Assembly (NCBI GenBank): GCA_003931895.1
Contig: RRZV01000017.1
Coordinates: forward strand, 62,001-126,000
DNA length: 64,000 nucleotides
Direction of reading: 5' to 3'
From: Mesohalobacter salilacus
GTDB taxonomy: Bacteria; Bacteroidota; Bacteroidia; Flavobacteriales; Flavobacteriaceae
Part shown: positions 1-64,000 of the stretch, in pieces
Layout of the letters: each line of letters begins with the position of its first letter
How positions within the stretch are numbered: position 1 is the stretch's first letter
Notes under the pieces: generated by a model
Told to the model about the DNA's origin: nothing
Seen by the model: only the letters and a program-made list of their open reading frames with translations
Database searches by the model: none
Translations under genes and position numbers: made by a program

Positions 1-2
1 AC

Positions 3-578
3 TTTGCGCTATTTAATGCCATGAACATGAGGTTAAGAGAAAGGGGTATTTCGGGTTTTAGTGACTATTACGAGTATTTTAAAAAGAACAATAAAGATCC
101 ATATTATGCAAACCAGCTTGAGCTGGTTTATGAAAAAAAGCAGAGTTTAGCACCAGGACAACCGGCTCCGGACTTTAAGCTCGAAGATATTGACGGTAAA
201 ATGGTATCTTTAAGCGACTTTAAAGGTAAATATGTATATCTCGATTTTTGGCATACAGGCTGTCCGTATTGCATAAAAGAAACAGATGCCTATGTGGAAC
301 TTTATGCCGACTATGCCGACAAGGACATTGCATTTGTAAGCATTTCTGCAGATCTTGATAAAAGTAAATGGAAGAATTATGTTTTGGACAACAAAAATGC
401 GGGTGTAAGTCTCATCACTGAAAATTTTTGGGATTCAGAAGAATTTCAAAACTATCAAATTATTAGTTCGCCTACCTATGTTCTTGTTGATAAAGAAGGG
501 AATATCATAGACTCTAAAGCCCCGTTTCCGTCATCACCTGAAATAAGAGAAACTTTTGATGAACTTTTAAAAAATTAG
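3..578 (+). CDS. TlpA-like thioredoxin-fold protein, 5' partial
   Basis: C-terminal part of a TlpA/ResA/AhpC-type thiol-disulfide oxidoreductase. The frame is open to the window edge, so the true start lies upstream and the Met codon at position 21 is probably internal. After about 50 residues of a helical, charged segment comes the typical entry APDFKLEDIDG, then the active site WHTGCPYC, with the two Cys codons at 261 and 270, and the cis-Pro loop SSPTYVLVD. Bacteroidota proteins of this layout are usually periplasmic and membrane- or lipid-anchored, with an N-terminal domain ahead of the thioredoxin fold; that part cannot be seen here. Role inferred: reduction or exchange of disulfides in the cell envelope. 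The family call is secure; substrate and full length are unknown. Confidence 0.85.
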   Translation, partial: FALFNAMNMRLRERGISGFSDYYEYFKKNNKDPYYANQLELVYEKKQSLAPGQPAPDFKLEDIDGKMVSLSDFKGKYVYLDFWHTGCPYCIKETDAYVELYADYADKDIAFVSISADLDKSKWKNYVLDNKNAGVSLITENFWDSEEFQNYQIISSPTYVLVDKEGNIIDSKAPFPSSPEIRETFDELLKN

Positions 579-606
579 CCAAATAAAAGAATTTATAGAA
601 TCATAA

Positions 607-2052
607 ATGATTAGTTTCTTTATAATCCTTTACCTGTTACTCACCCTTGGCATTGGCTATTGGGCTTCTAAAAGAATCAAAACCTCCGGCGATTTTACCT
701 TAGCAGGAAAAAGCCTATCTACTCCTTTGGTAGCGGTAACACTCTTCGCGACATGGTTTGGTAGTGGTTCTGTCATGGGAAATCCAGCCTATTTCATAAG
801 AGATGGGTTTTCGGCTTATACCACATTGATATTAACTACGGTGGTGGGTCTAGTTATTGTGGCTTATTTATTCTCAGATAGGTTGTATAAGTTAAATATC
901 GTTACTGTAAATGATTTCTTTAGAATCAGGTACAACAAAACCATTGAAACGACTTCATCTGTACTTATGGTGTTTACTTATCCCCATTGGATTGCCGCCC
1001 AGTTTGTTGCCTTAGCCTATTTGTTTAATTCCAAATTAGGTGTTCCTATTAATTACGGTATTTTTCTCGGCGCCGGAATCGTTGTGTTTTACACCTATAT
1101 CGGTGGCATGTGGGCAGTTGCTTATACAGATATGATACAAAGTATCATGATACTTGTGGGTTTAGTCATCCTTTTATTAGAAATACTCAACCAAACTGAG
1201 GGTATTTCTCCAATTTTTGCTGATAAACCACCTGAATTTTTCAGTTTATATCCTGAAAATGGTAGTATAGAAGAATGGTCAAGTTATACGGCTTTACTGC
1301 TCGCTTTTACCGCTGGAGCTATACCGGTCCAAGAAATCTATCAACGGGTGTTTTCTGCAAAAAGCCAAAGAGCTGCACGCCATGGTCTACTCCTGGGTGG
1401 TCTTTTGCTCACAGTTGTTGCTACTGTTCCGCTTATTATTGGATTAGGCGGCATCTATCTAAACCCTCATATAATTACTGATGGTAATTACCAAAACGTG
1501 ATACCGACTTTAGTGAATACAATGATGGGGCTTCCTGTTCAAATCTTATTTTACGGGGCATTAATTTCAGCCCTTTTAAGTACATGTAGCGGCGCTTTGC
1601 TGGCACCTGCCTCTGTGATTGGAGAAAACCTTATCAAACCTTATGCACCCGGGATTACAGATAGCCGTTTACTCCTATTTACACGATTTAGTGTCGTTTT
1701 AGTAGCATTAATAGCCTGCTATTTTGCCTTTGGAGATGGTGACATCGTTAAACTTATAGAAGCTTCATTAGCACTTATTTTAGTTTGCCTGTTTGCCCCG
1801 TTTACCTTTGGGTTGTTTTGGAAAAAGGCCTCAGTTGGCGGTGCCTGGTCTGCAATGGTAGTCGGTGGTTTAACCTGGTTCACATGCTTGATGTTTGACA
1901 CTGTTATCGATGCTACGATATATGGGTTTGTAGCGAGTTGTATCAGTATGATTTTAGGGAGTCTTGTTTTTAAAGATAAAAAAATAAATACCCTAACCAA
2001 ACCTCACAGGTCTTCCTCCACAGGCGGACAGGCGAGACCTGTGAGGTCTTGA
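607..2052 (+). CDS. Sodium:solute symporter (SSS family)
   Basis: A 481-residue polytopic inner-membrane protein with about 13 hydrophobic segments and the SSS/SLC5 pattern: a short first helix, GYWASKR, then the LAGKSLSTPLVAVTLFATWF region and the conserved helix around FTAGAIPVQEIYQRVFSAK. It should couple sodium entry to uptake of an organic solute; the substrate cannot be read from sequence. The last about 15 residues (HRSSSTGGQARPVRS) are not membrane protein in character. They are encoded by a 13-bp inverted repeat (2001-2047) that runs up to the stop codon, so the native C-terminus has probably been replaced or extended by a repeat. It starts the same-strand run through 8200 and is followed 35 bases later by a RidA-like lipoprotein. 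Confidence 0.9.
   Translation: MISFFIILYLLLTLGIGYWASKRIKTSGDFTLAGKSLSTPLVAVTLFATWFGSGSVMGNPAYFIRDGFSAYTTLILTTVVGLVIVAYLFSDRLYKLNIVTVNDFFRIRYNKTIETTSSVLMVFTYPHWIAAQFVALAYLFNSKLGVPINYGIFLGAGIVVFYTYIGGMWAVAYTDMIQSIMILVGLVILLLEILNQTEGISPIFADKPPEFFSLYPENGSIEEWSSYTALLLAFTAGAIPVQEIYQRVFSAKSQRAARHGLLLGGLLLTVVATVPLIIGLGGIYLNPHIITDGNYQNVIPTLVNTMMGLPVQILFYGALISALLSTCSGALLAPASVIGENLIKPYAPGITDSRLLLFTRFSVVLVALIACYFAFGDGDIVKLIEASLALILVCLFAPFTFGLFWKKASVGGAWSAMVVGGLTWFTCLMFDTVIDATIYGFVASCISMILGSLVFKDKKINTLTKPHRSSSTGGQARPVRS
2001..2047. repeat. 13-bp inverted repeat at the end of the symporter gene
   Basis: ACCTCACAGGTCT at 2001-2013 is the exact reverse complement of AGACCTGTGAGGT at 2035-2047, with a 21-base loop that is C/G-rich compared with the surroundings. 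It lies inside the symporter frame, just before its stop. Palindromes with an ACCTGTGAGGT core are, from memory, dispersed in Flavobacteriaceae genomes. There is no T-run after it, so a simple intrinsic terminator is less likely. Confidence 0.8.
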
Positions 2053-2087
2053 TGATCAGATAAATTAATAATTAGAAAATATAACAA

Positions 2088-2603
2088 ATGAAAACACTAA
2101 AACTACAATTCGCTTTAATGACGTTGTTCATCTTTTCAATATTAAGTTGTGTTGAAAATGAAAAAAAGCCAACCGAGAAAACAGTATCAAAAACAGTTGA
2201 AAAGTCCTCAACAGAAAAACCTGAATACTTCCTACTCCGACCAGAAATTGAAAAGGCCTACGGCTACTCACACGCTGTCAAAATAGGAAATCACATCAAA
2301 ATTTCAGGCGCGGTTAGTATGGACGATGAAGGCAATCCCACAGCAGTTGACGACTTCTTACAGCAAATGAAAAATTGCTACGCCGATTTAGATAAAATTC
2401 TAAAACACTACGGCTGCACCTTTGACGATGTGGTCAAAGAAGATGTGTTTACCACAAACATGCCGTTGTTTCTGGAACATGCTGAATACCGAAATGAAAT
2501 TTACAAAAACCATTTTCCAACAGGCTCATGGTTGGGTGTAAAGGAACTGGCACTGCCGGAATTAATGATAGAAATTGAATTGGAAGTATATAAAACAAAA
2601 TAA
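2088..2603 (+). CDS. RidA/YjgF-family lipoprotein
   Basis: 171 residues. The start gives a lipoprotein signal (hydrophobic stretch to residue 20, lipobox ILSC), then a Glu/Lys-rich spacer of about 25 residues and one RidA (YjgF/YER057c/UK114) domain from about residue 50 to the end (GYSHAVKIGNHIKISG near its start, the EI-rich last strand MIEIELEVYK). RidA proteins form trimers and, in the enzymatically active group, hydrolyse reactive enamines/imines. That activity depends on an Arg in a P-A-R-S motif; here the corresponding stretch reads PTGS, so the Arg is missing. The protein is also exported, unlike cytosolic RidA. Deaminase activity is therefore doubtful. It sits in a same-strand run with an SDR and an S33 peptidase, 20-35 bases apart. 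Confidence 0.85.
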   Translation: MKTLKLQFALMTLFIFSILSCVENEKKPTEKTVSKTVEKSSTEKPEYFLLRPEIEKAYGYSHAVKIGNHIKISGAVSMDDEGNPTAVDDFLQQMKNCYADLDKILKHYGCTFDDVVKEDVFTTNMPLFLEHAEYRNEIYKNHFPTGSWLGVKELALPELMIEIELEVYKTK

Positions 2604-2622
2604 CAATCGAAAATAAACTATC

Positions 2623-3378
2623 ATGGACTTACAACTCAAAGGAAAAAACGCCATCGTTACCGGTGGCAGTAAAGGTATAGGAAGAAGTATTGCTTTAAAC
2701 TTAGCCGAAGAAGGCACCAACGTGGCCATTTGCGCTCGCGGTGAAGACGCCTTAAAAAAGACCGAAAAAGAACTGCTTGACAAAGGCGTAAAGGTGGTCG
2801 CTCTTCCTTGCGATGTTGGAAACCCAGAACAGTTAGATGATTTTCTCGACCAGGTAAAAGACCAGTTTGGAGCTGTAGATATTTTAGTCAATAATGTTTC
2901 AGCTTTAAGCTTAGGAGATGACTACAGCGATTGGGAAACTTCCATTAATGTAGATTTATTGGGTAGTGTAAAAGGCACAAGAAAAGTCATTCCGTGGATG
3001 ATTGAAAACGGCAGTGGGAACATATTGTTCATTTCCTCAGGTTCCGGGCTTGAAGCCGGTTCGCCTCCTGCTTACGCCGCGGTAAAAGCAGCCATCATTA
3101 GCTATTCTAAAACCATGGCTATTCAATTGGCACCAAAAAACATTAGGGTCAATACGCTGGCGCCAGGTTCTGTAGAGTTTCCCGGTGGATTATGGGAACA
3201 AACCAAAACTGAAAACCCACCCTTTTATGACATGATATTGAATATGATTCCATCAGGCAGACTGGGGACGCCGGACGAAATTGGTAAGGTCGCGACATTT
3301 ATTGTATCACCCTGCGCCAGTTGGGTGGTTGGCACCTGCCTGGCGGTAGATGGTGGACAGCATAAGGCGAATTTGTAA
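2623..3378 (+). CDS. Short-chain dehydrogenase/reductase (SDR)
   Basis: A classical SDR of 251 residues with a Rossmann fold. Visible motifs are the NAD(P)-binding TGGSKGIG near residue 13, the NNVS stretch in place of the usual NNAG, the catalytic Ser in ISSGSG, and YAAVK (Tyr-x3-Lys) around residue 155. The end (AVDGG) is typical of FabG-like reductases. No signal peptide, so cytosolic. It is 19 bases after the RidA-like gene and 24 before the S33 peptidase, so co-transcription is likely. The substrate is unknown; it is not obviously the fatty-acid FabG because no fab genes are near. Confidence 0.9.
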   Translation: MDLQLKGKNAIVTGGSKGIGRSIALNLAEEGTNVAICARGEDALKKTEKELLDKGVKVVALPCDVGNPEQLDDFLDQVKDQFGAVDILVNNVSALSLGDDYSDWETSINVDLLGSVKGTRKVIPWMIENGSGNILFISSGSGLEAGSPPAYAAVKAAIISYSKTMAIQLAPKNIRVNTLAPGSVEFPGGLWEQTKTENPPFYDMILNMIPSGRLGTPDEIGKVATFIVSPCASWVVGTCLAVDGGQHKANL

Positions 3379-3402
3379 ACTAACATTATAAAAAAATTTA
3401 AG

Positions 3403-4464
3403 ATGAAAACTGTAAAAATTTTATACGTATTAATTGCTATTACATTGATAGGATGTGTTCAAAATCAAGAAAAATCAACAACAACTGAAGATGAAGATAC
3501 CGTTAAAGCCAACGATTTTTTCGATTATTCCAACAGCGATGACCAATGGACTGGCGGCGTCGGGATGATTCCGATTGAAACACCAAAAGGCACTTTTAAC
3601 GTGTATACCAAACGCATGGGGAACAATCCTAAAATGCGAGTTCTTTTACTTCATGGCGGCCCCGGTGGAACACATGAAGAATTTGGGAATTTTGACGGCT
3701 ATCTACCAAATGAAGAAATTGAGTACATCTATTACGACCAACTCGATTCTTATTACAGCGACAAACCTAACGACCCAAGCCTTTGGACCACTGCACGTTT
3801 TGTAGAAGAAGTGGAGCAAGTGCGCCAAGCCTTAGGGCTAAATAAAGATAACTTTTATTTGCTCGGTCAATCTTGGGGTGGCATTTTGGCTATGGAATAT
3901 GCTTTGAAATATCAAGATAATTTAAAAGGTTTAATTATTTCAAATATGGTAGCCAGTGTTCCGGAATACAACAAATACGCTCAAGACGTATTAGGGCCAC
4001 AACTCCCTGAGGAGGTCTTAAAAGAAATTCAACAAATTGAAGCGGTTAAAGATTATGCCAATCCGAGATACGAAGAGCTTTTAATGACCCATTTTTACAC
4101 CGAACATATTCTCCGTATGCCTTTAGAAAAATGGCCAAAATCTATCCACCTGTTGTTTGAACATCTCAATCCGGACATTTACGTTTATATGCAAGGGCCG
4201 AGCGAATTTGGCATAACAGAAGAAGCCACTTTAAGTGACTGGGATGTTTCTGAAAGGCTGAAGGAAATTAAAACTCCAACCCTTATGCTTGGTGCAAAAC
4301 ATGACACCATGGATCCAAAATATATGGCGTGGATGGCTACTGAAGTTCAAAACGGCAGAAGTGTAACGACCAATGGCAGTCATTGTTCGCAGTTTGACGA
4401 TCCTGAAAACTTTTTTAGCGGATTAATCACTTTCATCAAAGATGTAGATAGTGGCAATTTCTAA
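3403..4464 (+). CDS. Lipoprotein alpha/beta-hydrolase, proline iminopeptidase-like (S33)
   Basis: 353 residues with a lipoprotein signal (lipobox LIGC, Cys18) and an alpha/beta-hydrolase domain of the S33 proline iminopeptidase/tricorn-interacting-factor type. The oxyanion motif LLLHGGPGG is at about residues 82-90, the nucleophile is Ser157 in GQSWGG, the acid is in GAKHDTMDP and the His in NGSHCSQF. This complete triad predicts cleavage of N-terminal residues, classically proline, from peptides. As a lipoprotein it would act in the periplasm or at the outer membrane, upstream of peptide or amino acid uptake. The neighbouring sodium symporter could import the product, but this is only inferred from position. 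Confidence 0.88.
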   Translation: MKTVKILYVLIAITLIGCVQNQEKSTTTEDEDTVKANDFFDYSNSDDQWTGGVGMIPIETPKGTFNVYTKRMGNNPKMRVLLLHGGPGGTHEEFGNFDGYLPNEEIEYIYYDQLDSYYSDKPNDPSLWTTARFVEEVEQVRQALGLNKDNFYLLGQSWGGILAMEYALKYQDNLKGLIISNMVASVPEYNKYAQDVLGPQLPEEVLKEIQQIEAVKDYANPRYEELLMTHFYTEHILRMPLEKWPKSIHLLFEHLNPDIYVYMQGPSEFGITEEATLSDWDVSERLKEIKTPTLMLGAKHDTMDPKYMAWMATEVQNGRSVTTNGSHCSQFDDPENFFSGLITFIKDVDSGNF

Positions 4465-4500
4465 GTTTTATAGCAAAACCTAATCTTTAAACTAACCAAC

Positions 4501-5541
4501 ATGAAAATCAAAACTTCGTTTATTATCGCCTTAGTAATAGGTCTTCTATGTATTACCTCCTGGGAACTCTACTGGCGTTCTCAGGGCTATTTTCCAGATT
4601 TAGACGATGATAAATACCTGTGGGCACGAACCCGTGCAAAAGTTGACAACGCCTCAAAAGACGATGTGGTGCTTACAGGCTCTTCGCGGGTCTTGTTTAA
4701 TATTCAAGTGCCTAAATGGAAAGAATTAACCGGCATTCAACCCATTCAACTCGCTAATGCGGGAGCGACACCCTTACCTGTTTTTCATGATATTGTTGAA
4801 AATACCGATTTCAAAGGCACCGTCATCGTTGGTGTTACGCCGGGGCTGTTTTTTTCAACGACTTTTGAGCAAGCGCCACCTTGGCGAAGAGCGGCTTCAC
4901 GTTCAGAGTTTTATGACAATCGAACTTACGCGCAACGTTTAAATTACGCTTTATCCATTCCGCTTCAAAATTCCCTGGCGTTTATCAGCAATGATGATGA
5001 AAAATGGCATGATGATATCAACCTCAAAGCTTTATTGAACACCATCGAATGGGCTGACAGAAATGATCGAGCTAATGATCCGCCATTTTACCGATTTCAA
5101 GACATAGACATCAATAGAAATGTGCGGATGAAAAACAGAATGCTCACCGATACCACTTTTGCTAATTCGGTAAAAACCATTTGGAAATTCTTCATGTCAG
5201 GAGATAAACCACCGCCCGATAAGGACTCTACAATCGCTTTTTTTGTTGAAGATGCTAAAAAATTTACAGCCCGTGGTGGTCAGGTTATTTTGTTGAGAAA
5301 TCCATCGGATGGTTTTTTTAAAGATTTAGAAAGCAAAGGCTTACCTCGAGATAAATTTTGGGAAGAATTGGTGGCCAAAGCCAATGTGCCAGCTTATCAC
5401 TATCAGGATTATAAAAGCTTAAGCGCTTTTGAAACTGTAGAATGGTCACATTTATCGGCAAGCGATGCCGATCAGTTTACTGAAAATTTTGTCCACATTT
5501 TGTTGGAAGATGGACTTATCACTAACCTTAAAACCAATTAG
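4501..5541 (+). CDS. Membrane-anchored SGNH-like protein, partner of the MBOAT gene
   Basis: 346 residues with one N-terminal membrane helix (residues 5-22) and a large periplasmic domain. A GSSR motif (Gly60-Ser-Ser-Arg), followed by a strand-helix pattern (PIQLANAGATPLPVF), resembles the first block of SGNH/DltD/AlgJ-type proteins. A C-terminal His317 in WSHLSASDAD could complete the active site. The gene ends 2 bases before an MBOAT acyltransferase, the usual arrangement in alginate (AlgJ/X-AlgI) and other O-acylation systems in which an SGNH protein receives the acyl group outside. The function is therefore inferred as acyl transfer to an envelope polymer. No family name is recognised with certainty. 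Confidence 0.7.
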   Translation: MKIKTSFIIALVIGLLCITSWELYWRSQGYFPDLDDDKYLWARTRAKVDNASKDDVVLTGSSRVLFNIQVPKWKELTGIQPIQLANAGATPLPVFHDIVENTDFKGTVIVGVTPGLFFSTTFEQAPPWRRAASRSEFYDNRTYAQRLNYALSIPLQNSLAFISNDDEKWHDDINLKALLNTIEWADRNDRANDPPFYRFQDIDINRNVRMKNRMLTDTTFANSVKTIWKFFMSGDKPPPDKDSTIAFFVEDAKKFTARGGQVILLRNPSDGFFKDLESKGLPRDKFWEELVAKANVPAYHYQDYKSLSAFETVEWSHLSASDADQFTENFVHILLEDGLITNLKTN

Positions 5542-5543
5542 TC

Positions 5544-6959
5544 ATGCTGTTTAATTCATTGAGTTTTATCGTGTTTTTGGTGATTGTTTTGGCATTGTAT
5601 TATTCCAAAATTTTCAATTGGACCAATAAAAAAAGAATGTTGTTGTTGGCCAGTTATGTGTTTTACGGCCTTTGGAATCCACCTTTGGTTGTATTGCTTT
5701 GGATTTCAACCATAGTCGACTGGACCGCTGGAAATAAATTAGCTGTAGAAACCAATCAGCGCAAACGCAAATTGTGGTTGATGCTCAGTTTATTTGTCAA
5801 CTTAGGCTTTTTGGCTTTTTTTAAATACCGTGATTTTTTATTAGACAATTTTACAGCCGCAGTCAATTCTTATGGTTATGGTTACGAGGCGCAACCTATG
5901 GATATCATTTTACCCATGGGGATTTCGTTTTACACGTTTCAAACCATGTCTTACACCATAGACATGTATAAACGAAAAACTGAACGCGCCAGAACGTTTT
6001 TAGATTTTGCGTTATATGTCACGTTTTTTCCACAGCTCGTCGCCGGTCCAATCGTAAGGGCTCAAGATTTGATTACCCAATTTTATGAGGAAAAAAAGGC
6101 CAGTGTCAACCAATTTTTATGGGGTGTGTTTTTACTGACTATCGGTTTATTTCAAAAAGTTGTTTTAGCCGATACCTTGTTGGCTGATACTTCAGATAAA
6201 GTCTTTGGTTCGCAGAAAATTTTGAATACCCTAGACGCATGGACAGGCACTTTGGCCTTTTCAGGACAGATATTTTTTGACTTTGCCGGCTACTCCACTT
6301 GCGCCATCGGCATTGCCTTGATGTTAGGCATCATTTTACCGGACAACTTTAAATATCCTTATGCATCAATTGGATTTTCAGATTTATGGCGACGTTGGCA
6401 CATCACTTTATCCACATGGCTGAGAGATTATTTATACATTCCATTAGGCGGTAATCGGTTTGGCATCGCAAGAATGTATGCCGCCTTGATGATTACCATG
6501 TTGCTCGGTGGACTTTGGCATGGTGCGGCTTGGACGTTTGTGATTTGGGGTGCTTTGCATGGATTGTATTTGATTATTGAACGTATGTTGAGGTCTAAAA
6601 TTCATATTAAAATCAATGCTTTTAATGGAATCATCCTCGCCTTATTGACTTATATCATGGTCAATTTTACCTGGGTGTTTTTTAGAGCAAGAGAATTTTC
6701 TGTGGCTAAAAACATGCTGTCGTCCATGCTCTTTTTAAATGATGAAGGCGAAAAAATCATAGCCACGTTTGATGTATTCAAAGTCTTTGTTTTAATCAGT
6801 TTCTTGTTTATTTCACATTGGCTGATGCGCAATACTTCACTCAAAGCAGTGTCCTTAAAAATATCACCTGTCGTTTTAGGCATTTTCTGGGCGTTAATGC
6901 TATTTCTGATTGTGATTTCTCAAGGCAGTGGCGAACAGTTTATTTATTTCCAATTTTAA
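5544..6959 (+). CDS. MBOAT family O-acyltransferase (AlgI/DltB-like)
   Basis: 471 residues, about 10-12 membrane helices. It carries the standard MBOAT signatures: PMGISFYTFQTMSYTID, VAGPIVRAQDL, WRRWHITLSTWLRDYLYIPL, and the catalytic pair His326 (in GLWHGAAW) and His339 (in GALHGLYL). Family members pass acyl groups from a cytoplasmic donor across the membrane to an exported acceptor such as alginate, teichoic acid or another polysaccharide. Length and order match AlgI. It follows the SGNH-like gene by 2 bases and precedes a DUF418 membrane protein by 17. No polysaccharide polymerase gene is adjacent, so the acceptor polymer is unknown. Confidence 0.93.
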   Translation: MLFNSLSFIVFLVIVLALYYSKIFNWTNKKRMLLLASYVFYGLWNPPLVVLLWISTIVDWTAGNKLAVETNQRKRKLWLMLSLFVNLGFLAFFKYRDFLLDNFTAAVNSYGYGYEAQPMDIILPMGISFYTFQTMSYTIDMYKRKTERARTFLDFALYVTFFPQLVAGPIVRAQDLITQFYEEKKASVNQFLWGVFLLTIGLFQKVVLADTLLADTSDKVFGSQKILNTLDAWTGTLAFSGQIFFDFAGYSTCAIGIALMLGIILPDNFKYPYASIGFSDLWRRWHITLSTWLRDYLYIPLGGNRFGIARMYAALMITMLLGGLWHGAAWTFVIWGALHGLYLIIERMLRSKIHIKINAFNGIILALLTYIMVNFTWVFFRAREFSVAKNMLSSMLFLNDEGEKIIATFDVFKVFVLISFLFISHWLMRNTSLKAVSLKISPVVLGIFWALMLFLIVISQGSGEQFIYFQF

Positions 6960-6976
6960 TTTAAAAACCCAATCTA

Positions 6977-8200
6977 TTGAAAACTTTAAAACCCATTTCC
7001 AATCTGGACCGTATTGAATTTTTAGACATCCTCAGAGGCATGGCCATCTTTTTTATTTTCACCGCCAATATTCCGTTTTTCTCAGGGCTTTGGTTTTTTG
7101 AGCCGGACCATCCTACTAGAGAAATCAACCTGGCAAGTGATGAAGCTTTAAGGTATATTCATTACGTATTTGTAGATGGAAAATTTTATTCAATTTTTTC
7201 TTTACTCTTTGGAATAGGTTGTGTTATTCAATACAACAATGCCATTTCAAAAGGGGTTTCTTTTGCTTCGTTTTTTAATAAGCGTATGTTTTGGCTTTTG
7301 GTCATCGGTTTGATTCATTTGTTTTTGTTTTGGGCAGGAGATATTTTGACTTTATATGCCCTACTTGGGTTTGTGCTGGTTTGGTTTGTGAAGAAATCCG
7401 ATAAAACTTTATTGATAACTGCTGCTATTTTAATTCTAACGCCAATACTTAACTGGGCATTTATGCATTACACAAAAATTAATTATTACAATTATTTATT
7501 TGGGATAGAAAATTCAATTTATGCCTATTACAATATGCCAACCATAAAATTTGATGGTGGTATGATGCCCAACTTTCAGTTTTATTTGCAAAATGAAAAT
7601 ATTCTAAATTTAATTAAAATGAACCTCGGAAATGGTTTTGGAAGATTTGGGATGATTTTAGAAGAAGGTCGTTTTTTTAAGGTGTTTGGAATTTTTCTTA
7701 TTGGCCTTTGGACGGGACGACGAATTTTGAATGGCAATTTATTAACCCAAAAGCCATTTTTAAAAAAAGTGTTTTGGATTGGACTACTCATTGGTTTGCC
7801 TTTTAACCTGACAAGAGGTTATCTGCAATTTTATGCCGATAAAAATACGCTCAACGAATTCCTGCATGTCCTTTGTTATGCCCTGGGAACAGTGCCGTTG
7901 GCTTTGAGTATTGCTGCCGGTATTGCGCTGTTGTGTCTTAAAGGCAACAGATTTTTGAAACTATTCACTTCAGTGGGTAAAACAGCTTTAACCTGTTATT
8001 TAGTGCACACACTTGCAGGTATTGTTATCTTCTATGGGTTTGGGTTTGAATTGGCCGGTAAATATGGTTACACCATTGTGATGCTTATCGCCGCCATGAT
8101 TTTTTTAGGACAGGTCATTATCAGTAGTATTTGGTTGAAGTATTTTAGATATGGCCCAATGGAATGGGTTTGGCGTAAGTTGGTTTACAGGTTGAGTTAA
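6977..8200 (+). CDS. DUF418 family membrane protein (YeiB-like)
   Basis: 407 residues with about 9-10 membrane helices. The N-terminus has the DUF418/YeiB entry RIEFLDILRGMAIFFIF, and the C-terminus the DUF418 region with VGKTALTCYLVHTLAG and the closing GPMEWVWRKLVY. The start is TTG at 6977; the next in-frame ATG falls inside the conserved first helix, so TTG is the better choice. DUF418 proteins are distant relatives of the acyltransferase-3/heparan-acetyltransferase-like membrane group, and a role in modifying or moving an envelope component has been suggested but not proved. Tight spacing after the MBOAT gene suggests a shared transcript with the SGNH-MBOAT pair. Confidence 0.85.
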   Translation: MKTLKPISNLDRIEFLDILRGMAIFFIFTANIPFFSGLWFFEPDHPTREINLASDEALRYIHYVFVDGKFYSIFSLLFGIGCVIQYNNAISKGVSFASFFNKRMFWLLVIGLIHLFLFWAGDILTLYALLGFVLVWFVKKSDKTLLITAAILILTPILNWAFMHYTKINYYNYLFGIENSIYAYYNMPTIKFDGGMMPNFQFYLQNENILNLIKMNLGNGFGRFGMILEEGRFFKVFGIFLIGLWTGRRILNGNLLTQKPFLKKVFWIGLLIGLPFNLTRGYLQFYADKNTLNEFLHVLCYALGTVPLALSIAAGIALLCLKGNRFLKLFTSVGKTALTCYLVHTLAGIVIFYGFGFELAGKYGYTIVMLIAAMIFLGQVIISSIWLKYFRYGPMEWVWRKLVYRLS

Positions 8201-8237
8201 ATTAAAATTCATGTTAATAAATTGTAATTTATTGAAA

Positions 8238-8272
8238 TTTTGAACTTTTCATTTGACAATTTGTTACTTTTA
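8238..8272 (+). promoter_or_regulatory. Candidate promoter for the GapN-like gene
   Basis: TTTTG at 8238-8242 and TACTTTTA at 8265-8272 (7 of 8 to TAnnTTTG), with a 22-base spacer. The distance fits an ATG at 8297 better than the one at 8285. Confidence 0.45.
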
Positions 8273-8296
8273 ATCAAAATTTAAATGTTAACAATT

Positions 8297-9877
8297 ATGA
8301 ATGCTAAAATTCCTGAAGATTACCAAATCACGAATCCCATTAAAGCAGACCAATATTTAATCAATGGCGAATTAAAAACTTGGGAAGGCAAGAGTGCTGT
8401 AGTCAATTCTACCATTTCTTCTACCGAAGACTACAAGCCTACCCATCTTGGCAGTGTGCCTGAGTTAGAAGAGTCTCAAGCTTTAGATGCTCTTGATGCA
8501 GCTTTAAATGCCTACGACCAAGGCAAAGGTTTATGGCCAACCATGCGGGTTAACGAACGCATTGACTGTATGGAGAAGTTTGTGAGGAAAATGGAAACCA
8601 AACGCGATATCGTCGTAAAACTCATCATGTGGGAAATTGGCAAAAACCTAAGTAGTGCCCAAAAAGAATTTGATAGAACCGTCAAATACATTTACGATAC
8701 CATTGAAGATTATAAAAACATTGACAGAAACGCGGCTAAGTTTGAAAAGCACGAAGGCGTTTACGCTCACATTCGTCGTGGTCCTCTTGGTGTCGTGTTA
8801 TGTCTTGGGCCTTATAATTATCCATTGAATGAAACCTTTGCTCTTTTAATACCAGCTTTGATGATGGGCAACACGGCTATATTTAAACCAGCTAAATTTG
8901 GTGTTTTGCTCATTACGCCATTACTGGAAGCTTTTCAGGAAAGTTTTCCTCCAGGCGTTGTTAATGTAATTTTTGGTCGTGGCCGTGTGTTGGCCAGTCC
9001 AATCATGAAAACGGGGAAAGTTGATGTTTTAGCTTTAATCGGAAACAGTAAATCAGCCAATGCATTAATAAACCAACATCCTAAAAGTAATCGCTTGCGC
9101 TTAGTGCTTGGTTTAGAAGCTAAAAACCCAGCCATAGTTTTACCACACGCCGATTTAGACTTAGCAGTAAGCGAGTGTATTTCAGGGAGTTTATCTTTTA
9201 ATGGTCAGCGTTGTACGGCTTTAAAAATCATTTATGTTCATGAGGATATTAAAAATGAATTTCTACAAAAATTTAATCAAGCAGTCGATAGCCAAAGTTT
9301 TGGCAATCCATGGGATGATGCTATGCTAACCCCGCTTCCAGAACCTGATAAGCCTCAATACATTCAGGAATTAATAGATGATGCTTTAGACAAAGGTGCC
9401 AAAATTCTAAACAAAAAAGGCGGACAACATTTTGACAATTACATTTGGCCTGCTGTTTTGTATCCTGTAACTAAAAATATGCGTGTTTATGAGGAAGAGC
9501 AGTTTGGCCCCGTAATTCCAGTAGTTTCATTTACTGATATCAATGAACCTTTAGACGATATGGCCGAATCTAATTACGGTCAGCAGGTCAGTTTGTTTGG
9601 TAAAAATGTAGATGTGTTGGCTCCTTTAATCGATACTTTAGCCAACTTAGTTTGTCGTGTAAACCTTAACAGTTCTTGTCAGCGTGGTCCAGATGTATAT
9701 CCGTTTACTGGCCGAAAAGATTCAGCAAAATCAACTTTGAGTGTCCACGATGCTTTACGCTCATTTTCTATTAGAACTTTTGTGGCTACAAAAGACAATC
9801 CACAAAATTTAGAAATTTTAGAAGAGCTCTTAGAGAAGAAACAATCGAAGTTTATCAGTACGGAATATATTTTATAA
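8297..9877 (+). CDS. gapN: NADP-dependent glyceraldehyde-3-phosphate dehydrogenase-like aldehyde dehydrogenase
   Basis: 526 residues from the ATG at 8297 (an in-frame ATG at 8285 would add four). It is an aldehyde dehydrogenase: [20 protein letters not shown] in the cofactor domain, the catalytic Glu region [16 protein letters not shown], the catalytic Cys306 in NGQRCTALK, and [12 protein letters not shown]. The long N-terminal region and the PYNYPLNE and [14 protein letters not shown] stretches are like GapN, which oxidises glyceraldehyde 3-phosphate directly to 3-phosphoglycerate and makes NADPH. GapN-type genes are common in Flavobacteriia. It appears monocistronic: intergenic sequence lies on both sides and the next gene is convergent. 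GapN itself is likely; another NADP-dependent aldehyde substrate is the main alternative. Confidence 0.85.
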
Positions 9878-9979
9878 AGGAATTTCTTTATATTTTATTC
9901 AAAATGTAGGAAATTAAAAAATTGAGTTTTTTCGGCAGTATGGTTAGAGATGTATTTATGAAGGTATAAGCTAATCACC

Positions 9980-10885
9980 TCACAAACCTTTCTCTCGTTT
10001 CCTCGCCCGATTCCGACTGACCATATAAACGCCTATAAATACTAAAATCCCAGCAATGACTTTGATGAGGTTGAGCTGGTCTGCACCAGTAATGATAGCA
10101 AAGGCAATAGCAATTAAAGGTTGAAGATATACAAAGACACCAATGGTAGAAGCAGAAAGTTCTTTAAGGGCATAAATATTGAGCAAATACGTTAAAACGG
10201 TAGTGCCTAATACGACAAATCCCATCCGCCAAATAGCAGAAAATGGCAAGCTAACCCACTCTACTTGTGTAAATTCACGAATACCAATTGGAAAATTGAT
10301 GATGACAGCAATCAAGAAAAACCATTTCATCAATGTGATACTACTGTATCGAGTGGTCAAAGGTCGCACCACAATGAGATATAAACCGTATGACAAGGCA
10401 TTGACAATTATCATAGCATTACCAAGTGGGATATTGGGTGCATTGGTTGTAGAAGCTGTGGTAAAAATCACCAACATCAAGGCGCCGACCAGACCTAATA
10501 CTGCACCCGAAGCTTTAAGCCAAGTAATCTTTTCTCGAATTAAAACCGCTGATAAAATAAACACTAAAATTGGTGAAATAGTCACAATCACTGATGAATT
10601 TATAGGCGTTGATAAACTCAAACCTTTAAAAAACAAAAGCATGTTTATAAACATCCCTAATACTGCACAAAGAATAATCCGTGACCAATCGCGACGTTGA
10701 ATAGGTTCAGATTTTACAAAACAACTAATGAACCAAAAAATGACTGTCGCCCCTAAAACGCGAAGCATTACAAATCCAAAAGCTTCTATATGATCAGGCA
10801 TTAAGCCTTTCGCTAAAGTATGATTAACACCGTAAATAAAACTTGCACCTGTGGCGGCAAGAATCGCCCAAATGCGCTTATTCAC
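9980..10885 (-). CDS. DMT superfamily transporter (EamA)
   Basis: 301 residues, ten predicted membrane helices as two EamA repeats, e.g. FIYGVNHTLAKGL in the first and the second-repeat motif ending GVYMVSRNRARKREKGL. It probably exports a small metabolite or amino acid. The start is GTG at 10885, inside the last codons of the ArsC-like gene (8-base overlap), which points to translational coupling. The GTG is chosen because the first helix follows at once. The substrate is unknown. Confidence 0.88.
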   Translation of the reverse strand: MNKRIWAILAATGASFIYGVNHTLAKGLMPDHIEAFGFVMLRVLGATVIFWFISCFVKSEPIQRRDWSRIILCAVLGMFINMLLFFKGLSLSTPINSSVIVTISPILVFILSAVLIREKITWLKASGAVLGLVGALMLVIFTTASTTNAPNIPLGNAMIIVNALSYGLYLIVVRPLTTRYSSITLMKWFFLIAVIINFPIGIREFTQVEWVSLPFSAIWRMGFVVLGTTVLTYLLNIYALKELSASTIGVFVYLQPLIAIAFAIITGADQLNLIKVIAGILVFIGVYMVSRNRARKREKGL

Positions 10886-11228
10886 TTAAATGTGCTTTTA
10901 AGGCTTCTAAAACTTTTTTAGAATTGCCTATAAAAACCTGATTGTCATCAATAAAAACGGGACGTTTAATAAATGAATAATGTTCCAGCAACAAAGCTTT
11001 ATAATCTTCTTCAGAAAGGTTTTGATTTTTTAAATCGCGTTTTTGCCATAATTGAGCTCTGCGATTTATTAAAGCTTCATAGCTATCGACATGTTGTCTT
11101 AAAAACTCAATATCTTCTTTGGACGCTGGTTTTTTTTTAGTGTCTTGCAACTCAAAGCCATTTGTGTTGACTTCAGATAAAATACGTTTACAAGTATTGC
11201 AAGTCGATAAGTAAAGGACTTTTTTCAT
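10878..11228 (-). CDS. ArsC/Spx-family thioredoxin-fold protein
   Basis: 116 residues with an ArsC/Spx/YffB fold. The N-terminal CNTCKR (CxxC) is followed by ELQDTKKKPASKEDIEFLRQ, and the C-terminal half has FIKRPVFIDDNQVFIGNSKK, the usual RP-[VI] element around the cis-Pro. Spx-like regulators and glutathione/thioredoxin-linked arsenate reductases share this fold. The CxxC form is more like the Spx/YffB group than classical ArsC, and no ars genes are nearby. Cytosolic. It is translationally coupled to the downstream DMT transporter. Confidence 0.85.
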   Translation of the reverse strand: MKKVLYLSTCNTCKRILSEVNTNGFELQDTKKKPASKEDIEFLRQHVDSYEALINRRAQLWQKRDLKNQNLSEEDYKALLLEHYSFIKRPVFIDDNQVFIGNSKKVLEALKAHLSE

Positions 11229-11239
11229 TGGATTATTTT

Positions 11240-11494
11240 TTAAGATGATGCGCTTTGTGACTTTTTCTTTTGCTTCTGATGCGTTCTATAGATATAATAG
11301 CCTAACCCACCCATAAGCAGATAAGGAAAAGCCATCAAATAGACAATACCATCGTTAATGCCTTCAGCCGCTGAATTATCTGCATTGCTTTCTAAAACCG
11401 CTCGACACATTGAGCATTGGGCAGAGATATTTTCAATTGATAAAATAATTAAAAGAATAGAAATTAATATCGTGATATGGTTTTTATAACTCAT
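11240..11494 (-). CDS. Small exported membrane protein with CSMC motif
   Basis: 84 residues. An N-terminal hydrophobic signal (ILISILLIILSIENISA), then QCSMCRAV, a short acidic loop and one C-terminal membrane helix (GIVYLMAFPYLLMGGLGYYIY) with a basic tail. I recall short CxxC membrane proteins of this type after DUF420 in flavobacterial oxidase operons, which would make this the last cytochrome-oxidase-linked gene, separated from the rest by the toxin-antitoxin pair. The CxxC could take part in thiol or metal exchange during oxidase assembly; this is inference only. It lies 11 bases upstream of the ArsC-like gene on the same strand. Confidence 0.65.
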   Translation of the reverse strand: MSYKNHITILISILLIILSIENISAQCSMCRAVLESNADNSAAEGINDGIVYLMAFPYLLMGGLGYYIYRTHQKQKKKSQSASS

Positions 11495-11502
11495 TTTAAT
11501 CT

Positions 11503-11919
11503 TTAGTTTATAATTTTTAGATAAGATTCTGGTGTGTAAATTGTAAGTGAACTTTTTTTATAATCTTTTACATTTCTTGTTATAATAATATTTATATGTT
11601 TTGATTCGATAGCAGCAAAATTTTGCAAAGCATCTTCAAAATCAATAAAATCAGAATTTAGAGCCTTTAATACTATTTTTTGGTTCATATTAATTATTCT
11701 CATGTATTTAAGTAATCCTTTTAGATTAGCTATCACTTTATCGTGTTTAGCTGTTTTTCTTAGTAAATAATAAACATTTGCAACAACAAGAGGTGAAGTA
11801 AATGCTACTACTTTATTATAAGCACATAAATTTAAAACTTTTGATGCGCTTTCAGAAAATGGATGCCTATCATAAAAATAATCAATAATAATATCAGAAT
11901 CAATAAATACCTTATTCAT
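11503..11919 (-). CDS. PIN-domain toxin (type II toxin-antitoxin)
   Basis: 138 residues, a PIN-domain ribonuclease fold. The first acidic residues lie in FIDSDIIIDYFYDR, a central acidic pair in DFIDFEDALQNF, and a late Asp in IITRNVKDYKKS, which together form the metal-binding site of PIN nucleases. Such toxins cleave RNA when freed from their antitoxin. The gene overlaps the upstream antitoxin by 8 bases, so it is translationally coupled. Its AT-rich sequence and its position between DUF420 and the small CxxC gene suggest insertion into the oxidase operon. Confidence 0.85.
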   Translation of the reverse strand: MNKVFIDSDIIIDYFYDRHPFSESASKVLNLCAYNKVVAFTSPLVVANVYYLLRKTAKHDKVIANLKGLLKYMRIINMNQKIVLKALNSDFIDFEDALQNFAAIESKHINIIITRNVKDYKKSSLTIYTPESYLKIIN

Positions 11920-12181
11920 TTAGATAGTTTAAAAATTTTTTGTCTTTTGCCTCTCTCAATTCTTTCTTATAGTCTAAACTTAAGTTTTTGGGCATTTTAA
12001 ATGAACCCCTTAGAGCAGCTACATCAGGATGAATTTCATCATTTTTTGACCCTTCTTTATCCGTTACCGTCTTTAAAAGATTTTCAATTAAATTAGAAAG
12101 ACTACGGTTTTCGCTTTTAGCGTAGCGTTTGGCTTGCTCTATAACCTCTTTATCTATGGTTAATGTCAATTTAGCATTCAT
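11912..12181 (-). CDS. Antitoxin, ribbon-helix-helix type (DUF6364-like)
   Basis: 89 residues. The N-terminus KLTLTIDKEVIEQAKRYAK then NRSLSNLIENLL is a ribbon-helix-helix DNA-binding pattern typical of antitoxins paired with PIN toxins. The C-terminal half is charged and probably wraps the toxin. It is the first gene of the pair. Just upstream lies a near-perfect inverted repeat (12209-12248) that overlaps a TAnnTTTG box on the same strand and is a likely autoregulatory operator. Confidence 0.85.
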   Translation of the reverse strand: MNAKLTLTIDKEVIEQAKRYAKSENRSLSNLIENLLKTVTDKEGSKNDEIHPDVAALRGSFKMPKNLSLDYKKELREAKDKKFLNYLNE

Positions 12182-12207
12182 AACAATCCAATTTTATTCA
12201 AAAATAA

Positions 12208-12248
12208 CAAAAATACGTGTAAAATTATAATTACTTATACGTATTTTT
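12208..12248 (-). promoter_or_regulatory. Candidate promoter/operator of the PIN toxin-antitoxin pair
   Basis: The arms at 12209-12222 and 12235-12248 match in 13 of 14 positions as an inverted repeat, each containing an ATACGT core, with a 12-base AT spacer. On the minus strand TATTTTTG (12208-12215) matches TAnnTTTG and overlaps the inner arm; a second identical box lies at 12199-12206. This layout would let the antitoxin block its own promoter. Confidence 0.6.
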
Positions 12249-12783
12249 AATAATACGGATGCATAAAAATATACACTAAAACCCCGGTAATCGCGACATA
12301 CATCCAAATCGGGAAAGTCCATTTAGCAATTTTTTTATGCTTTTCATACTGGCCTGTCAGACCGCGATACATGGTAAACAACACCAATGGAATGATAATT
12401 CCCGACAACACAATATGAGTAATTAAAATAAAAAAATATACATATCTCATCCAACCTTCACCGCCGTATGGCACCGGCTCATGGCTAATTTTTGAAATGA
12501 CATAACTTACTAAAAACACCACTGAAAGCACAAAAGCTGAAATCATCACATTACGGTGTAATATCATTTTTTGATTTTTAATCAGCAAATAACCAACAAA
12601 TAGTAGAATAGCGGTTAAGCCATTAATAACCGCATGAAAAAACGGAAAAGTGCCGACCTCCAACCCAAGAATATTGGTTCTGGTATCGAGGTTCATTAAT
12701 AAAATAACAATCAAAGGCACAGCTACTGATAAGGCAATAATCAAATTAACTGTAAAGCGATTTGGTGAGATGATAGATTTCAT
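12247..12783 (-). CDS. DUF420 membrane protein, cytochrome oxidase linked
   Basis: 178 residues with five membrane helices, a DUF420 protein. Conserved His residues sit at helix ends (FFHAVINGLTA, KMILHRNVMIS, ILITHIVLSG). DUF420 proteins are regularly encoded with SCO1 and heme-copper oxidase subunits, and the His pattern suggests heme or copper handling. The gene begins 2 bases after SCO1 on the same strand. Acts in the inner membrane; the exact role in oxidase assembly is not established. Confidence 0.88.
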   Translation of the reverse strand: MKSIISPNRFTVNLIIALSVAVPLIVILLMNLDTRTNILGLEVGTFPFFHAVINGLTAILLFVGYLLIKNQKMILHRNVMISAFVLSVVFLVSYVISKISHEPVPYGGEGWMRYVYFFILITHIVLSGIIIPLVLFTMYRGLTGQYEKHKKIAKWTFPIWMYVAITGVLVYIFMHPYY

Positions 12784-12785
12784 AA

Positions 12786-13466
12786 TTATTCTTTAAGCAA
12801 TTGTTTAATATCTTCAATTAAAATGTCGATTTGTTGTTCTTCACTATAGCGATTTTGGTCTGCGTCGTATTCTACAGCACCTTGATAAAACACAATTGGG
12901 TTGCCATTGGCATCGCGTCGGCTTCTCAAATAACCTTGTTTGTCAACTAAAGCAAAAAAACCAGAATGCTCAAAACCACCAGCAGCACGAGATTCTTGTT
13001 TGGCATATAAGTTAAATCCGTTGTTGGCTAAATTCATAATGTTATCCATTTTGCCAGTCATTAAATGCCAATTAGGATGTTTGACGCCGATTTCTTTAGC
13101 ATAACGTTTAAGTTGCGCCACAGTATCATTAAGAGGGTCAATGCTGATAGAAGCGATTCCAAATTGGTCTTCGCCATAAAATTTACGCTGTATTTGCACC
13201 ATATTTTTATTCATTATGGGACAAATCGTTGGGCATGTTGAAAAGAAAAATTCAACCACATAAACTTTGTTGTTATAATCTTGATTGGTTATCGTATCAC
13301 CATTTTGATTGATGAGTTTGAATTGTGGCACTTTTCGCTTTTCACCATCAAGAGTAATGTAAGCCAAATCTTCTTTTTCAGAACGACTTTGAGATTCTTT
13401 ATAAACCCAATAGCCAAAAATTAAAACCACTACAACAAGTCCGATATATTTAAAATACTTTTTCAT
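12786..13466 (-). CDS. SCO1/SenC-family copper chaperone
   Basis: 226 residues. An N-terminal membrane anchor (residues 5-21) is followed by a periplasmic thioredoxin-fold domain with the copper-binding FSTCPTICPIMN (CxxxC) and the conserved His in GFEHSGFFALVD. SCO1 proteins deliver copper to, or keep reduced, the CuA site in subunit II of cytochrome c oxidase. It overlaps the upstream gene by 4 bases and sits 2 bases before DUF420, within the oxidase assembly operon. Confident family call; subunit II itself is not in the window. Confidence 0.92.
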   Translation of the reverse strand: MKKYFKYIGLVVVVLIFGYWVYKESQSRSEKEDLAYITLDGEKRKVPQFKLINQNGDTITNQDYNNKVYVVEFFFSTCPTICPIMNKNMVQIQRKFYGEDQFGIASISIDPLNDTVAQLKRYAKEIGVKHPNWHLMTGKMDNIMNLANNGFNLYAKQESRAAGGFEHSGFFALVDKQGYLRSRRDANGNPIVFYQGAVEYDADQNRYSEEQQIDILIEDIKQLLKE

Positions 13467-14128
13467 TCTGCTTTTTCTTTGTCGTCCTTATTATATTTTT
13501 TTAGAGCTAAACGATATTCAGCTAAAATCACTTTTACGTCATCATTCATTTCATCACTGAGTTCAGCTACAGAAGCCATATTGTAGGCATAGCGTTTACT
13601 ACCATCTTCATCTTCTAAACGTCCTCTTAGGTTTCTGTCTTTATCAATGATAAAAACATGGCTACTGCTTTGAAGTTTATCTAAAGCTAAATCAGTTTTT
13701 AAGCTATTAAAAAGCTGTTGAGTTTGATATGTGTTAAGTTCGATAAAAAACCACTTATCAGCTTCAGAGGTATAGTTTAAAGCTTCCATAAAACTTTTAA
13801 CCTCATCGGTTTGCCCGGGCAAAATCACGCTGACAAATTGCAAATCTTTAAATTCTTTATAACGGTCGTAAATTTTTTCTTTGAGATTAAAGGCAAAGGC
13901 TTTTTTGGTGTTTACATCAGCTCCTAAAAAACTGAGAATGGTAATTTTATCTTGAAAAGTGACAAGGCTATCTTTAAAAACACTTTTGTAACTGTCATTA
14001 ATCAACACATTTTCACTGACGGTGTCAAGTTTTGCAAAGTTATTCACACCGCTGGCAAAAAACATATAAGCAAACAATGGCAGGATAAACAATATACTGA
14101 GAACGATGTGTTTTTTTTGAATTTTCAT
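13463..14128 (-). CDS. Membrane-anchored thioredoxin-fold-like protein beside SCO1
   Basis: 221 residues. One N-terminal membrane helix (VLSILFILPLFAYMFFAS), then a soluble domain whose order (ITILSFLGADV, LQFVSVILPG, DKWFFIELN, SSHVFIIDKDRNLRGRL) follows a SCO1/thioredoxin fold, but with no CxxxC or other Cys at the expected place. It overlaps SCO1 by 4 bases. It may be a Cys-less partner or scaffold for SCO1 in oxidase assembly; I do not recognise a named family. It ends in a Lys/Glu-rich tail. Confidence 0.7.
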   Translation of the reverse strand: MKIQKKHIVLSILFILPLFAYMFFASGVNNFAKLDTVSENVLINDSYKSVFKDSLVTFQDKITILSFLGADVNTKKAFAFNLKEKIYDRYKEFKDLQFVSVILPGQTDEVKSFMEALNYTSEADKWFFIELNTYQTQQLFNSLKTDLALDKLQSSSHVFIIDKDRNLRGRLEDEDGSKRYAYNMASVAELSDEMNDDVKVILAEYRLALKKYNKDDKEKAE

Positions 14129-14208
14129 ATGTGCAAAAATAAAAAAAGGCAGTCTTCAAATGGACCGCCTTATCAATGATTTAACCAATTTTTATGCTAT
14201 GAATATCG

Positions 14209-14574
14209 CTAAAAATCCCATGTGATATGGCCACCGGTATATACTTCTTCAATATAGCCTCCTTCAATTAGCAAAATAGCAATTAGATAGCAAATGAGAA
14301 AAACGGCTGTCCAAACGACAACTCGTCTGAGCCCTTTAGTCTCATGTTCCATGTGCATAAATGCCCAAACAATATAATAGGCTTTAACTATTGTTAGAAT
14401 GATGAATAGCCAATTAAGAATAGGTGTATTAATAAATGTGGTTTCAACAAAAAATCTTGGTCTGATGTAACCAAAAATTACTTCAACAATGGTCAATACT
14501 GAAAGTATGATAAAAACACTCCAAATGCGTTTTTTTGCTGAGCTTGAATCGTGTGTTGCTGTATCGTGAGCCAT
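14209..14574 (-). CDS. Cytochrome c oxidase subunit IV-like protein
   Basis: 121 residues, three membrane helices (IWSVFIILSVLTIVEVIFGY, WLFIILTIVKAYYIVWAFMH, WTAVFLICYLIAILLIEGG), matching the prokaryotic COX4/CyoD family in length and topology, with the common AYYIVWAFMHMEHE stretch. It stabilises the heme-copper oxidase complex in the inner membrane. It lies 20 bases after the subunit III gene, same strand. Confidence 0.88.
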   Translation of the reverse strand: MAHDTATHDSSSAKKRIWSVFIILSVLTIVEVIFGYIRPRFFVETTFINTPILNWLFIILTIVKAYYIVWAFMHMEHETKGLRRVVVWTAVFLICYLIAILLIEGGYIEEVYTGGHITWDF

Positions 14575-14594
14575 GTAAAATATCGTTTAAAAAA

Positions 14595-15581
14595 TTATAC
14601 CAAATAGAAAAATGTAAATACAAATACCCAAACCAAATCGACAAAGTGCCAGTATAGACCAACTTTTTCCACCATTTCGTAGCTGCCGCGTTTTTCGTAA
14701 GTGCCAAGTAAAACATTAAAGAAAATAATGATTAAAATTACCACTCCAGAAAAGACGTGAAACCCGTGAAAGCCTGTAATAAAAAAGAAAAAGTCAGCAA
14801 ATAAAGGTGCGCCGTATTCGTTTTTGGTCATGTTGGCACCTTCTATTATGCCTATGCCTCTGTTATTCAAATAATCTAAGGATGTCTCACGGTCTAAAAT
14901 GGTTTTTTCGCCATTTTCGTCCAACTTCATTGTCCTGATTCTCAAGTCTTCGTTGGCGGCAAAACCAGCTTTTATTTGATCTAAAGTAAATTCCGGTAAA
15001 GCCTTCTCATCCATATACCATAAGCCTTCACTTTCGGTATGTTGTTGCCTAAGCCCTTCTCGTTCTCCTGAAGCTACATCTTCAAGCGCTACGCGTTCAC
15101 CTTCGTTATTGGCGAATTGCAATATTTTACCACTTCGGGTTTCAACGGCACCGTATTCGCCACTTATGAAATTAGACCATTCCCATGCTTGAGAGCCTAA
15201 GAAAATAGCACCACCTAAAATGGTCAAAGCCATATAAAGGGTTACTTTTTTCTTATTCATATGATGTCCTGCGTCAACGGCTAAAACCATCGTTACAGAT
15301 GAAAATATCAAAATAAAAGTCATCAAAGCCACATAAAACATCGGCGCATCTACACCGTGTAAAAATGGGAAGTGATTAAACACCTCATCGGCTATAGGCC
15401 ATTCTGTAGAAAATTTAAATCTAGAGAACCCGTATGCTGCCAAAAACCCAGAAAAGGTCAACGCATCCGATAATATAAAAAACCACATCATCAATTTACC
15501 ATAACTGGCTTTAAGCGGTTGTTTTCCGCCGCCCCAAAGTTTTCCTTCAGTTCCTGTTTTTGCAACAGCAGTCGTATCCAT
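14595..15581 (-). CDS. Cytochrome c oxidase subunit III (long form)
   Basis: 328 residues of the heme-copper oxidase subunit III family. N-terminal helices include LMMWFFILSDALTFSGFLAAYG and LGSQAWEWSNFI; the C-terminal helices include FFFFITGFHGFHVFSGV and VGLYWHFVDLVWVFVFTFFY. Between the two halves (about residues 141-258) is a hydrophilic insert of more than 100 residues that short subunit III proteins lack. Such inserts occur in Bacteroidota oxidases and would face the periplasm if topology is standard, perhaps where a cytochrome docks. It follows a second, shorter subunit-III-like gene by 44 bases. Confidence 0.92.
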   Translation of the reverse strand: MDTTAVAKTGTEGKLWGGGKQPLKASYGKLMMWFFILSDALTFSGFLAAYGFSRFKFSTEWPIADEVFNHFPFLHGVDAPMFYVALMTFILIFSSVTMVLAVDAGHHMNKKKVTLYMALTILGGAIFLGSQAWEWSNFISGEYGAVETRSGKILQFANNEGERVALEDVASGEREGLRQQHTESEGLWYMDEKALPEFTLDQIKAGFAANEDLRIRTMKLDENGEKTILDRETSLDYLNNRGIGIIEGANMTKNEYGAPLFADFFFFITGFHGFHVFSGVVILIIIFFNVLLGTYEKRGSYEMVEKVGLYWHFVDLVWVFVFTFFYLV

Positions 15582-15625
15582 AGTTTAGGTTTTATTTAAG
15601 AATTAGGCAAAAATAGTTAAATTTA

Positions 15626-16207
15626 TTATTTATAGAAACTTAAAAAGAAAAACAAAAATAACCACAACACATCTACAAAGTGCCAAAACGTTGAACCTAT
15701 TGTAAATCCTAACATTTTGCTTGAATTATAGCGTTTTCTAAAATGATTATAAATTAGCACCAAAAGCACGATTATGCCTGCAACTAAATGCACCAAATGC
15801 GCCATGACCAAAACATAAATATAAGATGAATTAATCGTGCTGGTTTCTCCAGTAAAATAATACCCGTTTTCAATTAAAGTTTCAAAGCCATGTAATTGTA
15901 AACCGACAAAAGTAGCGCCTAAAAGAAAAGTCACAAATAAAAATAATGACGTGAGTTTTCTATTGTCAGATTTTAAAAATTTCTTAGAAAAGAAAAGTGT
16001 TAAACTACTCAAAACTATCACAATCGTACTGATGCCAAAAGTTTCGGGCAACTCAAAGTCTGAAACCCAATCTGGACGTTTACTGCTTACCACGTAAGCA
16101 CTGGTCAAACCTGCAAAGGTCATCACCATACTAATAATACCGAACCATAACATCATTTTTTTGGATCGGTCTCGCTTTTCTTGTTCTGAACGCTGTTCTA
16201 TAGCCAT
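15626..16207 (-). CDS. Heme-copper oxidase subunit III-like protein (short form)
   Basis: 193 residues with five membrane helices: MMLWFGIISMVMTFAGLTSAYVV, VLVMAHLVHLVAGIIVLLVL, and the final TIGSTFWHFVDVLWLFLFFFL with the WHFVD motif of subunit III. It overlaps ctaB by 10 bases and precedes the long subunit III. The pair of adjacent subunit-III proteins is usual in this phylum; one may belong to the mature complex and the other to assembly. Confidence 0.9.
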   Translation of the reverse strand: MAIEQRSEQEKRDRSKKMMLWFGIISMVMTFAGLTSAYVVSSKRPDWVSDFELPETFGISTIVIVLSSLTLFFSKKFLKSDNRKLTSLFLFVTFLLGATFVGLQLHGFETLIENGYYFTGETSTINSSYIYVLVMAHLVHLVAGIIVLLVLIYNHFRKRYNSSKMLGFTIGSTFWHFVDVLWLFLFFFLSFYK

Positions 16208-17100
16208 ACTCTAAATATTTTATCTCCTACGTAAACCAATTGAATTAAAGTAATATATGTCACACTGGCCAACATCAATTGTTTAGCCGACTTGGTGTCT
16301 CTTTTTTGATAAAGCCGAATGGCAAAAAACAACATAATTAAACCTAAAATTAAAACCATTCCTGCTGAAATTAGCGACAATCTTAAATCACCTGTAACAC
16401 CAAAAACAGGAATAATTGATACCGCAATCGTCCAAATACAATATAAAATAATTTGAACGGCAGTACCTGAATCTCTTTTGCCTGTTGGTAGCATAAAAAA
16501 ACCACCGTTTTTGTAATCGTCATACAACCACCATCCTAAAGCCCAAAAGTGTGGAAATTGCCAAAAAAATTGAATCATAAACAAGGTGCCGGGCTCGATA
16601 CCAAAATCGCCTGAAGTGGCGACCCAACCCAACATAAAAGGGATAGCACCAGGAAAGGCTCCAACGAAAACGGACAGCGGTGTTTTAGTTTTTAAAGGCG
16701 TATAAATGGCCACATAAATAAAAATAGAAACCCCACCAAAAAAAGCAGTTGTAGGATTGATGATATATAATAAAGTCAATCCTATTAAAGTTAAAACCAC
16801 CGCTGTAACCCAAGCGGTGCTCACTTGCATCCGACCGCTGGGCAAAGGTCGGTTTTGGGTGCGTTTCATCAAAGCATCCAAATCTCTCTCTATGATTTGA
16901 TTAAACGCGTTAGACGCGCCTACCATAGCATAACCACCAAGAAACAACAATCCAAAGGTTAAAATCTCAAATTGTTGCGCTCCTAATACATAACCGGCTA
17001 ATGATGAAAACACAACACTTAAAGACAAACGGTGTTTCGTGAGTGTTTTAAATTCACTTAACCATGATATTTGAGCTGTATGTGTTATGGATTCTGGCAA
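16198..17100 (-). CDS. ctaB: Protoheme IX farnesyltransferase (heme O synthase)
   Basis: 300 residues, a UbiA-superfamily prenyltransferase with about nine helices. The Asp-rich active-site loop is ASNAFNQIIERDLDALMKRT followed by RPLPSGRM, and the second motif is YDDYKNGGFFMLP. It converts protoheme to heme O for the oxidase encoded alongside. The start is TTG at 17100: a stop codon directly precedes it in frame and there is no ATG before the first conserved helix. A TATCTTTG box lies 13 bases upstream. It is the first gene of the minus-strand oxidase block. Confidence 0.93.
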   Translation of the reverse strand: MPESITHTAQISWLSEFKTLTKHRLSLSVVFSSLAGYVLGAQQFEILTFGLLFLGGYAMVGASNAFNQIIERDLDALMKRTQNRPLPSGRMQVSTAWVTAVVLTLIGLTLLYIINPTTAFFGGVSIFIYVAIYTPLKTKTPLSVFVGAFPGAIPFMLGWVATSGDFGIEPGTLFMIQFFWQFPHFWALGWWLYDDYKNGGFFMLPTGKRDSGTAVQIILYCIWTIAVSIIPVFGVTGDLRLSLISAGMVLILGLIMLFFAIRLYQKRDTKSAKQLMLASVTYITLIQLVYVGDKIFRVWL

Positions 17101-17113
17101 TTATAAATTTTTG

Positions 17114-17121
17114 CAAAGATA
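17114..17121 (-). promoter_or_regulatory. -7 box upstream of ctaB
   Basis: TATCTTTG on the minus strand, a full match to TAnnTTTG, ending 13 bases before the TTG start of ctaB. It supports this being the promoter of the oxidase assembly operon and predicts a very short leader. No clear -33 TTTG was seen at the right distance. Confidence 0.5.
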
Positions 17122-17184
17122 AAATTTAAAAGGGGGTTTTTAACCTCCATAAATCTTAATCTTTTCTAAGTGAAATTTTTATCA

Positions 17185-17223
17185 GTCATTGCGAAAAGTT
17201 AAGCATGAACGATGAAGCAATCT
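17185..17223. repeat. Short dispersed-type repeat (GTCATTGCGA ... GAAGCAATCT)
   Basis: GTCATTGCGA at 17185-17194 and GAAGCAATCT at 17214-17223 bracket about 19 bases, with ATTGC/GCAAT as an inner inverted pair. From memory this resembles a short repeat dispersed in many Bacteroidota and other genomes. Only this copy was noticed here. Confidence 0.4.
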
Positions 17224-17271
17224 GTTTTATCTTTTTAGCCTTAATTTTTGTTTACGAAGAGTCCTGATAGT

Positions 17272-18081
17272 TTACAACATCCCCAAGTGAATCACTTCCT
17301 CTTTCTTCAAAGGTCTAAAATGTCCTCGAGGTAAATTGAGTTTAGTCAAATTTCCAAATACGGTGCGGTCCATTTTGATAATTTCGTAGCCTAATTTGGT
17401 CATCAATTTTGGTACAATTTTAGGCCGCATATTTTTTAACTCAAGACCGATGTAGTGGTGAGATTTATTATTGATATAAGATACCTCATCTACATAAACT
17501 TTAAAGCCTTCAATCAGAACACCCGCTTTTAAGGCCTCCATGGCTTCTATAGAAAACACCTTATTGAGCTGGAGTTCGTAAACTTGTGGAATTCCTTTTT
17601 TAGCATTCCCTAATTTTTTGGCTAAAGTCCCGTCGTTAGTATAAAGAATTAATCCGCAAGCGCTATTCTCCAATCGACCAATCGGTTCGAGTTTAGCGTT
17701 GGTCACTTTATGCAAAAGGTTAAGTGCCGTTTTATTTTGGTGCTCAATTTTACCAGACGTATGAAAGCCTTGAGGTTTATTGAGTAAATAATATTCTTTG
17801 GGCTCTGGGTTTATGCTTCTGCCATCAAATTTCACCTCATCATCAAGTTTGACTTTATAGCCCATTTCAGTTACAGGTTCCCCATTCACGCTTACACTTC
17901 CAGCTTCAATAAAAATGTCGGCCTCACGTCGTGAACAAATTCCGGCATTAGCAATATATTTGTTAAGCCGCATGCCTGCATTAGGGTCTTTAATTTGTTG
18001 ATCTACTTTAGACACTTTTTTTGGCTTTGCTGTATGTTTTCTCCCTTGTCCTTTCGATTTATTCGATTTCATATCGTCCAT
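17272..18081 (-). CDS. Divergent RsuA/RluB-family pseudouridine synthase-like protein
   Basis: 269 residues: a basic N-terminal tail, an S4 RNA-binding domain (RLNKYIANAGICSRREADIF, about residues 38-85) and an RsuA/RluB-like domain. The active-site motif normally reads G-R-L-D-x2-T/S-x-G-L; here it is GRLENSACGLILYTNDG, with Glu138 where the catalytic Asp is expected (codon GAG). The later element, usually R-Q-I/V-R-R-M, is RPKIVPKLM. Both changes suggest weakened or lost synthase activity with RNA binding kept. A canonical paralogue elsewhere in the genome would fit. It acts in the cytosol, probably on rRNA. No frameshift, so it is maintained as a protein. Confidence 0.8.
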   Translation of the reverse strand: MDDMKSNKSKGQGRKHTAKPKKVSKVDQQIKDPNAGMRLNKYIANAGICSRREADIFIEAGSVSVNGEPVTEMGYKVKLDDEVKFDGRSINPEPKEYYLLNKPQGFHTSGKIEHQNKTALNLLHKVTNAKLEPIGRLENSACGLILYTNDGTLAKKLGNAKKGIPQVYELQLNKVFSIEAMEALKAGVLIEGFKVYVDEVSYINNKSHHYIGLELKNMRPKIVPKLMTKLGYEIIKMDRTVFGNLTKLNLPRGHFRPLKKEEVIHLGML

Positions 18082-18403
18082 TTTTTTGCAAAGGTAATTG
18101 AAAATTAAAGATTTAAACTTAAATGAAATAGATTTAGTAGCTGAAGCCTGCTTTGCGTTCTATCTCTTGCCGTAAAACAAACCACCTGTAAGGTTTGGCA
18201 GGATTACCACTTTTTGTGGCACTCTGCCCAACCAACAGTTGCTAAGCTTTACAACAAGAGGATGCCACTTCAATCAGGGCTATACGTTGAGAAGTGAGGT
18301 TTAATAATTTAGGTATTATGTAAATAAGATGTTGAAATACATAATTTTGAGTTGTTCAATGTCTTAATTTCAACTCTAAACCACTAACTAATGATCCGTG
18401 AGA
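18082..18403. other. Intergenic stretch of 322 bases with one structured element
   Basis: No credible coding sequence. The left part is AT-rich promoter-like sequence ahead of the RluB-like gene. Bases 18138-18282 hold a structured element on the minus strand, described separately. From 18283 to 18403 the sequence is AT-rich with no clear signal. Confidence 0.6.
18138..18282 (-). ncRNA. Structured intergenic element, copy A
   Basis: Read on the minus strand it starts TAGCCCTGATTGAAGTGGCA. The main stem pairs the strand segment at 18248-18260 with that at 18164-18176 (13 pairs, two of them G-U). Inside it a hairpin has outer stem TTGGGCAG/CTGCCAA and inner stem CCAC-AAAAA-GTGG. The 3' flank reads CAAGAGATAGAACGCAAAGC. 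The flanks and main-stem location match copy B at 23792-23961 (GGCATCC before and AAGA-ATAG after the stem). This resembles the structured elements reported as Flavo-1 in Flavobacteria; the class is suggested, not proved. Whether it is transcribed as RNA or acts as DNA is unknown. Confidence 0.55.
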
Positions 18404-18643
18404 TTATATCAAAAACACTTCGTCTTCTTCCTCCGTGTTTTCAGTTTTGCTGAAGATTTTAAGCTGCTTCATCCAATAGGCAAAAAATACTAAACCAATA
18501 AACAGGAAAATAAAATTCACCACATTAGCTGCAAGCCATGACTCGGGTTGAATATCAATTCTTAAAAGGTCAAATGGGATGAATAAAACATCTTGAAACA
18601 AAGAAGCAATTCCTTCAAAAAAATCTTTCATGGCTTTTGTCAA
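18404..18643 (-). CDS. Small membrane protein (DUF6341-like)
   Basis: 79 residues. An amphipathic N-terminus (MKDFFEGIASLFQDVLFIPF), a single membrane helix (VVNFIFLFIGLVFFAYWM), and an acidic tail ending EEEDEVFLI. It resembles short flavobacterial proteins classed as DUF6341, which lie next to DUF6427 genes as here (divergent, 36 bases apart from ATG to ATG). On the minus strand a TATTTTTG box (18658-18665) lies 14 bases before the ATG. Function unknown. Confidence 0.75.
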   Translation of the reverse strand: MTKAMKDFFEGIASLFQDVLFIPFDLLRIDIQPESWLAANVVNFIFLFIGLVFFAYWMKQLKIFSKTENTEEEDEVFLI

Positions 18644-18679
18644 TTATAATTACCTTGCAAAAATAATCATTTGACTGAT

Positions 18680-19609
18680 ATGATCGCTAATTTTTTTAAA
18701 CAATCTAAGCCTATTGTTTTTGTGGTTTTAGTCTTTTTGCTAAGCTTCTTTTTTTTTATAGAAGTTTTTCAAAATATAAATTTTCCTCTAAGTTGGACTA
18801 CAATTGGTGATGTTGCTTTAAAATATATTCTGCTAATAAGTTGTTATGTTTTGTTTGATTACGCCATAAAACAATTTGAAATTCAAAAAGGACACAGCTT
18901 TGGTGGATTGTTTTTTGTGTTATTTTCAGTTTTTCTCATCCCTGAAGTTTTAGATGGTTATATTGTTTATGCTTTTATACTATTCTTTATAGGTTTATTA
19001 CGCCTTTTAGGTTTGACAAGATCAGCAAGACCCACGCTTGCTATTTTTGAAGCCGTATTTTTCTTGTATTTAGCAAGCTTGTTTTATCATCCATTATTAT
19101 TTGTTTTAGTTTTGGTTTTAGTCGTCACTTTGGTATTTGTTAAAGCAAACTGGCGTTATTTTATAGCTCCAATTTTGGCTGTAAGTGCTGCTGTTATTTT
19201 AACACAACTATTTAATTTAATCTGGTATGACAAAGCCTTACAACTCGATTTCTTTTGGCCTGAATGGGAATTTCAAGCTATCGGGTTTTATACCATTTCT
19301 CAAATATTTTCCTTCGCTGTTTGGTGTTTATCTGTTTTAATATTTGTATTCCAAGCTTTTAATGTTTTACAAAAAAGGGCCTTGTATCATCAAAAACTAA
19401 CGACGTGCTTTTTGTATTTGGCTTTGCTTGGTTTTATTTCAAGTTGGTTTTCTATTTCAAGTTTTGGAGGTTTATGGCTAATTTCAATAATGCCTATATG
19501 TGTTTATTTAGGAGATTTTATTTTTCGCTTTCGCAAGAAAAAATTAAAAGAAGTTTTGCTATGGGTATTCATTGTATTTGCAGTAGTCTTTAGCTTAATT
19601 CAAAATTAA
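18680..19609 (+). CDS. DUF6427-like integral membrane protein
   Basis: 309 residues from the ATG at 18680 (a TTG nine bases earlier is less likely). About ten membrane helices fill nearly the whole protein, with MIANFFKQSKPIVFVVL at the start as in DUF6427 members of Flavobacteriia. Conserved-looking loop residues include RSARPTLAIFEAVFF. It is divergent from the small DUF6341-like gene, an arrangement I recall as common in the family. No enzyme motif is visible; function unknown. Confidence 0.75.
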   Translation: MIANFFKQSKPIVFVVLVFLLSFFFFIEVFQNINFPLSWTTIGDVALKYILLISCYVLFDYAIKQFEIQKGHSFGGLFFVLFSVFLIPEVLDGYIVYAFILFFIGLLRLLGLTRSARPTLAIFEAVFFLYLASLFYHPLLFVLVLVLVVTLVFVKANWRYFIAPILAVSAAVILTQLFNLIWYDKALQLDFFWPEWEFQAIGFYTISQIFSFAVWCLSVLIFVFQAFNVLQKRALYHQKLTTCFLYLALLGFISSWFSISSFGGLWLISIMPICVYLGDFIFRFRKKKLKEVLLWVFIVFAVVFSLIQN

Positions 19610-19659
19610 ATTTCTATAAATTATAAAAAAGTTGTTAATTCGCTTAAATTTTAAAACCA

Positions 19660-19998
19660 ATGGAATCTCAACAAGTCGATAATTACGTCATCACCAATGC
19701 CAAATATTTTGAATCACACCAAATTCCTGTGGTAAGAGATAGGTTGTTAGAATTGGATGACACCAAAAAATTTCAAGTTCAAACCCTTCAATTAAAAGAC
19801 CCAACCATGATTTTAATCGTATCTATACTGATTGGTCCTTTTGGGATAGACCGCTTTTTGATTGGTGATGTTGGCTTAGGAGTTGCCAAACTAATTACTT
19901 GCGGCGGTCTCGGCATTTGGACCATCATAGATTGGTTTTTAATCATGGGAGCAACTAAGCAAAAAAACTTTGAAAATTTCAATTTGACCACCTTATAA
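19660..19998 (+). CDS. TM2 domain protein
   Basis: 112 residues. The C-terminal half is a TM2 domain: two helices (PTMILIVSILIGPFGIDRFL and GLGVAKLITCGGLGIWTIID) joined by the short turn with the GxDRF motif. The N-terminal 45 residues are soluble. TM2 proteins are small membrane proteins without an agreed function. The next gene begins 3 bases after the stop and encodes another small membrane protein, so the two are probably co-transcribed. Confidence 0.85.
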   Translation: MESQQVDNYVITNAKYFESHQIPVVRDRLLELDDTKKFQVQTLQLKDPTMILIVSILIGPFGIDRFLIGDVGLGVAKLITCGGLGIWTIIDWFLIMGATKQKNFENFNLTTL

Positions 19999-20001
19999 TT
20001 T

Positions 20002-20436
20002 ATGGTTCACAAGGCTAACTTTTCATACCGCCCTTCATTTGAAGAATGTGAAAAAGCCTCCTATGCGTATGTCATTTCAACGGTGGTGGTTTTTGTTGCT
20101 TTACCGATTCCGATTGCCGCGCTTCTATCTACATTTTTTTATTATGTTGCCAATAGAAATTCAAGGGCTTTTGTAAGATGGCATGCCATTCAGTCTTTGT
20201 TGTCGCAGGTGGTTTTGTTTGTTTTTAACAGCACGGCTTTATGGTGGTTTGTCTCTAAGTATTTTTTTGAAAAACCCATTCCAAACCTCTTTTTTTACTA
20301 TTTAGGTGTTGTCGTGATTTTGAATATTCTTGAATTTTCATTTTCTGTGTATTCTGCTATTCAAGTTAGAAAAGGTCAACATGTTGAGTGGCCTATTTTT
20401 GAAAGCCTCATCAAATCTCGTGTAAAAACAGAATAG
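20002..20436 (+). CDS. Small membrane protein, DUF4870-like
   Basis: 144 residues, three to four membrane helices. The pattern PIAALLSTFFYYV, then RAFVRWHAIQSLLSQVVLFV, is like DUF4870/Tic20-type membrane proteins, where a RxHA-Q helix is conserved. It follows the TM2 gene by 3 bases. The stop codon lies inside the left arm of a perfect 22-bp inverted repeat. Function unknown. Confidence 0.6.
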   Translation: MVHKANFSYRPSFEECEKASYAYVISTVVVFVALPIPIAALLSTFFYYVANRNSRAFVRWHAIQSLLSQVVLFVFNSTALWWFVSKYFFEKPIPNLFFYYLGVVVILNILEFSFSVYSAIQVRKGQHVEWPIFESLIKSRVKTE

Positions 20437-20516
20437 CTGTTTGAATCACACCAATTTATCTTTTATTCTAAACTCAAATAAAAAAGCAAATTCTATTGGT
20501 GTGATTCAAACAGCTA
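20434..20516. repeat. 83-bp sequence bounded by a perfect 22-bp inverted repeat
   Basis: Bases 20434-20455 (starting TAGCTGTTTGAATC) are the exact reverse complement of 20495-20516, separated by a 39-base AT-rich spacer. The left arm contains the stop codon of the upstream gene; the right arm ends 22 bases before the convergent DUF6607 gene. The arms could act as a two-way terminator, but perfect arms and a long loop also fit a MITE-like element. No clear target-site duplication is seen. Confidence 0.75.
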
Positions 20517-20538
20517 CAGTTATTTATAATCGCAAATC

Positions 20539-21444
20539 TTACTTTAAAAAAGCCTTGATTTGTTTTTTAATTTTCTTGTTATTGTAGTCTTGATCCTGCA
20601 ACTCAAACATATGCATAAATAAAGGCTTATCGCCTATACTTTTAATCATTGAGATATTATCTTTATTCTCAAAAATAGATTGCCATTCTGCACGCACATC
20701 CGCCCAATAGTCGTTGTGTTTTGCCCACCAATTTTTAGCGGCTTTACATTTACTGTCATCAACTTTGGTATATGCGTTATAGCCTTTTTCTTCAGCTAAA
20801 ACAACCTCTTGACCATCTTCAGTTTTTAATATTTTTTTGTTGTCTTGATCGTGCACCCAACCAAAATCAGTCAGTTCTTGACGATTGGTTCTTAAAGTAA
20901 TATTGTAATCGTCTCTTATGCTGAATTCACGCCTTGGCAGTGGAGCGGGCGTAGTATCTTCCCAATAATGTTTGCCATCAATATGCACCCAAGATGCCGA
21001 ACCTTCGTAACGCGGACTATCATCGACTTGATAGACTTTTTGTGTCCACTGACCAATGACATCATCGTAAGGCAACTCTATATATTTCCATTGTTTATCG
21101 CCATCGTAAACATATAATTCTTGGTTTTGATACAACCAATCCTGTCGCCAGTGTTTTATGATTTGTTGTTGCTCTTTTGGCCCAACAATCAGTAAATGTT
21201 GCATGACAATTTTATCAGGTTTGTCTTCTACCAACTGCACCCATTCTATGCCGCCTGTAATTTTGTCTGGTGAAGGCTTGTAGGTCGAATCTTGAGTATG
21301 CTGAAAAGTTTCAGAAAAATTAAATCGCACTTCATAACAACCACACATGGCTTTAATGGCTTGGCGATCTTGCTCTAATTTAGTTTGACTTGATAAGCTT
21401 TGACATAATAAAAAACTCATTAAAAAAAGGAAAAAGGGTTTCAT
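20539..21444 (-). CDS. DUF6607-like exported protein
   Basis: 301 residues. A signal peptide (LFLMSFLLCQSLSSQ) is followed by a domain starting RQAIKAMCGCYEVRFNFSETF, the hallmark I associate with DUF6607 in Bacteroidota. Trp-rich beta segments follow (IEWVQLVEDKPDKIVMQHL, KHWRQDWLYQNQELYVYDG, GYNAYTKVDDSKCKAAKNWW), consistent with a lipocalin-like or beta-sandwich fold. Secreted or periplasmic. It lies divergent from the DoxX-like gene. Function unknown. Confidence 0.75.
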   Translation of the reverse strand: MKPFFLFLMSFLLCQSLSSQTKLEQDRQAIKAMCGCYEVRFNFSETFQHTQDSTYKPSPDKITGGIEWVQLVEDKPDKIVMQHLLIVGPKEQQQIIKHWRQDWLYQNQELYVYDGDKQWKYIELPYDDVIGQWTQKVYQVDDSPRYEGSASWVHIDGKHYWEDTTPAPLPRREFSIRDDYNITLRTNRQELTDFGWVHDQDNKKILKTEDGQEVVLAEEKGYNAYTKVDDSKCKAAKNWWAKHNDYWADVRAEWQSIFENKDNISMIKSIGDKPLFMHMFELQDQDYNNKKIKKQIKAFLK

Positions 21445-21486
21445 GATGTAATGTTTTAAAATTGTCCGACAAAAATATAATTTTTA

Positions 21487-21519
21487 TTTGGAATGAATAA
21501 AAATAATAAATTACTTTTG
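21487..21519 (+). promoter_or_regulatory. Promoter of the DoxX-like gene
   Basis: TTTG at 21487-21490, a 21-base spacer and TACTTTTG at 21512-21519, which matches the Bacteroidota -33/-7 consensus exactly. The ATG follows at 21536. On the opposite strand TATTTTTG at 21470-21477 may serve the DUF6607-like gene. Confidence 0.65.
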
Positions 21520-21535
21520 CTTAAAATTTTTAAAA

Positions 21536-21973
21536 ATGAATATTAAATCTATTTTAATTATTGTTCTGCAACTATTCCTCGGCGGGATGATGATTTACGG
21601 TAGCATATCAAAATTTGAAACCCCATTTGCTGAAACACAGGAGGTAGTGGACAAAGCCCAAAAATACTTAGAGCAAGACCAAGAACACATCAGTAAATTA
21701 GTGCTGTATGTCAGCGGGATGAAGCAAACAGGCTATTTTTGGTTAGTTTTAGGTATAAGTGAATTGATCTTTGGACTGCTTATCATTTGGAAAAAGACCA
21801 GTCTTATCGGCGGCTTGTTTTTATTACCAATTACGTTAAATATTTTACTGTTTCACATTTTCCTTGAACCCGATGAAATAGGAGAATTGTTGATGTCTGT
21901 TGGATTATTTTTAGCCAATATTTTAGTTGTGATTTACCGTTCACGACCATTGAATTTTTTATTGGTAAAATAG
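21536..21973 (+). CDS. DoxX-like membrane protein
   Basis: 145 residues with four membrane helices. The first helix plus MMIYGSISKFETPF and the following helices (FWLVLGISELIFGLLIIW, LFLLPITLNILLFHIFL) fit the DoxX/DoxD-like family of small inner-membrane proteins. A good -33/-7 promoter precedes it and a strong intrinsic terminator follows it, so it is a single-gene unit. Function unknown. Confidence 0.8.
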   Translation: MNIKSILIIVLQLFLGGMMIYGSISKFETPFAETQEVVDKAQKYLEQDQEHISKLVLYVSGMKQTGYFWLVLGISELIFGLLIIWKKTSLIGGLFLLPITLNILLFHIFLEPDEIGELLMSVGLFLANILVVIYRSRPLNFLLVK

Positions 21974-21999
21974 ATTTGCTTTTTTATCAAATGCCAGGA

Positions 22000-22041
22000 G
22001 AGTCGTAAATTTTATATCAAATGAATTTGCGGCTCTTTTTT
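22000..22041 (+). terminator. Intrinsic terminator after the DoxX-like gene
   Basis: Stem 22000-22011 pairs with 22024-22035 (12 pairs, two G-U), loop of 12 bases, then six T. The T-run touches the stop codon of the convergent ZIP gene. Confidence 0.8.
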
Positions 22042-22861
22042 ACCCTAAACCGACATCTAAGGTCATCATCACGATAAATCCACCTATAAATCCCAAAGTG
22101 GCAATATCGGTATTGTGTTCAAGTTGAGATTCTGGAATCACTTCCTCAACCACCACAAAAATCATAGCTCCGGCAGCAAAACACAAAGCATAAGGCAAAA
22201 TAGGTTCAAAAGTTAAAACCGCCCAAGCGCCTAATACTGCAGCAAAGGGTTCTACAATAGCCGAAAGTTGTCCATAGTTAAAACTTTTCCAGCGGCTTTT
22301 ACCCAAGCCTCTTAGTGGCATAGCTACTGCAAATCCTTCTGGGAAATTTTGAATACCAATACCTATAGCCAGAGCCACAGCGCCACCAATACTCGCGCCT
22401 TCTATTCCAGCGGCAACACCACCAAACAAAACACCAATGGCCAAACCTTCTGGAATATTGTGTAGCGTAATGGCTAAAGTGAGTAATACTGATTTATGCC
22501 ATGGGGTTTTAATCCCTTCTTTTCGGCTTTCTTTAAAATTAACGTGAAGATGAGGTAAAACCTTATCTAAAGCAAAAATAAATAAAGCCCCTCCCAGAAA
22601 GCCTGTAGCGGCTGGAATCACTTTTATAAAGCCGTCGCCATCACTCATTTCAATGCCAGGCGCTAACAAACTCCAAAAACTCGCTGCCGTCATGACGCCA
22701 CCTGTAAAACCAAGCATTCCGTCAAAAAATACGCGGTTCATTTTTTTAAATAGGAAAACTAATGACGCCCCTAAAGCGGTTAAACCCCAAGTAAATAATG
22801 TGGCATATAAAGCGGCAAGAATGGGGTCTAATTGTTCAAAATATGCAATAATAGAATCCAT
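22040..22861 (-). CDS. ZIP-family metal transporter
   Basis: 273 residues, eight membrane helices. The ZIP metal-binding motifs HNIPEGLAIGV (helix 4) and IGIQNFPEGFAVAMPL (helix 5) are complete, with a His-containing loop before them (LDKVLPHLHVNF). It imports a divalent metal such as zinc, iron or manganese across the inner membrane. It starts 3 bases after the stop of a DtxR-family regulator, so metal-responsive control of this importer is likely. Confidence 0.92.
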   Translation of the reverse strand: MDSIIAYFEQLDPILAALYATLFTWGLTALGASLVFLFKKMNRVFFDGMLGFTGGVMTAASFWSLLAPGIEMSDGDGFIKVIPAATGFLGGALFIFALDKVLPHLHVNFKESRKEGIKTPWHKSVLLTLAITLHNIPEGLAIGVLFGGVAAGIEGASIGGAVALAIGIGIQNFPEGFAVAMPLRGLGKSRWKSFNYGQLSAIVEPFAAVLGAWAVLTFEPILPYALCFAAGAMIFVVVEEVIPESQLEHNTDIATLGFIGGFIVMMTLDVGLG

Positions 22862-22864
22862 AAT

Positions 22865-23524
22865 TTATGAGTTTGGTTTGATGTATAAATTTTGAGTTGC
22901 CTGTTCAGAAAGACGTAACGCTTTATCGTCATAGGCCACAAGCATAGACTGGTCAAAACTTTCTTTTTCTTTAACAATCAAGGTTTTACCGAGAGCAATA
23001 GCTTGTTTGTCTAAATAATTTAAAAAAGCAGGTGAAGAATCTTTTACGCCCACGCAGACCCCTGATTCGCCAATTTCTAATTCAGATAGCATGGTTTTAT
23101 TTGCTACTGCAAATTGTCCATCTTTATTTGGAATCGGGTCACCATGTGGGTCGCGCTTGGGATAGTCTAAAAATCTATCGAGTTCATCGGTGAGCTTTTC
23201 AGATTGAATATGCTCGAGCTGTTCGGCGATTTCGTGAACTTCGTCCCAGTTAAAATTAAGTTTTTCTACTAAAAACACTTCCCAAAGTCTGTGTTTTCTA
23301 ATCACTTTTAAAGCTGTGGTTTCTCCCCTATCACTTAATTTAACGCCTTGGTATTTTTTATAAACTACCAAGTTTTTATCTGCTAACTTTTTCAGCATAT
23401 CAGTTACTGAGGAAGCTTTTGTCTCTAAAATTGAAGACAAATCATTGGTGCTCACCGCTTTGCTATTTTCATGATGTAGATGATAAATGGCTTTCAGGTA
23501 ATTTTCTTCTGCAAGGCTAAGCAT
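22865..23524 (-). CDS. DtxR/MntR-family metal-dependent repressor
   Basis: 219 residues from the ATG at 23524 (a GTG six bases earlier would add two). The N-terminal winged helix begins LSLAEENYLKAIYHL, with the recognition helix around TKASSVTDMLKKLADK. The dimerisation and metal domain contains RKHRLWEVFLVEKL and VHEIAEQLEHIQSEKLTDEL, followed by the DPHGDPIP motif, and a C-terminal FeoA/SH3-like domain. With iron or manganese bound it should repress its targets. The promoter region carries a 14-bp palindrome (23558-23571). It forms an operon with the ZIP transporter. Confidence 0.92.
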   Translation of the reverse strand: MLSLAEENYLKAIYHLHHENSKAVSTNDLSSILETKASSVTDMLKKLADKNLVVYKKYQGVKLSDRGETTALKVIRKHRLWEVFLVEKLNFNWDEVHEIAEQLEHIQSEKLTDELDRFLDYPKRDPHGDPIPNKDGQFAVANKTMLSELEIGESGVCVGVKDSSPAFLNYLDKQAIALGKTLIVKEKESFDQSMLVAYDDKALRLSEQATQNLYIKPNS

Positions 23525-23557
23525 TAACACAAATTTTACGCTAAAATAAATAAATTT

Positions 23558-23571
23558 TTAGACTTGTCTAA
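23558..23571. promoter_or_regulatory. Operator palindrome upstream of the DtxR-ZIP operon
   Basis: TTAGACTTGTCTAA, a perfect 6-2-6 palindrome 33 bases upstream of the DtxR start codon. Its TTAGxC/GxCTAA form is like known DtxR/MntR-family sites, so autoregulation by metal is inferred. Confidence 0.65.
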
Positions 23572-23791
23572 TATTTTTCTTTTAAATCAAGAATTAATAT
23601 TTGTAACGTGATTTTGACTAACAATATATAGTGTTTTTTAACTTAAAAGATGAAGAATAACACTTGTATTTTCATCATAAAGCCTAATTTCGATACAATT
23701 TTTCTTCGTTTTACTTCGAAAAATCACTCAATTTGACGGCTTTATAAAACTAAGCTATTTAAAATCGAACTCACGTTTGTATTGTTTTGGC

Positions 23792-23961
23792 TTAGGGGTA
23801 GTAACGGCATCCTTCTTGAGTTTTGTTTTAGCGAAGTGGTGTATTGGGGTTGACGCCATAGAGCGTTAAACCCAAAACGCCTACTGAGACTTGACAAAAC
23901 TCAAGAAGATATAGTGGATAACCCGGTATGCCTGCGATTTAAGCAGGCATAAAGCCCCTAA
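23792..23961 (+). ncRNA. Structured intergenic element, copy B
   Basis: Nested pairing over 170 bases. The ends TTAGGGG (23792-23798) and CCCCTAA (23955-23961) pair. The main stem is a perfect 15-bp repeat, 23812-23826 with 23894-23908. Inside it 23844-23856 pairs with 23863-23875 (12 of 13, six-base loop). A third hairpin, TATGCCTGC (23927-23935) with GCAGGCATA (23943-23951), follows the main stem. Conserved strings shared with copy A include GGCATCC before the main stem and an AAGA-ATAG stretch after it. It resembles Flavo-1-like elements. Function unknown. Confidence 0.6.
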
Positions 23962-23966
23962 TTATT

Positions 23967-25214
23967 TTAATGTATTAAGTTTTGTAAAATCCCTTCACAA
24001 GTTAAAGCTGTTGCTCCTTTTTTATCTTGAACAAAATCATAGGCCGCTTTACTCATTTTAGTTTTAAATTTTTGTTCATCATTCAGTTTACGGACTATAT
24101 TTTGGAGCTCTAAAGTCTTGCTAACCACAGCCAAACCGCCTTTTTGTTTTAGGGCTTTGGCTTCAGGGAATTTGTCATAGTTGGGTCCAATAATAATCGG
24201 AACGCCAAAAGCAGCAGGTTCTAAAATATTATGCAGACCTGTTTTACCCATGGCACCACCGACATAAGCAATGTCAGCATAGGCATAGACTTTTGTGAGC
24301 AAGCCAACGGTGTCTAAAATCAAGACATCGAATTGGGATAAGTCTTGGGTTTTAATTTCTGAATATTTGATGCTGGATTTTTGAAGTTGTTTTTGAAATT
24401 GGTCTATGGCTTCAGTTTTGATTTGATGGGGTGCAATGACAAATTTGAGTTTAAGGGTTTTATCGTTTAGGGTTGTTAACAATACTTTTTCATCTTCTGG
24501 CCAAGTGCTTCCACAAACCATACACTGCTTATTCTCCTTAAAATCTTCCATAAAATCAAGTTTGTTATCTTGATTGAGTTGCTGGTAAACTCTATCATAT
24601 CGCGTATCTCCTGTATGTGTCCAAGAGGTGTAGTTGATGCTGTTAAGCAAATGTCCAGAAGTTTGATCTTGCACAAAAATATGTTGAAAACTTTTTAATG
24701 CTTGCTTAAAAAACCGACCATAGGCTTTAAAATAAACCTGTTGTGGTCGAAATCTTGCGGCCACTATAAACGTTTTGATGTGCTGTTTGTTGAGTTCTCT
24801 TAAAAAATTTGGCCAGATATCGTATTTTACAAAAATGGCAAATTGGGGTTTAATGAGATTGACAAAATCTTGAGATTGACTTTTGGTATCTAAGGGTAAA
24901 TAGGTTTCAAAATTGGCTATGGATTTATTCTTTTTGATGCGATATCCTGAGTCAGAAAAAAAACTCAGTAGAAATTGATGAGTTTTAAAATGAGGTTTTA
25001 AGGCTTTGATAACGGGCACCACTTGCTCGTATTCGCCGAGAGAAGCCACATGAACCCAAATGATAGGCGATTGGTTTTGGGCTATAAAATTTTCTAATTC
25101 TTTATTGGTATGTTGTCTTTCTAAACGAAAGGTTTTAAGGCGTTTAAAAAATAGGCCTAAAATGGGTAACAATATTTGAAAACCATTGATAAGAAAATTA
25201 TAAATCCATCTCAT
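23967..25214 (-). CDS. waaA: 3-deoxy-D-manno-octulosonic acid (Kdo) transferase
   Basis: 415 residues, a GT-B glycosyltransferase. The N-terminal membrane anchor (YNFLINGFQILLPILGLFF) is followed by the acceptor domain with the catalytic Glu in WVHVASLGEYEQ. The C-terminal CMP-Kdo domain has VCGSTWPEDEKVLL, FVIAPHQIKTEAI and VGGAMGKTGLHNILEPAAFG. It attaches Kdo to lipid A precursor at the cytoplasmic face of the inner membrane, an essential step of LPS synthesis. Divergent from the DegT aminotransferase, a neighbour I recall from other flavobacteria. Confidence 0.93.
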   Translation of the reverse strand: MRWIYNFLINGFQILLPILGLFFKRLKTFRLERQHTNKELENFIAQNQSPIIWVHVASLGEYEQVVPVIKALKPHFKTHQFLLSFFSDSGYRIKKNKSIANFETYLPLDTKSQSQDFVNLIKPQFAIFVKYDIWPNFLRELNKQHIKTFIVAARFRPQQVYFKAYGRFFKQALKSFQHIFVQDQTSGHLLNSINYTSWTHTGDTRYDRVYQQLNQDNKLDFMEDFKENKQCMVCGSTWPEDEKVLLTTLNDKTLKLKFVIAPHQIKTEAIDQFQKQLQKSSIKYSEIKTQDLSQFDVLILDTVGLLTKVYAYADIAYVGGAMGKTGLHNILEPAAFGVPIIIGPNYDKFPEAKALKQKGGLAVVSKTLELQNIVRKLNDEQKFKTKMSKAAYDFVQDKKGATALTCEGILQNLIH

Positions 25215-25291
25215 AATGTAGAATAATTATATATTCTAAAAGGATTAAAAGGCTAAAATAAAGAATTCGCCTGAAACCCATTTATATTTAG

Positions 25292-25299
25292 TAATTTTG
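25292..25299 (+). promoter_or_regulatory. -7 box upstream of the DegT gene
   Basis: TAATTTTG, a full match to TAnnTTTG, 25 bases before the ATG at 25325. No convincing -33 element. Confidence 0.45.
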
Positions 25300-25324
25300 T
25301 TACAATGACACTCAATACACCTTT

Positions 25325-26518
25325 ATGAAAAAACTACAAATGGTTGACCTTGTTGGTCAGCGTGAAGCCATAAAAGACGACATCAATTCCGCTTTTGCAG
25401 AAATTATGGACAATGCTGCATTTATTAATGGTCCTTATGTTCATCAATTTCAAGCTAATCTTGAAAAATATCTCGATGTTAAAAACGTCATTCCGTGCGC
25501 AAATGGCACCGATGCTTTACAAATCGCCATGATGGGATTAGGACTACAGCCAGGAGACGAAGTGATTACAGCAGATTTTACATTTGCAGCAACAGTTGAA
25601 GTTATTGCATTGCTTCAGCTGACTCCTGTTTTGGTTGACGTGAAAGAAGATACTTTTAATATATCTCCAGAAGCGATTGAAAAGGCCATAACGTCAAAAA
25701 CAAAAGCCATTGTTCCTGTTCACTTGTTTGGCCATGCGGCCAATATGGAGGCGATTATGGATATTGCTCAAAAACATCAACTTTATGTAATTGAAGATAA
25801 CGCACAAGGCATTGGCTCTTCTTACCACTACAAAGATGGCTCTTCTCAGAAAACAGGAACTATAGGTCACGTCTCTGCAACGTCGTTCTTCCCTTCAAAA
25901 AATTTGGGCTGTTACGGTGACGGTGGAGCAATTTTTACTAACGATGATAAGTTGGCACATACTATTCGTGGTATAGTCAATCACGGCATGTATGAACGTT
26001 ATCATCATGATGTGGTTGGAGTCAATTCGAGATTAGATTCGCTTCAGGCTGCTGTTCTAAAAGCTAAATTACCAAAACTTGATGAATACAATTCCAGACG
26101 TCAAAAAGCTGCGAGAGCTTACACCGAAGCATTAAAAAATCATAAAGATATCGTCACGCCATCGGCTAAAACCAATAGACCCTGCGAGAATAAAGCTTTA
26201 GGTATTTGTGATACTTGTTCTTGTCATGTATTTCACCAGTATACTTTGCAAATCAAAGACGGTAAGCGCGATGGTTTAGCGGAGTATTTAAAATCTCAGA
26301 ATATTCCACACGGTATTTACTATCCTATTCCATTACATGAACAAAAGGCGTATAAAGATAGTCGTTATATTGATGAAGATTTTAAAGTCACCAACAAACT
26401 TTCAGAAGAAGTCCTGTCATTACCTATGCATACGGAATTAGATGAAGAGCAGATTGATTTCATTACTGGGCATATTTTGAAATACCTGGAAGAAGGCGAC
26501 TTTGACTCTATTCAGTGA
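25325..26518 (+). CDS. DegT/DnrJ/EryC1/StrS-family aminotransferase with Cys-rich insert
   Basis: 397 residues, a PLP-dependent sugar aminotransferase fold. Motifs: CANGTDALQIAMMGLGLQPG, the PLP-contacting VIEDNAQGIGSSY, and the Schiff-base Lys192 in SFFPSKNLGCYGDGGA. Near residues 281-300 there is an insert with four Cys (C287, C295, C298, C300) before the conserved HVFHQYTL; the spacing could bind a metal. Family members aminate nucleotide-linked keto-sugars for surface polysaccharides. It is divergent from waaA, which supports a role in LPS or envelope glycan. The exact sugar is unknown. Confidence 0.88.
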   Translation: MKKLQMVDLVGQREAIKDDINSAFAEIMDNAAFINGPYVHQFQANLEKYLDVKNVIPCANGTDALQIAMMGLGLQPGDEVITADFTFAATVEVIALLQLTPVLVDVKEDTFNISPEAIEKAITSKTKAIVPVHLFGHAANMEAIMDIAQKHQLYVIEDNAQGIGSSYHYKDGSSQKTGTIGHVSATSFFPSKNLGCYGDGGAIFTNDDKLAHTIRGIVNHGMYERYHHDVVGVNSRLDSLQAAVLKAKLPKLDEYNSRRQKAARAYTEALKNHKDIVTPSAKTNRPCENKALGICDTCSCHVFHQYTLQIKDGKRDGLAEYLKSQNIPHGIYYPIPLHEQKAYKDSRYIDEDFKVTNKLSEEVLSLPMHTELDEEQIDFITGHILKYLEEGDFDSIQ

Positions 26519-26628
26519 CCTAAATTTCAGTCCCTAAAATAGTTAAATTAAAGTTTTCTAACTTAAAACATCAGTTGTTAATTGTTTTGAACAGGATTTT
26601 ATTTTTAACCTTGATCAAATTAATTTTG

Positions 26629-27777
26629 TTAAACGTCACCTAAAATTACACTCACAGCATTACCGCCAAAGCCTACAGCATTAATCATGACGGTTTTAAT
26701 TTGGTTTGGCAATGCGTAATTCGTATAAAAGGGATTAGCGATAAATGTATTATTTTTTAGCATCATCACAGCCATTTCAAGACTCATAGCGCCAGATGCT
26801 CCAAAGCTATGACCAAGAAGCCATTTGTTTGTAGTTAAAGCCGGTATGGTCTCAAATGTATTTTTAATGGCGTTCAACTCAGATTCATCACCTTTTATTG
26901 TGCCGGGAGCGTGCATGACAACTACATCAACAGTTTTAAGATTGGCCGAGCTTAAGGCCATACTCATAGCCTCTTTTAAACATTTAGCTTCAGAAGACAG
27001 TGCTACACTGTGTTTTATATTTTCGGTGGCATAACCTATGCCGCTAACTTTTACAGCACCCGTTTGTGGTAATGAGCTCAGGCTTGCAAGGCAAGCAGCT
27101 TCACCTAAGACAAGTGTATTTTCAGATTTTTTGAAATTTAAACTTTGGCAAGGCTGTTGATTAAGATGTTTAGAATAAAGTTTCAAAGCTTGCATTTGTG
27201 CTACGGTAAAGCCTGTTAAAGGAGCTTCAGTACCTCCTATAATAAAATCTGAAACTAGGCCTGATTGAATAAAAGCAATAGCATTGAGCAAAGCGTGTAA
27301 GGCGGATGAGCAAGTTATAGAATGACTAACCGCTGGACCTTTTAAGCCAAGGTCTTGCGCAACACTTGTAGCAATATTTCCTAAAGTGGTGGTTGGTGAA
27401 GTCATTAATGGAACTTCTTTGTTTTCTAAATAATTTTGATGTGCACGTTCAAAAGTTTGAGTTGCTCCGCGTGATGAACCTACGTTAATTCCATATTGTG
27501 ATAAATTATTATTGGTCTTTTGAAACAATTGTCGCCCGACATAAACCGCCATCAAAGCCGATTTGTCAAGCTTATTGTATAATTTGCGTTCTGTTCTGAT
27601 ATGCTCTAATACTTCTTCATCATTTTTGCATAAAGCTGAAACCATGACTTTAGTGTTATGAAAACACCGTTCTTCAAATCTGGCTTTTGCCTTTTTATAG
27701 TTTACCCAAACTTCTGCCGGAGTTGAACCTAAAGCAGAAATAGAACTCACTTCGTTAATATAAACAGGGGTTTTCAT
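26629..27777 (-). CDS. Beta-ketoacyl synthase (KAS II/FabF-like)
   Basis: 382 residues with a thiolase-fold condensing enzyme. The Cys-His-His triad is intact: Cys156 in SITCSSALHALL, His289 in VMHAPGTIKGDESE, and His323 in LLGHSFGASGAMSLE. The second motif reads HAPGT where housekeeping FabF has HGTGT, and the protein is about 30 residues shorter than FabF. Together with the absence of neighbouring acyl-carrier or fab genes this suggests a specialised condensing enzyme, e.g. for biotin precursor, aryl polyene or a lipid. It stands alone between convergent and divergent genes. Confidence 0.85.
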   Translation of the reverse strand: MKTPVYINEVSSISALGSTPAEVWVNYKKAKARFEERCFHNTKVMVSALCKNDEEVLEHIRTERKLYNKLDKSALMAVYVGRQLFQKTNNNLSQYGINVGSSRGATQTFERAHQNYLENKEVPLMTSPTTTLGNIATSVAQDLGLKGPAVSHSITCSSALHALLNAIAFIQSGLVSDFIIGGTEAPLTGFTVAQMQALKLYSKHLNQQPCQSLNFKKSENTLVLGEAACLASLSSLPQTGAVKVSGIGYATENIKHSVALSSEAKCLKEAMSMALSSANLKTVDVVVMHAPGTIKGDESELNAIKNTFETIPALTTNKWLLGHSFGASGAMSLEMAVMMLKNNTFIANPFYTNYALPNQIKTVMINAVGFGGNAVSVILGDV

Positions 27778-27892
27778 AAGGTTTTTGTCTTAAACAAATG
27801 TATTAAAGCATATTCAAAAAATAGAATCAAAAATACTAAAGGTTTTAAGCTTTTTATAACAGTAAAAAAACTTACATTTTAAGTATAATGAT

Positions 27893-27900
27893 TAATTTTG
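27893..27900 (+). promoter_or_regulatory. -7 box of sodB
   Basis: TAATTTTG, a full match to TAnnTTTG, 27 bases before the ATG at 27928. No clear -33 TTTG. Confidence 0.45.
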
Positions 27901-27927
27901 AGCATATTAACTCAAAAATATTTTATT

Positions 27928-28536
27928 ATGTCTTTTAAATTACCTGATTTAGATTATGCTCATGATGCACTTGAGCCACATATTGATGCTAAAACTATGG
28001 AAATTCACCATGGCAAACATCATGCTGGCTACACCAAAAAATTGAATGCAGCAATAGAAGGCTCAGAACTCGATGACAAATCTATTGATTATATTTTGTC
28101 AAATTTAGATTTATCTAATACTGCAGTAAGAAATAATGGTGGTGGGTTCTACAATCACTCACTATTCTGGAAAGTTATGTCACCAGACGGCGGCGGAAAA
28201 CCTTCGGGTGCTTTAGCAGAAGCTATTGATAAATCATTTGGTTCTTTCGATAGTTTTAAAGAAGCTTTTTCAAAAGCTGCAGCAACTCAGTTTGGTTCTG
28301 GTTGGGCATGGTTAACGGTTCATGAAGGTGGTGGCGTAGAAGTATGTTCCACACCAAACCAAGATAATCCGCTAATGCCAAATGTAGGTTGTGCTGGAAC
28401 GCCAATTTTAGGTCTTGATGTTTGGGAACACGCCTATTACCTCAACTATCAAAACAGAAGACCTGACTATATTGAGGCGTTTTTTAATGTCATTAATTGG
28501 GATGAAGTATCTAAACGATATGAAGACAATAAGTAA
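27928..28536 (+). CDS. sodB: Superoxide dismutase (Fe/Mn)
   Basis: 202 residues. Start taken at 27928 ([20 protein letters not shown]), which is the usual family N-terminus; a TTG 30 bases upstream is not needed. Metal ligands are His27 (EIHHGKHH), His in [11 protein letters not shown], and Asp and His in [19 protein letters not shown]. It removes superoxide in the cytosol. Fe or Mn or cambialistic use cannot be decided by eye. It is a single gene with a -7 box upstream and an intrinsic terminator downstream. Confidence 0.95.
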
Positions 28537-28557
28537 TTTTAGATATTGTTCTTTTAC

Positions 28558-28593
28558 AAAGCAGTAAGTCTTTTTGATTTGCTGCTTTTTTTT
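28558..28593 (+). terminator. Intrinsic terminator after sodB
   Basis: An 11-pair stem with G-U pairs (28558-28568 with 28578-28588), a nine-base loop and a T-run to 28593. Confidence 0.75.
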
Positions 28594-28617
28594 ATACAAA
28601 AACTGTAATTTTAAGCC

Positions 28618-29217
28618 ATGTTAAAACATCGCATCATTGCCGATAGATTAGAATGCGGAACGGATGAGGCTGGCCGAGGCTGTCTTGCCGGACCTGTTAC
28701 CGCTGCCGCAGTAATTCTGCCTTCAAATTTTTCGCATGACTGGCTTAATGACTCTAAACAATTGTCGCTTAAAAAAAGAGAAGTATTAAGACCAATCATA
28801 GAACGTGAGGCGCTATGTTTTGGCGTTGCTCATGTTTTACCAGATCAAATAGACGAAATCAATATCCTTAATGCTTCTATTTTAGCGATGCATAATGCTA
28901 TCAATCAATTGGATCCTAAACCTGAATTCATACAAGTAGACGGCAACCGCTTTAAACCCTATAAAAATATCGACCATGAATGTATAATCAAAGGAGATGG
29001 CAAGTATATGAACATCGCTGCGGCCTCCGTTTTAGCCAAAACCTATAGAGATGACATCATGGCTAAACTGCATGAAAAACATTCAGAATACAATTGGCAT
29101 AAAAATAAAGGCTACCCAACCACGAGTCACAGAAATGCTATAAAAACATTTGGAACCACGCCTTATCATAGAATGAGTTTCAAACTTTTACCCGATCAAT
29201 TAAGTTTTGAATTTTAA
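28618..29217 (+). CDS. rnhB: Ribonuclease HII
   Basis: 199 residues. The catalytic DE pair is in [20 protein letters not shown], with later acidic residues in [12 protein letters not shown] and the [16 protein letters not shown] helix, then [21 protein letters not shown] at the C-terminus. It cleaves RNA-DNA hybrids and removes misinserted ribonucleotides in the cytosol. The next gene starts 7 bases after the stop. Confidence 0.95.
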
Positions 29218-29224
29218 GCTAATT

Positions 29225-31675
29225 ATGAAACCAAAACACACATTTACTCAAATATATATTATACTATTTATTTCAGCTTTTTTAATCAGTTGTCAGCAAA
29301 GCAAAGTCCCAAAAGCTGAAATTGACCAACTCATTCCGCCTGAAGCTGCAGTTATTATGAAGTTATACGATAACGCAGAGTGGCAGAACACAATTAAAAA
29401 TCAAGCTTTTTTATCAAAATATAAAGATAACCCCATTCTCAACTATTTTTCTACTAAAGCCTTTGAAAGCATTATAGATATTCCCAACGAGGTGCTATGG
29501 TCATATAACATTCTTGGTAAAGACAAATTAGTTAAAACTTTAATTTTTGAATCTAAAAGTGAAGTTCAATTTAAAACTGAATCAAAACAATCCTATAAAT
29601 ACGACAATACAGATATTAAAAGCTTTCAAACCAAAGACCAATCCTTTTATTTGACGGAGTTAGGTCAACATACTGTTTTAAGTAATTCTAAAATTATTGT
29701 AGAAAACATTATTAGAAATTATAAAAGTGAAGTTCAAATCACTTCTCCAATTAAAAAATATCTAGACATCCTATCCAATGATTCTCCCTCATTGATTGTT
29801 AATACTGAAAGGTTTACTGAAATTTCTAAAACTTTTTTTAAAAAAACCGTACCCGAACGCATACTTAATTTGACAAATTTTATAGGCTTTGATTTAAATG
29901 TCAATGAAAGCGAAATGTTGTTTAGTGGTATTATTTTTAAAAACGATGATAACCAAGAAGATTGGAAACAGCTATCAAATGTGGAATCACAAAAATCTTT
30001 TGTGGCCGAAGTTATTCCAAGCCATTTTATAAGTGCAACAAGTATTTTAGTTTCAGACTATAAAAAACTATTTGCTGACAAAAGCGTTGTGGTGCAAACA
30101 CCAACTAATGACAGTTTATGGTATAATATTAAAGAATTAGCCAGCATCAAACTCAACAATGGTCAAGCTATAGCAATAGTTTCTAAAAATATAGATCAAA
30201 CATTTGAAGCTTTAAAAAAAGAAGCTCAACCACTTAAAACCTTTAATGCTACTGAAATATTCAGCCTCAACAATGCCATATCTTCTAAGCGTCGGTTCAG
30301 TAAAATCATCTCTAAATATGACTTTAATTACTTTATGGTATATCAAGATATGATTGTAGGCTCAAAAAACTTAGAGGTTCTTGAGGATATCATAATTCAA
30401 ATTAACAACCAAAATGTATTGGCTCAACAAGTTAACTATTCAAATCATTTAGAATCTCTCAACACTCAAAGTCATGTTTTATGGTTCACGGCCTTAAATC
30501 ATCAGAAAAATTTCATGGAAAACCAGTCAAACCCTGACTATAAAAAGAATTTAAAGTCCATTGATTGGACAAGACATGAGCTTTTACTCTCTCAACTTAT
30601 TGTAGAAGATGACTTTGCGTATTTTAATATTTTACAAAAGCAAACTCCAAAAGATGCTAACCCTGTAAACATTGAACAAGTTATCAGAATAAAATCTGAA
30701 AGCCCCATGATAACTTCGCCTCAATTTTTTAAAAACTGGCGCACAGGACAACAAGACGTTGTTTATCAAGATGTTAACAACAAGCTTCATCTTGTAGACA
30801 CTAAAGGTAATCCCATTTGGACTAAGCAACTTGAGACTCCAATAGTAGGTAGAATCAGCAGCATCGATATTTATCAAAACACAAGAATTCAATTAGTGTT
30901 TGCAACTCAAAATAAAGTTTATGTTTTAGATAAAAATGGTAACGAGGTTTCGCCGTTTCCGATGGAATTTAAAAATGAAATCACGCAAGAACTTTCCGTC
31001 TTTGACTATGATAAAAATGGTCGCTATCGTTTTGTAGTCGTGATGGGTAATAAAATTAGAATGTATAACAAGGAAGGCAAACGCGTGAGAGGATTCAAAT
31101 TCAAAAAAACCAAAACACCGCTGGCCTACCCCATGAAACACATTAGAATTGGCCGTAAAGACTACATTTTAGCTCAAGAAGAATCAGGTCAACTCCACAT
31201 ATTGAGCCGAACAGGTCAATCAAGAATAGATATTTCAGAAGATTTAAACCACACAACCAACGAATGGTTTGAACACTACAAATCTTTTGTTTCAGTAAAC
31301 AACGAAGGTCAAATCCTTAAAATCGATCAAAATGGCAAGGTAAGTCGTGATAACAAAAACTGGATTAATCCAAAATTTACAGCCAACGCAGATTTGCTTG
31401 TTAGCATGTCAGAAAACCAATTACATATCAATAAATCAACAACGGAGCTGCCTTATGGTGTTTACACTCAACCGTTTATTCAAGCCAATCGCATTGGCAT
31501 TGCCGACACGCAAACCCAAAAAATTTATGTTTTAGATAAATCAGGACAAATCATAGAAGGCTTCCCGATATACGGACAACAGATTACAGACAGTTATAAA
31601 ACCCGAAAAGGTTTTGCATTGCTTTGCAAAGACGAAAACGATGCAGCATTGGTCTATCGAGTAAAGTTTGATTAA
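29225..31675 (+). CDS. Large lipoprotein with C-terminal beta-propeller-like repeats
   Basis: 816 residues from the ATG at 29225, chosen because it is followed at once by a signal peptide and lipobox (LISCQQ). Residues about 30-490 form an alpha/beta region without a recognised family. From about residue 505 there are repeated four-strand blades of the kind seen in PQQ/VCBS propellers: DTKGNPIWTKQLETPIVGRI, VYVLDKNGNEVSPFP, IRMYNKEGKRVRGF, LHILSRTGQSRIDI, ILKIDQNGKVSRD, IYVLDKSGQIIEGFPI. It is an outer-membrane or periplasmic protein of unknown role, conserved in flavobacteria by my recollection, and follows rnhB directly. Confidence 0.75.
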   Translation: MKPKHTFTQIYIILFISAFLISCQQSKVPKAEIDQLIPPEAAVIMKLYDNAEWQNTIKNQAFLSKYKDNPILNYFSTKAFESIIDIPNEVLWSYNILGKDKLVKTLIFESKSEVQFKTESKQSYKYDNTDIKSFQTKDQSFYLTELGQHTVLSNSKIIVENIIRNYKSEVQITSPIKKYLDILSNDSPSLIVNTERFTEISKTFFKKTVPERILNLTNFIGFDLNVNESEMLFSGIIFKNDDNQEDWKQLSNVESQKSFVAEVIPSHFISATSILVSDYKKLFADKSVVVQTPTNDSLWYNIKELASIKLNNGQAIAIVSKNIDQTFEALKKEAQPLKTFNATEIFSLNNAISSKRRFSKIISKYDFNYFMVYQDMIVGSKNLEVLEDIIIQINNQNVLAQQVNYSNHLESLNTQSHVLWFTALNHQKNFMENQSNPDYKKNLKSIDWTRHELLLSQLIVEDDFAYFNILQKQTPKDANPVNIEQVIRIKSESPMITSPQFFKNWRTGQQDVVYQDVNNKLHLVDTKGNPIWTKQLETPIVGRISSIDIYQNTRIQLVFATQNKVYVLDKNGNEVSPFPMEFKNEITQELSVFDYDKNGRYRFVVVMGNKIRMYNKEGKRVRGFKFKKTKTPLAYPMKHIRIGRKDYILAQEESGQLHILSRTGQSRIDISEDLNHTTNEWFEHYKSFVSVNNEGQILKIDQNGKVSRDNKNWINPKFTANADLLVSMSENQLHINKSTTELPYGVYTQPFIQANRIGIADTQTQKIYVLDKSGQIIEGFPIYGQQITDSYKTRKGFALLCKDENDAALVYRVKFD

Positions 31676-31787
31676 GCTTTGGGGCTTACCCTGACTGTCG
31701 TCAGCGTCGGGCTTTCGGCAGTCGCTTTGCCACGCTTTTTAGCGTGTCAAGAGCTCCAACAAAGCCTCAATCCCTAAGCCGAAGAAT
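31676..31787. repeat. Dispersed-type structured repeat
   Basis: Markedly richer in G and C than its surroundings. Outer inverted pair GCTTTG (31676-31681 region) with CAAAGC (31760-31765); an inner hairpin CACGCT-TTTT-AGCGTG lies at 31731-31746; the segment ends TCAATCCCTAAG. From memory, sequences with CGTCGGGCTTTCGGCAGTCG and CCTCAATCCCTAA ends recur in Flavobacteriaceae intergenic regions. Only one copy is visible here. Confidence 0.5.
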
Positions 31788-31874
31788 CCCGCAAAAGTTT
31801 TCTAATTTTCAAACAAGAGGTTTCGCTAAAGTGTTTTGAAAAACTTAGTAAATTAAAACTCTATTTCCTTATTA

Positions 31875-31915
31875 GCGAACCTTGCGCACTTCTTTGCGAC
31901 CCTTGCGGTAAGAAA
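31875..31915. repeat. TTGCG-containing short tandem-like repeat
   Basis: Three TTGCG words (CTTGCGCACTT, CTTTGCGACC, CTTGCGGTAAG) spaced 12-13 bases apart, beginning GCGAACC. This resembles a short dispersed repeat known to me from Bacteroidota genomes. No function assigned. Confidence 0.4.
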
Positions 31916-31981
31916 ACTTCTTGAGATTCCATAAAATGCGAGCGAGTACCATTCTCACTAAAAATGGAAATCGTACAGGAA

Positions 31982-32626
31982 TTAATTATTGCGCAAAACT
32001 TTTAAAAACTCATCTCGATCTATCAGCTCCGCACCAAGTCGCTCTAAATGTGGCGTGTGAATTTGACAGTCAATGAGCTTTAAACCTAAAGTTTTATAAT
32101 GCTCCACCATCTTAATAAAAGCATATTTCGAAGCATTGCTTTGGAGAGCAAACATACTTTCACCACAAAACACACCACAAGATTTTAAATAAATCCCATA
32201 TAAACCGCCAACCAATTTACCGTCCTGCCAAGCTTCAACAGAATGGGCATAGCCTTTCTTGTGTAAATTGATGTAAGCGTTTATCATGTCATCGCTGAGC
32301 CAAGTCCCGTTTTGACCTTCACGGGGCGTTGATGCACAAGCCTTAATCACTTGCTCAAAAGCTTGATTGAATGTCACTTCAAACTTATTCTGGTTTAAAA
32401 GCGGTCGCATTGATTTTGAAATGTGGAGGTTTTTAGGAAACATGACCATACGTTCGTCTGGCGACCACCACAAAATGGGTTCGCTTTCATTATACCAAGG
32501 AAAAATGCCGTTGCGATAAGCCAACAATAACCGTTCAGCAGACAAGTCGCCACCAACCGCCAAAATACCAGATTCATCTGCTTTGTTTGGGGGCGGAAAC
32601 CACAATTCTGAAGTCAAAAACACCAT
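31982..32626 (-). CDS. aat: Leucyl/phenylalanyl-tRNA-protein transferase
   Basis: 214 residues. The N-terminal FPPPNKADESGILAVGGDLS and RNGIFPWYNESEPILWWSPD are diagnostic of Aat, as are SVEAWQDGKLVGGLYGIYLK and the CQIHTPHLERLGAELIDRDEF end. It adds Leu or Phe to N-terminal Arg/Lys of proteins to mark them for the N-degron pathway (ClpS-ClpAP/X). Cytosolic. It starts 3 bases after the AtoE-type transporter stop, same strand. Confidence 0.95.
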   Translation of the reverse strand: MVFLTSELWFPPPNKADESGILAVGGDLSAERLLLAYRNGIFPWYNESEPILWWSPDERMVMFPKNLHISKSMRPLLNQNKFEVTFNQAFEQVIKACASTPREGQNGTWLSDDMINAYINLHKKGYAHSVEAWQDGKLVGGLYGIYLKSCGVFCGESMFALQSNASKYAFIKMVEHYKTLGLKLIDCQIHTPHLERLGAELIDRDEFLKVLRNN

Positions 32627-32629
32627 AGG

Positions 32630-34033
32630 CTAATAAATAAAAACCAATCCAAAAATAAAAATCAAACTCCCGATAACAAACATCCAAAAGGTAAAAGGCA
32701 AAATTTGATAAGCTTTCAGTTTGGTTATAGCCAGCAAAGGCAAGGCCCAAAAAGGCTGCAACATATTGGTAATTTGATCGCCATAAGCCATGGCCATAAC
32801 CATTTTAGGTAAAGGCACATTGAGTTGACTAGACGATTCAATAATAATTGGGCCTTGAATCGCCCATTGTCCGCCACCACTTGGCACAAAAATATTGAGT
32901 AAACCTGCACTCATGAATGTAAATATTGGAAGGGTTTCGGTTGTTGAAATACTCACAAAAAATTCAGCAATATTTATCGCCAATCCGCTATCTTTCATCA
33001 CACCCATGATACCAAAATACAAAGGAAATTGAATTAAAATTCCGCTGACATCACCAATTGAGGTTTTAAGGGCTTTTAAAAACTCATGGAAATTACCGTG
33101 CAAAATAAACGCTAAGCCCAACATCAAAAAATTCAGCATATTGGGCGTCAGTCTTAAACTTAAAAGCATCTCTTTATACTGAACCACAAAGGCTAAAAGC
33201 ACCAAAATTCCAAAAATTAGCGCTGGCCAACGACTTTTTTCAAACCTAATAATCTGCTCTTGATTGGGTTTTGATTTAGTTTTAGAACCCGTAAAATCAA
33301 TATTTAAAATTGATTTAGACCTCCGATTTAAAACCAAAAACAGCAGTGGCATAAGCAAAAGCAATAATCCAAAAATGAAAAGATTTTCAACACTTAAAAT
33401 GGTATCGCTGGTGGATAGAAAGTCTGGAACCGTAAGTTGACTTAAACTCGCCAAATGTCCACTCTCTGCAACTTTTAAAGGTGCTGAGCCGCTCAAACCA
33501 CCGTGCCAAACCATAAGCCCGATATAGCCCGCAGCACCGAGTAATGGATAATTGAGTTTAAAGCCTTTTTCTGCAGAAGACTCTCCAATTTTCCTCACCA
33601 AAATTGCTCCAAAGATCAAACCTAAACCCCAATTTAAAAACGCCATAAACATGGTAGAAACCGTAACAACAACTAAAGCTTTGGCCGTTGAATTTATAGG
33701 CGCAGTCAAGATATCAAGTAACTTTTGCATAGGTTGACTCAGCACTAAAATGTGGCCCAAAACTAATATCAACATCATTTGATAGGCAAACACCAACAGG
33801 CTTTGGTTCCAAATGCCATTTTCCCAATAGCTTAGCACGTCTATAAAATTTTCAGAAAAGCTACCTTGACTCATATTTAAACTCGCCCATAGCATAACCA
33901 CAAAGGTCAGTATCACAGCAATACTAAACGGCGACGGGAAAAAGCGTTTAAAATAGTGTTCTATGGTTTTTGAGTTTTTCAATAAGCTAAGACTTTTTGC
34001 GTTATACAAAAACTTAAAAGTAAAAAAGTTCAT
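32630..34033 (-). CDS. Short-chain fatty acid transporter (AtoE family)
   Basis: 467 residues with about 11-12 membrane helices. The entry RFFPSPFSIAVILTFVVMLW, the central LNWGLGLIFGAILVRKIG and WHGGLSGSAPLKVAE, and FVPSGGGQWAIQGPIII are typical of AtoE/TIGR00366 proteins, proposed transporters of acetoacetate or other short-chain acids. It resides in the inner membrane. It is co-directional with aat (3 bases apart) and divergent from the porin gene. Confidence 0.88.
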   Translation of the reverse strand: MNFFTFKFLYNAKSLSLLKNSKTIEHYFKRFFPSPFSIAVILTFVVMLWASLNMSQGSFSENFIDVLSYWENGIWNQSLLVFAYQMMLILVLGHILVLSQPMQKLLDILTAPINSTAKALVVVTVSTMFMAFLNWGLGLIFGAILVRKIGESSAEKGFKLNYPLLGAAGYIGLMVWHGGLSGSAPLKVAESGHLASLSQLTVPDFLSTSDTILSVENLFIFGLLLLLMPLLFLVLNRRSKSILNIDFTGSKTKSKPNQEQIIRFEKSRWPALIFGILVLLAFVVQYKEMLLSLRLTPNMLNFLMLGLAFILHGNFHEFLKALKTSIGDVSGILIQFPLYFGIMGVMKDSGLAINIAEFFVSISTTETLPIFTFMSAGLLNIFVPSGGGQWAIQGPIIIESSSQLNVPLPKMVMAMAYGDQITNMLQPFWALPLLAITKLKAYQILPFTFWMFVIGSLIFIFGLVFIY

Positions 34034-34044
34034 CGAAAAAATGA

Positions 34045-34052
34045 TACTTTTG
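34045..34052 (+). promoter_or_regulatory. -7 box of the porin gene
   Basis: TACTTTTG, a full match to TAnnTTTG, 19 bases before the ATG at 34072. No clear -33 element at 17-23 bases. Confidence 0.5.
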
Positions 34053-34071
34053 CACAGAATTAGTGGGTTTA

Positions 34072-36036
34072 ATGAAACAACTTTTCCTTTTTATTGGTTT
34101 GATGTGTATAATGAGTTCGATGGCCCAAGTCAGAGAGCTGAGGCGAGCTAATACAGGTAACCGTAACACCAATCAAAATGTTGAAGATACTCAGTCGGTT
34201 GAAGAAACCAAAGAGCGTCCACCAATAGACCAATACAAAATCATTACGTCAAGAAATGACACCATTACGGCTGACACGAGCTTAACTATTCAAAAGGCCT
34301 ACAAATACAATTATCTGCGTAAAGATGATTTTGAACTTTTGCCGTTTCATAATATTGGGCAAACTTACAATAGTCTAGGCTATTCGTTTGATAAAGTTCA
34401 TCTCAGACCGCAATTTGGCGCTCAGGCAAGACGCTTTTATTATATTGAAGCTGAGGACATCAATCATTTTTATGTACCAACGCCTTATACTGACTTGTAT
34501 TTTAAAACCACTTTTGAACAAGGTCAAAACCTTGATGCGTCTTTCACGAGTAATTTTACCAAGCGGTTTAACTTTTATATTGCCTATAAAGGTTTAAGGT
34601 CTTTAGGGAAGTATGTACACTCAGGGACATCTAATGGACACTTTAGAGTCGGCGTGGCGTACAGCACAAAAAATGATCGCTACTGCCTCAAAACCCATTT
34701 CACTTCACAAGATTTTACTATTGAAGAAAATGGCGGACTCACGCCTACAGCGAGACAACAATTTGTAAGCGGCGATCCCGAGTTTGAAAATCGACCATCT
34801 TTAGATGTTCAATTTGAAGATGCTGAAAATAAGTTTGTGGGACGACGTTTTTTAGTAGATCATTTCTACAAACTCAGAAAAGGCAATGATTCTACTCAAA
34901 ATGGTCAAATCAAGTTGAAGCACCAACTCTTTTTTAAAGACAAAACTTTTCGTTACGAACAATCTCGAGCCTCTGATTTATTTGGGCAAGCTTTAGAAAC
35001 CCAAAATCTTTTTACGGAAGTCGAATTTCAAGATGTGACTAATACTTTAGGCGTGAGTTACCAAATCAATCCGCTTGGTATCTTTGAATTTAATGTTTCT
35101 CATACCGATTATAATTATGGCTATTCATCAGTTTTTATAGGAGATAACAGTGTTGTCCCTAATCGACTTCAGGGTGATATTATAGCTGCAGGTGGGTCTT
35201 ATAAAGGTCAAATCGGAGCGTTTAAGCTTCAAGGCGATGTCCAATATAATTTCTCAGGCGACTTTGACGGCAATTATATCAAGTCCCAAGCTGACTATCA
35301 ATTTTCAAAAGATTTGAAAGCTACAGCGCGTTTGAATATTAATTCTCATGCCCCAAACTATAACAAGCTTTTAAACCAAAGTGATTATCAAAACTACAAT
35401 TGGTTTAATGACTTTGATAATGTCAAAACCCAATATTTGCAAGCTGAAATAAATTCAGAAAAATTTGGGAAACTCGATGCGTCAATCACTCAAATTCAAG
35501 ATTATGCCTATTTTGGTTTTATAGATAATCCTATTACTAATGCAGCGGCAGATTCTTTAGTCAGACCTTTTCAATCTGATACAGAGGTGAGATATTTAAA
35601 GCTAAAGTTTGAAAAAACCTTTAAATACGGCAAATTTTCTCTGGCCAACACGGTGATGTATCAAAATGTTTTAGACGGTGAAGATGTTTTTAGAGTGCCC
35701 GATTTGGTGACGCGCCAAACTTTATTTTACACTGACCGTTGGTTTAAAAAAGCCTTGTTCTTACAAACCGGATTCAACTTTAAATACTTTACAGGTTACA
35801 ATGCCAATGCTTATGACCCGATTTTAGCTGAATTTGTTGTGCAAGATTTTGAAGAACTTGACGATTTTTACACTGTTGATTTTTTCTTTAATATAAAAGT
35901 CAGGCAAGCACGAATTTATTTGAAATACGAAAATTTAACCACGCTTTTTGAAACCAATACCAGTTTTTCTGCGCCCAATTATCCCTATCGCGATGCGGTG
36001 ATTCGGTTTGGACTGGTTTGGAATTTCTTTTTGTAA
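34072..36036 (+). CDS. Putative outer-membrane porin
   Basis: 654 residues from the ATG at 34072. Signal peptide LFLFIGLMCIMSSMAQ, a charged segment, then alternating aromatic beta-strands to the C-terminus, ending VIRFGLVWNFFL with a terminal aromatic residue as in outer-membrane barrels. It matches the Bacteroidota 'putative porin' type (Porin_10) by length and by phrases such as LGQTYNSLGY-like IGQTYNSLGYSF and FNFYIAYKGLRSLGKY. Predicted to be an outer-membrane channel. It is followed by hemH after 63 bases. Confidence 0.85.
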   Translation: MKQLFLFIGLMCIMSSMAQVRELRRANTGNRNTNQNVEDTQSVEETKERPPIDQYKIITSRNDTITADTSLTIQKAYKYNYLRKDDFELLPFHNIGQTYNSLGYSFDKVHLRPQFGAQARRFYYIEAEDINHFYVPTPYTDLYFKTTFEQGQNLDASFTSNFTKRFNFYIAYKGLRSLGKYVHSGTSNGHFRVGVAYSTKNDRYCLKTHFTSQDFTIEENGGLTPTARQQFVSGDPEFENRPSLDVQFEDAENKFVGRRFLVDHFYKLRKGNDSTQNGQIKLKHQLFFKDKTFRYEQSRASDLFGQALETQNLFTEVEFQDVTNTLGVSYQINPLGIFEFNVSHTDYNYGYSSVFIGDNSVVPNRLQGDIIAAGGSYKGQIGAFKLQGDVQYNFSGDFDGNYIKSQADYQFSKDLKATARLNINSHAPNYNKLLNQSDYQNYNWFNDFDNVKTQYLQAEINSEKFGKLDASITQIQDYAYFGFIDNPITNAAADSLVRPFQSDTEVRYLKLKFEKTFKYGKFSLANTVMYQNVLDGEDVFRVPDLVTRQTLFYTDRWFKKALFLQTGFNFKYFTGYNANAYDPILAEFVVQDFEELDDFYTVDFFFNIKVRQARIYLKYENLTTLFETNTSFSAPNYPYRDAVIRFGLVWNFFL

Positions 36037-36099
36037 ACATTCATTTTTATTTAATGATTGTTTGTCAGGCTTGTTTTAACTTTGAATAAAATTTTTGAT

Positions 36100-37140
36100 A
36101 TGAAAGGTGTTTTGATGGTAAATCTGGGCTCGCCAAAATCTACAGACCCCAAAGACGTTAAACGTTACTTGGGCGAATTTTTAATGGATGAGCGTGTGAT
36201 AGATTTGCCTTATATTTTAAGAGCCATTTTAGTTAAAGGAATCATTCTCAATACGCGTCCTAAACAATCGGCAAAAGCTTATAAAAAAATTTGGTGGGAC
36301 GAAGGTTCGCCTTTAATTGTTTTGTCTGAACGGCTTCAGGAAAAAATAGATTCTTTTACCCAAGTCCCAATTGCTTTAGCTATGCGCTACGGCGAACCAT
36401 CAATCCATCAAGGTTTAAAAGAGTTGCACGATAAAGGCGTAGACGAAGTTTTGCTTTTACCACTTTATCCGCAATTTGCCATGGCTACGACAGAAACCAT
36501 ATTGGTTCTTGCAGAAGAATTAAGAGACGAGTTTTTCCCCAACATCAATTTTACGGTTGTGCCACCGTTTTACAATCATCCTGACTATGTCAATGTGTTG
36601 TCGGCCAGTATCTACGAAAAAATTAAGGGCTTAGATTACGACCACCTTTTGTTTAGTTATCACGGTGTCCCAGAGCGACATATCAGAAAAAGCGATGTCA
36701 CCAAATCACATTGTAAAATTGATGGTAGTTGTTGTCAAACACCATCTAAAGCCCACCAGTTTTGTTACCGTCATCAATGCTATGAAACTACTCGATTGGT
36801 GGCTCAAACCCTAAAACTTAAGGAAGGCACATACAGCACTTCATTTCAATCTCGATTAGGCTTTGACCCTTGGTTAAAACCATACACCGACAGAACCATC
36901 GAAAAATTGGCTCTCGAGGGAACAAAAAACATGGCGATTGTTACCCCAGCTTTTGTTTCTGATTGTTTAGAAACCTTAGAAGAAATTGCCATGGAGGGTG
37001 AAGAAATATTTCATGAAAATGGAGGAGAAGATTTCACGTGTATTCCGTGTTTAAACGACAGACAAGATTGGGTTAAAACTTTAAGTCGTTGGATAGACGA
37101 ATGGGCGACACAAAATCAACCAAACCCACAGACAGCATGA
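36100..37140 (+). CDS. hemH: Ferrochelatase
   Basis: 346 residues from the ATG at 36100 (MKGVLMVNLGSPKS). Catalytic His188 lies in LLFSYHGVPERHI and the partner Glu in FVSDCLETLEEI; the C-terminal CIPCLND is also typical. Between residues 205 and 227 are five Cys (205, 211, 212, 222, 227), which may bind a metal or cluster. It inserts ferrous iron into protoporphyrin IX, the last step of protoheme synthesis in the cytosol, and thus feeds ctaB. Its stop overlaps the start of the MATE gene (ATGA at 37137), indicating translational coupling. Confidence 0.94.
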   Translation: MKGVLMVNLGSPKSTDPKDVKRYLGEFLMDERVIDLPYILRAILVKGIILNTRPKQSAKAYKKIWWDEGSPLIVLSERLQEKIDSFTQVPIALAMRYGEPSIHQGLKELHDKGVDEVLLLPLYPQFAMATTETILVLAEELRDEFFPNINFTVVPPFYNHPDYVNVLSASIYEKIKGLDYDHLLFSYHGVPERHIRKSDVTKSHCKIDGSCCQTPSKAHQFCYRHQCYETTRLVAQTLKLKEGTYSTSFQSRLGFDPWLKPYTDRTIEKLALEGTKNMAIVTPAFVSDCLETLEEIAMEGEEIFHENGGEDFTCIPCLNDRQDWVKTLSRWIDEWATQNQPNPQTA

Positions 37141-38477
37141 GAAGCCTAAGCTCTACAGAATTAGGCGAAAAACCCATCGGCAAATTATTGATAAAACAAT
37201 CCGTGCCAGCTTCTATTGGCATTTTAGTGATGTCTATCAATATTTTGGTCGATACCATTTTAGTCGGAAATTGGATAGGCTCGGTTGCTATTGCCGCCAT
37301 AAATGTGGTGCTGCCCATTTCCTTTTTTATAGCCGCTCTGGGTATGGCAATTGGTATTGGTGGGTCTTCCATTATCTCAAGAGCTTTAGGGGCTGACAAT
37401 AAAGACAAGGCCTTAACCACTTTCGGTAACCAAATTACCATTACTTTAATTTTGACCATAAGTATGGTCACTTTTGGCTTAGTTTTCGTCAATGATTTAA
37501 TTCCGGCTTTTGGCGGTAAAGGCGAAATATTTGCACCAGCTAAAATTTACTATCAAATTGTGCTTTATGGCGTGCCATTATTGGCTTTATGCATGATGGG
37601 TAATACAGTGATTCGTGCAGAAGGCAAACCCAAGTTTGCAATGATTGCAATGATTATTCCATCCATTGGAAACCTCACTTTAGACTTTATTTTAATCAAA
37701 GGTTTTGATATGGGGATGCACGGCGCCGCTTGGGCAAGTACGATTTCTTATGGCTTGTGCTTGGCTTTTATCATTTGGTTTTTTCTATCTAAACGCTCAG
37801 AACTCAAAATTAGTTTTTCTCATTTTGGTATAAAAGCCGATATTTTAAGAGAAATCAGTGAGTTAGGCTTTGTAACCTTAGCCAGGCAAGCTGTGGTTAG
37901 TGTGACTTATTTATTACTCAATAATATTTTATTTAAACTCGGTGGTGAAGCAGGTGTAACCACCTATGCCATTATTGCAAGAATGTTGATGTTTGCTTTA
38001 TTTCCTGTGTTAGGCGTAACCCAAGGGTTTTTACCTATTGCTGGTTATAATTACGGTGCAGAGCTTAAATCGAGGGTTCGAGAAAGTATCAATAAAGCTA
38101 TACTTTACGCTTCAGGTTTAGGCTTATTTGTATTTGCTGGCATTATGATATTTGCAGAACCTATCGTCAGGGCATTTACAGATGACGCAGAAATTATAGC
38201 TCAAACGCCCTCAGCTATGCGTTGGGTGTTTGCGGCTATTCCTATCGTATCTATTCAACTGATTGGCTCAGCATATTTTCAGGCTATTGGTAAAGCCAAG
38301 CCTGCATTTTTATTAACCTTGACACGACAAGGTTTTTTCTTTATTCCGCTATTACTTATTCTCCCTAAATTCTATGATGAGTTTGGGGTGTGGATTTCAT
38401 TTGCCCTTGCCGATGTATTATCAACAATAGTTACAGGCTATTTTTTGCACCGTGAAGTCAAGAAGACATTATTTTAA
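37137..38477 (+). CDS. MATE family efflux transporter
   Basis: 446 residues, twelve membrane helices in two halves. The entry LGEKPIGKLLIKQSVPASIG and the first-helix region ILVDTILVGNWIG are typical of the DinF/NorM-like MATE family. The start is taken as the ATG at 37137, which overlaps the hemH stop by four bases; a second ATG at 37101 would overlap by 40. It exports drugs or metabolites using a sodium or proton gradient. Coupling to hemH suggests, without proof, export of a porphyrin- or heme-related compound. Confidence 0.88.
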   Translation: MRSLSSTELGEKPIGKLLIKQSVPASIGILVMSINILVDTILVGNWIGSVAIAAINVVLPISFFIAALGMAIGIGGSSIISRALGADNKDKALTTFGNQITITLILTISMVTFGLVFVNDLIPAFGGKGEIFAPAKIYYQIVLYGVPLLALCMMGNTVIRAEGKPKFAMIAMIIPSIGNLTLDFILIKGFDMGMHGAAWASTISYGLCLAFIIWFFLSKRSELKISFSHFGIKADILREISELGFVTLARQAVVSVTYLLLNNILFKLGGEAGVTTYAIIARMLMFALFPVLGVTQGFLPIAGYNYGAELKSRVRESINKAILYASGLGLFVFAGIMIFAEPIVRAFTDDAEIIAQTPSAMRWVFAAIPIVSIQLIGSAYFQAIGKAKPAFLLTLTRQGFFFIPLLLILPKFYDEFGVWISFALADVLSTIVTGYFLHREVKKTLF

Positions 38478-38603
38478 TCGCTATTACTGTAAATTTGTTT
38501 TAAAGACAGAAGTTAAATAATCACCAGTCTTAACAAAAACTATCGTTATATTCGAACAATAATATATTTACAATATTTAAAATTTAGATAAAACTCATAA
38601 GTT

Positions 38604-39119
38604 ATGTTATCAAAATCTATTGAAAAGGCCTTAAATAAGCAAATTCGAATTGAAGCAGAATCCTCTCAAATTTATCTCGCTATGGCGGTTTGGGCAGAAG
38701 TAAAAGGACTTGAGGGAATATCAAATTTCATGTATGACCATTCTGACGAAGAGCGCGAGCATATGCTTAAGCTTATCAAATTTGTGAATGAACGCGGTGG
38801 TCATGCTCATATTTCAGAACTCAATGCACCAAATGTAGAGTTTTCATCGTTCAAGGCTGTATTTGAAAACCTTCTTGAGCATGAAATTTCTGTATCTCAA
38901 AGTATCAATGAGTTGGTTCATATTTCTTTGCAGGAAAAGGATTATGCTACACACAATTTTATACAATGGTATGTCGCTGAACAGATTGAAGAAGAAGCCA
39001 CAGCCCGAACTATTCTCGATAAAGTTAATATGATTGGCGATGACAAAGGCGGGTTGTATTTGTTTGATAGGGATATTCAGCAATTAAATATCAATTCTGC
39101 AGCTGATAACTTAGAATAA
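38604..39119 (+). CDS. ftnA: Ferritin
   Basis: 171 residues, a four-helix ferritin. Ferroxidase residues are visible in ESSQIYLAMAVWAEVKGLEG and YDHSDEEREHMLKLIKFVNE, with the third-helix EQIEEEATARTILDKVNMI. It stores iron in a 24-mer shell in the cytosol. No heme-binding Met of bacterioferritin type. It lies downstream of hemH-MATE with a gap of 126 bases and is followed by a Lys/Cys-rich miniprotein. Confidence 0.95.
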   Translation: MLSKSIEKALNKQIRIEAESSQIYLAMAVWAEVKGLEGISNFMYDHSDEEREHMLKLIKFVNERGGHAHISELNAPNVEFSSFKAVFENLLEHEISVSQSINELVHISLQEKDYATHNFIQWYVAEQIEEEATARTILDKVNMIGDDKGGLYLFDRDIQQLNINSAADNLE

Positions 39120-39184
39120 ATGCCCAAAATCATTTTTATACAATTTTATCTACATTAAACTTATTTAGATTAATTACATATAAT

Positions 39185-39192
39185 TATATTTG
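39185..39192 (+). promoter_or_regulatory. -7 box of the Lys/Cys-rich miniprotein gene
   Basis: TATATTTG, a full match to TAnnTTTG, 15 bases before the ATG at 39208. It supports that this short gene is transcribed on its own. Confidence 0.45.
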
Positions 39193-39207
39193 TATATATT
39201 AATTTTA

Positions 39208-39381
39208 ATGGGTAAGAAGAATAACATAAAACATAGAAAAAAGAGATTAGAAAAGCTTTCGGAAGAAGGCGTAAACACTTTAGGAAAGGTCAAAAAAAAG
39301 TGCTGTAAAAAGTATAAAAAGGCAGAAAAAAAACGATGTAAAAAATGCCCGTGTTTTGATTTAATTAAGAAAGTGGCGTAG
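39208..39381 (+). CDS. Lys/Cys-rich miniprotein
   Basis: 57 residues from the ATG at 39208 (a TTG start at 39190 is less likely). Highly basic (KKNNIKHRKKRLEKL) with a C-terminal block holding KKKCCKKYKKAEKKRC and CKKCPCFDL: six Cys, including CC and CxxC-type spacings. No signal peptide or membrane helix, so cytosolic. It could bind nucleic acid and a metal such as zinc or iron, and it lies after ferritin. I recall similar short proteins in other flavobacteria but no family name. Moderately sure that it is a real gene because of the -7 box and the ordered Cys pattern. Confidence 0.6.
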   Translation: MGKKNNIKHRKKRLEKLSEEGVNTLGKVKKKCCKKYKKAEKKRCKKCPCFDLIKKVA

Positions 39382-39429
39382 GCAAATACTCCAAGTTAAA
39401 AGTAAACTAAATTAGTTATTGTATATATT

Positions 39430-39705
39430 TTATTTCTGCTTTACCTTCTTTTTATAAATATATTCATTTAAGTACCAAGTAATTAAAGCATACAATCCAC
39501 CACCAAAAACAATGGTTATTAAAAGTTGAATCAAAAATTCATAAGTGGTTTCATAACTTTGTTCTGATACAAAGTAATTCCAGGCGGTTAAAACAACAAA
39601 GAGTAAGATACCAAAACTCAAACCAGTAGATATCAAGTGCTTTAATAAACCTTTTTCTCTAACTTTTTTCCATTTTTTAACGAAAGGATCTTCTGAATTT
39701 TGCAT
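39430..39705 (-). CDS. Small two-helix membrane protein
   Basis: 91 residues with a basic amphipathic start (KKWKKVREKGLLKHL) and two membrane helices (STGLSFGILLFVVLTAWNYF and FLIQLLITIVFGGGLYALITW), ending in a Lys-rich tail. No family recognised. It lies between the miniprotein and the glycosylase genes, convergent with the former and divergent from the latter. Confidence 0.6.
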   Translation of the reverse strand: MQNSEDPFVKKWKKVREKGLLKHLISTGLSFGILLFVVLTAWNYFVSEQSYETTYEFLIQLLITIVFGGGLYALITWYLNEYIYKKKVKQK

Positions 39706-39764
39706 ATTTAATATTTTAAGAATTTAATGCTTAAAAATAGTAAAAATGAATCAACATTAATTGT

Positions 39765-40364
39765 ATGGCTTCAAATATATTAAAACCTTCATTTTTTCAA
39801 ACAGATGATGTTGTTGAGCTTGCCAGAAAACTAATAGGATGTCGGCTTTCTACAAAAATCAATGATCAAATCACATCTGGCATTATCACTGAAACAGAAG
39901 CTTATGCAGGACAAAACGACAAAGCTTGTCATGCGCATTTGGGCCGATTTACCAAACGCACTTCAGTAATGTATGAGCCTGGAGGTATCGCCTACATTTA
40001 TTTGTGTTATGGTATTCATCATTTGTTTAATATTGTAACCAATACCAAAGGCAATGCCGATGCTATTTTGATCAGGGCTTTCGAACCAGAAAATGGCATT
40101 GAAGTCATGCAATATCGTAGAAATAAATCTAAATTAGATAAAACGTTGACTTCAGGACCTGGCAATGTCTCACAGGCACTTGGACTTCATAAAAACCATA
40201 ATCAAAAATCGGTATGTTCAAATGAAATCTGGATTGAAAAAACAAAAAATCGTTCAAATGATATTATAGAAACCACAAGAGTTGGCATTGACTATGCAGA
40301 AGAAGATGCAAACTTACCCTGGCGGTTTTATGATAAGAATTCAAAATATGTTTCTGTAAAATAA
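39765..40364 (+). CDS. DNA-3-methyladenine glycosylase (AAG/MPG type)
   Basis: 199 residues. The family motifs ARKLIGCRLSTKI, the catalytic Glu in IITETEAYAGQNDKACHA, and GGIAYIYLCYGIHHLFNIV are present, as is LTSGPGNVSQALGL. It removes alkylated purines such as 3-methyladenine and also hypoxanthine to start base excision repair. Cytosolic, single gene. Confidence 0.93.
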   Translation: MASNILKPSFFQTDDVVELARKLIGCRLSTKINDQITSGIITETEAYAGQNDKACHAHLGRFTKRTSVMYEPGGIAYIYLCYGIHHLFNIVTNTKGNADAILIRAFEPENGIEVMQYRRNKSKLDKTLTSGPGNVSQALGLHKNHNQKSVCSNEIWIEKTKNRSNDIIETTRVGIDYAEEDANLPWRFYDKNSKYVSVK

Positions 40365-40428
40365 TAATTGAAGTTTTAAAATCAACTAAATTCAAAAACT
40401 CTTATATTTTTCACACCAAAGTTTATTC

Positions 40429-40436
40429 TATCTTTG
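40429..40436 (+). promoter_or_regulatory. -7 box of the M23-GH3-DUF6909 operon
   Basis: TATCTTTG, a full match to TAnnTTTG, 18 bases before the ATG at 40455. No clear -33 TTTG. Confidence 0.5.
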
Positions 40437-40454
40437 TAAGTCTTAGGATAAAGT

Positions 40455-41315
40455 ATGGCAAAGAAAAAAACCAAAATTGTAAAAAAACTTTTGCATCGCT
40501 ATCGTTTGGTTGTTCTCAACGAGGATACCTTCGAAGAACGGGTTTCTTTTAAAATCAACAGGTTATATGTCATTGCGTTAGTGATTTTATCAACCATTAT
40601 CGTTATTGCCCTAACCTCAGCACTAATTGTTTATACGCCTCTTAAATCTTACATCCCTGGATACACAACCACAAATTTTAAAACAGAAGCCACAAAACTT
40701 AATATACAAATTGACTCGTTAGAACAGGTAGTAGAAACCAAAAATGCTTACTTTAATAGTTTAAGAATGGTATTAAAAGGCGAAACAGACACAATCGCTT
40801 TTAATAAAGAAGAGGTAGAAGAGGGCCAACCTGTTTCTGTAGATAAGTCAGAATTAATGCCGAGCAAAAAAGATTCATTACTAAGGGCTGAAGTCGAGCA
40901 AGAAGACAAATTTAATGTCTTTCAACAGGCTGTCTTTGATGGTGATTTCACCTTATTCCCTCCTGTTCAGGGAATCATTTCCGATGGTTTTAATACTAAA
41001 ACTAAACATTATGCCGTAGATATAGCAACAGATAAAAACCAATCAGTAAAATCAGTTGCAGACGGACGTGTGATTTTTTCTGAATGGACTGCTGAGACGG
41101 GTTATGTGATTATTATAGAACATAAATTTTCGCTCATTTCAGTTTATAAGCACAATGCTTCACTGCTCAAGCAACAAGGTGATTTTGTCACCTCCGGTGA
41201 AGTAATTGCTTTAACGGGCAATACAGGTGAACTTTCTACGGGGACGCATTTACATTTTGAATTGTGGAGCGATGGTAACCCAATTAACCCCGAAGAATTT
41301 ATAAATTTTAATTGA
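40455..41315 (+). CDS. M23-family peptidase (LytM domain), membrane-anchored
   Basis: 286 residues. A basic cytoplasmic start of 35 residues, one membrane helix (YVIALVILSTIIVIALTSAL), a periplasmic coiled-coil-like region (residues 75-150) and a C-terminal LytM domain. Metal ligands are visible as KHYAVDIA and HLHFELW. It cleaves, or if inactive regulates cleavage of, peptidoglycan cross-links; the first HxxxD motif appears as HYAVD, so activity is likely. First gene of a tightly packed operon: its stop overlaps the GH3 start (TGATG). Confidence 0.92.
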   Translation: MAKKKTKIVKKLLHRYRLVVLNEDTFEERVSFKINRLYVIALVILSTIIVIALTSALIVYTPLKSYIPGYTTTNFKTEATKLNIQIDSLEQVVETKNAYFNSLRMVLKGETDTIAFNKEEVEEGQPVSVDKSELMPSKKDSLLRAEVEQEDKFNVFQQAVFDGDFTLFPPVQGIISDGFNTKTKHYAVDIATDKNQSVKSVADGRVIFSEWTAETGYVIIIEHKFSLISVYKHNASLLKQQGDFVTSGEVIALTGNTGELSTGTHLHFELWSDGNPINPEEFINFN

Positions 41316-42811
41316 TGTCTTTAAAATCTTTTGCTGCAGGAATTTACGCCAAATGGACGCGCCGACAAATTAATCGTTGGGCTAACAATCCTATTGAAAC
41401 ACAACAAAAAGTGTTTAAAAATTTGACGACTAAAGCTAAAGATACTGCCTTTGGTAAAGACCACAACTTTAAAAATATTCAAACGCCTAAAGATTTCGCA
41501 AAGCAAGTGCCCATTAGAGATTATGAACAGCTAAAACCTTACGTTGATCGAGTGGTTGATGGCGAAAAAGACATTTTATGGCCTGGTTTGCCTTTATACT
41601 TTGCAAAAACATCAGGCACAACGAGTGGAGCAAAATATATTCCATTGACTAAAGACTCTATGCCAACGCATATCCAAGCAGCGAGAAATGCCATATTGAG
41701 TTACATTGCTGAAACAGGAAACACCGCATTTGTCGATGGCAAAATGATTTTTCTACAGGGCAGTCCAGAATTGAGCGAAACCAATGGTATAAAAACGGGT
41801 CGGTTGTCTGGAATAGTAGCACACTTTGTGCCGTCTTATCTTCAGAAAAACCGCTTACCAAGTTGGGAAGTTAATTGTATCGATGACTGGGAAACCAAGG
41901 TTAATGCCATTGTCAAAGAAACTATCCATCAAGATATGACGGTAATAAGTGGTATACCGTCTTGGGTGCAAACTTATTTTGAAAAATTGAAAGACGCTTC
42001 TGGTAAACCCATTGGAGATTTGTTCAAAAATCTCGAACTCTTCATTTATGGCGGTTTGAATTACGAACCCTATCGCCCCAAATTTGAAAAACTTATCGGA
42101 AGAAAAATCAGTAGTATTGAACTGTATCCGGCTTCAGAAGGGTTTTTTGCCTTTCAAAATGAACAAAACGATAAAGGAATGCTGTTACAACTCAACTCAG
42201 GAATGTTTTATGAGTTTATAAAATCAGAAGAGTTTTTTGAAGACAACCCCAAAGTTTACAGTTTAGATGAAGTTGAAATAAATCAAAATTACGTTTTAAT
42301 TATTTCTACAAATGCTGGCCTATGGCGATACAATATTGGTGATACTATTCAATTTACAAGCCTAAAACCCTATAAAATTATAGTTTCAGGTAGAATTAAG
42401 CACTTTATTTCAGCCTTCGGTGAACACGTGATAGGCAGCGAAGTAGAAAATGCTATGAAAATCGCCTGTCAACAACACCAGTGTAGCATTAATGAATTTA
42501 CGGTGGCGCCTCAAGTCAATCCCGATAAAGGCTTACCCTATCACGAATGGTGGATAGAGTTTGATCAACCGCCAAAAGACCTCAACCAATTTACTGAAAC
42601 CATAGACCAATCTTTGATAGAACAAAACAGCTATTACAAGGATTTACGCGAAGGTAAAATGCTAAGGGCTATCGTTATAAGAAGTTTACCAGCGGAAAGT
42701 TTTAATGCTTATATGAAGTCTATAGGAAAATTAGGCGGTCAAAATAAAATACCAAGATTGTCAGATAACCGTAAAATTGCTGAGCAACTTTCAAAACTTT
42801 TAAAATCTTAA
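41315..42811 (+). CDS. GH3-family acyl-acid amido synthetase-like protein
   Basis: 498 residues of the GH3 fold, related to acyl-adenylating enzymes. The ATP motif is YFAKTSGTTSGAKYIPLT, the second motif ELYPASEGFFAFQ, and further conserved parts are NAGLWRYNIGDTIQF and SAFGEHVIGSEVENAM. Plant GH3 enzymes join amino acids to jasmonate or auxin; the bacterial role is unknown and probably is conjugation of a carboxylic acid to an amine. Start ATG at 41315, one-base overlap with the M23 stop, three bases before the DUF6909 gene. Cytosolic. Confidence 0.9.
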   Translation: MSLKSFAAGIYAKWTRRQINRWANNPIETQQKVFKNLTTKAKDTAFGKDHNFKNIQTPKDFAKQVPIRDYEQLKPYVDRVVDGEKDILWPGLPLYFAKTSGTTSGAKYIPLTKDSMPTHIQAARNAILSYIAETGNTAFVDGKMIFLQGSPELSETNGIKTGRLSGIVAHFVPSYLQKNRLPSWEVNCIDDWETKVNAIVKETIHQDMTVISGIPSWVQTYFEKLKDASGKPIGDLFKNLELFIYGGLNYEPYRPKFEKLIGRKISSIELYPASEGFFAFQNEQNDKGMLLQLNSGMFYEFIKSEEFFEDNPKVYSLDEVEINQNYVLIISTNAGLWRYNIGDTIQFTSLKPYKIIVSGRIKHFISAFGEHVIGSEVENAMKIACQQHQCSINEFTVAPQVNPDKGLPYHEWWIEFDQPPKDLNQFTETIDQSLIEQNSYYKDLREGKMLRAIVIRSLPAESFNAYMKSIGKLGGQNKIPRLSDNRKIAEQLSKLLKS

Positions 42812-42814
42812 TTA

Positions 42815-44467
42815 ATGAAAAAAAATATTGATAACCATAGAAATCGTGCTCAAGAAAGCACCGCAGCCATAGAACGGATTTACATCACCATGCGGCATTT
42901 GTTTATCCGTGGATTCTACAAACCTATGGGGGTTTCAGGAAAAACCTTAAGAGAGTCATTACTGACTTTAAGACCAGAAATATACGGCAGTATAGCCGAA
43001 CCAAAAGTAGAATTAAACGGTTTACTTTATGTGATGGAAAGACTACCTTTAGGCATTGAGCAGTGCCAATTCATCAATTTAACCAGCGATGAAGGTTATG
43101 CCGACTCTCATTTTAAAGCCATTATTCCGCTTAAAAGAAGACGTAATTGCTACCGCATAGATGATGAACAAATGAATATAGAGATTACACGCGGTCGAAG
43201 TGATATCTATGATGTGTTGACTCATCTCACTTTTTTGGTTATTGAGTCACATAAAATTATGGAAAACGTCATTATCGATGAAGGCAATAATTTAACAAGA
43301 GACTGGGATAAACTGAAAATGGCGATAAAAAAACCTGAACTGTCACAAAAAGAAAAAGAGGTTGCTATAACGCACACCGCCAATATTTTAGGGCGAACTT
43401 TTCATGAAGTCAATGAAGTCTATGCTAAATTTGCAACACCAGACGACGAACATCGGTTTTTAAAAATTATCTATTATTTAGGTAAGCTGGCTTTAGAAGA
43501 ATTTATTGAAAGTGAAAAACGCATCATTACCTTTAGTCCTGTTCTAAGAGAACGTTTAGGTCATCATATTCACGGAGAGCTTTGGGCTAATACCATTAAA
43601 TCTACACTTAAAAAGCATGGCTTATTAGAACGTGAGTTGCATATCATCAGTGCCAATATGCATTCGGTGATGAATACATTATTTGCCAAGCCCGCTTTAA
43701 AAGAGTTTTGTGAATCTAAATCTGATTTAGAAATTTATGAAGCTCTAAGCAATAGCGACAACCAAAAATTAAGGGATAAAGTTACAGCCTATGCCTTAAA
43801 AAAAGGTATGATTTATATCAAAGACCAAAGCGGAACCAATATTGATGTCCAAATTTTTGATATGTCAAAAACCGATCAGCATAAAAACACACCTGTTATT
43901 ATAGTTATGGACTATGCTTTTGGTGAACAAGCCTACGAAACAATGGACGAGCTATTAAAGCCTTTTAAAACTATGTCAAATAAACCAAAATATCTCAATG
44001 TCGATTCGATTTCTATTATGGGAAAGGCTGGAATTTTGGAAGGCGCAAAAGGTGATATTATGATTCCAAAAGCGCATTTGTTTGAAGGCACCGCAGATAA
44101 TTATCCTTTCACGAATGAATTAAAAATAGAAGACATCAAAGGTCATGGTCTTGATGTTTTTGGCGGCACTATGGTTTCCGTTTTGGGAACTTCACTTCAA
44201 AATCGGGATTTACTTAAGTTCTTTCACGACTCCACTTGGGATGTTATCGGTCTTGAAATGGAAGGCGCGCATTACCAAAAAGCCATTCAAGCTGCTGCAC
44301 GCTTAAGAGGAAACATAAAACCCAATATCAAAGTCCGTTACGCCTATTATGCCAGTGATAATCCATTAGAAACTGGAAGCACTTTAGCTTCTGGTGGTTT
44401 AGGCACGAGCGGTGTAAAACCTACGTATTTAATAACGGAGAAGATATTAGAGCAAATCTTAAGTTAA
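42815..44467 (+). CDS. DUF6909-like protein with phosphorylase-like C-terminus
   Basis: 550 residues, no signal or membrane helix, so cytosolic. The N-terminal half begins with helical RAQESTAAIERIYITMRHLF, and ERLPLGIEQCQFINLTSDEG with ITRGRSDIYDVLTHLTFLV marks the flavobacterial DUF6909 type. The last about 200 residues, with VIIVMDYAFGEQAYE, KYLNVDSISIMGKAGILEGAKG and VIGLEMEGAHYQKAIQ (Glu near residue 480), resemble the nucleoside phosphorylase/nucleosidase fold. Third gene of an operon with an M23 peptidase and a GH3 enzyme. A role in nucleoside or sugar-phosphate metabolism is inferred only. Confidence 0.75.
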   Translation: MKKNIDNHRNRAQESTAAIERIYITMRHLFIRGFYKPMGVSGKTLRESLLTLRPEIYGSIAEPKVELNGLLYVMERLPLGIEQCQFINLTSDEGYADSHFKAIIPLKRRRNCYRIDDEQMNIEITRGRSDIYDVLTHLTFLVIESHKIMENVIIDEGNNLTRDWDKLKMAIKKPELSQKEKEVAITHTANILGRTFHEVNEVYAKFATPDDEHRFLKIIYYLGKLALEEFIESEKRIITFSPVLRERLGHHIHGELWANTIKSTLKKHGLLERELHIISANMHSVMNTLFAKPALKEFCESKSDLEIYEALSNSDNQKLRDKVTAYALKKGMIYIKDQSGTNIDVQIFDMSKTDQHKNTPVIIVMDYAFGEQAYETMDELLKPFKTMSNKPKYLNVDSISIMGKAGILEGAKGDIMIPKAHLFEGTADNYPFTNELKIEDIKGHGLDVFGGTMVSVLGTSLQNRDLLKFFHDSTWDVIGLEMEGAHYQKAIQAAARLRGNIKPNIKVRYAYYASDNPLETGSTLASGGLGTSGVKPTYLITEKILEQILS

Positions 44468-44476
44468 GCTGCAATT

Positions 44477-44761
44477 TTATGCAGATATTGGTTTCATCTT
44501 GATTTGTCCGCCAATAGCTTTCAGCACTTTCACTATGGTTTCAAACTGTGGTTTCGAGCCTTCTGACAAGGCTTTGTAAAGACTGGGTCTACTCATTCCA
44601 GTTTTTTCTGCAATTTTAGACATACCTATCGATTTCGCAACGTGTCCAATTGCAACAATCAAATCTGAACTACCTCCTTCTTCAAGAGCTGTGTTCAGAT
44701 ATTCAACAACCATATCTTCGTTATCTAAATATTCTGCTATATTAAATTTTGAGGTTTTCAT
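44477..44761 (-). CDS. XRE-type antitoxin (HigA-2-like)
   Basis: 94 residues from the ATG at 44761. N-terminal FNIAEYLDNEDMVVEYLNTAL and the HTH region IGMSKIAEKTGMSRPSLYKALSEGSKPQFETIV match addiction-module antitoxins of the HigA-2 type. It follows the toxin gene by one base on the same strand. Expected to bind the toxin and repress the shared promoter. Confidence 0.88.
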   Translation of the reverse strand: MKTSKFNIAEYLDNEDMVVEYLNTALEEGGSSDLIVAIGHVAKSIGMSKIAEKTGMSRPSLYKALSEGSKPQFETIVKVLKAIGGQIKMKPISA

Positions 44762-44762
44762 T

Positions 44763-45065
44763 TCAATTGTTTTTAATACTGTTCCAAATGTTTTTAGCTT
44801 TTTCGATATCTTTTTTTTGAGAAGACTTATCTCCTCCAATTAGAAGAATTATAATCTTTTTACCTTTTTGTTTAAGGTATACACGGTAGCCTTTAGCATA
44901 ATTAATTCTCATTTCATTTATTCCATTGCCTACGGGTTTACAATCTCCAAAATGTTCATCTGTTTCAAGTTTTTGAATCCGAAAAAGTATTTTAGATTTC
45001 GCTCGAATATCTTTAAGTTTTCTAATCCATTTATTAAATTCATCTGTTTTCTCAATAAAAAACAT
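44763..45065 (-). CDS. RelE/HigB-type toxin
   Basis: 100 residues from the ATG at 45065. Phrases FFIEKTDEFNKWIRKLKD, RIQKLETDEHFGDCKPVG, YAKGYRVYLKQKGKKIIILL and GGDKSSQKKDIEKAK are those of RelE-superfamily killer proteins ('addiction module killer'). It cleaves mRNA on the ribosome when free. The toxin-first gene order is of HigBA type. An inverted repeat overlapping a -7 box lies upstream. Confidence 0.9.
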   Translation of the reverse strand: MFFIEKTDEFNKWIRKLKDIRAKSKILFRIQKLETDEHFGDCKPVGNGINEMRINYAKGYRVYLKQKGKKIIILLIGGDKSSQKKDIEKAKNIWNSIKNN

Positions 45066-45075
45066 CAATAACTGT

Positions 45076-45099
45076 ATCTATTTGAATACAAAAATAGAT
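45076..45099 (-). promoter_or_regulatory. Candidate operator/promoter of the HigBA-like pair
   Basis: ATCTATTT (45076-45083) and AAATAGAT (45092-45099) form an 8-bp inverted repeat with an 8-base spacer. On the minus strand TATTTTTG (45089-45096) matches TAnnTTTG and lies inside it, as expected for an autoregulated promoter. Confidence 0.5.
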
Positions 45100-45159
45100 G
45101 TTTTTATGAGTATATAAAAATAATATTTAGCAAATTTTTCTTCCTGAGTTAAAATTAAA

Positions 45160-45843
45160 CTAAGCTGCAACGGCCATTGTTAACAGGCTCAGTTTAACAT
45201 TTTTTAATTTTGATAATTGGATAAAGCAGGCTTCTGCTGTTGCGCCCGTTGTAATCAAGTCATCAACTAAAACTAAATGTTTACCTTCAAATGTTTTTTT
45301 GGTTTTGAGCTTAAAGTTATGTTCTATAACATCAGTTCTGGCTAATCGATTTTTAAAAACCTGGGTTCTTGAATAATGATGTCGATAAAGGATGTTGTCA
45401 TTGTATTCACAGTCTAAAACTTGACTAAGGGCTTTGGCGTAACCTTCTACTTGATTATAACCGCGCTGACGTCTTCTACGCGCATGAATGGGAACAGGAA
45501 TAATAACATCAAAACTTTGAGACCAACTTTTTTGTTTAAGATTTTCGCCGTGCCATAAACCCAAATATCGGCTGATTTGTTCCTGTTGCTTATATTTTAA
45601 TTGATGAATAAGTTTTTGGGTTTTATTTCCTTTTTCAAAATACAACAAAGCATCAGCATTAGTTAAACGAACACGCCCTTTAAGTTTATCGGTAATTAAA
45701 TTATCCTTTGAATCTTTCCAGTCGCAAGCCGGAATATCAAACCTGCAATGAGTGCACAATAATTCCTCGCCAGTATGCAAAGCCGATTCACACGACATAC
45801 AAACTTGCGGAAACAGCAAGTCGATTAAGCCTTTGAAAAGCAT
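45160..45843 (-). CDS. comF: ComF-family phosphoribosyltransferase-like protein
   Basis: 227 residues. N-terminal paired Cys motifs (CMSCES, CTHCRF) followed by LKYKQQEQISRYLG and a type I phosphoribosyltransferase fold with the PRPP loop VDDLITTGAT; RRRRQRGYNQVEGYAKAL is also typical. ComF proteins take part in DNA uptake in competent bacteria, but the biochemical role is unclear. Cytosolic, single gene with AT-rich sequence on each side. Confidence 0.9.
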   Translation of the reverse strand: MLFKGLIDLLFPQVCMSCESALHTGEELLCTHCRFDIPACDWKDSKDNLITDKLKGRVRLTNADALLYFEKGNKTQKLIHQLKYKQQEQISRYLGLWHGENLKQKSWSQSFDVIIPVPIHARRRRQRGYNQVEGYAKALSQVLDCEYNDNILYRHHYSRTQVFKNRLARTDVIEHNFKLKTKKTFEGKHLVLVDDLITTGATAEACFIQLSKLKNVKLSLLTMAVAA

Positions 45844-45933
45844 AATGCTTAAATTATATCAATCAAGGAAATAAAAAATCCCTCGAAGATTTTTAAGATT
45901 CTTCTTTCAAGCTTTCTTAATACCTTGAAAAAA

Positions 45934-47199
45934 TTAAAGCTCCAACGCCTTTTTCACATCACCATCCATTAGCAATTCTTCTGGGTTTTCTAAAGCTTTT
46001 TTCACTTCAACAAGAAAACCAACAGACTCTTTACCATCAATAATTCTGTGGTCGTAAGATAGGGCGACATACATGATTGGACGTATTTTGACTTCTCCAT
46101 CAATGGCTACTGGGCGCTCTACGATGTTGTGCATCCCTAAAATACCACTTTGTGGTGGATTAATAATTGGCGTAGATAACATTGAACCAAATACGCCGCC
46201 GTTTGAAATCGTAAACGTTCCACCAGTCATTTCATCAACTGTGATTTTGCCATCTCGAGCTCGTGTTGCAAGATTTTTAACTTCTTGCTCAACACCTCTA
46301 AAGCTCAAGTTTTCAGCATTTCTAATCACAGGCACCATCAAGCCTTTTGGCCCAGAAACGGCTACACTGATGTCCTTATAGTCATACGTGATCATTTCTT
46401 TACCATCTACCATGCTATTGACCGCAGGATATTCATCTAAAGCTCTTACCACAGCAAGGGTAAAAAATGACATGAAGCCTAAACTCACACCGTGTTTTTC
46501 TTTAAACTCCTCTTTGTATTGTTTTCTAATGTCAAAAATAGGCTGCATATCCACTTCATTAAACGTGGTCAACATTGCCGTTTCATTTTTAGCACTCACA
46601 AGACGTTCAGCAACTTTACGCCTCAACATGGAGAGTTTTGTTCTGCTCTCGCCACGTTTACCTTTTCCAGGCGTGCCCATAGCGGGTTTTGATTCTGCTT
46701 TCACAGCATCATCTTTGGTGATACGGCCATCACGTCCAGTGCCTTTAACATCGTCTGTGGAAATCTCTTTTTCATCAAGAATTTTCTTGGCTGCTGGAGA
46801 AGGAGAGCCGCTAGCGTAGGTAGTCTCTCCAGAAGCCTCCCCCGAAGGGGTGGTTTTTTGTTCTGACTCTTCTTTAGAAGATTCTTGTTCTTTTTTCTCG
46901 GAGGGACTAGAAGACGCCTGTTCTCCTCCTTTGGAGGATTCAGAGGAGGCCTCAGGCTTATCAGCATCGGTATCTATAAGGCAAACCACTTCGCCGACTT
47001 GGACAACATCTCCTTCTTCGGCTTTAAGTGTAATAATTCCGCTAGCTTCTGCGGGAAGCTCAAGCGTTGCTTTATCGCTGTCGATTTCGGCTATGTTTTG
47101 GTCTTTTTCTACATAATCGCCGTCTTGGACTAACCATTCTGCGATTTCAACTTCGCTGATGGATTCTCCGGGTGAAGGAACTTTCATTTCTAGAGCCAT
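45934..47199 (-). CDS. odhB: 2-oxoglutarate dehydrogenase E2 (dihydrolipoamide succinyltransferase)
   Basis: 421 residues. Lipoyl domain at the N-terminus with Lys43 in [13 protein letters not shown]; linker at about 80-130; peripheral subunit-binding domain in [20 protein letters not shown]; catalytic domain with [13 protein letters not shown] at the end. It transfers succinyl groups to CoA in the TCA cycle. The linker is Ser/Glu-rich and is encoded by palindrome-containing DNA (46836-46853 and 46924-46938), which looks like inserted dispersed repeats kept in frame. It lies after odhA with 96 bases of repeat-like spacer, same strand. Confidence 0.95.
46836..46938. repeat. Palindromes inside the odhB linker region
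   Basis: CCTCCTTTGGAGG (46925-46937) is a palindrome with a three-base centre, one base longer on each side. The second, CCCC-GAA-GGGG, is at 46840-46850 with an outer CC/GG pair (46836-46853). Similar CCTCC...GGAGG repeats are dispersed in Flavobacteriaceae by my recollection. They code for Ser, Glu, Gly and Pro residues here. Confidence 0.55.
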
Positions 47200-47210
47200 A
47201 ATTTTTTCTT

Positions 47211-47290
47211 TAGTTATTAGCTATGCTTATTAGCTGTTATTTTATTATTTAATAATTTCTGCTACTAGCTAAAGGCTAATAGCTACTATC
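47211..47290. repeat. TAGCT/TTAGC-rich spacer between odhA and odhB
   Basis: The 96-base gap between the two genes repeats the words TTAGCT, TTATTAGC and CTAGCTA (ATTAGCTAT, TTATTAGCTG, CTAGCTAAAG, CTAATAGCTAC). It has inverted-repeat potential among them. Low complexity; no other signal seen. Confidence 0.45.
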
Positions 47291-47295
47291 TTTAT

Positions 47296-50082
47296 TTATA
47301 AGTTAAAATTATCTTTCGAAGCATCAAATACATAGTCGATGACTTCTTGGTGTCGTTTTTCAAAGCGTTTAGAACTTCCTGCTGCTGGCGAACCGTAAAA
47401 TCTTCGGCTACACACTCTAAACGATCTTGCTTTTTCGTAATGCAAAACCAGATGCGAGTAAGCGCCCATGTTTCTGGGCTCTTCTTGAGCCCAAACAATA
47501 TCTTCAGCGGAGCTGTATCGTTTTAAAACTTTTTCTATCTCCTTAATTGGAAGCGGGAAAAGTTGCTCAATACGCACTAAAGCGACATCATTTCGTTTGT
47601 CTTCTTCTTTTCGCTTTAGTAAGTCATAATAAAATTTACCACTACAAAACACCACTGATTTTGTAGGTTTAGGTTTGGCATTAGGGTCATCAATTAAAGT
47701 TTTAAATTCTCCATTGGCCAAATCTTCTTTAGTTGAAACCACTTTAGCATGTCTCAGTAAACTTTTGGGGGTAAAAATGATGAGTGGTTTTCTAAATTTA
47801 GTTTTAAGTTGTCGCCTTAAAATATGAAACAAATTGGCAGGTGTTGTACAGTTGGCGACATACATATTGTCTTTGGCACAAAGTTGAAGATAACGCTCCA
47901 TACGGGCTGAAGAATGTTCAGAGCCTTGACCTTCGTAACCGTGTGGCAACAACATGACCAAGCCATTTTGTGTTTTCCACTTGTCTTCTGCAGAAGAAAT
48001 GTATTGGTCTATCATGATTTGAGCGCCATTACTAAAATCTCCAAACTGGGCTTCCCAAATAGTAAGCGTTTGTGGACTTGCCATAGCATAACCATAATCA
48101 AAACCGACTACGCCATATTCAGACAGTAGTGAGTTGTATATATAAAAATGGGCTTTATCGTTAATATTGTTATGTAAAACAATTTCTTCTTCACTATCTT
48201 CTACTTTGATAACTGCGTGACGGTGAGAAAACGTACCGCGCTCAACATCTTGACCGCTCATTCTCACGTCATGACCTTCTTCAATAACGGAAGCGTAGGC
48301 CAAAACTTCTGCCATTCCCCAATCAAGACTATTCTTTTCAAAATACATTTTATGACGTGTGTCTACAATCTTAGCTGTTTTCCTAAGGAATTTTTTATCT
48401 TCAGGAAGTTTAGTAATGATTTCGGCTACACTATCAAGTTTTTTTAGGTCGTAAGAGGTGTCAACTGACTTGAGCATTTGATTTTGGTCAGCATATTCTG
48501 CACCTTCCCACTCTTCTTGCATAATTGGTGTGACAAAAGCATTGTCTTCTTTTTTTGAGTCAGCAAGTTTTTCTTCTAAGTCGTTTTTGTAATTTTCCTC
48601 TAACGTTTTTACATACTCATCATCGATAACGCCGCTTTCTTTTAATTTACTAGTATAAATTTCTCGAGGATTATCGTGTTTAGAAATAGCCTTGTAAAGT
48701 TGAGGTTGAGTAAATCTAGGTTCATCACCTTCATTATGTCCATATTTTCTATACCCCAATAAATCTATAAACACATCGCGCTTAAATTCCATTCTAAAGG
48801 CTAGGGCAAAGTGCATGGCGTGAACAACGGCTTCAACATCGTCTGCATTAACGTGTAAAACAGGTGAAAGGGTGACTTTACCAACATCGGTGCAATAAGT
48901 AGATGATCGTCCATCAAGGTAATTCGTGGTAAATCCAATTTGGTTATTTACCACAATGTGAATTGTGCCTTGGGTTCTATAACCTTCTAGTTTTGCCATT
49001 TGAACAATTTCGTAGGCAATACCCTGACCTGCAATAGCCGCATCGCCATGAACAACGATAGGTAGAACATTTTGTTCCTCACCGAGATGGTGATCGTCTT
49101 GCTTGGCTCTAGCAATTCCCTGAACTACAGCACCTACAGTTTCTAAGTGAGATGGGTTTGGTGCTATATTGAGGTTAATTTCTTTGCCAGAATCCGTTTT
49201 ACGTTTACAGGTCCAGCCGAGGTGGTATTTTACATCACCATCAAACACTTCTTGTTCATAGTCTTTGCCCTCAAATTCATTAAAAATCGCTTTTGTGTCT
49301 TTACCAAAAATATTGGCCAGAGTATTTAAGCGACCTCGGTGTGCCATTCCCATCACAAATTCCTTAACGCCTTGATCTGCTGCTTTTTCAATTAAAGTGT
49401 CCAAGGCTGGAATTAAACTTTCGTTTCCTTCAAGGGAAAATCGTTTCTGACCGATAAAGTTTTTATGTAAAAAACTTTCAAAAGTTACAGCTTGATTAAG
49501 CTTTTTTAAAATGTGCTTCTTTTCATCGTCACTAAACTGCGGCTGATTTTCATTCTTGTATATTCTATCCTGAATCCAAGTAACAATTTCTGGTTTTCTG
49601 ATGTAAACATATTCTATACCTATAGCATCGCAGAATACACTTTCTAAAAATTCAATGATTCTTCTTAAGCTTGCTTTACCTATTCCAATAATTTCTCCCG
49701 CACTGAATTCTTTATCCAAATCACTTTCAGAAAGGCCAAAATTTTCAATATCCAGCTTAGGTCTATATTTTCTTCGCTCTCTAACGGGGTTGGTTTTAGT
49801 AAACAGATGCCCGCGCGTTCGGTAACCGTCAATAAGTCTTATGACTTGAAATTCTTTTTGAATGCCCTCAGAGTCTTTGATGTGGCCATTTTCTTCAAAG
49901 CTGATATTTTTTTGTTGATTTTCTGATGTAGCCACCTCTTCTACGGTGTCTTTACCAAAATCAAAACCTTGGAAAAAGGCTTTCCAGCTGGGCTCAATGC
50001 TATCGGGATATATTAAATATTTTTGATAAAGTTCATCTAACTGCTGGGGATGAATACTGTTTAAAAAGGAAAATGGATCCAT
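47296..50082 (-). CDS. odhA: 2-oxoglutarate dehydrogenase E1 component
   Basis: 928 residues, the normal length. The N-terminal DPFSFLNSIHPQQLDELYQ segment binds the E2 core; FVMGMAHRGRLNTLANIFGK is the active-site His region; the thiamine diphosphate motif is VHGDAAIAGQGIAYE to VVNNQIGFTT; VQLFSHRHAV-like ERGTFSHRHAVIK and VFCSGKFYYDLL lie in the C-terminal half. It decarboxylates 2-oxoglutarate and passes the succinyl group to the odhB lipoyl domain. Cytosolic. A TAAATTTG box lies upstream at 50104-50111 on the minus strand. Confidence 0.96.
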   Translation of the reverse strand: MDPFSFLNSIHPQQLDELYQKYLIYPDSIEPSWKAFFQGFDFGKDTVEEVATSENQQKNISFEENGHIKDSEGIQKEFQVIRLIDGYRTRGHLFTKTNPVRERRKYRPKLDIENFGLSESDLDKEFSAGEIIGIGKASLRRIIEFLESVFCDAIGIEYVYIRKPEIVTWIQDRIYKNENQPQFSDDEKKHILKKLNQAVTFESFLHKNFIGQKRFSLEGNESLIPALDTLIEKAADQGVKEFVMGMAHRGRLNTLANIFGKDTKAIFNEFEGKDYEQEVFDGDVKYHLGWTCKRKTDSGKEINLNIAPNPSHLETVGAVVQGIARAKQDDHHLGEEQNVLPIVVHGDAAIAGQGIAYEIVQMAKLEGYRTQGTIHIVVNNQIGFTTNYLDGRSSTYCTDVGKVTLSPVLHVNADDVEAVVHAMHFALAFRMEFKRDVFIDLLGYRKYGHNEGDEPRFTQPQLYKAISKHDNPREIYTSKLKESGVIDDEYVKTLEENYKNDLEEKLADSKKEDNAFVTPIMQEEWEGAEYADQNQMLKSVDTSYDLKKLDSVAEIITKLPEDKKFLRKTAKIVDTRHKMYFEKNSLDWGMAEVLAYASVIEEGHDVRMSGQDVERGTFSHRHAVIKVEDSEEEIVLHNNINDKAHFYIYNSLLSEYGVVGFDYGYAMASPQTLTIWEAQFGDFSNGAQIMIDQYISSAEDKWKTQNGLVMLLPHGYEGQGSEHSSARMERYLQLCAKDNMYVANCTTPANLFHILRRQLKTKFRKPLIIFTPKSLLRHAKVVSTKEDLANGEFKTLIDDPNAKPKPTKSVVFCSGKFYYDLLKRKEEDKRNDVALVRIEQLFPLPIKEIEKVLKRYSSAEDIVWAQEEPRNMGAYSHLVLHYEKARSFRVCSRRFYGSPAAGSSKRFEKRHQEVIDYVFDASKDNFNL

Positions 50083-50103
50083 AGAGGTTCAGGATTTATA
50101 TCG

Positions 50104-50111
50104 CAAATTTA
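50104..50111 (-). promoter_or_regulatory. -7 box of odhA
   Basis: TAAATTTG on the minus strand, a full match to TAnnTTTG, 21 bases before the ATG. No clear -33 TTTG. Confidence 0.45.
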
Positions 50112-50190
50112 AGAATTTAACTCTAATGAGCTAAAGTTATTTAACGAACACTTAAGCCTTAGTAATTATTTTATAAAAAACTTACAAAAT

Positions 50191-51165
50191 TTAAACTTTT
50201 CGTTGCATTAATTCTTGTGCAAAATTGATGAGCTTTTCTTTTTTATTTTCAGGTAAAATTAATTGATCCAGTGATTTTAATGCCTTTTGCTTGTATTCTT
50301 CTATACGTTGATTAGAAACTGTTTTGATGTCATATTGATCATAAATTTGTTTAACAGTTTCTATTTTAGCTGCAGTGTTTTTTGGGCTGATACTAAACAA
50401 ATGTTTTAATTGATTGTGGTCATCTTCAGATGAAATTTCAAGCGCCTTTAGATAGAGGAAAGTTTTTTTGTTTTCTATAATATCGCCCCCAACCTGTTTG
50501 CCAAAAGTTTTGGGGTCGCCATAGACATCAAGTAAATCATCTTGAATTTGAAAAGCTATGCCCAAGTTAACACCAAAATTATAGATGTGTTCTTGGTTTT
50601 CAACGCCTGAGCCTGATATGATAGCTCCCATTTTAAAGGCACAAGCCACTAAAACTGCAGTTTTTAAACGAATCATCTCGAGATATTCCTCAATACTAAC
50701 TTGTTGTAAATTTTCAAAGTCCATATCATATTGCTGACCTGTGCAAACTTCTTGAGCGGTTTTGGAAAATAATTTGACTAAAGCAAAGAAACTATGCTGA
50801 TCGTAATCTTCAAAACACTGATACGCCCAAATAAGCATAGAGTCACCTGATAGTATAGCTGTGTTAATGTCCCATTTTTCGTGAACTGTGGGGTGTTGAC
50901 GTCTTAAGGGCGCATCGTCCATAATATCGTCGTGAACGAGAGAAAAATTATGAAACACTTCCACTGCCATAGCAGCACTATAAGCATTTTCAGCGTTGCC
51001 ACCTAAAAGATCGGTTGTCATTAAAACTAAAGCCGGTCTAATGCGCTTTCCGCCAAGGTTTAAAATATAATTGATGGGTTCAAATAAACTTGATGGGGCT
51101 TGATTATTACATTTTCGAGTTAAATAAGCATTAAAAGACTCGGTATATTTTGCTATGCTTTTCAT
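50191..51165 (-). CDS. Polyprenyl (trans-isoprenyl) diphosphate synthase
   Basis: 324 residues, an all-helical prenyl synthase. The first Asp-rich motif is FSLVHDDIMDDAPLRRQ, the second is IAFQIQDDLLDVYGD, and LNLGGKRIRPALVLM is the usual start. It lengthens isoprenoid chains from IPP. In Bacteroidota such enzymes make C15-C20 chains for carotenoids, or longer ones for menaquinone; chain length cannot be fixed by eye. Cytosolic or membrane-associated; it is divergent from the HU-SPOR gene. Confidence 0.92.
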   Translation of the reverse strand: MKSIAKYTESFNAYLTRKCNNQAPSSLFEPINYILNLGGKRIRPALVLMTTDLLGGNAENAYSAAMAVEVFHNFSLVHDDIMDDAPLRRQHPTVHEKWDINTAILSGDSMLIWAYQCFEDYDQHSFFALVKLFSKTAQEVCTGQQYDMDFENLQQVSIEEYLEMIRLKTAVLVACAFKMGAIISGSGVENQEHIYNFGVNLGIAFQIQDDLLDVYGDPKTFGKQVGGDIIENKKTFLYLKALEISSEDDHNQLKHLFSISPKNTAAKIETVKQIYDQYDIKTVSNQRIEEYKQKALKSLDQLILPENKKEKLINFAQELMQRKV

Positions 51166-51293
51166 TGAACTTTTAATAAAATTTTAAATTGCTAAAATAG
51201 AACCTGAAAATTAGATATTTGGTTAAAAGCTTCTAAAATTTAAATTGCTTAATTAATTTCTTAGAAACAAATATTTAATTAATTTTGTTTGAT

Positions 51294-52229
51294 ATGAATA
51301 TTCAATTTCACATTAAAAATCTTTTATACCGGCACGACTGTGTTATTGTTAACGGTCTTGGTGGTTTTGTAGCTCAAAGGCAACCAGCAAAATTAGATAA
51401 TGGCTATTTTTTGCCGCCGAGAAAGATTTTGACATTTAATCAAAGTCTTAAAAAAAGTCATGACGGTTTATTAGCCAATCAAATTGCAAAAGAAGAAAAA
51501 GTATCATTTCAAATAGCACAGCAAAAAATTAAAGGCTTTAGCGAAAAAGTTTTAGAAGCTTTAGAGGATGAAGCCGACCTATATCTTAAAGATTTAGGGC
51601 ATTTTAAAATGAACACAGAGCAAAAATTGGTTTTTAAGCCTGATAATAGAGATTGGCTTACCGAAGCCTATGGTTTGCCAAAGTTTAAAATAGATCAAAT
51701 AGTAGTTGCGGCAGAAAACCCTGTTGCTGAAACATCTGCAAAACCTAATGCAACTTCTAAAGTAAAACCAATTAAAGAAGTTCAATCTAGACCAAATTAT
51801 TGGAAATATGCCGCTGTAGGAATTGTCGCTATAGGTATTGCGGGCTTCATAGGTTATTATCAAAAAGACATTAAAGCCTATAACATTGCCGAACAACAAA
51901 AGGCAGAAAAATTAATAGACCAAAAAATCCAACAAAGTAGTTTTTTAGTCACTGAGCCACTTAAAGCACTATCTGTAGAAGTCGAGTCTAAAAAAACAGG
52001 TAAATATCATATTGTTGGCGGTGCGTTTAGAGTAAGGGCTAATGTGGATAAAAAAATTAGTCAGCTTAAAAAAGAAGGTTTCGATGCTAAATATATCGGC
52101 ACCAATAAATATGGTTTGCATCAAGTGGTTTATGCAAGTTTTGAGGATAAGCTCAAAGCTTTAAAAAAACTTAGCCAGATCAAATCTCAAAATAATCCTT
52201 ACGCTTGGCTTTATGTTAAGGAACTTTAA
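51294..52229 (+). CDS. HU-CCDC81-like and SPOR domain membrane protein
   Basis: 311 residues from the ATG at 51294. N-terminal HU-like domains (IKNLLYRHDCVIVNGLGGFV; SEKVLEALEDEADLYLKDLG), the prokaryotic relatives of CCDC81; a membrane helix (YAAVGIVAIGIAGFIGYY, about residues 172-189); and a C-terminal SPOR domain (YHIVGGAFRVRANVDKKISQ). SPOR domains bind denuded peptidoglycan at division sites. The N-terminal part faces the cytoplasm and may bind DNA or protein, so the protein may link the two. A Bacteroidota-specific fusion. Confidence 0.88.
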   Translation: MNIQFHIKNLLYRHDCVIVNGLGGFVAQRQPAKLDNGYFLPPRKILTFNQSLKKSHDGLLANQIAKEEKVSFQIAQQKIKGFSEKVLEALEDEADLYLKDLGHFKMNTEQKLVFKPDNRDWLTEAYGLPKFKIDQIVVAAENPVAETSAKPNATSKVKPIKEVQSRPNYWKYAAVGIVAIGIAGFIGYYQKDIKAYNIAEQQKAEKLIDQKIQQSSFLVTEPLKALSVEVESKKTGKYHIVGGAFRVRANVDKKISQLKKEGFDAKYIGTNKYGLHQVVYASFEDKLKALKKLSQIKSQNNPYAWLYVKEL

Positions 52230-52231
52230 GA

Positions 52232-52260
52232 TTGGTTTTATACACTATATCTTATCTTTG
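52232..52260 (+). promoter_or_regulatory. Promoter of the acyl-CoA thioesterase
   Basis: TTG at 52232-52234, an 18-base spacer and TATCTTTG at 52253-52260. ATG follows at 52274. It matches the -33/-7 consensus well, and it begins 2 bases after the HU-SPOR stop. Confidence 0.6.
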
Positions 52261-52273
52261 CAAAAAAAAATTA

Positions 52274-52783
52274 ATGGATATCAAACATCCTAAGGATTCA
52301 AAAACAGAACTCACCGATTTGGTTTTACCAAGTGAAACCAACCCTATTAATAATTTATTTGGTGGTGAACTTTTGGCAAGAATGGACAGAGCCGCGAGTA
52401 TTGCTGCAAGAAGACATTCACGAAGAATTGTTGTGACCGCATCAGTAAACCATGTAGCATTTAATAAAGCCATACCTTTGGGTAGTGTAGTAACGGTGCA
52501 GGCTAAAGTCTCAAGAACGTTTAAAACCTCTATGGAAATTTATTTAGACGTTTGGACCGAAGATCGAGAGAGTGGTCGCCGACTTAAAGCCAACGAAGCT
52601 ATTTATACTTTTGTGGCTGTAGATGATATGGGCAATCCTGTTCCTGTGCCAAAAATAGAACCTGAAACCGAACTTGAAAAAGAACGCTATGCCGCTGCCC
52701 TAAGACGTAAACAACTCAGCTTGGTTTTAGCAGGAAAAATGAAACCCCAAGACGCTACTGAACTCAAAGCACTTTTTGAATAA
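52274..52783 (+). CDS. Acyl-CoA thioesterase (hot-dog fold)
   Basis: 169 residues from the ATG at 52274. It has the hot-dog fold of the YciA/BACH group: VLPSETNPINNLFGGELLARMD with the catalytic Asn/Asp region, then VVTASVNHVAFNKAIPLGSVV, and MEIYLDVWTEDRESG. It hydrolyses acyl-CoA to free acid and CoA in the cytosol. The start is set by a strong TATCTTTG box that lies within the longer reading frame, which makes upstream starts unlikely. Confidence 0.92.
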   Translation: MDIKHPKDSKTELTDLVLPSETNPINNLFGGELLARMDRAASIAARRHSRRIVVTASVNHVAFNKAIPLGSVVTVQAKVSRTFKTSMEIYLDVWTEDRESGRRLKANEAIYTFVAVDDMGNPVPVPKIEPETELEKERYAAALRRKQLSLVLAGKMKPQDATELKALFE

Positions 52784-52804
52784 ACCATTTTTAAAAATAC
52801 CACT

Positions 52805-53242
52805 ATGTATACTGCAATTCAACATCTTCATTCCTACTGGGCTTATTTAGTTTTACTCATAGTTGTGTTAGCTACGTTTAACGCTATTGTTAAGTTAGTT
52901 GGCAAAAAACCTTTTGGCGCCCATGACTTCAGAATATCATTGTTTGCACTTATTGTTATGCATTTACAGCTTCTTATTGGATTAGTTTTATACTTTTCCT
53001 CACCTTATTTCTCTGCATTTTCAGAACAAGGCATGGGTGAAGTTATGGGTAACGACACTTTGCGTTTATACCTTATCGAACACCCAACGACAATGATTTT
53101 GGCTATTGTTTTTATAACCATAGGTTATTCAAAACACAAAAAGAAATTGTCCTCAAATAAAAAGTTTAAAACACTCTCCATTTTTTACTCCATTGCACTA
53201 TTGCTTTTATTATCAAGAATTCCATGGCAAGCTTGGTTTTAG
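52805..53242 (+). CDS. Small cytochrome b-like membrane protein
   Basis: 145 residues with four membrane helices and His residues at regular positions (IQHLHSYWAYLVL, LIVMHLQLLIGLVL, LIEHPTTMILAIVF, YSKHKKK), the pattern of short proteins annotated in Bacteroidota as cytochrome b-like. The His could bind heme in the inner membrane, but no enzyme domain is present. It follows the thioesterase gene by 21 bases and is convergent with the TonB-type barrel gene, only 3 bases apart. Function unknown. Confidence 0.7.
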   Translation: MYTAIQHLHSYWAYLVLLIVVLATFNAIVKLVGKKPFGAHDFRISLFALIVMHLQLLIGLVLYFSSPYFSAFSEQGMGEVMGNDTLRLYLIEHPTTMILAIVFITIGYSKHKKKLSSNKKFKTLSIFYSIALLLLLSRIPWQAWF

Positions 53243-53245
53243 GGT

Positions 53246-56020
53246 TTAAAATCGTCTTGACTTACTTGGGTCTTTTCCACCAAACTTACTGAATTTATAA
53301 GTAAAACTCAGCATGAAATATTGCTCCAAAATAAGCTGATTGGTGTCCTGAATAAAATCATCTCCTGTTGTTCTGCGCGTGTTGATGTTTTGGTCTAAAA
53401 GATCGTAAACTTTAAATTTGACAATCGCCTTTTCATCAGCAAAGGTGTAGCCAAGACTGACGTTCCACAACAAAAAATCGGAATCAAAATCTGAACTGAT
53501 ATTTCCGAGTTTGGTAAAATTGATGTCGTTGCCAAAGGTGACATTTTTAGGCCAAAAGGTGGTTAATTCCATCCCGAAATTAAGGTTTGTAAATTCTTCG
53601 TCAAGGCTTTGTTGAAGATTGTATGTGGTGATATTGTGCGTGATTCCAAACTCAGGCTCTACATTAATCAGGTCTTCAATTTCGTATCTAAAGTCGATTG
53701 ATGGTGAAAATCTATAAGATTCACTTCTAAAATTTTGACCATTAGAAAATCCTAAATTTTTATTGTAAATCAGGCTAAGATTACCACCAGCTGTTATGTT
53801 CTCTTGGTCATTTTGATTTTTTGATTTTTTAAGACTTTTGTTGATGTAAAAATTTAAATTAGCATTTTGTCCGCCACTAAGGTTAGTATAAGTGGTGGTT
53901 CTGACCAAATCCTCGTCAGTAGTTGTTACAGGAACGACTTGATCTTCATTGTAACTGTAGTATGAATAAAATCCGTAGCCGCTTCGCGTTTTAAAATCGT
54001 ATTTTCTGTAACTTATACTAAAATTATGTACCACTGAAGCATCTAAGTCTGGATTACCTACCGTAATGTTTAAGGGGTTGGTTTGGATTGTAACAGGCTG
54101 CAATTGGCTTACGCTTGGAATTCGAGTCGAGTTGTTAAACCAAGAAGACAGCCGAGATTTGTCTTTAAATCGATAGGCCAAATATCCGCTATAAGCAAAA
54201 ATATTAAAGTCATTATTGAAGTTAACATCCTGAATTAAGTTGTTGGTTTTGAGTTCTGTGCGGTTAAGTCCGCCGCTTACACTTAAAGTTAGCGTGTCAT
54301 TGTCAAAACGCACTCCTGCTTTGGGAATATGTTTGTTTGCACGAACTGTAAACGCGTTGCTTAAGTCTTCATTCAAGCTTGAAAATTCTCCTGTATTCTC
54401 ATCAAAATCAAACACATTACGTTCAGACTTTTCGCTTTCGTTGACATATTCATAACTTAAACTATAGAATAAATCATTAAACAAAAGGTTTCTGTAACTT
54501 CCAGTAATACTGTATTCATCACGGTGAGAATTGTTTTCAATATTTTGGTTTTGAATTTCAGTATTAGGATTATCGCCAAAAATTTCTCTTGTGGAGTTAA
54601 AAAAACTATTGTTTTCTGAGTTGGTATTGGTGTTACTAAAACGTAAAGACGCATAAGCGCCTTTAGTTTTTAGTCTTCTAGAAAAAGAAAGGTTATTGCT
54701 AAACGTTTTGTTATCAAATTCTGAGATGTTTTCAGTATTCAGTTGATTGATTTGTTGACCATCGCTATTTAAAGATTCAGAAAAAGAAGAACTTTCATTA
54801 TCACCCGTTGAAATATTAATATTAGGTCTAATCGAAATTCGAGTTAAGGTATCGGGTTTAATACTGTAGTTAAGGCTTCCACGATGAGAGTCAGAACGAT
54901 TAATTGATGCGTTTTCGGAGTTGGTAAAAAAGGTTCTGTCGGGTAGAATATTTTCTCGACGTGTAGAAGTTTCATTACGGGTTTTATTGGCTCCGAAAAA
55001 ATAATTTGATTCTAATTCTTGATTGTCAGACCATTCATCGGCATAACTTACACCAACATTATCAGATTTTGTGATACCACTATTACCACCAAAACTTAAT
55101 CCATTTACACCAAAACTTCCATTAGAACTTCGTGTGACGCTTCTCACGCTGCCCATCATATCAAAAACTTCATCAAAGCTAAATCCTGGGCTATTGATAT
55201 TATTAGAGCCCGCGATAACACTAATTCGCGTTTTGTCTTTAAAATAATTGCCAAAGCCGCTCATTGCATAACGTCCATCAGTGCCACCACCTAAGGTTAA
55301 TCTTGAAAATATGCCTTTGTTTTTATCTTCATCTATGGTGATGTTGATGGTTTTGTTTTCGGCATCGCCATCTTCGCCTGTAAATTCTTGTTCTTTGGTT
55401 TTAGTATCGACGACTTGAATTTTTTCTATGATAGATTTAGGCAAATTTTTAGTGGCGATTTTCGGGTCATCCCCAAAGAAAGATTTACCGTTTACTAAAA
55501 TACGTTGAACCGGTTTACCATTTACTGTTATATTACCATCAGCATCAACTTTTAGACCTGGTAATTTTTTAAGCAAAGCTTCAAGGTTGGCACCGTCGCG
55601 AGTTTTAAACGAAGACGCATTAAACTCTAAAGTGTCTTTTTTGAAAACAATAGGCGAGCGGTCTGCTGTTACAGTAACTTCGTCTAATTCATCAGCTGCG
55701 GAGTTTAAAAAAATAGTGCCGATATTAATAGGAGATTTTTTGATATTAATGGTTTGGCGATAAGTTTGCATTCCAGTATAACTCACATTTAAGTTAAGTA
55801 AAGTATCTTTAGTAAAATCTTCAATTTCAAAATATCCGTTTTGGTCAGTTATAGAATAAGACACCATTGTAGAGTCTTTAAGACGCTCGAGATAAACCGT
55901 AGAAGAAATTAAAGCGTCTTGACTTGTACTGTCTTTTACAGTTCCTGTAATTTTGAAAGAATTTTGGGAATACGAGAATAAAAAGCTAAAAACAAAGGCA
56001 ATAGAAAAAAAATACTTCAT
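53246..56020 (-). CDS. TonB-dependent receptor-like outer-membrane beta-barrel protein
   Basis: 924 residues. Signal peptide (FFSIAFVFSFLFSYSQ), a carboxypeptidase-regulatory-like domain (FKITGTVKDSTSQDALISST), a plug-like region (LEALLKKLPGLKVDADGNIT; NGKPVQRILVNGKSFFGDD), and a long barrel with many Asn/Ser-rich strands of the OMP_b-brl_3 type to the C-terminal FTYKFSKFGG. It belongs to the Bacteroidota outer-membrane proteins related to TonB receptors; ligand unknown. No SusD gene is adjacent, so it is not a classical polysaccharide utilisation pair. Confidence 0.9.
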   Translation of the reverse strand: MKYFFSIAFVFSFLFSYSQNSFKITGTVKDSTSQDALISSTVYLERLKDSTMVSYSITDQNGYFEIEDFTKDTLLNLNVSYTGMQTYRQTINIKKSPINIGTIFLNSAADELDEVTVTADRSPIVFKKDTLEFNASSFKTRDGANLEALLKKLPGLKVDADGNITVNGKPVQRILVNGKSFFGDDPKIATKNLPKSIIEKIQVVDTKTKEQEFTGEDGDAENKTINITIDEDKNKGIFSRLTLGGGTDGRYAMSGFGNYFKDKTRISVIAGSNNINSPGFSFDEVFDMMGSVRSVTRSSNGSFGVNGLSFGGNSGITKSDNVGVSYADEWSDNQELESNYFFGANKTRNETSTRRENILPDRTFFTNSENASINRSDSHRGSLNYSIKPDTLTRISIRPNINISTGDNESSSFSESLNSDGQQINQLNTENISEFDNKTFSNNLSFSRRLKTKGAYASLRFSNTNTNSENNSFFNSTREIFGDNPNTEIQNQNIENNSHRDEYSITGSYRNLLFNDLFYSLSYEYVNESEKSERNVFDFDENTGEFSSLNEDLSNAFTVRANKHIPKAGVRFDNDTLTLSVSGGLNRTELKTNNLIQDVNFNNDFNIFAYSGYLAYRFKDKSRLSSWFNNSTRIPSVSQLQPVTIQTNPLNITVGNPDLDASVVHNFSISYRKYDFKTRSGYGFYSYYSYNEDQVVPVTTTDEDLVRTTTYTNLSGGQNANLNFYINKSLKKSKNQNDQENITAGGNLSLIYNKNLGFSNGQNFRSESYRFSPSIDFRYEIEDLINVEPEFGITHNITTYNLQQSLDEEFTNLNFGMELTTFWPKNVTFGNDINFTKLGNISSDFDSDFLLWNVSLGYTFADEKAIVKFKVYDLLDQNINTRRTTGDDFIQDTNQLILEQYFMLSFTYKFSKFGGKDPSKSRRF

Positions 56021-56128
56021 AAAAGATATTAGATGTAGGCGTTAAAACTCTATAGATAAATACGACAAAAAAATGACTTTATTACAATAACAATAATTTA
56101 GACCACAATTATTAAATTAAGTTAAGGC

Positions 56129-56162
56129 TTGCGCAATAATACCAAAAAGCATTTTACATTTG
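56129..56162 (+). promoter_or_regulatory. Promoter of asd
   Basis: TTG at 56129-56131, a 23-base spacer and TACATTTG at 56155-56162, a full match to TAnnTTTG. The ATG is at 56183. The clearest -33/-7 pair in the window. Confidence 0.65.
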
Positions 56163-56182
56163 CACTTTTAAAATTAAAAATT

Positions 56183-57172
56183 ATGAATATTGCAGTTGTT
56201 GGGGCTACCGGAATGGTCGGTCAAGTTATGCTTAAAGTTTTAGAAGAAAGAAACTTTCCTGTTTCAACATTGTTACCTGTCGCTTCAGAACGATCAGTAG
56301 GCAAATCTATAAAATTTAAAGGCGAAGATATTAATATTATCAGTATGAAAGATGCTGTAGCTCAAAAGCCTGATATCGCTTTGTTTTCAGCTGGTGGGCA
56401 AACTTCTTTAGATTGGGCTCCAAAATTTGCTAAGGTTGGCACAATTGTAATTGATAATTCTTCAGCTTGGCGAATGCACGATGATTACAAACTTGTTGTG
56501 CCAGAAATCAATGCTCACGAGCTAACTAAAAATGATAAAATTATAGCCAATCCCAATTGCTCTACCATTCAGTTGGTTATGGCGTTAAAGCCATTACACG
56601 ATGCTTTTAAAATAAAACGCGTTATTGTTTCAACCTATCAATCTATCACCGGAACTGGCGTTAAAGCTGTAAAACAGTTAGAAAACGAATATCAAGACGC
56701 GAAGGGTGAAATGGCCTATCCGTATCCTATTCATAAAAATGCCTTGCCACATTGCGATGTGTTTTTAGATAACGACTATACCAAAGAAGAAATGAAACTC
56801 ACGCACGAAACCAAAAAAATACTTTCTGACGATAGCGTCAATGTTGTTGCTACAGCAGTAAGAATTCCAGTGGTTGGTGGTCACTCTGAGTCGGTTAACC
56901 TTGAATTTGTAAAGTCTTTTGAAATGACTGAAGTGAGAGAAAAACTCAATAACTTTGATGGTGTTACACTTCAAGATAATCCGAGCACTAACACCTATCC
57001 TATGCCAATCTATGCTGAAGGAAAAGACGACGTATTTGTTGGACGAATAAGGCGGGATTTTAGTATTGAAAATGGTTTAAACCTATGGATAGTTGCCGAT
57101 AATTTGAGAAAAGGTGCTGCAACTAATGCGGTTCAAATAGCAGAATATGTTGAAAAAACCTTTTTATCATAA
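56183..57172 (+). CDS. asd: Aspartate-semialdehyde dehydrogenase
   Basis: 329 residues from the ATG at 56183 (MNIAVVGATGMVGQVM), the standard N-terminus; a longer frame upstream overlaps the promoter. NADP motif GATGMVG, catalytic Cys126 in IANPNCSTIQLV, and the base His in IPVVGGHSESV. It makes aspartate semialdehyde for lysine, threonine, methionine and diaminopimelate synthesis. Cytosolic, single gene with a clear promoter. Confidence 0.95.
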   Translation: MNIAVVGATGMVGQVMLKVLEERNFPVSTLLPVASERSVGKSIKFKGEDINIISMKDAVAQKPDIALFSAGGQTSLDWAPKFAKVGTIVIDNSSAWRMHDDYKLVVPEINAHELTKNDKIIANPNCSTIQLVMALKPLHDAFKIKRVIVSTYQSITGTGVKAVKQLENEYQDAKGEMAYPYPIHKNALPHCDVFLDNDYTKEEMKLTHETKKILSDDSVNVVATAVRIPVVGGHSESVNLEFVKSFEMTEVREKLNNFDGVTLQDNPSTNTYPMPIYAEGKDDVFVGRIRRDFSIENGLNLWIVADNLRKGAATNAVQIAEYVEKTFLS

Positions 57173-57244
57173 AAGATTTACCAGCACATAACTGATTTTT
57201 TGTAATTTATAGGAGATAAAAGCTACTTAATTAACACTTGTTAG

Positions 57245-57275
57245 TTTGAGTAGTTTTATTATTCTTATATTTTTA
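57245..57275 (+). promoter_or_regulatory. Candidate promoter of the M36 protease
   Basis: TTTG at 57245-57248, a 19-base spacer and TATTTTTA at 57268-57275 (7 of 8 to TAnnTTTG). ATG at 57290. Confidence 0.5.
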
Positions 57276-57289
57276 CAAAAATTTAATTC

Positions 57290-59896
57290 ATGCGTAATAT
57301 AGTTCTAATTTTTACCTTATTGTTTGTGAGCGTATTTCAGGCTCAAAATTTTGAAAGTGTTATAACTAACTATTTCGATCAAAACTCTAGCAATTTTAAG
57401 TTTAACCGTTCGGATCTAAAAGATTTTACTGTCACAGATCAATCTTACTCAAAAAGTATGGATTTGCATAATGTCTATGTGCAACAAACTTATCAAAATA
57501 CACCTGTCTTAAATGCAATGGGAAGTTTTGCTATCAAGCAAAATCGAATAGTAAACTTTAATCACTCATTTGTTGTTGATTTAGAACAGTTTATTGAAAC
57601 AACAACGGCTAGTCTTTCTGCAGAAGAGGCGATTAATTCGGCGATTCAAAGTTTAGGCATGGACACGCCATCAAACTTAACACTTAAAGAAGGGATTTCG
57701 AATAGCGAATTTATTTTTGAATCAGAAGAAATCTCTACAGAAAATATTCTTGTTAAACTAATTTATGCAAAAGCACCAAATGGCAGATACAGATTAGCTT
57801 GGGATTTAAGTATTTTAACTTCAGATGAAACCCATTGGTGGAGTATGTCGATTGACGCCAATACAGGCGATGTTTTAAGACAAAACGATTGGATGTTGAA
57901 TTGTAATTTTGATGATAATCATTTTAACAGAAAATCTAATAGCAGACAAAACAATGATTTTAAAAAAAATACGGCTCTTAGTTTTGTTACAGACGGTTCA
58001 CAATATCGGGCTTACCCACTAGGAATAGAGTCGCCAAATCATGGCAATAGAGCCCTGCTTAATCAACCTGCTGACCAAACAGCTTCTCCTTTTGGCTGGC
58101 ACGACACCGATGGTGTAGCAGGAGCGGAATTTACAATCACGAGAGGTAATAACGTTCTGGCTAGTGAGGATAGAGATGGAGATAATATTCCTGGATATTC
58201 TCCTGATGGTGGAGTTAATTTAAATTTTGATTTTCCTATTGACAGCACTCTACCGCCTTCTTTTAATGAAGACGCTGCTATTACCAATTTATTTGTTTGG
58301 AACAATTATACTCATGATGTGTGGTTTAATCATGGGTTTGATGAAGATTCAGGGAACTTTCAACAGACTAACTATTCAGGCCAAGGCACTGGCAACGATT
58401 TTGTTGTCGCAGACGCTCAAGACGGTGCAGGCTTAAACAATGCTAATTTTGGAACACCGCCAGAAGGCTTTAATCCTAGAATGCAGATGTTTTTGTGGTC
58501 ACCACCTGGTCCACCAAGTGATCCTTTAACTATAAATTCACCCTCAGATATCGCAGGTGATTATTTTGGCCTTGAAGCTGGTTTTGGGCCTGGATTAACC
58601 CCTAATCCAATAACCGCAGATTTAGTTCTCATTGAAGATGATAACAGTAGTTCTACCTCTTCAGACTCTCACGATGCTTGTGACATTATTACAAATGCTA
58701 GTGACCTCAGCGGAAAAATTGTTGTTATAAGAAGAGGCGAATGTACTTTTGTAGAAAAAATTGAAAAAGCCCAGAACAACGGTGCAATAGCTGTAATTAT
58801 GATAAATAATGTTTTTGGCAACCCAATTACCATGGGTGGTGATGGTTCAAATATAAATATACCTTCAATTATGATTTCTTTAGGAGATGGAAGTCCTATT
58901 ATTACTAAGCTTCAAAATGGAGATAGTGTAAATGCAACTTTAGTTAATAATGGCCCCTTTGAAGTTGATGGTGATTTTGATAATGGGATTATTGCTCATG
59001 AATATGGCCATGGTATTTCTAATAGGCTAACAGGCGGGCCACAACAAGCCAACTGTTTGTTTAATGATGAGCAGATGGGTGAAGGCTGGAGTGATTGGAT
59101 AGGCCTAATGATGACCATGCAGATTAACGATACACCTGAACAACCTAGGGGTTATGGAACTTTTGCCATAAGTCAGCCGACAACTGGTAATGGTATAAGA
59201 CCCGCAAGATATACAACTGACACCTCAGTAAACCCAGCCACTTATGACTTAACAAACAACTCTAATATTTCTATCCCTCATGGTGTTGGTTTTGTTTGGG
59301 CAACAATGCTTTGGGATTTAACCTGGGAATTGATCGACGAATATGGCTTTGACCCTGACTTAATGAATGGAAGTGGAGGAAATAACCTAGCAATGCAGTT
59401 GATAGTCGATGGCATGAAACTTCAAAGTTGTAATCCTGGTTTTATTGATGGACGCGATGCAATTTTACAAGCTGATATGCTGGCTAATAACGGAGCCAAC
59501 CAATGTTTTATATGGAAAGTATTTGCTGATAGAGGCCTTGGGTTTAGTGCAGATCAAGGTTCTTCTTTTGCTAGAGATGATCAAATAGAAGCCTTTGACT
59601 TACCGCCAAATATTAACTTGCCTTGTGAGGTGTTATCTGTTAATACTTTTGATGCTAGTTCACTTAAAGTTTATCCTAATCCTGCTGATGACATAATTAG
59701 TATAGAAAGTATTTCTGGTAGAATACAAAACGCTAATCTTAAAATTTATGATTTGAATGGTAGATTAGTATTAAATCAAGCAATAAACTTCAACAACAAA
59801 CAACAAATTAATGTTTCAGAATTAAGCTCTGGTATTTACGTTCTGAAAATTGAAAATTCACGAGTTAATATTTCTAAAAAATTAATAGTTAATTAA
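57290..59896 (+). CDS. M36 (fungalysin) metalloprotease with T9SS sorting domain
   Basis: 868 residues. Signal peptide (MRNIVLIFTLLFVSVFQAQ), FTP-type propeptide region, and the M36 catalytic domain with the zinc motif HEYGH (His570-Glu571) and the third ligand in GEGWSDWIG. A PA domain (about 440-545, VVIRRGECTFVEKIEKAQ) is inserted before the zinc motif. The last about 75 residues (KVYPNPADDIISIE to VLKIENSRVNISKKLIVN) are a T9SS type A sorting domain. It is secreted by the type IX system and would degrade extracellular proteins or peptides. Single gene with a terminator. Confidence 0.94.
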   Translation: MRNIVLIFTLLFVSVFQAQNFESVITNYFDQNSSNFKFNRSDLKDFTVTDQSYSKSMDLHNVYVQQTYQNTPVLNAMGSFAIKQNRIVNFNHSFVVDLEQFIETTTASLSAEEAINSAIQSLGMDTPSNLTLKEGISNSEFIFESEEISTENILVKLIYAKAPNGRYRLAWDLSILTSDETHWWSMSIDANTGDVLRQNDWMLNCNFDDNHFNRKSNSRQNNDFKKNTALSFVTDGSQYRAYPLGIESPNHGNRALLNQPADQTASPFGWHDTDGVAGAEFTITRGNNVLASEDRDGDNIPGYSPDGGVNLNFDFPIDSTLPPSFNEDAAITNLFVWNNYTHDVWFNHGFDEDSGNFQQTNYSGQGTGNDFVVADAQDGAGLNNANFGTPPEGFNPRMQMFLWSPPGPPSDPLTINSPSDIAGDYFGLEAGFGPGLTPNPITADLVLIEDDNSSSTSSDSHDACDIITNASDLSGKIVVIRRGECTFVEKIEKAQNNGAIAVIMINNVFGNPITMGGDGSNINIPSIMISLGDGSPIITKLQNGDSVNATLVNNGPFEVDGDFDNGIIAHEYGHGISNRLTGGPQQANCLFNDEQMGEGWSDWIGLMMTMQINDTPEQPRGYGTFAISQPTTGNGIRPARYTTDTSVNPATYDLTNNSNISIPHGVGFVWATMLWDLTWELIDEYGFDPDLMNGSGGNNLAMQLIVDGMKLQSCNPGFIDGRDAILQADMLANNGANQCFIWKVFADRGLGFSADQGSSFARDDQIEAFDLPPNINLPCEVLSVNTFDASSLKVYPNPADDIISIESISGRIQNANLKIYDLNGRLVLNQAINFNNKQQINVSELSSGIYVLKIENSRVNISKKLIVN

Positions 59897-59916
59897 TCAT
59901 AGAGTATATCCGTATT

Positions 59917-59952
59917 AAAAAGCTGAATTTGTTTTAAATTCAGCTTTTTTTA
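59917..59952 (+). terminator. Intrinsic terminator after the M36 protease
   Basis: A perfect 14-bp stem (59917-59930 with 59936-59949), five-base loop GTTTT, then further T. The A-rich left arm and T-rich right arm make it bidirectional in principle. Confidence 0.85.
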
Positions 59953-59963
59953 TTTTAGTCTTT

Positions 59964-60944
59964 ATGTTAGAAATACATTCTTTAAAATATTCTTATGGCG
60001 ATGCATTTAAACTTAACGATATAAGTTTAAAATTAGATGTAGGTCAAACATTAGGTATTATAGGTCAAAGTGGATGTGGTAAAACGACATTGCTCAAGCT
60101 TATATTTGGTGAACTTGACGCAAATCAAGGCGAAATTTACTGGCATAAAGAAAAAATTCTAGGACCTTCATTTCAGCTTATTGCAGGAAGAGAAGATTTT
60201 AAATATGTAACTCAAGATTCTGAGTTGATGCCTTACACCACAGTTGTAGAAAATATTATCAAACCCTTATCAAGGCAACATCTAGAACAAAACATTTCAA
60301 GAGCTCGTGAACTGCTAGAGGTTTTAGGCCTTGAAAAATTAGAAAACTCAAAAGTAAAAAACCTAAGCGGTGGTCAACAACAAAGAGTGGCCATAGCTAA
60401 AGCATTGGCTAAAACACCTAGATTGCTTTTGCTTGACGAACCTTTTTCGCATATTGATCGTTTTTTTAAAAATAATTTGAGACGTAAGTTGTTTAAGTTT
60501 TTAAAAAACCAAGGTATAACTTGTGTTATAGCTACTCACGATAAAGACGACATTATGCCTTTTGCCAACAAATTACTGGTATTAAAAGACGGAAAGAAAA
60601 TAGCGCTTGATACCCCTTTTGAACTATATAAGAACAATAAAAACTCTTATATCGCAAGTTTGTTTGGTGATTTTAATCAAATTAAAGCCAAACAGATTTG
60701 GCCAGATATTGACATCAATGATAACTTGATTATTTACCCTTATGAAATTATTATTGAGCTATCTCAAAGTCCTGAAATTGAAATTATTGATCAATTTTTT
60801 GGTGGTCAATTTTTTAAAATCATTGTTCAATGGCAGTCTAAAAAGCTTTTTGTTTTATCAAAAGAACCTCTTGATGTTAAAAAGAATTATAAATTAATTT
60901 TTAAGAAAAATGACATTAAGAAGCGGTATAGACTCAATCAGTAA
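59964..60944 (+). CDS. ABC transporter ATP-binding protein (orphan)
   Basis: 326 residues. An ABC ATPase domain with Walker A GQSGCGKT (residues 34-41), Q-loop VTQDSELMPY, signature LSGGQQQR, Walker B LLLLDEPF and the switch His in ATHDKDD. The C-terminal about 95 residues look like a regulatory TOBE-like domain, as in PotA- or FbpC-type importers. No permease or binding-protein gene lies next to it. It may work with a distant permease or as a stand-alone ATPase. Cytosolic, membrane-peripheral. Confidence 0.88.
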   Translation: MLEIHSLKYSYGDAFKLNDISLKLDVGQTLGIIGQSGCGKTTLLKLIFGELDANQGEIYWHKEKILGPSFQLIAGREDFKYVTQDSELMPYTTVVENIIKPLSRQHLEQNISRARELLEVLGLEKLENSKVKNLSGGQQQRVAIAKALAKTPRLLLLDEPFSHIDRFFKNNLRRKLFKFLKNQGITCVIATHDKDDIMPFANKLLVLKDGKKIALDTPFELYKNNKNSYIASLFGDFNQIKAKQIWPDIDINDNLIIYPYEIIIELSQSPEIEIIDQFFGGQFFKIIVQWQSKKLFVLSKEPLDVKKNYKLIFKKNDIKKRYRLNQ

Positions 60945-61026
60945 AGCTTTTCTTTGATCTAAAAGAACTTATCATTTGCGTATAAACAATAATTATATTA
61001 CCTTAGTTAAAACAAAATGATAGCCC

Positions 61027-61329
61027 ATGTCTAAGTTTGGTGAAATCATTGACTTACAAGTTCCTGTACTACTAAACTTTTTTACAGAGTGGGACGAAAA
61101 TTGTAAGCTCGTACACCCTGTCCTTAAGGACGTCGCTGCCGCTATGGGTGACAATGCTAAAGTGGTTAAAATTGATGTAGACAAAAATCAAGAGCTCGCC
61201 GAAGCCCTTCGAATCAAAACTTTACCGACCTTTGTTATTTATAAATCTGGAGAAATGGTATGGCGAAAAAGCGGGTTTATGGAAGCACCTGATTTATTAG
61301 CCACGTTAAAAAATGATAAGCTTTATTGA
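61027..61329 (+). CDS. Thioredoxin-family protein with a single active-site Cys
   Basis: 100 residues, a complete thioredoxin fold (VPVLLNFFTEW, VVKIDVDKNQELAEALRIK, TLPTFVIYKSGE with the cis-Pro). The active site normally reads WCGPC; here it is WDENC, so the first, nucleophilic Cys is an Asp and only the second Cys remains. It cannot act as an ordinary disulfide reductase. It could be a redox-inactive chaperone or form mixed disulfides. Cytosolic. Convergent with cdaA. Confidence 0.9.
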   Translation: MSKFGEIIDLQVPVLLNFFTEWDENCKLVHPVLKDVAAAMGDNAKVVKIDVDKNQELAEALRIKTLPTFVIYKSGEMVWRKSGFMEAPDLLATLKNDKLY

Positions 61330-61343
61330 CCTCTTCTCAAGTT

Positions 61344-62123
61344 TTAGACAATATCATTTTTAATTTTATCTATCAAATCATCTTTATCTTTAAAGATGCA
61401 AAAATCTCCGTCCTTTATATAGGATATCTGCCCACTTTCTTCACTTACAACTAAGGCTAGTGCATCAGTTTTTTCTGTTATGCCAACGGCAGCACGATGC
61501 CTTAAACCAAACCTTAAAGGAATTTTACGGTCATTAGAAACGGGTAAAATTGCACGCGTCGCCGTTATTTTTTCGCCTTCTATTACCAAAGCGCCGTCGT
61601 GTAAGGTGCTATTCTTATAAAATATAGATTGAATAATAGGTTCGTTAATTTTAATATCCATCTCATCACCTGTATTCTTTACAAAATCAAGATTAGAACT
61701 TCGTCTAATAACAATTAAAGCCCCTGTTTTGCTTTCGCTCATTTTTTCACAGGCATTAATTACCTCATCGATATGGTCTAAAGCGTCTGTGGAACGTTTA
61801 CTGAAATTAAAATCTTTAAAAATTCCATTCTTATTAGTAATATTTGTCGAGCCAATTAAAAGAAAAAACTTCCGTATTTCCTGTTGAAAAACAACAATCA
61901 GCATGACTGCACCAACACTACTAAACAGTCCTAGAAAGCTACTGAGCATTTCCATATTTAAAAAATCGGTGAGCTTCCAGACCAAATAAATAATGACAAT
62001 GCCTATAAAAATATTAATAGCTACGGTACCGCGAATCAGCTTATATATATAATACAATAACGTGGCTACTAAAAGAATATCGATAAGGTCGAGAATTCTA
62101 AAGTCTAAAAAATCTAGTCCCAT
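61344..62123 (-). CDS. cdaA: Diadenylate cyclase (c-di-AMP synthase), CdaA type
   Basis: 259 residues from the ATG at 62123. Three N-terminal membrane helices (LDLIDILLVATLLYYIYKLI, INIFIGIVIIYLVW, SSVGAVMLIVVF), then a DisA_N cyclase domain with DGA (176-178, in STLHDGALVIEG) and RHR (208-210, in GLRHRAAVGI). It makes the second messenger c-di-AMP from two ATP at the inner membrane. In this family it is usually followed by CdaR, which is not seen here. Convergent with the one-Cys thioredoxin. Confidence 0.93.
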   Translation of the reverse strand: MGLDFLDFRILDLIDILLVATLLYYIYKLIRGTVAINIFIGIVIIYLVWKLTDFLNMEMLSSFLGLFSSVGAVMLIVVFQQEIRKFFLLIGSTNITNKNGIFKDFNFSKRSTDALDHIDEVINACEKMSESKTGALIVIRRSSNLDFVKNTGDEMDIKINEPIIQSIFYKNSTLHDGALVIEGEKITATRAILPVSNDRKIPLRFGLRHRAAVGITEKTDALALVVSEESGQISYIKDGDFCIFKDKDDLIDKIKNDIV

Positions 62124-62183
62124 GTTGTAAAAGTAATAAAAATGCACCCAACCTCAATCATCAAGGTGTTTTAAAAAAAGTTG

Positions 62184-62191
62184 TAAATTTG
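62184..62191 (+). promoter_or_regulatory. -7 box directly before the small PH-like gene
   Basis: TAAATTTG, a full match to TAnnTTTG, ending only 4 bases before the ATG at 62196, which suggests a leaderless transcript. No -33 TTTG at the expected distance. Confidence 0.4.
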
Positions 62192-62195
62192 AATC

Positions 62196-62588
62196 ATGAT
62201 TCTTAAATACAAGAAAAAAAGGTTATTGTTTATAAAAATATATTCTGCTGTGGTAGGTGTATTATTCCTGATTAACCTTTGGGCTCTTTTTGCTGAGGGT
62301 GATACTTATTTGAATATAATTACTACTGTTTTACTCGCCTTTTTTTGTTTTGGACTATTGTTTTATCAAAATGCTCGATATGACGACCAAAGAATTATAG
62401 GACAATTTGGTTGGCCAAAAATATATTATAAAGACATCACAGAAGTTAAATATTTTGCTGGTGATGTTGTCATCAAAACAAAGAAGCGTTCATTTGGGAT
62501 CAATAAGCAAACTGCAGATGAGGAATCACTCCTTAAATTCAAAGAAATATTAGAGCAACAAACGGAATTTCGACTGAATATAGCTTAA
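62196..62588 (+). CDS. Small membrane protein with PH-like soluble domain
   Basis: 130 residues. Two N-terminal membrane helices (IKIYSAVVGVLFLINLWALF, IITTVLLAFFCFGLLFY) and a C-terminal beta-rich domain of about 70 residues (YKDITEVKYFAGDVVIKTK, FGINKQTADEESLLKFKEIL) like a bacterial PH domain. No named family recognised. It lies divergent from cdaA (72 bases), and a -7 box sits immediately upstream. Function unknown. Confidence 0.6.
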   Translation: MILKYKKKRLLFIKIYSAVVGVLFLINLWALFAEGDTYLNIITTVLLAFFCFGLLFYQNARYDDQRIIGQFGWPKIYYKDITEVKYFAGDVVIKTKKRSFGINKQTADEESLLKFKEILEQQTEFRLNIA

Positions 62589-62648
62589 GTGTAACTTTTA
62601 AACAAAACTAATGTCTAATAACCTGATACTAAACTAAAATCAACAAAC

Positions 62649-64000
62649 ATGAACTTTTCACAATTTAAAACACTTGGTCTTTTGATGTGTTCTTCATTAT
62701 TTTTAATGGCATGTCAAAATGAGCAGAAAACAGAAACTGACCCGCCTGGAATTGAAACTGAATATATGGACACTTCGGTGAGGCCACAAGACGACTTTTT
62801 TACTTACGTTAATGGTAAATGGGTTGAGAACACAGAAATTCCTGACGACCAAGTCCGCTGGGGTGGCTTTGGCATTTTAAGAAAACAAACCGATGCTGAT
62901 GTCTTAAAAATCTTAAAAGAAGCGGAAGAATCTGGTAAGTATGATGCAGCATCAGATCAAGGTAAAGCCATTCAAGTGTTTAATTCTATCATGGATACCA
63001 TTGCTAGAAATAATACAGGAATTGAGCCTTTGAAAGCTTCATTTGAAAAGATAAACAACATTGAAAACATTGAAAGTCTCCAAACTGTTTTAGCTAAAAA
63101 TTCAGTGGAATTAAGCTCTCCTTTTATGGGCTTATTTGTGTATTCAGATCCTAATGACAGTAATACCAATGTCGCATATCTAGGCGTAGGTGGTTTAGGC
63201 CTTCCCGAAAGAGATTACTATTTGAAAGATGATGAAGACAGTAAAAAAATAAGAGAAGATTACAAAGTCTTTGTTGCAGATTTATTTGAAATGACTGGTG
63301 AAAATCCTAATACCGCAAAATCTTATGCAGAAACTATTCTGGAATACGAAACCATTCTTGCCAAACCACGATTAAATAAAGTTCAACGCCGGGACTTTAG
63401 AAACTACAATAATCGCTACGCTGTTGAAGATATAAAAACTTTAACCTCAAGTGTAGACTGGTCAAAATTCATGTCTGATTTAGGTATCGAGAAACAACCT
63501 GACACAGTCTTGGTCATGCAGACTAAGTATATGAAAACTTTAGACTCTGTTTTTAAAAACAGTCCGATTGATGATTTAAAAACGCTTGTAAAATGGTCAA
63601 CGCTTAATAGCGCTGCATCAAACTTATCAATGCCTCTTGAGCGCAGAAATTGGGAGTTTTACAATAAAAGACTTCGTGGCGCAAAAGCCCAAAAACCCCT
63701 TGATGAAAGAGCTTTAGCTGTTGTAAACGGTAGTATAGGTGAAGCTGTAGGGAAGCTGTATGTCGATGAAAAATTTCCGCCAGAAGCCAAGAAAAAAGCC
63801 GAAGAAATGGTAGCTAATGTTATTAAAGCTTTTAAAACGAGAGTCAACAATTTAGAGTGGATGAGTGATTCTACTAAAGTTAAAGCTATTGAAAAACTCG
63901 ACAAATTTACCGTAAAGATTGGTTATCCAGATGAATTTAAAGACTATTCTGATTTAGAGGTCAAACCCGAAAATTCTTATTATGAAAACCGTCTGGCTGT
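62649..64000 (+). CDS. M13-family metallopeptidase lipoprotein, 3' partial
   Basis: At least 450 residues, open to the window end. Lipoprotein signal (FKTLGLLMCSSLFLMAC), then the neprilysin/PepO N-terminal domain beginning SVRPQDDFFTYVNGKWVENTEIP, with YLGVGGLGLPERDYYL, YETILAKPRLNKVQRRD and KLYVDEKFPPEAKKKAEEMV, all usual in the M13 family. The catalytic HExxH motif lies downstream of the window, so activity cannot be confirmed. It would be an envelope-bound peptidase acting on small peptides. Confidence 0.92.
   Translation, partial: MNFSQFKTLGLLMCSSLFLMACQNEQKTETDPPGIETEYMDTSVRPQDDFFTYVNGKWVENTEIPDDQVRWGGFGILRKQTDADVLKILKEAEESGKYDAASDQGKAIQVFNSIMDTIARNNTGIEPLKASFEKINNIENIESLQTVLAKNSVELSSPFMGLFVYSDPNDSNTNVAYLGVGGLGLPERDYYLKDDEDSKKIREDYKVFVADLFEMTGENPNTAKSYAETILEYETILAKPRLNKVQRRDFRNYNNRYAVEDIKTLTSSVDWSKFMSDLGIEKQPDTVLVMQTKYMKTLDSVFKNSPIDDLKTLVKWSTLNSAASNLSMPLERRNWEFYNKRLRGAKAQKPLDERALAVVNGSIGEAVGKLYVDEKFPPEAKKKAEEMVANVIKAFKTRVNNLEWMSDSTKVKAIEKLDKFTVKIGYPDEFKDYSDLEVKPENSYYENRLA

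Follow-up and report, generated by a model that had tools for sequence, protein, structure and literature searches.

The structured intergenic element beside waaA in the 64,000-nucleotide stretch of Mesohalobacter salilacus DNA that we analysed (the window) is, with hardly any room for doubt, a member of the Flavo-1 family (Rfam RF01705). This family is already known, and the copies described here are further members of it. Flavo-1 is probably a dispersed repeat that turns over at the level of DNA. As the best overall explanation, to which we give an even chance, we propose a REP-like DNA repeat that is seen as a folded single strand.

Copy B and its place in the Flavo-1 family

The window contains two copies of the element on opposite strands. 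Copy B matches the full RF01705 model (positions 1-76) with 43.0 bits at 23785-23932 on the plus strand, and copy A matches the full model (1-76) with 47.7 bits at 18140-18285 on the minus strand; the gathering threshold of the model is 42 bits. A two-arm scan, using two position matrices derived from 38 copies (A and B included), found no copies in the window other than these two. The features of both copies and of the genes next to copy B are as follows.

18138-18282, minus strand: copy A, a Flavo-1 element of class II with a short outer helix (TAGC/GCTA) and no side hairpin (RF01705 match)
22865-23530, minus strand: gene for a metal-dependent repressor of the MntR/DtxR type (PF02742, PF01325, FeoA domain), its 5' end towards the 5' end of copy B
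23789-23961, plus strand: copy B, a full Flavo-1 element of class I with an outer helix (RF01705 match; side-by-side comparison of 38 copies)
23789-23793, plus strand: 5' arm (GGCTT) of the outer helix P1, paired with 23952-23956
23792-23798 with 23955-23961, plus strand: alternative outer helix TTAGGGG/CCCCTAA, specific to copy B
23794-23812, plus strand: conserved 5' core arm, including purine internal-loop bases
23812-23826, plus strand: 5' arm of the perfect 15-bp stem, pairing exactly with 23894-23908
23826-23842, plus strand: apical module, 5' side, of the TTTTAGCGAAGT.. type, shared with copies L002 and L004 of this genome
23878-23895, plus strand: apical module, 3' side, of the ..CTACTGAGACTTGAC type
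23894-23908, plus strand: 3' arm of the 15-bp stem
23908-23925, plus strand: conserved 3' core arm
23927-23951, plus strand: side hairpin P3, TATGCCTGC...GCAGGCATA (fold predictions)
23952-23956, plus strand: 3' arm (AAGCC) of the outer helix P1 (fold predictions)
23967-25214, minus strand: waaA, encoding Kdo transferase (PF04413, E 3.5e-40), its 3' end towards the 3' end of copy B

The earlier note had described a perfect 15-bp stem and a position next to waaA, and both are found: the stem is formed by 23812-23826 and 23894-23908, and the neighbouring gene matches PF04413. The nested order that it had given for four helices needs one correction: the hairpin at 23927-23951 is not nested in the long hairpin, the two standing side by side within the outer helix. 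Its ends for the element, 23792 and 23961, fit the helix TTAGGGG/CCCCTAA that is specific to copy B; they do not fit the family-consensus helix (23789-23793 with 23952-23956). The likeness between A and B on opposite strands is real, both being matches to RF01705, and the suggestion of a repeatedly duplicated structural element agrees with a catalogued family of which the proposed genome-wide search revealed seven more Rfam matches. A and B represent different subtypes, B having the outer helix and side hairpin and A only a short outer helix.

Counting A and B, the draft genome contains at least nine Flavo-1 copies, a lower bound because the Rfam search scored 150 of 484 candidates. Matches to RF01705 occur in 25 of the 27 genomes of the genus; for the family the count is 100 of 149 genomes. 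A pattern scan of viral contigs yielded eight stretches, six of them with a strong scan match.

The Flavo-1 RNA motif was introduced by Weinberg et al. in 2010 (PMC2864571). Rfam types RF01705 as an sRNA gene and models it with 76 nt. Copies A and B, both above the gathering score, have the same core arms and pairs, and add to the model an outer helix, a side hairpin (in B) and an apical extension of ~70 nt that is modelled as an insert. The accessible text of the literature naming Flavo-1, mostly from non-subscription journals, gives no function for it (the function column of a 2022 sRNA review is empty) and does not call it mobile.

Covariation in the core and the strand that is seen

Laying 36 retrieved copies side by side with A and B revealed that conservation reaches beyond the 76 nt of Rfam, with little conservation in the flanks outside the element. 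In class I, to which copy B belongs, the main hairpin sits inside an outer helix, often together with a side hairpin that is variable; class II, represented by copy A, has a short outer helix (TAGC/GCT) and no side hairpin. The variants of P1 covary between copies (GCGTTA/TAACGC, GGCTTA/TAAGCC, GCGTAA/TTACGC and further compensated variants).

Two G.A oppositions in the core are each present in 114 of 114 distinct copies, an invariance that is partly ascertained because the scan selects for likeness to its matrices. A third purine opposition is A.G in 111 of these copies and swapped to G.A in three; copy B carries the rarer swap, together with AC/GT central pairs. Covariation is not affected by the selection in this way: one core pair between the oppositions is A-T in 53 copies, T-A in 51 and G-C in 9, with one exception, and another is C-G in 61, T-A in 37, T-G in 10 and something else in 6. 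Over 150 copies, the seven core pairs comprise 1016 Watson-Crick, 19 G.U, 2 A.C and 13 other combinations, whereas 1000 shuffles of the arms between copies gave a mean of 659 Watson-Crick pairs and a maximum of 696. For genome G128, with 29 copies, arm shuffling reduced the Watson-Crick pairs from 199 to 141. The arm types are matched (v1/v1 in 93, v2/v2 in 29 and v2b/v2b in 12 of the 150 copies), 16 copies have at least one unclassified arm, and mixed v1/v2 arms do not occur among the 150; these pair and copy counts are not independent, because the copies are related by descent. Flavo-1 copies thus have a conserved paired core with covariation.

As plus-strand RNA, copy B is predicted to fold with -79.9 kcal/mol (z -9.8 against 200 dinucleotide shuffles). 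The z values against dinucleotide shuffles are -8.4 for the plus strand as DNA and -7.9 for the minus strand as RNA.

An A.C opposition on one strand is a G.U pair on the opposite strand. On the annotated strand, the core and apical stem contain 2106 Watson-Crick pairs, 40 G.U, 5 A.C and 25 others, the apical count leaving out copies with a stem that could not be parsed (20 of 114 in one such count). For copies with both neighbouring genes antisense there are 19 G.U and 1 A.C; five of these 19 belong to copies in the ssrA leader, which are sense to ssrA, and the remainder is 14 against 1. A cruder count of all internal mismatches in any helix was discarded. It had the opposite sign (73 G.U, 103 A.C); 84 of these oppositions were C.A, and we attribute most of the 84 to a conserved bulged C beside the stem. 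The count that replaced it, restricted to fixed core pairs and to the part of the stem past this bulge, was chosen after the first result had been seen. The RNA folding energy is better for the plus strand in 105 of 150 copies and for the minus strand in 44, but in the antisense group the plus strand folds better in only 44 of 76. Since the wobble asymmetry persists where the neighbouring genes are antisense, the folded plus strand seems to be what selection sees, also where no gene is transcribed that way.

We consider it possible, if rather unlikely, that Flavo-1 is an RNA element, with a transcribed plus strand folding into an RNA that some protein, for instance a ribonuclease, binds or processes, whether as an independent sRNA or as part of leaders and antisense transcripts. 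A preference for G.U is expected of RNA as well, which is a point against the DNA reading, and the better RNA fold of the plus strand also speaks for a transcript. The share of G.U is low for an RNA, however: 40 of 2176 pairs (1.8%) compared with 60 of 871 (6.9%) in 40 tRNAs. Among 138 intergenic copies, 75 are antisense to both neighbours and 30 are sense, against 202 and 187 for background intergenic gaps in the retrieved 20-kb stretches, a skew that is inflated by shared orthologous sites and is reversed in genome G128 (3 antisense, 12 sense). The antisense majority speaks against an RNA element, and the skew also weighs against the favoured DNA reading. No promoter excess was seen 5' of the element when 150 copies were searched for TAnnTTTG (5' flanks, 32 on the plus and 35 on the minus strand; 3' flanks, 30 and 13). 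According to the available text of a 2021 transcriptome study of F. psychrophilum, Flavo-1 matches are 'indistinctly' sense or antisense, and many are not in transcribed regions (PMC9723704). The tests run here give the sRNA label of Flavo-1 no clear support, and the published data are mixed.

Occupancy, turnover and mobility

The occupancy of Flavo-1 sites is patchy. A copy within 1.5 kb of waaA is present in two of the 25 genus genomes with a waaA match, this genome and its close relative Mesohalobacter halotolerans (two others are on short contigs). Absence from relatives, which the earlier note had proposed as a check, is evident at site B, which is occupied in one of 79 named waaA loci, that of Mesohalobacter halotolerans. 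Judged by eye, genome G019 may retain decayed remnants at both site A and site B.

Thirty loci were compared in the genus to which G128 belongs: 13 have a copy in the gap preceding a gene that resembles prephenate dehydrogenase (identified by eye), in one further locus the copy lies past an inserted reading frame, and 16 have none. On the tree of this genus, with the locus containing the inserted frame scored as a carrier, presence changes seven times by parsimony, and at least four of the changes are forced by well-supported branches. Most of them are probably losses, because the early branches carry the copy. Core types v1 and v2 replace each other at this site, in both arms together and with the outer flank unchanged; gene conversion from another copy would be the simplest cause, with re-insertion as the alternative. 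Such frequent loss and block replacement at one site in close species is a further point against an RNA element. In the gap after the query gene of loci L414-L439, two other hairpin repeats, of the GTCATTGCGAGGAACGAAGCAATC and TTGTCAGGCTGAGCGAAGTCGAAG types, are present or absent independently.

Some copies are old and have been kept at the same site in different genera, in the suf operon and the ssrA leader. The sufD-sufS gap is filled, in antisense orientation, in eight genomes of different genera (L175, L180, L181, L184, L186, L191, L196, L199); the central pairs are changed on both sides in two of the eight and the unpaired bases are kept, which would suit an RNA element. The same can be said of ssrA, where 13 of 24 loci in the genus (L146-L166) have the element in sense orientation in the tmRNA leader, just before mature ssrA, with promoter-like sequence recognised by eye upstream; partial deletions of the element occur at other ssrA loci. 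Nine loci have a copy between homogentisate dioxygenase-like and hydroxyphenylpyruvate dioxygenase-like genes, and four have one before trpG (gene functions at the suf, dioxygenase and trpG sites were named by eye from sequence).

Copy A differs from its Mesohalobacter halotolerans ortholog at 28 of 132 positions. Of 44 pairs, predicted from these two sequences themselves, 11 are changed, eight on both sides and three on one, and none is broken. Copy B differs from its counterpart at six positions, and one stem pair is broken there by a single base and left out of the alifold structure of the two. The changes in copy A and at the suf site point either to conversion or to constraint acting on single sites. 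A purely selfish repeat has no need of site-level selection, and this is the main evidence weakening such a reading.

Mobility, which the earlier note had suggested, is likely in view of the patchy occupancy and the block swaps, and the turnover documented here consists of loss and block replacement. The other marks of a mobile element were not seen: we recognised no target-site duplication or clean new insertion on comparing filled and empty sites of close species, the intergenic region being too variable, and found no mobilising enzyme. Inspection by eye of recurrent sites in clusters of at least three revealed no transposase nearby, the neighbours being housekeeping-like.

Contig C41 of this genome (L141, 1599-2723) has two inverted copies flanking a 68-aa frame and an HNH_2 nuclease gene. 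This unit interrupts an HpaII-type cytosine methyltransferase gene. One part of the gene matches PF00145 at 1-232 and the other at 272-323, and an Acinetobacter plasmid carries an intact homolog that runs across the breakpoint. The insertion is not a clean one, because ~18 residues of this homolog lack an equivalent. The HpaII nuclease gene adjoining the unit is likewise in two pieces. In genomes G033, G126 and G049 a methyltransferase frame (judged by eye in G126) ends at a Flavo-1 copy that is followed by a homologous HNH nuclease, at two further positions (L395 2250-2309; L401 1776-1835; L397 about 2264-2360, diverged and placed by eye). Each time the methyltransferase boundary coincides with the outer 3' end of the element. 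The junctions suggest movement, but decay of a restriction system around a pre-existing repeat could also produce them.

As a regular companion of Flavo-1 the HNH unit was rejected. A homolog is present in 10 of 199 genomes, and a copy adjoins it in four by the matrix scan (G000, G033, G181, G126) and in a fifth, G049, by eye; with Rfam at E 0.01 there are adjoining matches only in G000 (two), G181 and G126. Taken jointly, these observations might mean that copies of Flavo-1 are the end markers of a novel type of bacterial mobile element, in which a folded single strand would be copied or cut by a putative enzyme, copies would exchange hairpin cores as blocks, and two inverted copies could bracket a gene to form a composite unit. 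The C41 unit, interrupting the methyltransferase exactly at the outer ends of its elements, would then be the first of its kind. We regard this joint reading as speculative and quite unlikely as a whole.

Other explanations, proposed mechanism and meaning

It is improbable that the hairpin serves the genes' own mRNA (the minus strand at B), as a 3'-UTR stabiliser or a terminator downstream of waaA. On the mRNA strand copy B begins 5 nt after the waaA stop codon and folds there (z -7.9, as above), and many copies are antisense just beyond a stop codon. On that strand, however, the wobble counts turn into A.C (40 against 5), terminator-like sites at B number 0 against 0.4 expected, and copies near waaA are as scarce as described above.

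Considerably less probable still is a classical REP sequence mobilised by a RAYT/Y1 (IS200-like) transposase. Like the REP and BIME sequences that go with RAYT (TnpA-REP), as far as the available text of two papers describes them (PMC6006769, PMC3733652), Flavo-1 copies are short, dispersed, intergenic, imperfectly palindromic and patchy between species. Unlike them, Flavo-1 is longer, has an outer helix and purine internal loops, and lacks a GTAG-type foot, its conserved ends being GCGTTA/TAACGCC or TAGC/GCT. Mobilisation by RAYT is disfavoured, as no Flavo-1 copy is tied to a Y1 locus: a Y1_Tnp match is absent in 9 of 20 Flavo-1-rich genomes, and no Flavo-1 was found in 30 Y1 loci retrieved from the rest of these 20 or in the Y1 loci of the genus. 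Genome G025 has four near-identical RAYT-like genes within 9 kb (L123 4135-13192) with flanking inverted CCCCTGCTGGTGCGAGCGT repeats, which are unrelated to Flavo-1. Weak Y1_Tnp matches lie inside open frames of ~930-1280 aa (G000:C6:2135-2296, and similarly in G005, G009, G018 and G019).

The boxes of integron attC sites read RYYYAAC...GTTRRRY. An attC site is an imperfect hairpin recognised on one folded strand, as we propose for Flavo-1, but the Flavo-1 ends GCGTTA...TAACGCC have the reverse box order (consensus, compared by eye), and no cassette array was seen. With MITEs Flavo-1 shares its non-coding, dispersed nature and its turnover between species, but no target duplication or parent transposase was found for it. 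Finally, a chance resemblance of A and B can be dismissed, since both match a curated model and the two-arm scan gave no match in ten Markov sequences of 64 kb (640 kb).

In the explanation that we favour, Flavo-1 is not a small-RNA gene but a REP-like DNA repeat, non-coding and dispersed. When exposed as a single strand, its plus strand would fold into a hairpin that has conserved purine internal loops and is enclosed by the outer helix, and a putative trans-acting protein, of the host or of the element, would recognise this folded strand. Whether single-stranded DNA is the recognised form is in our judgement a toss-up. New copies would arise rarely, possibly by transposition; established copies would be remodelled by block replacement, most simply by gene conversion from another copy, and copies would be lost by deletion. 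Our preference for DNA over RNA is a leaning only, with the two nearly in balance, and is due to the lack of a promoter excess, the published transcriptome, the low wobble share and the turnover.

Since 2010 Flavo-1 has figured among the structured RNAs that lack an assigned function. The HNH/methyltransferase junctions, provided that they reflect movement, would be a place to look for the enzyme. The annotation of each Flavo-1 copy as an sRNA gene may mislead, and testable alternatives as to what Flavo-1 is are provided by its strand asymmetry, its patchy occupancy of sites and the joint swaps of both arms.
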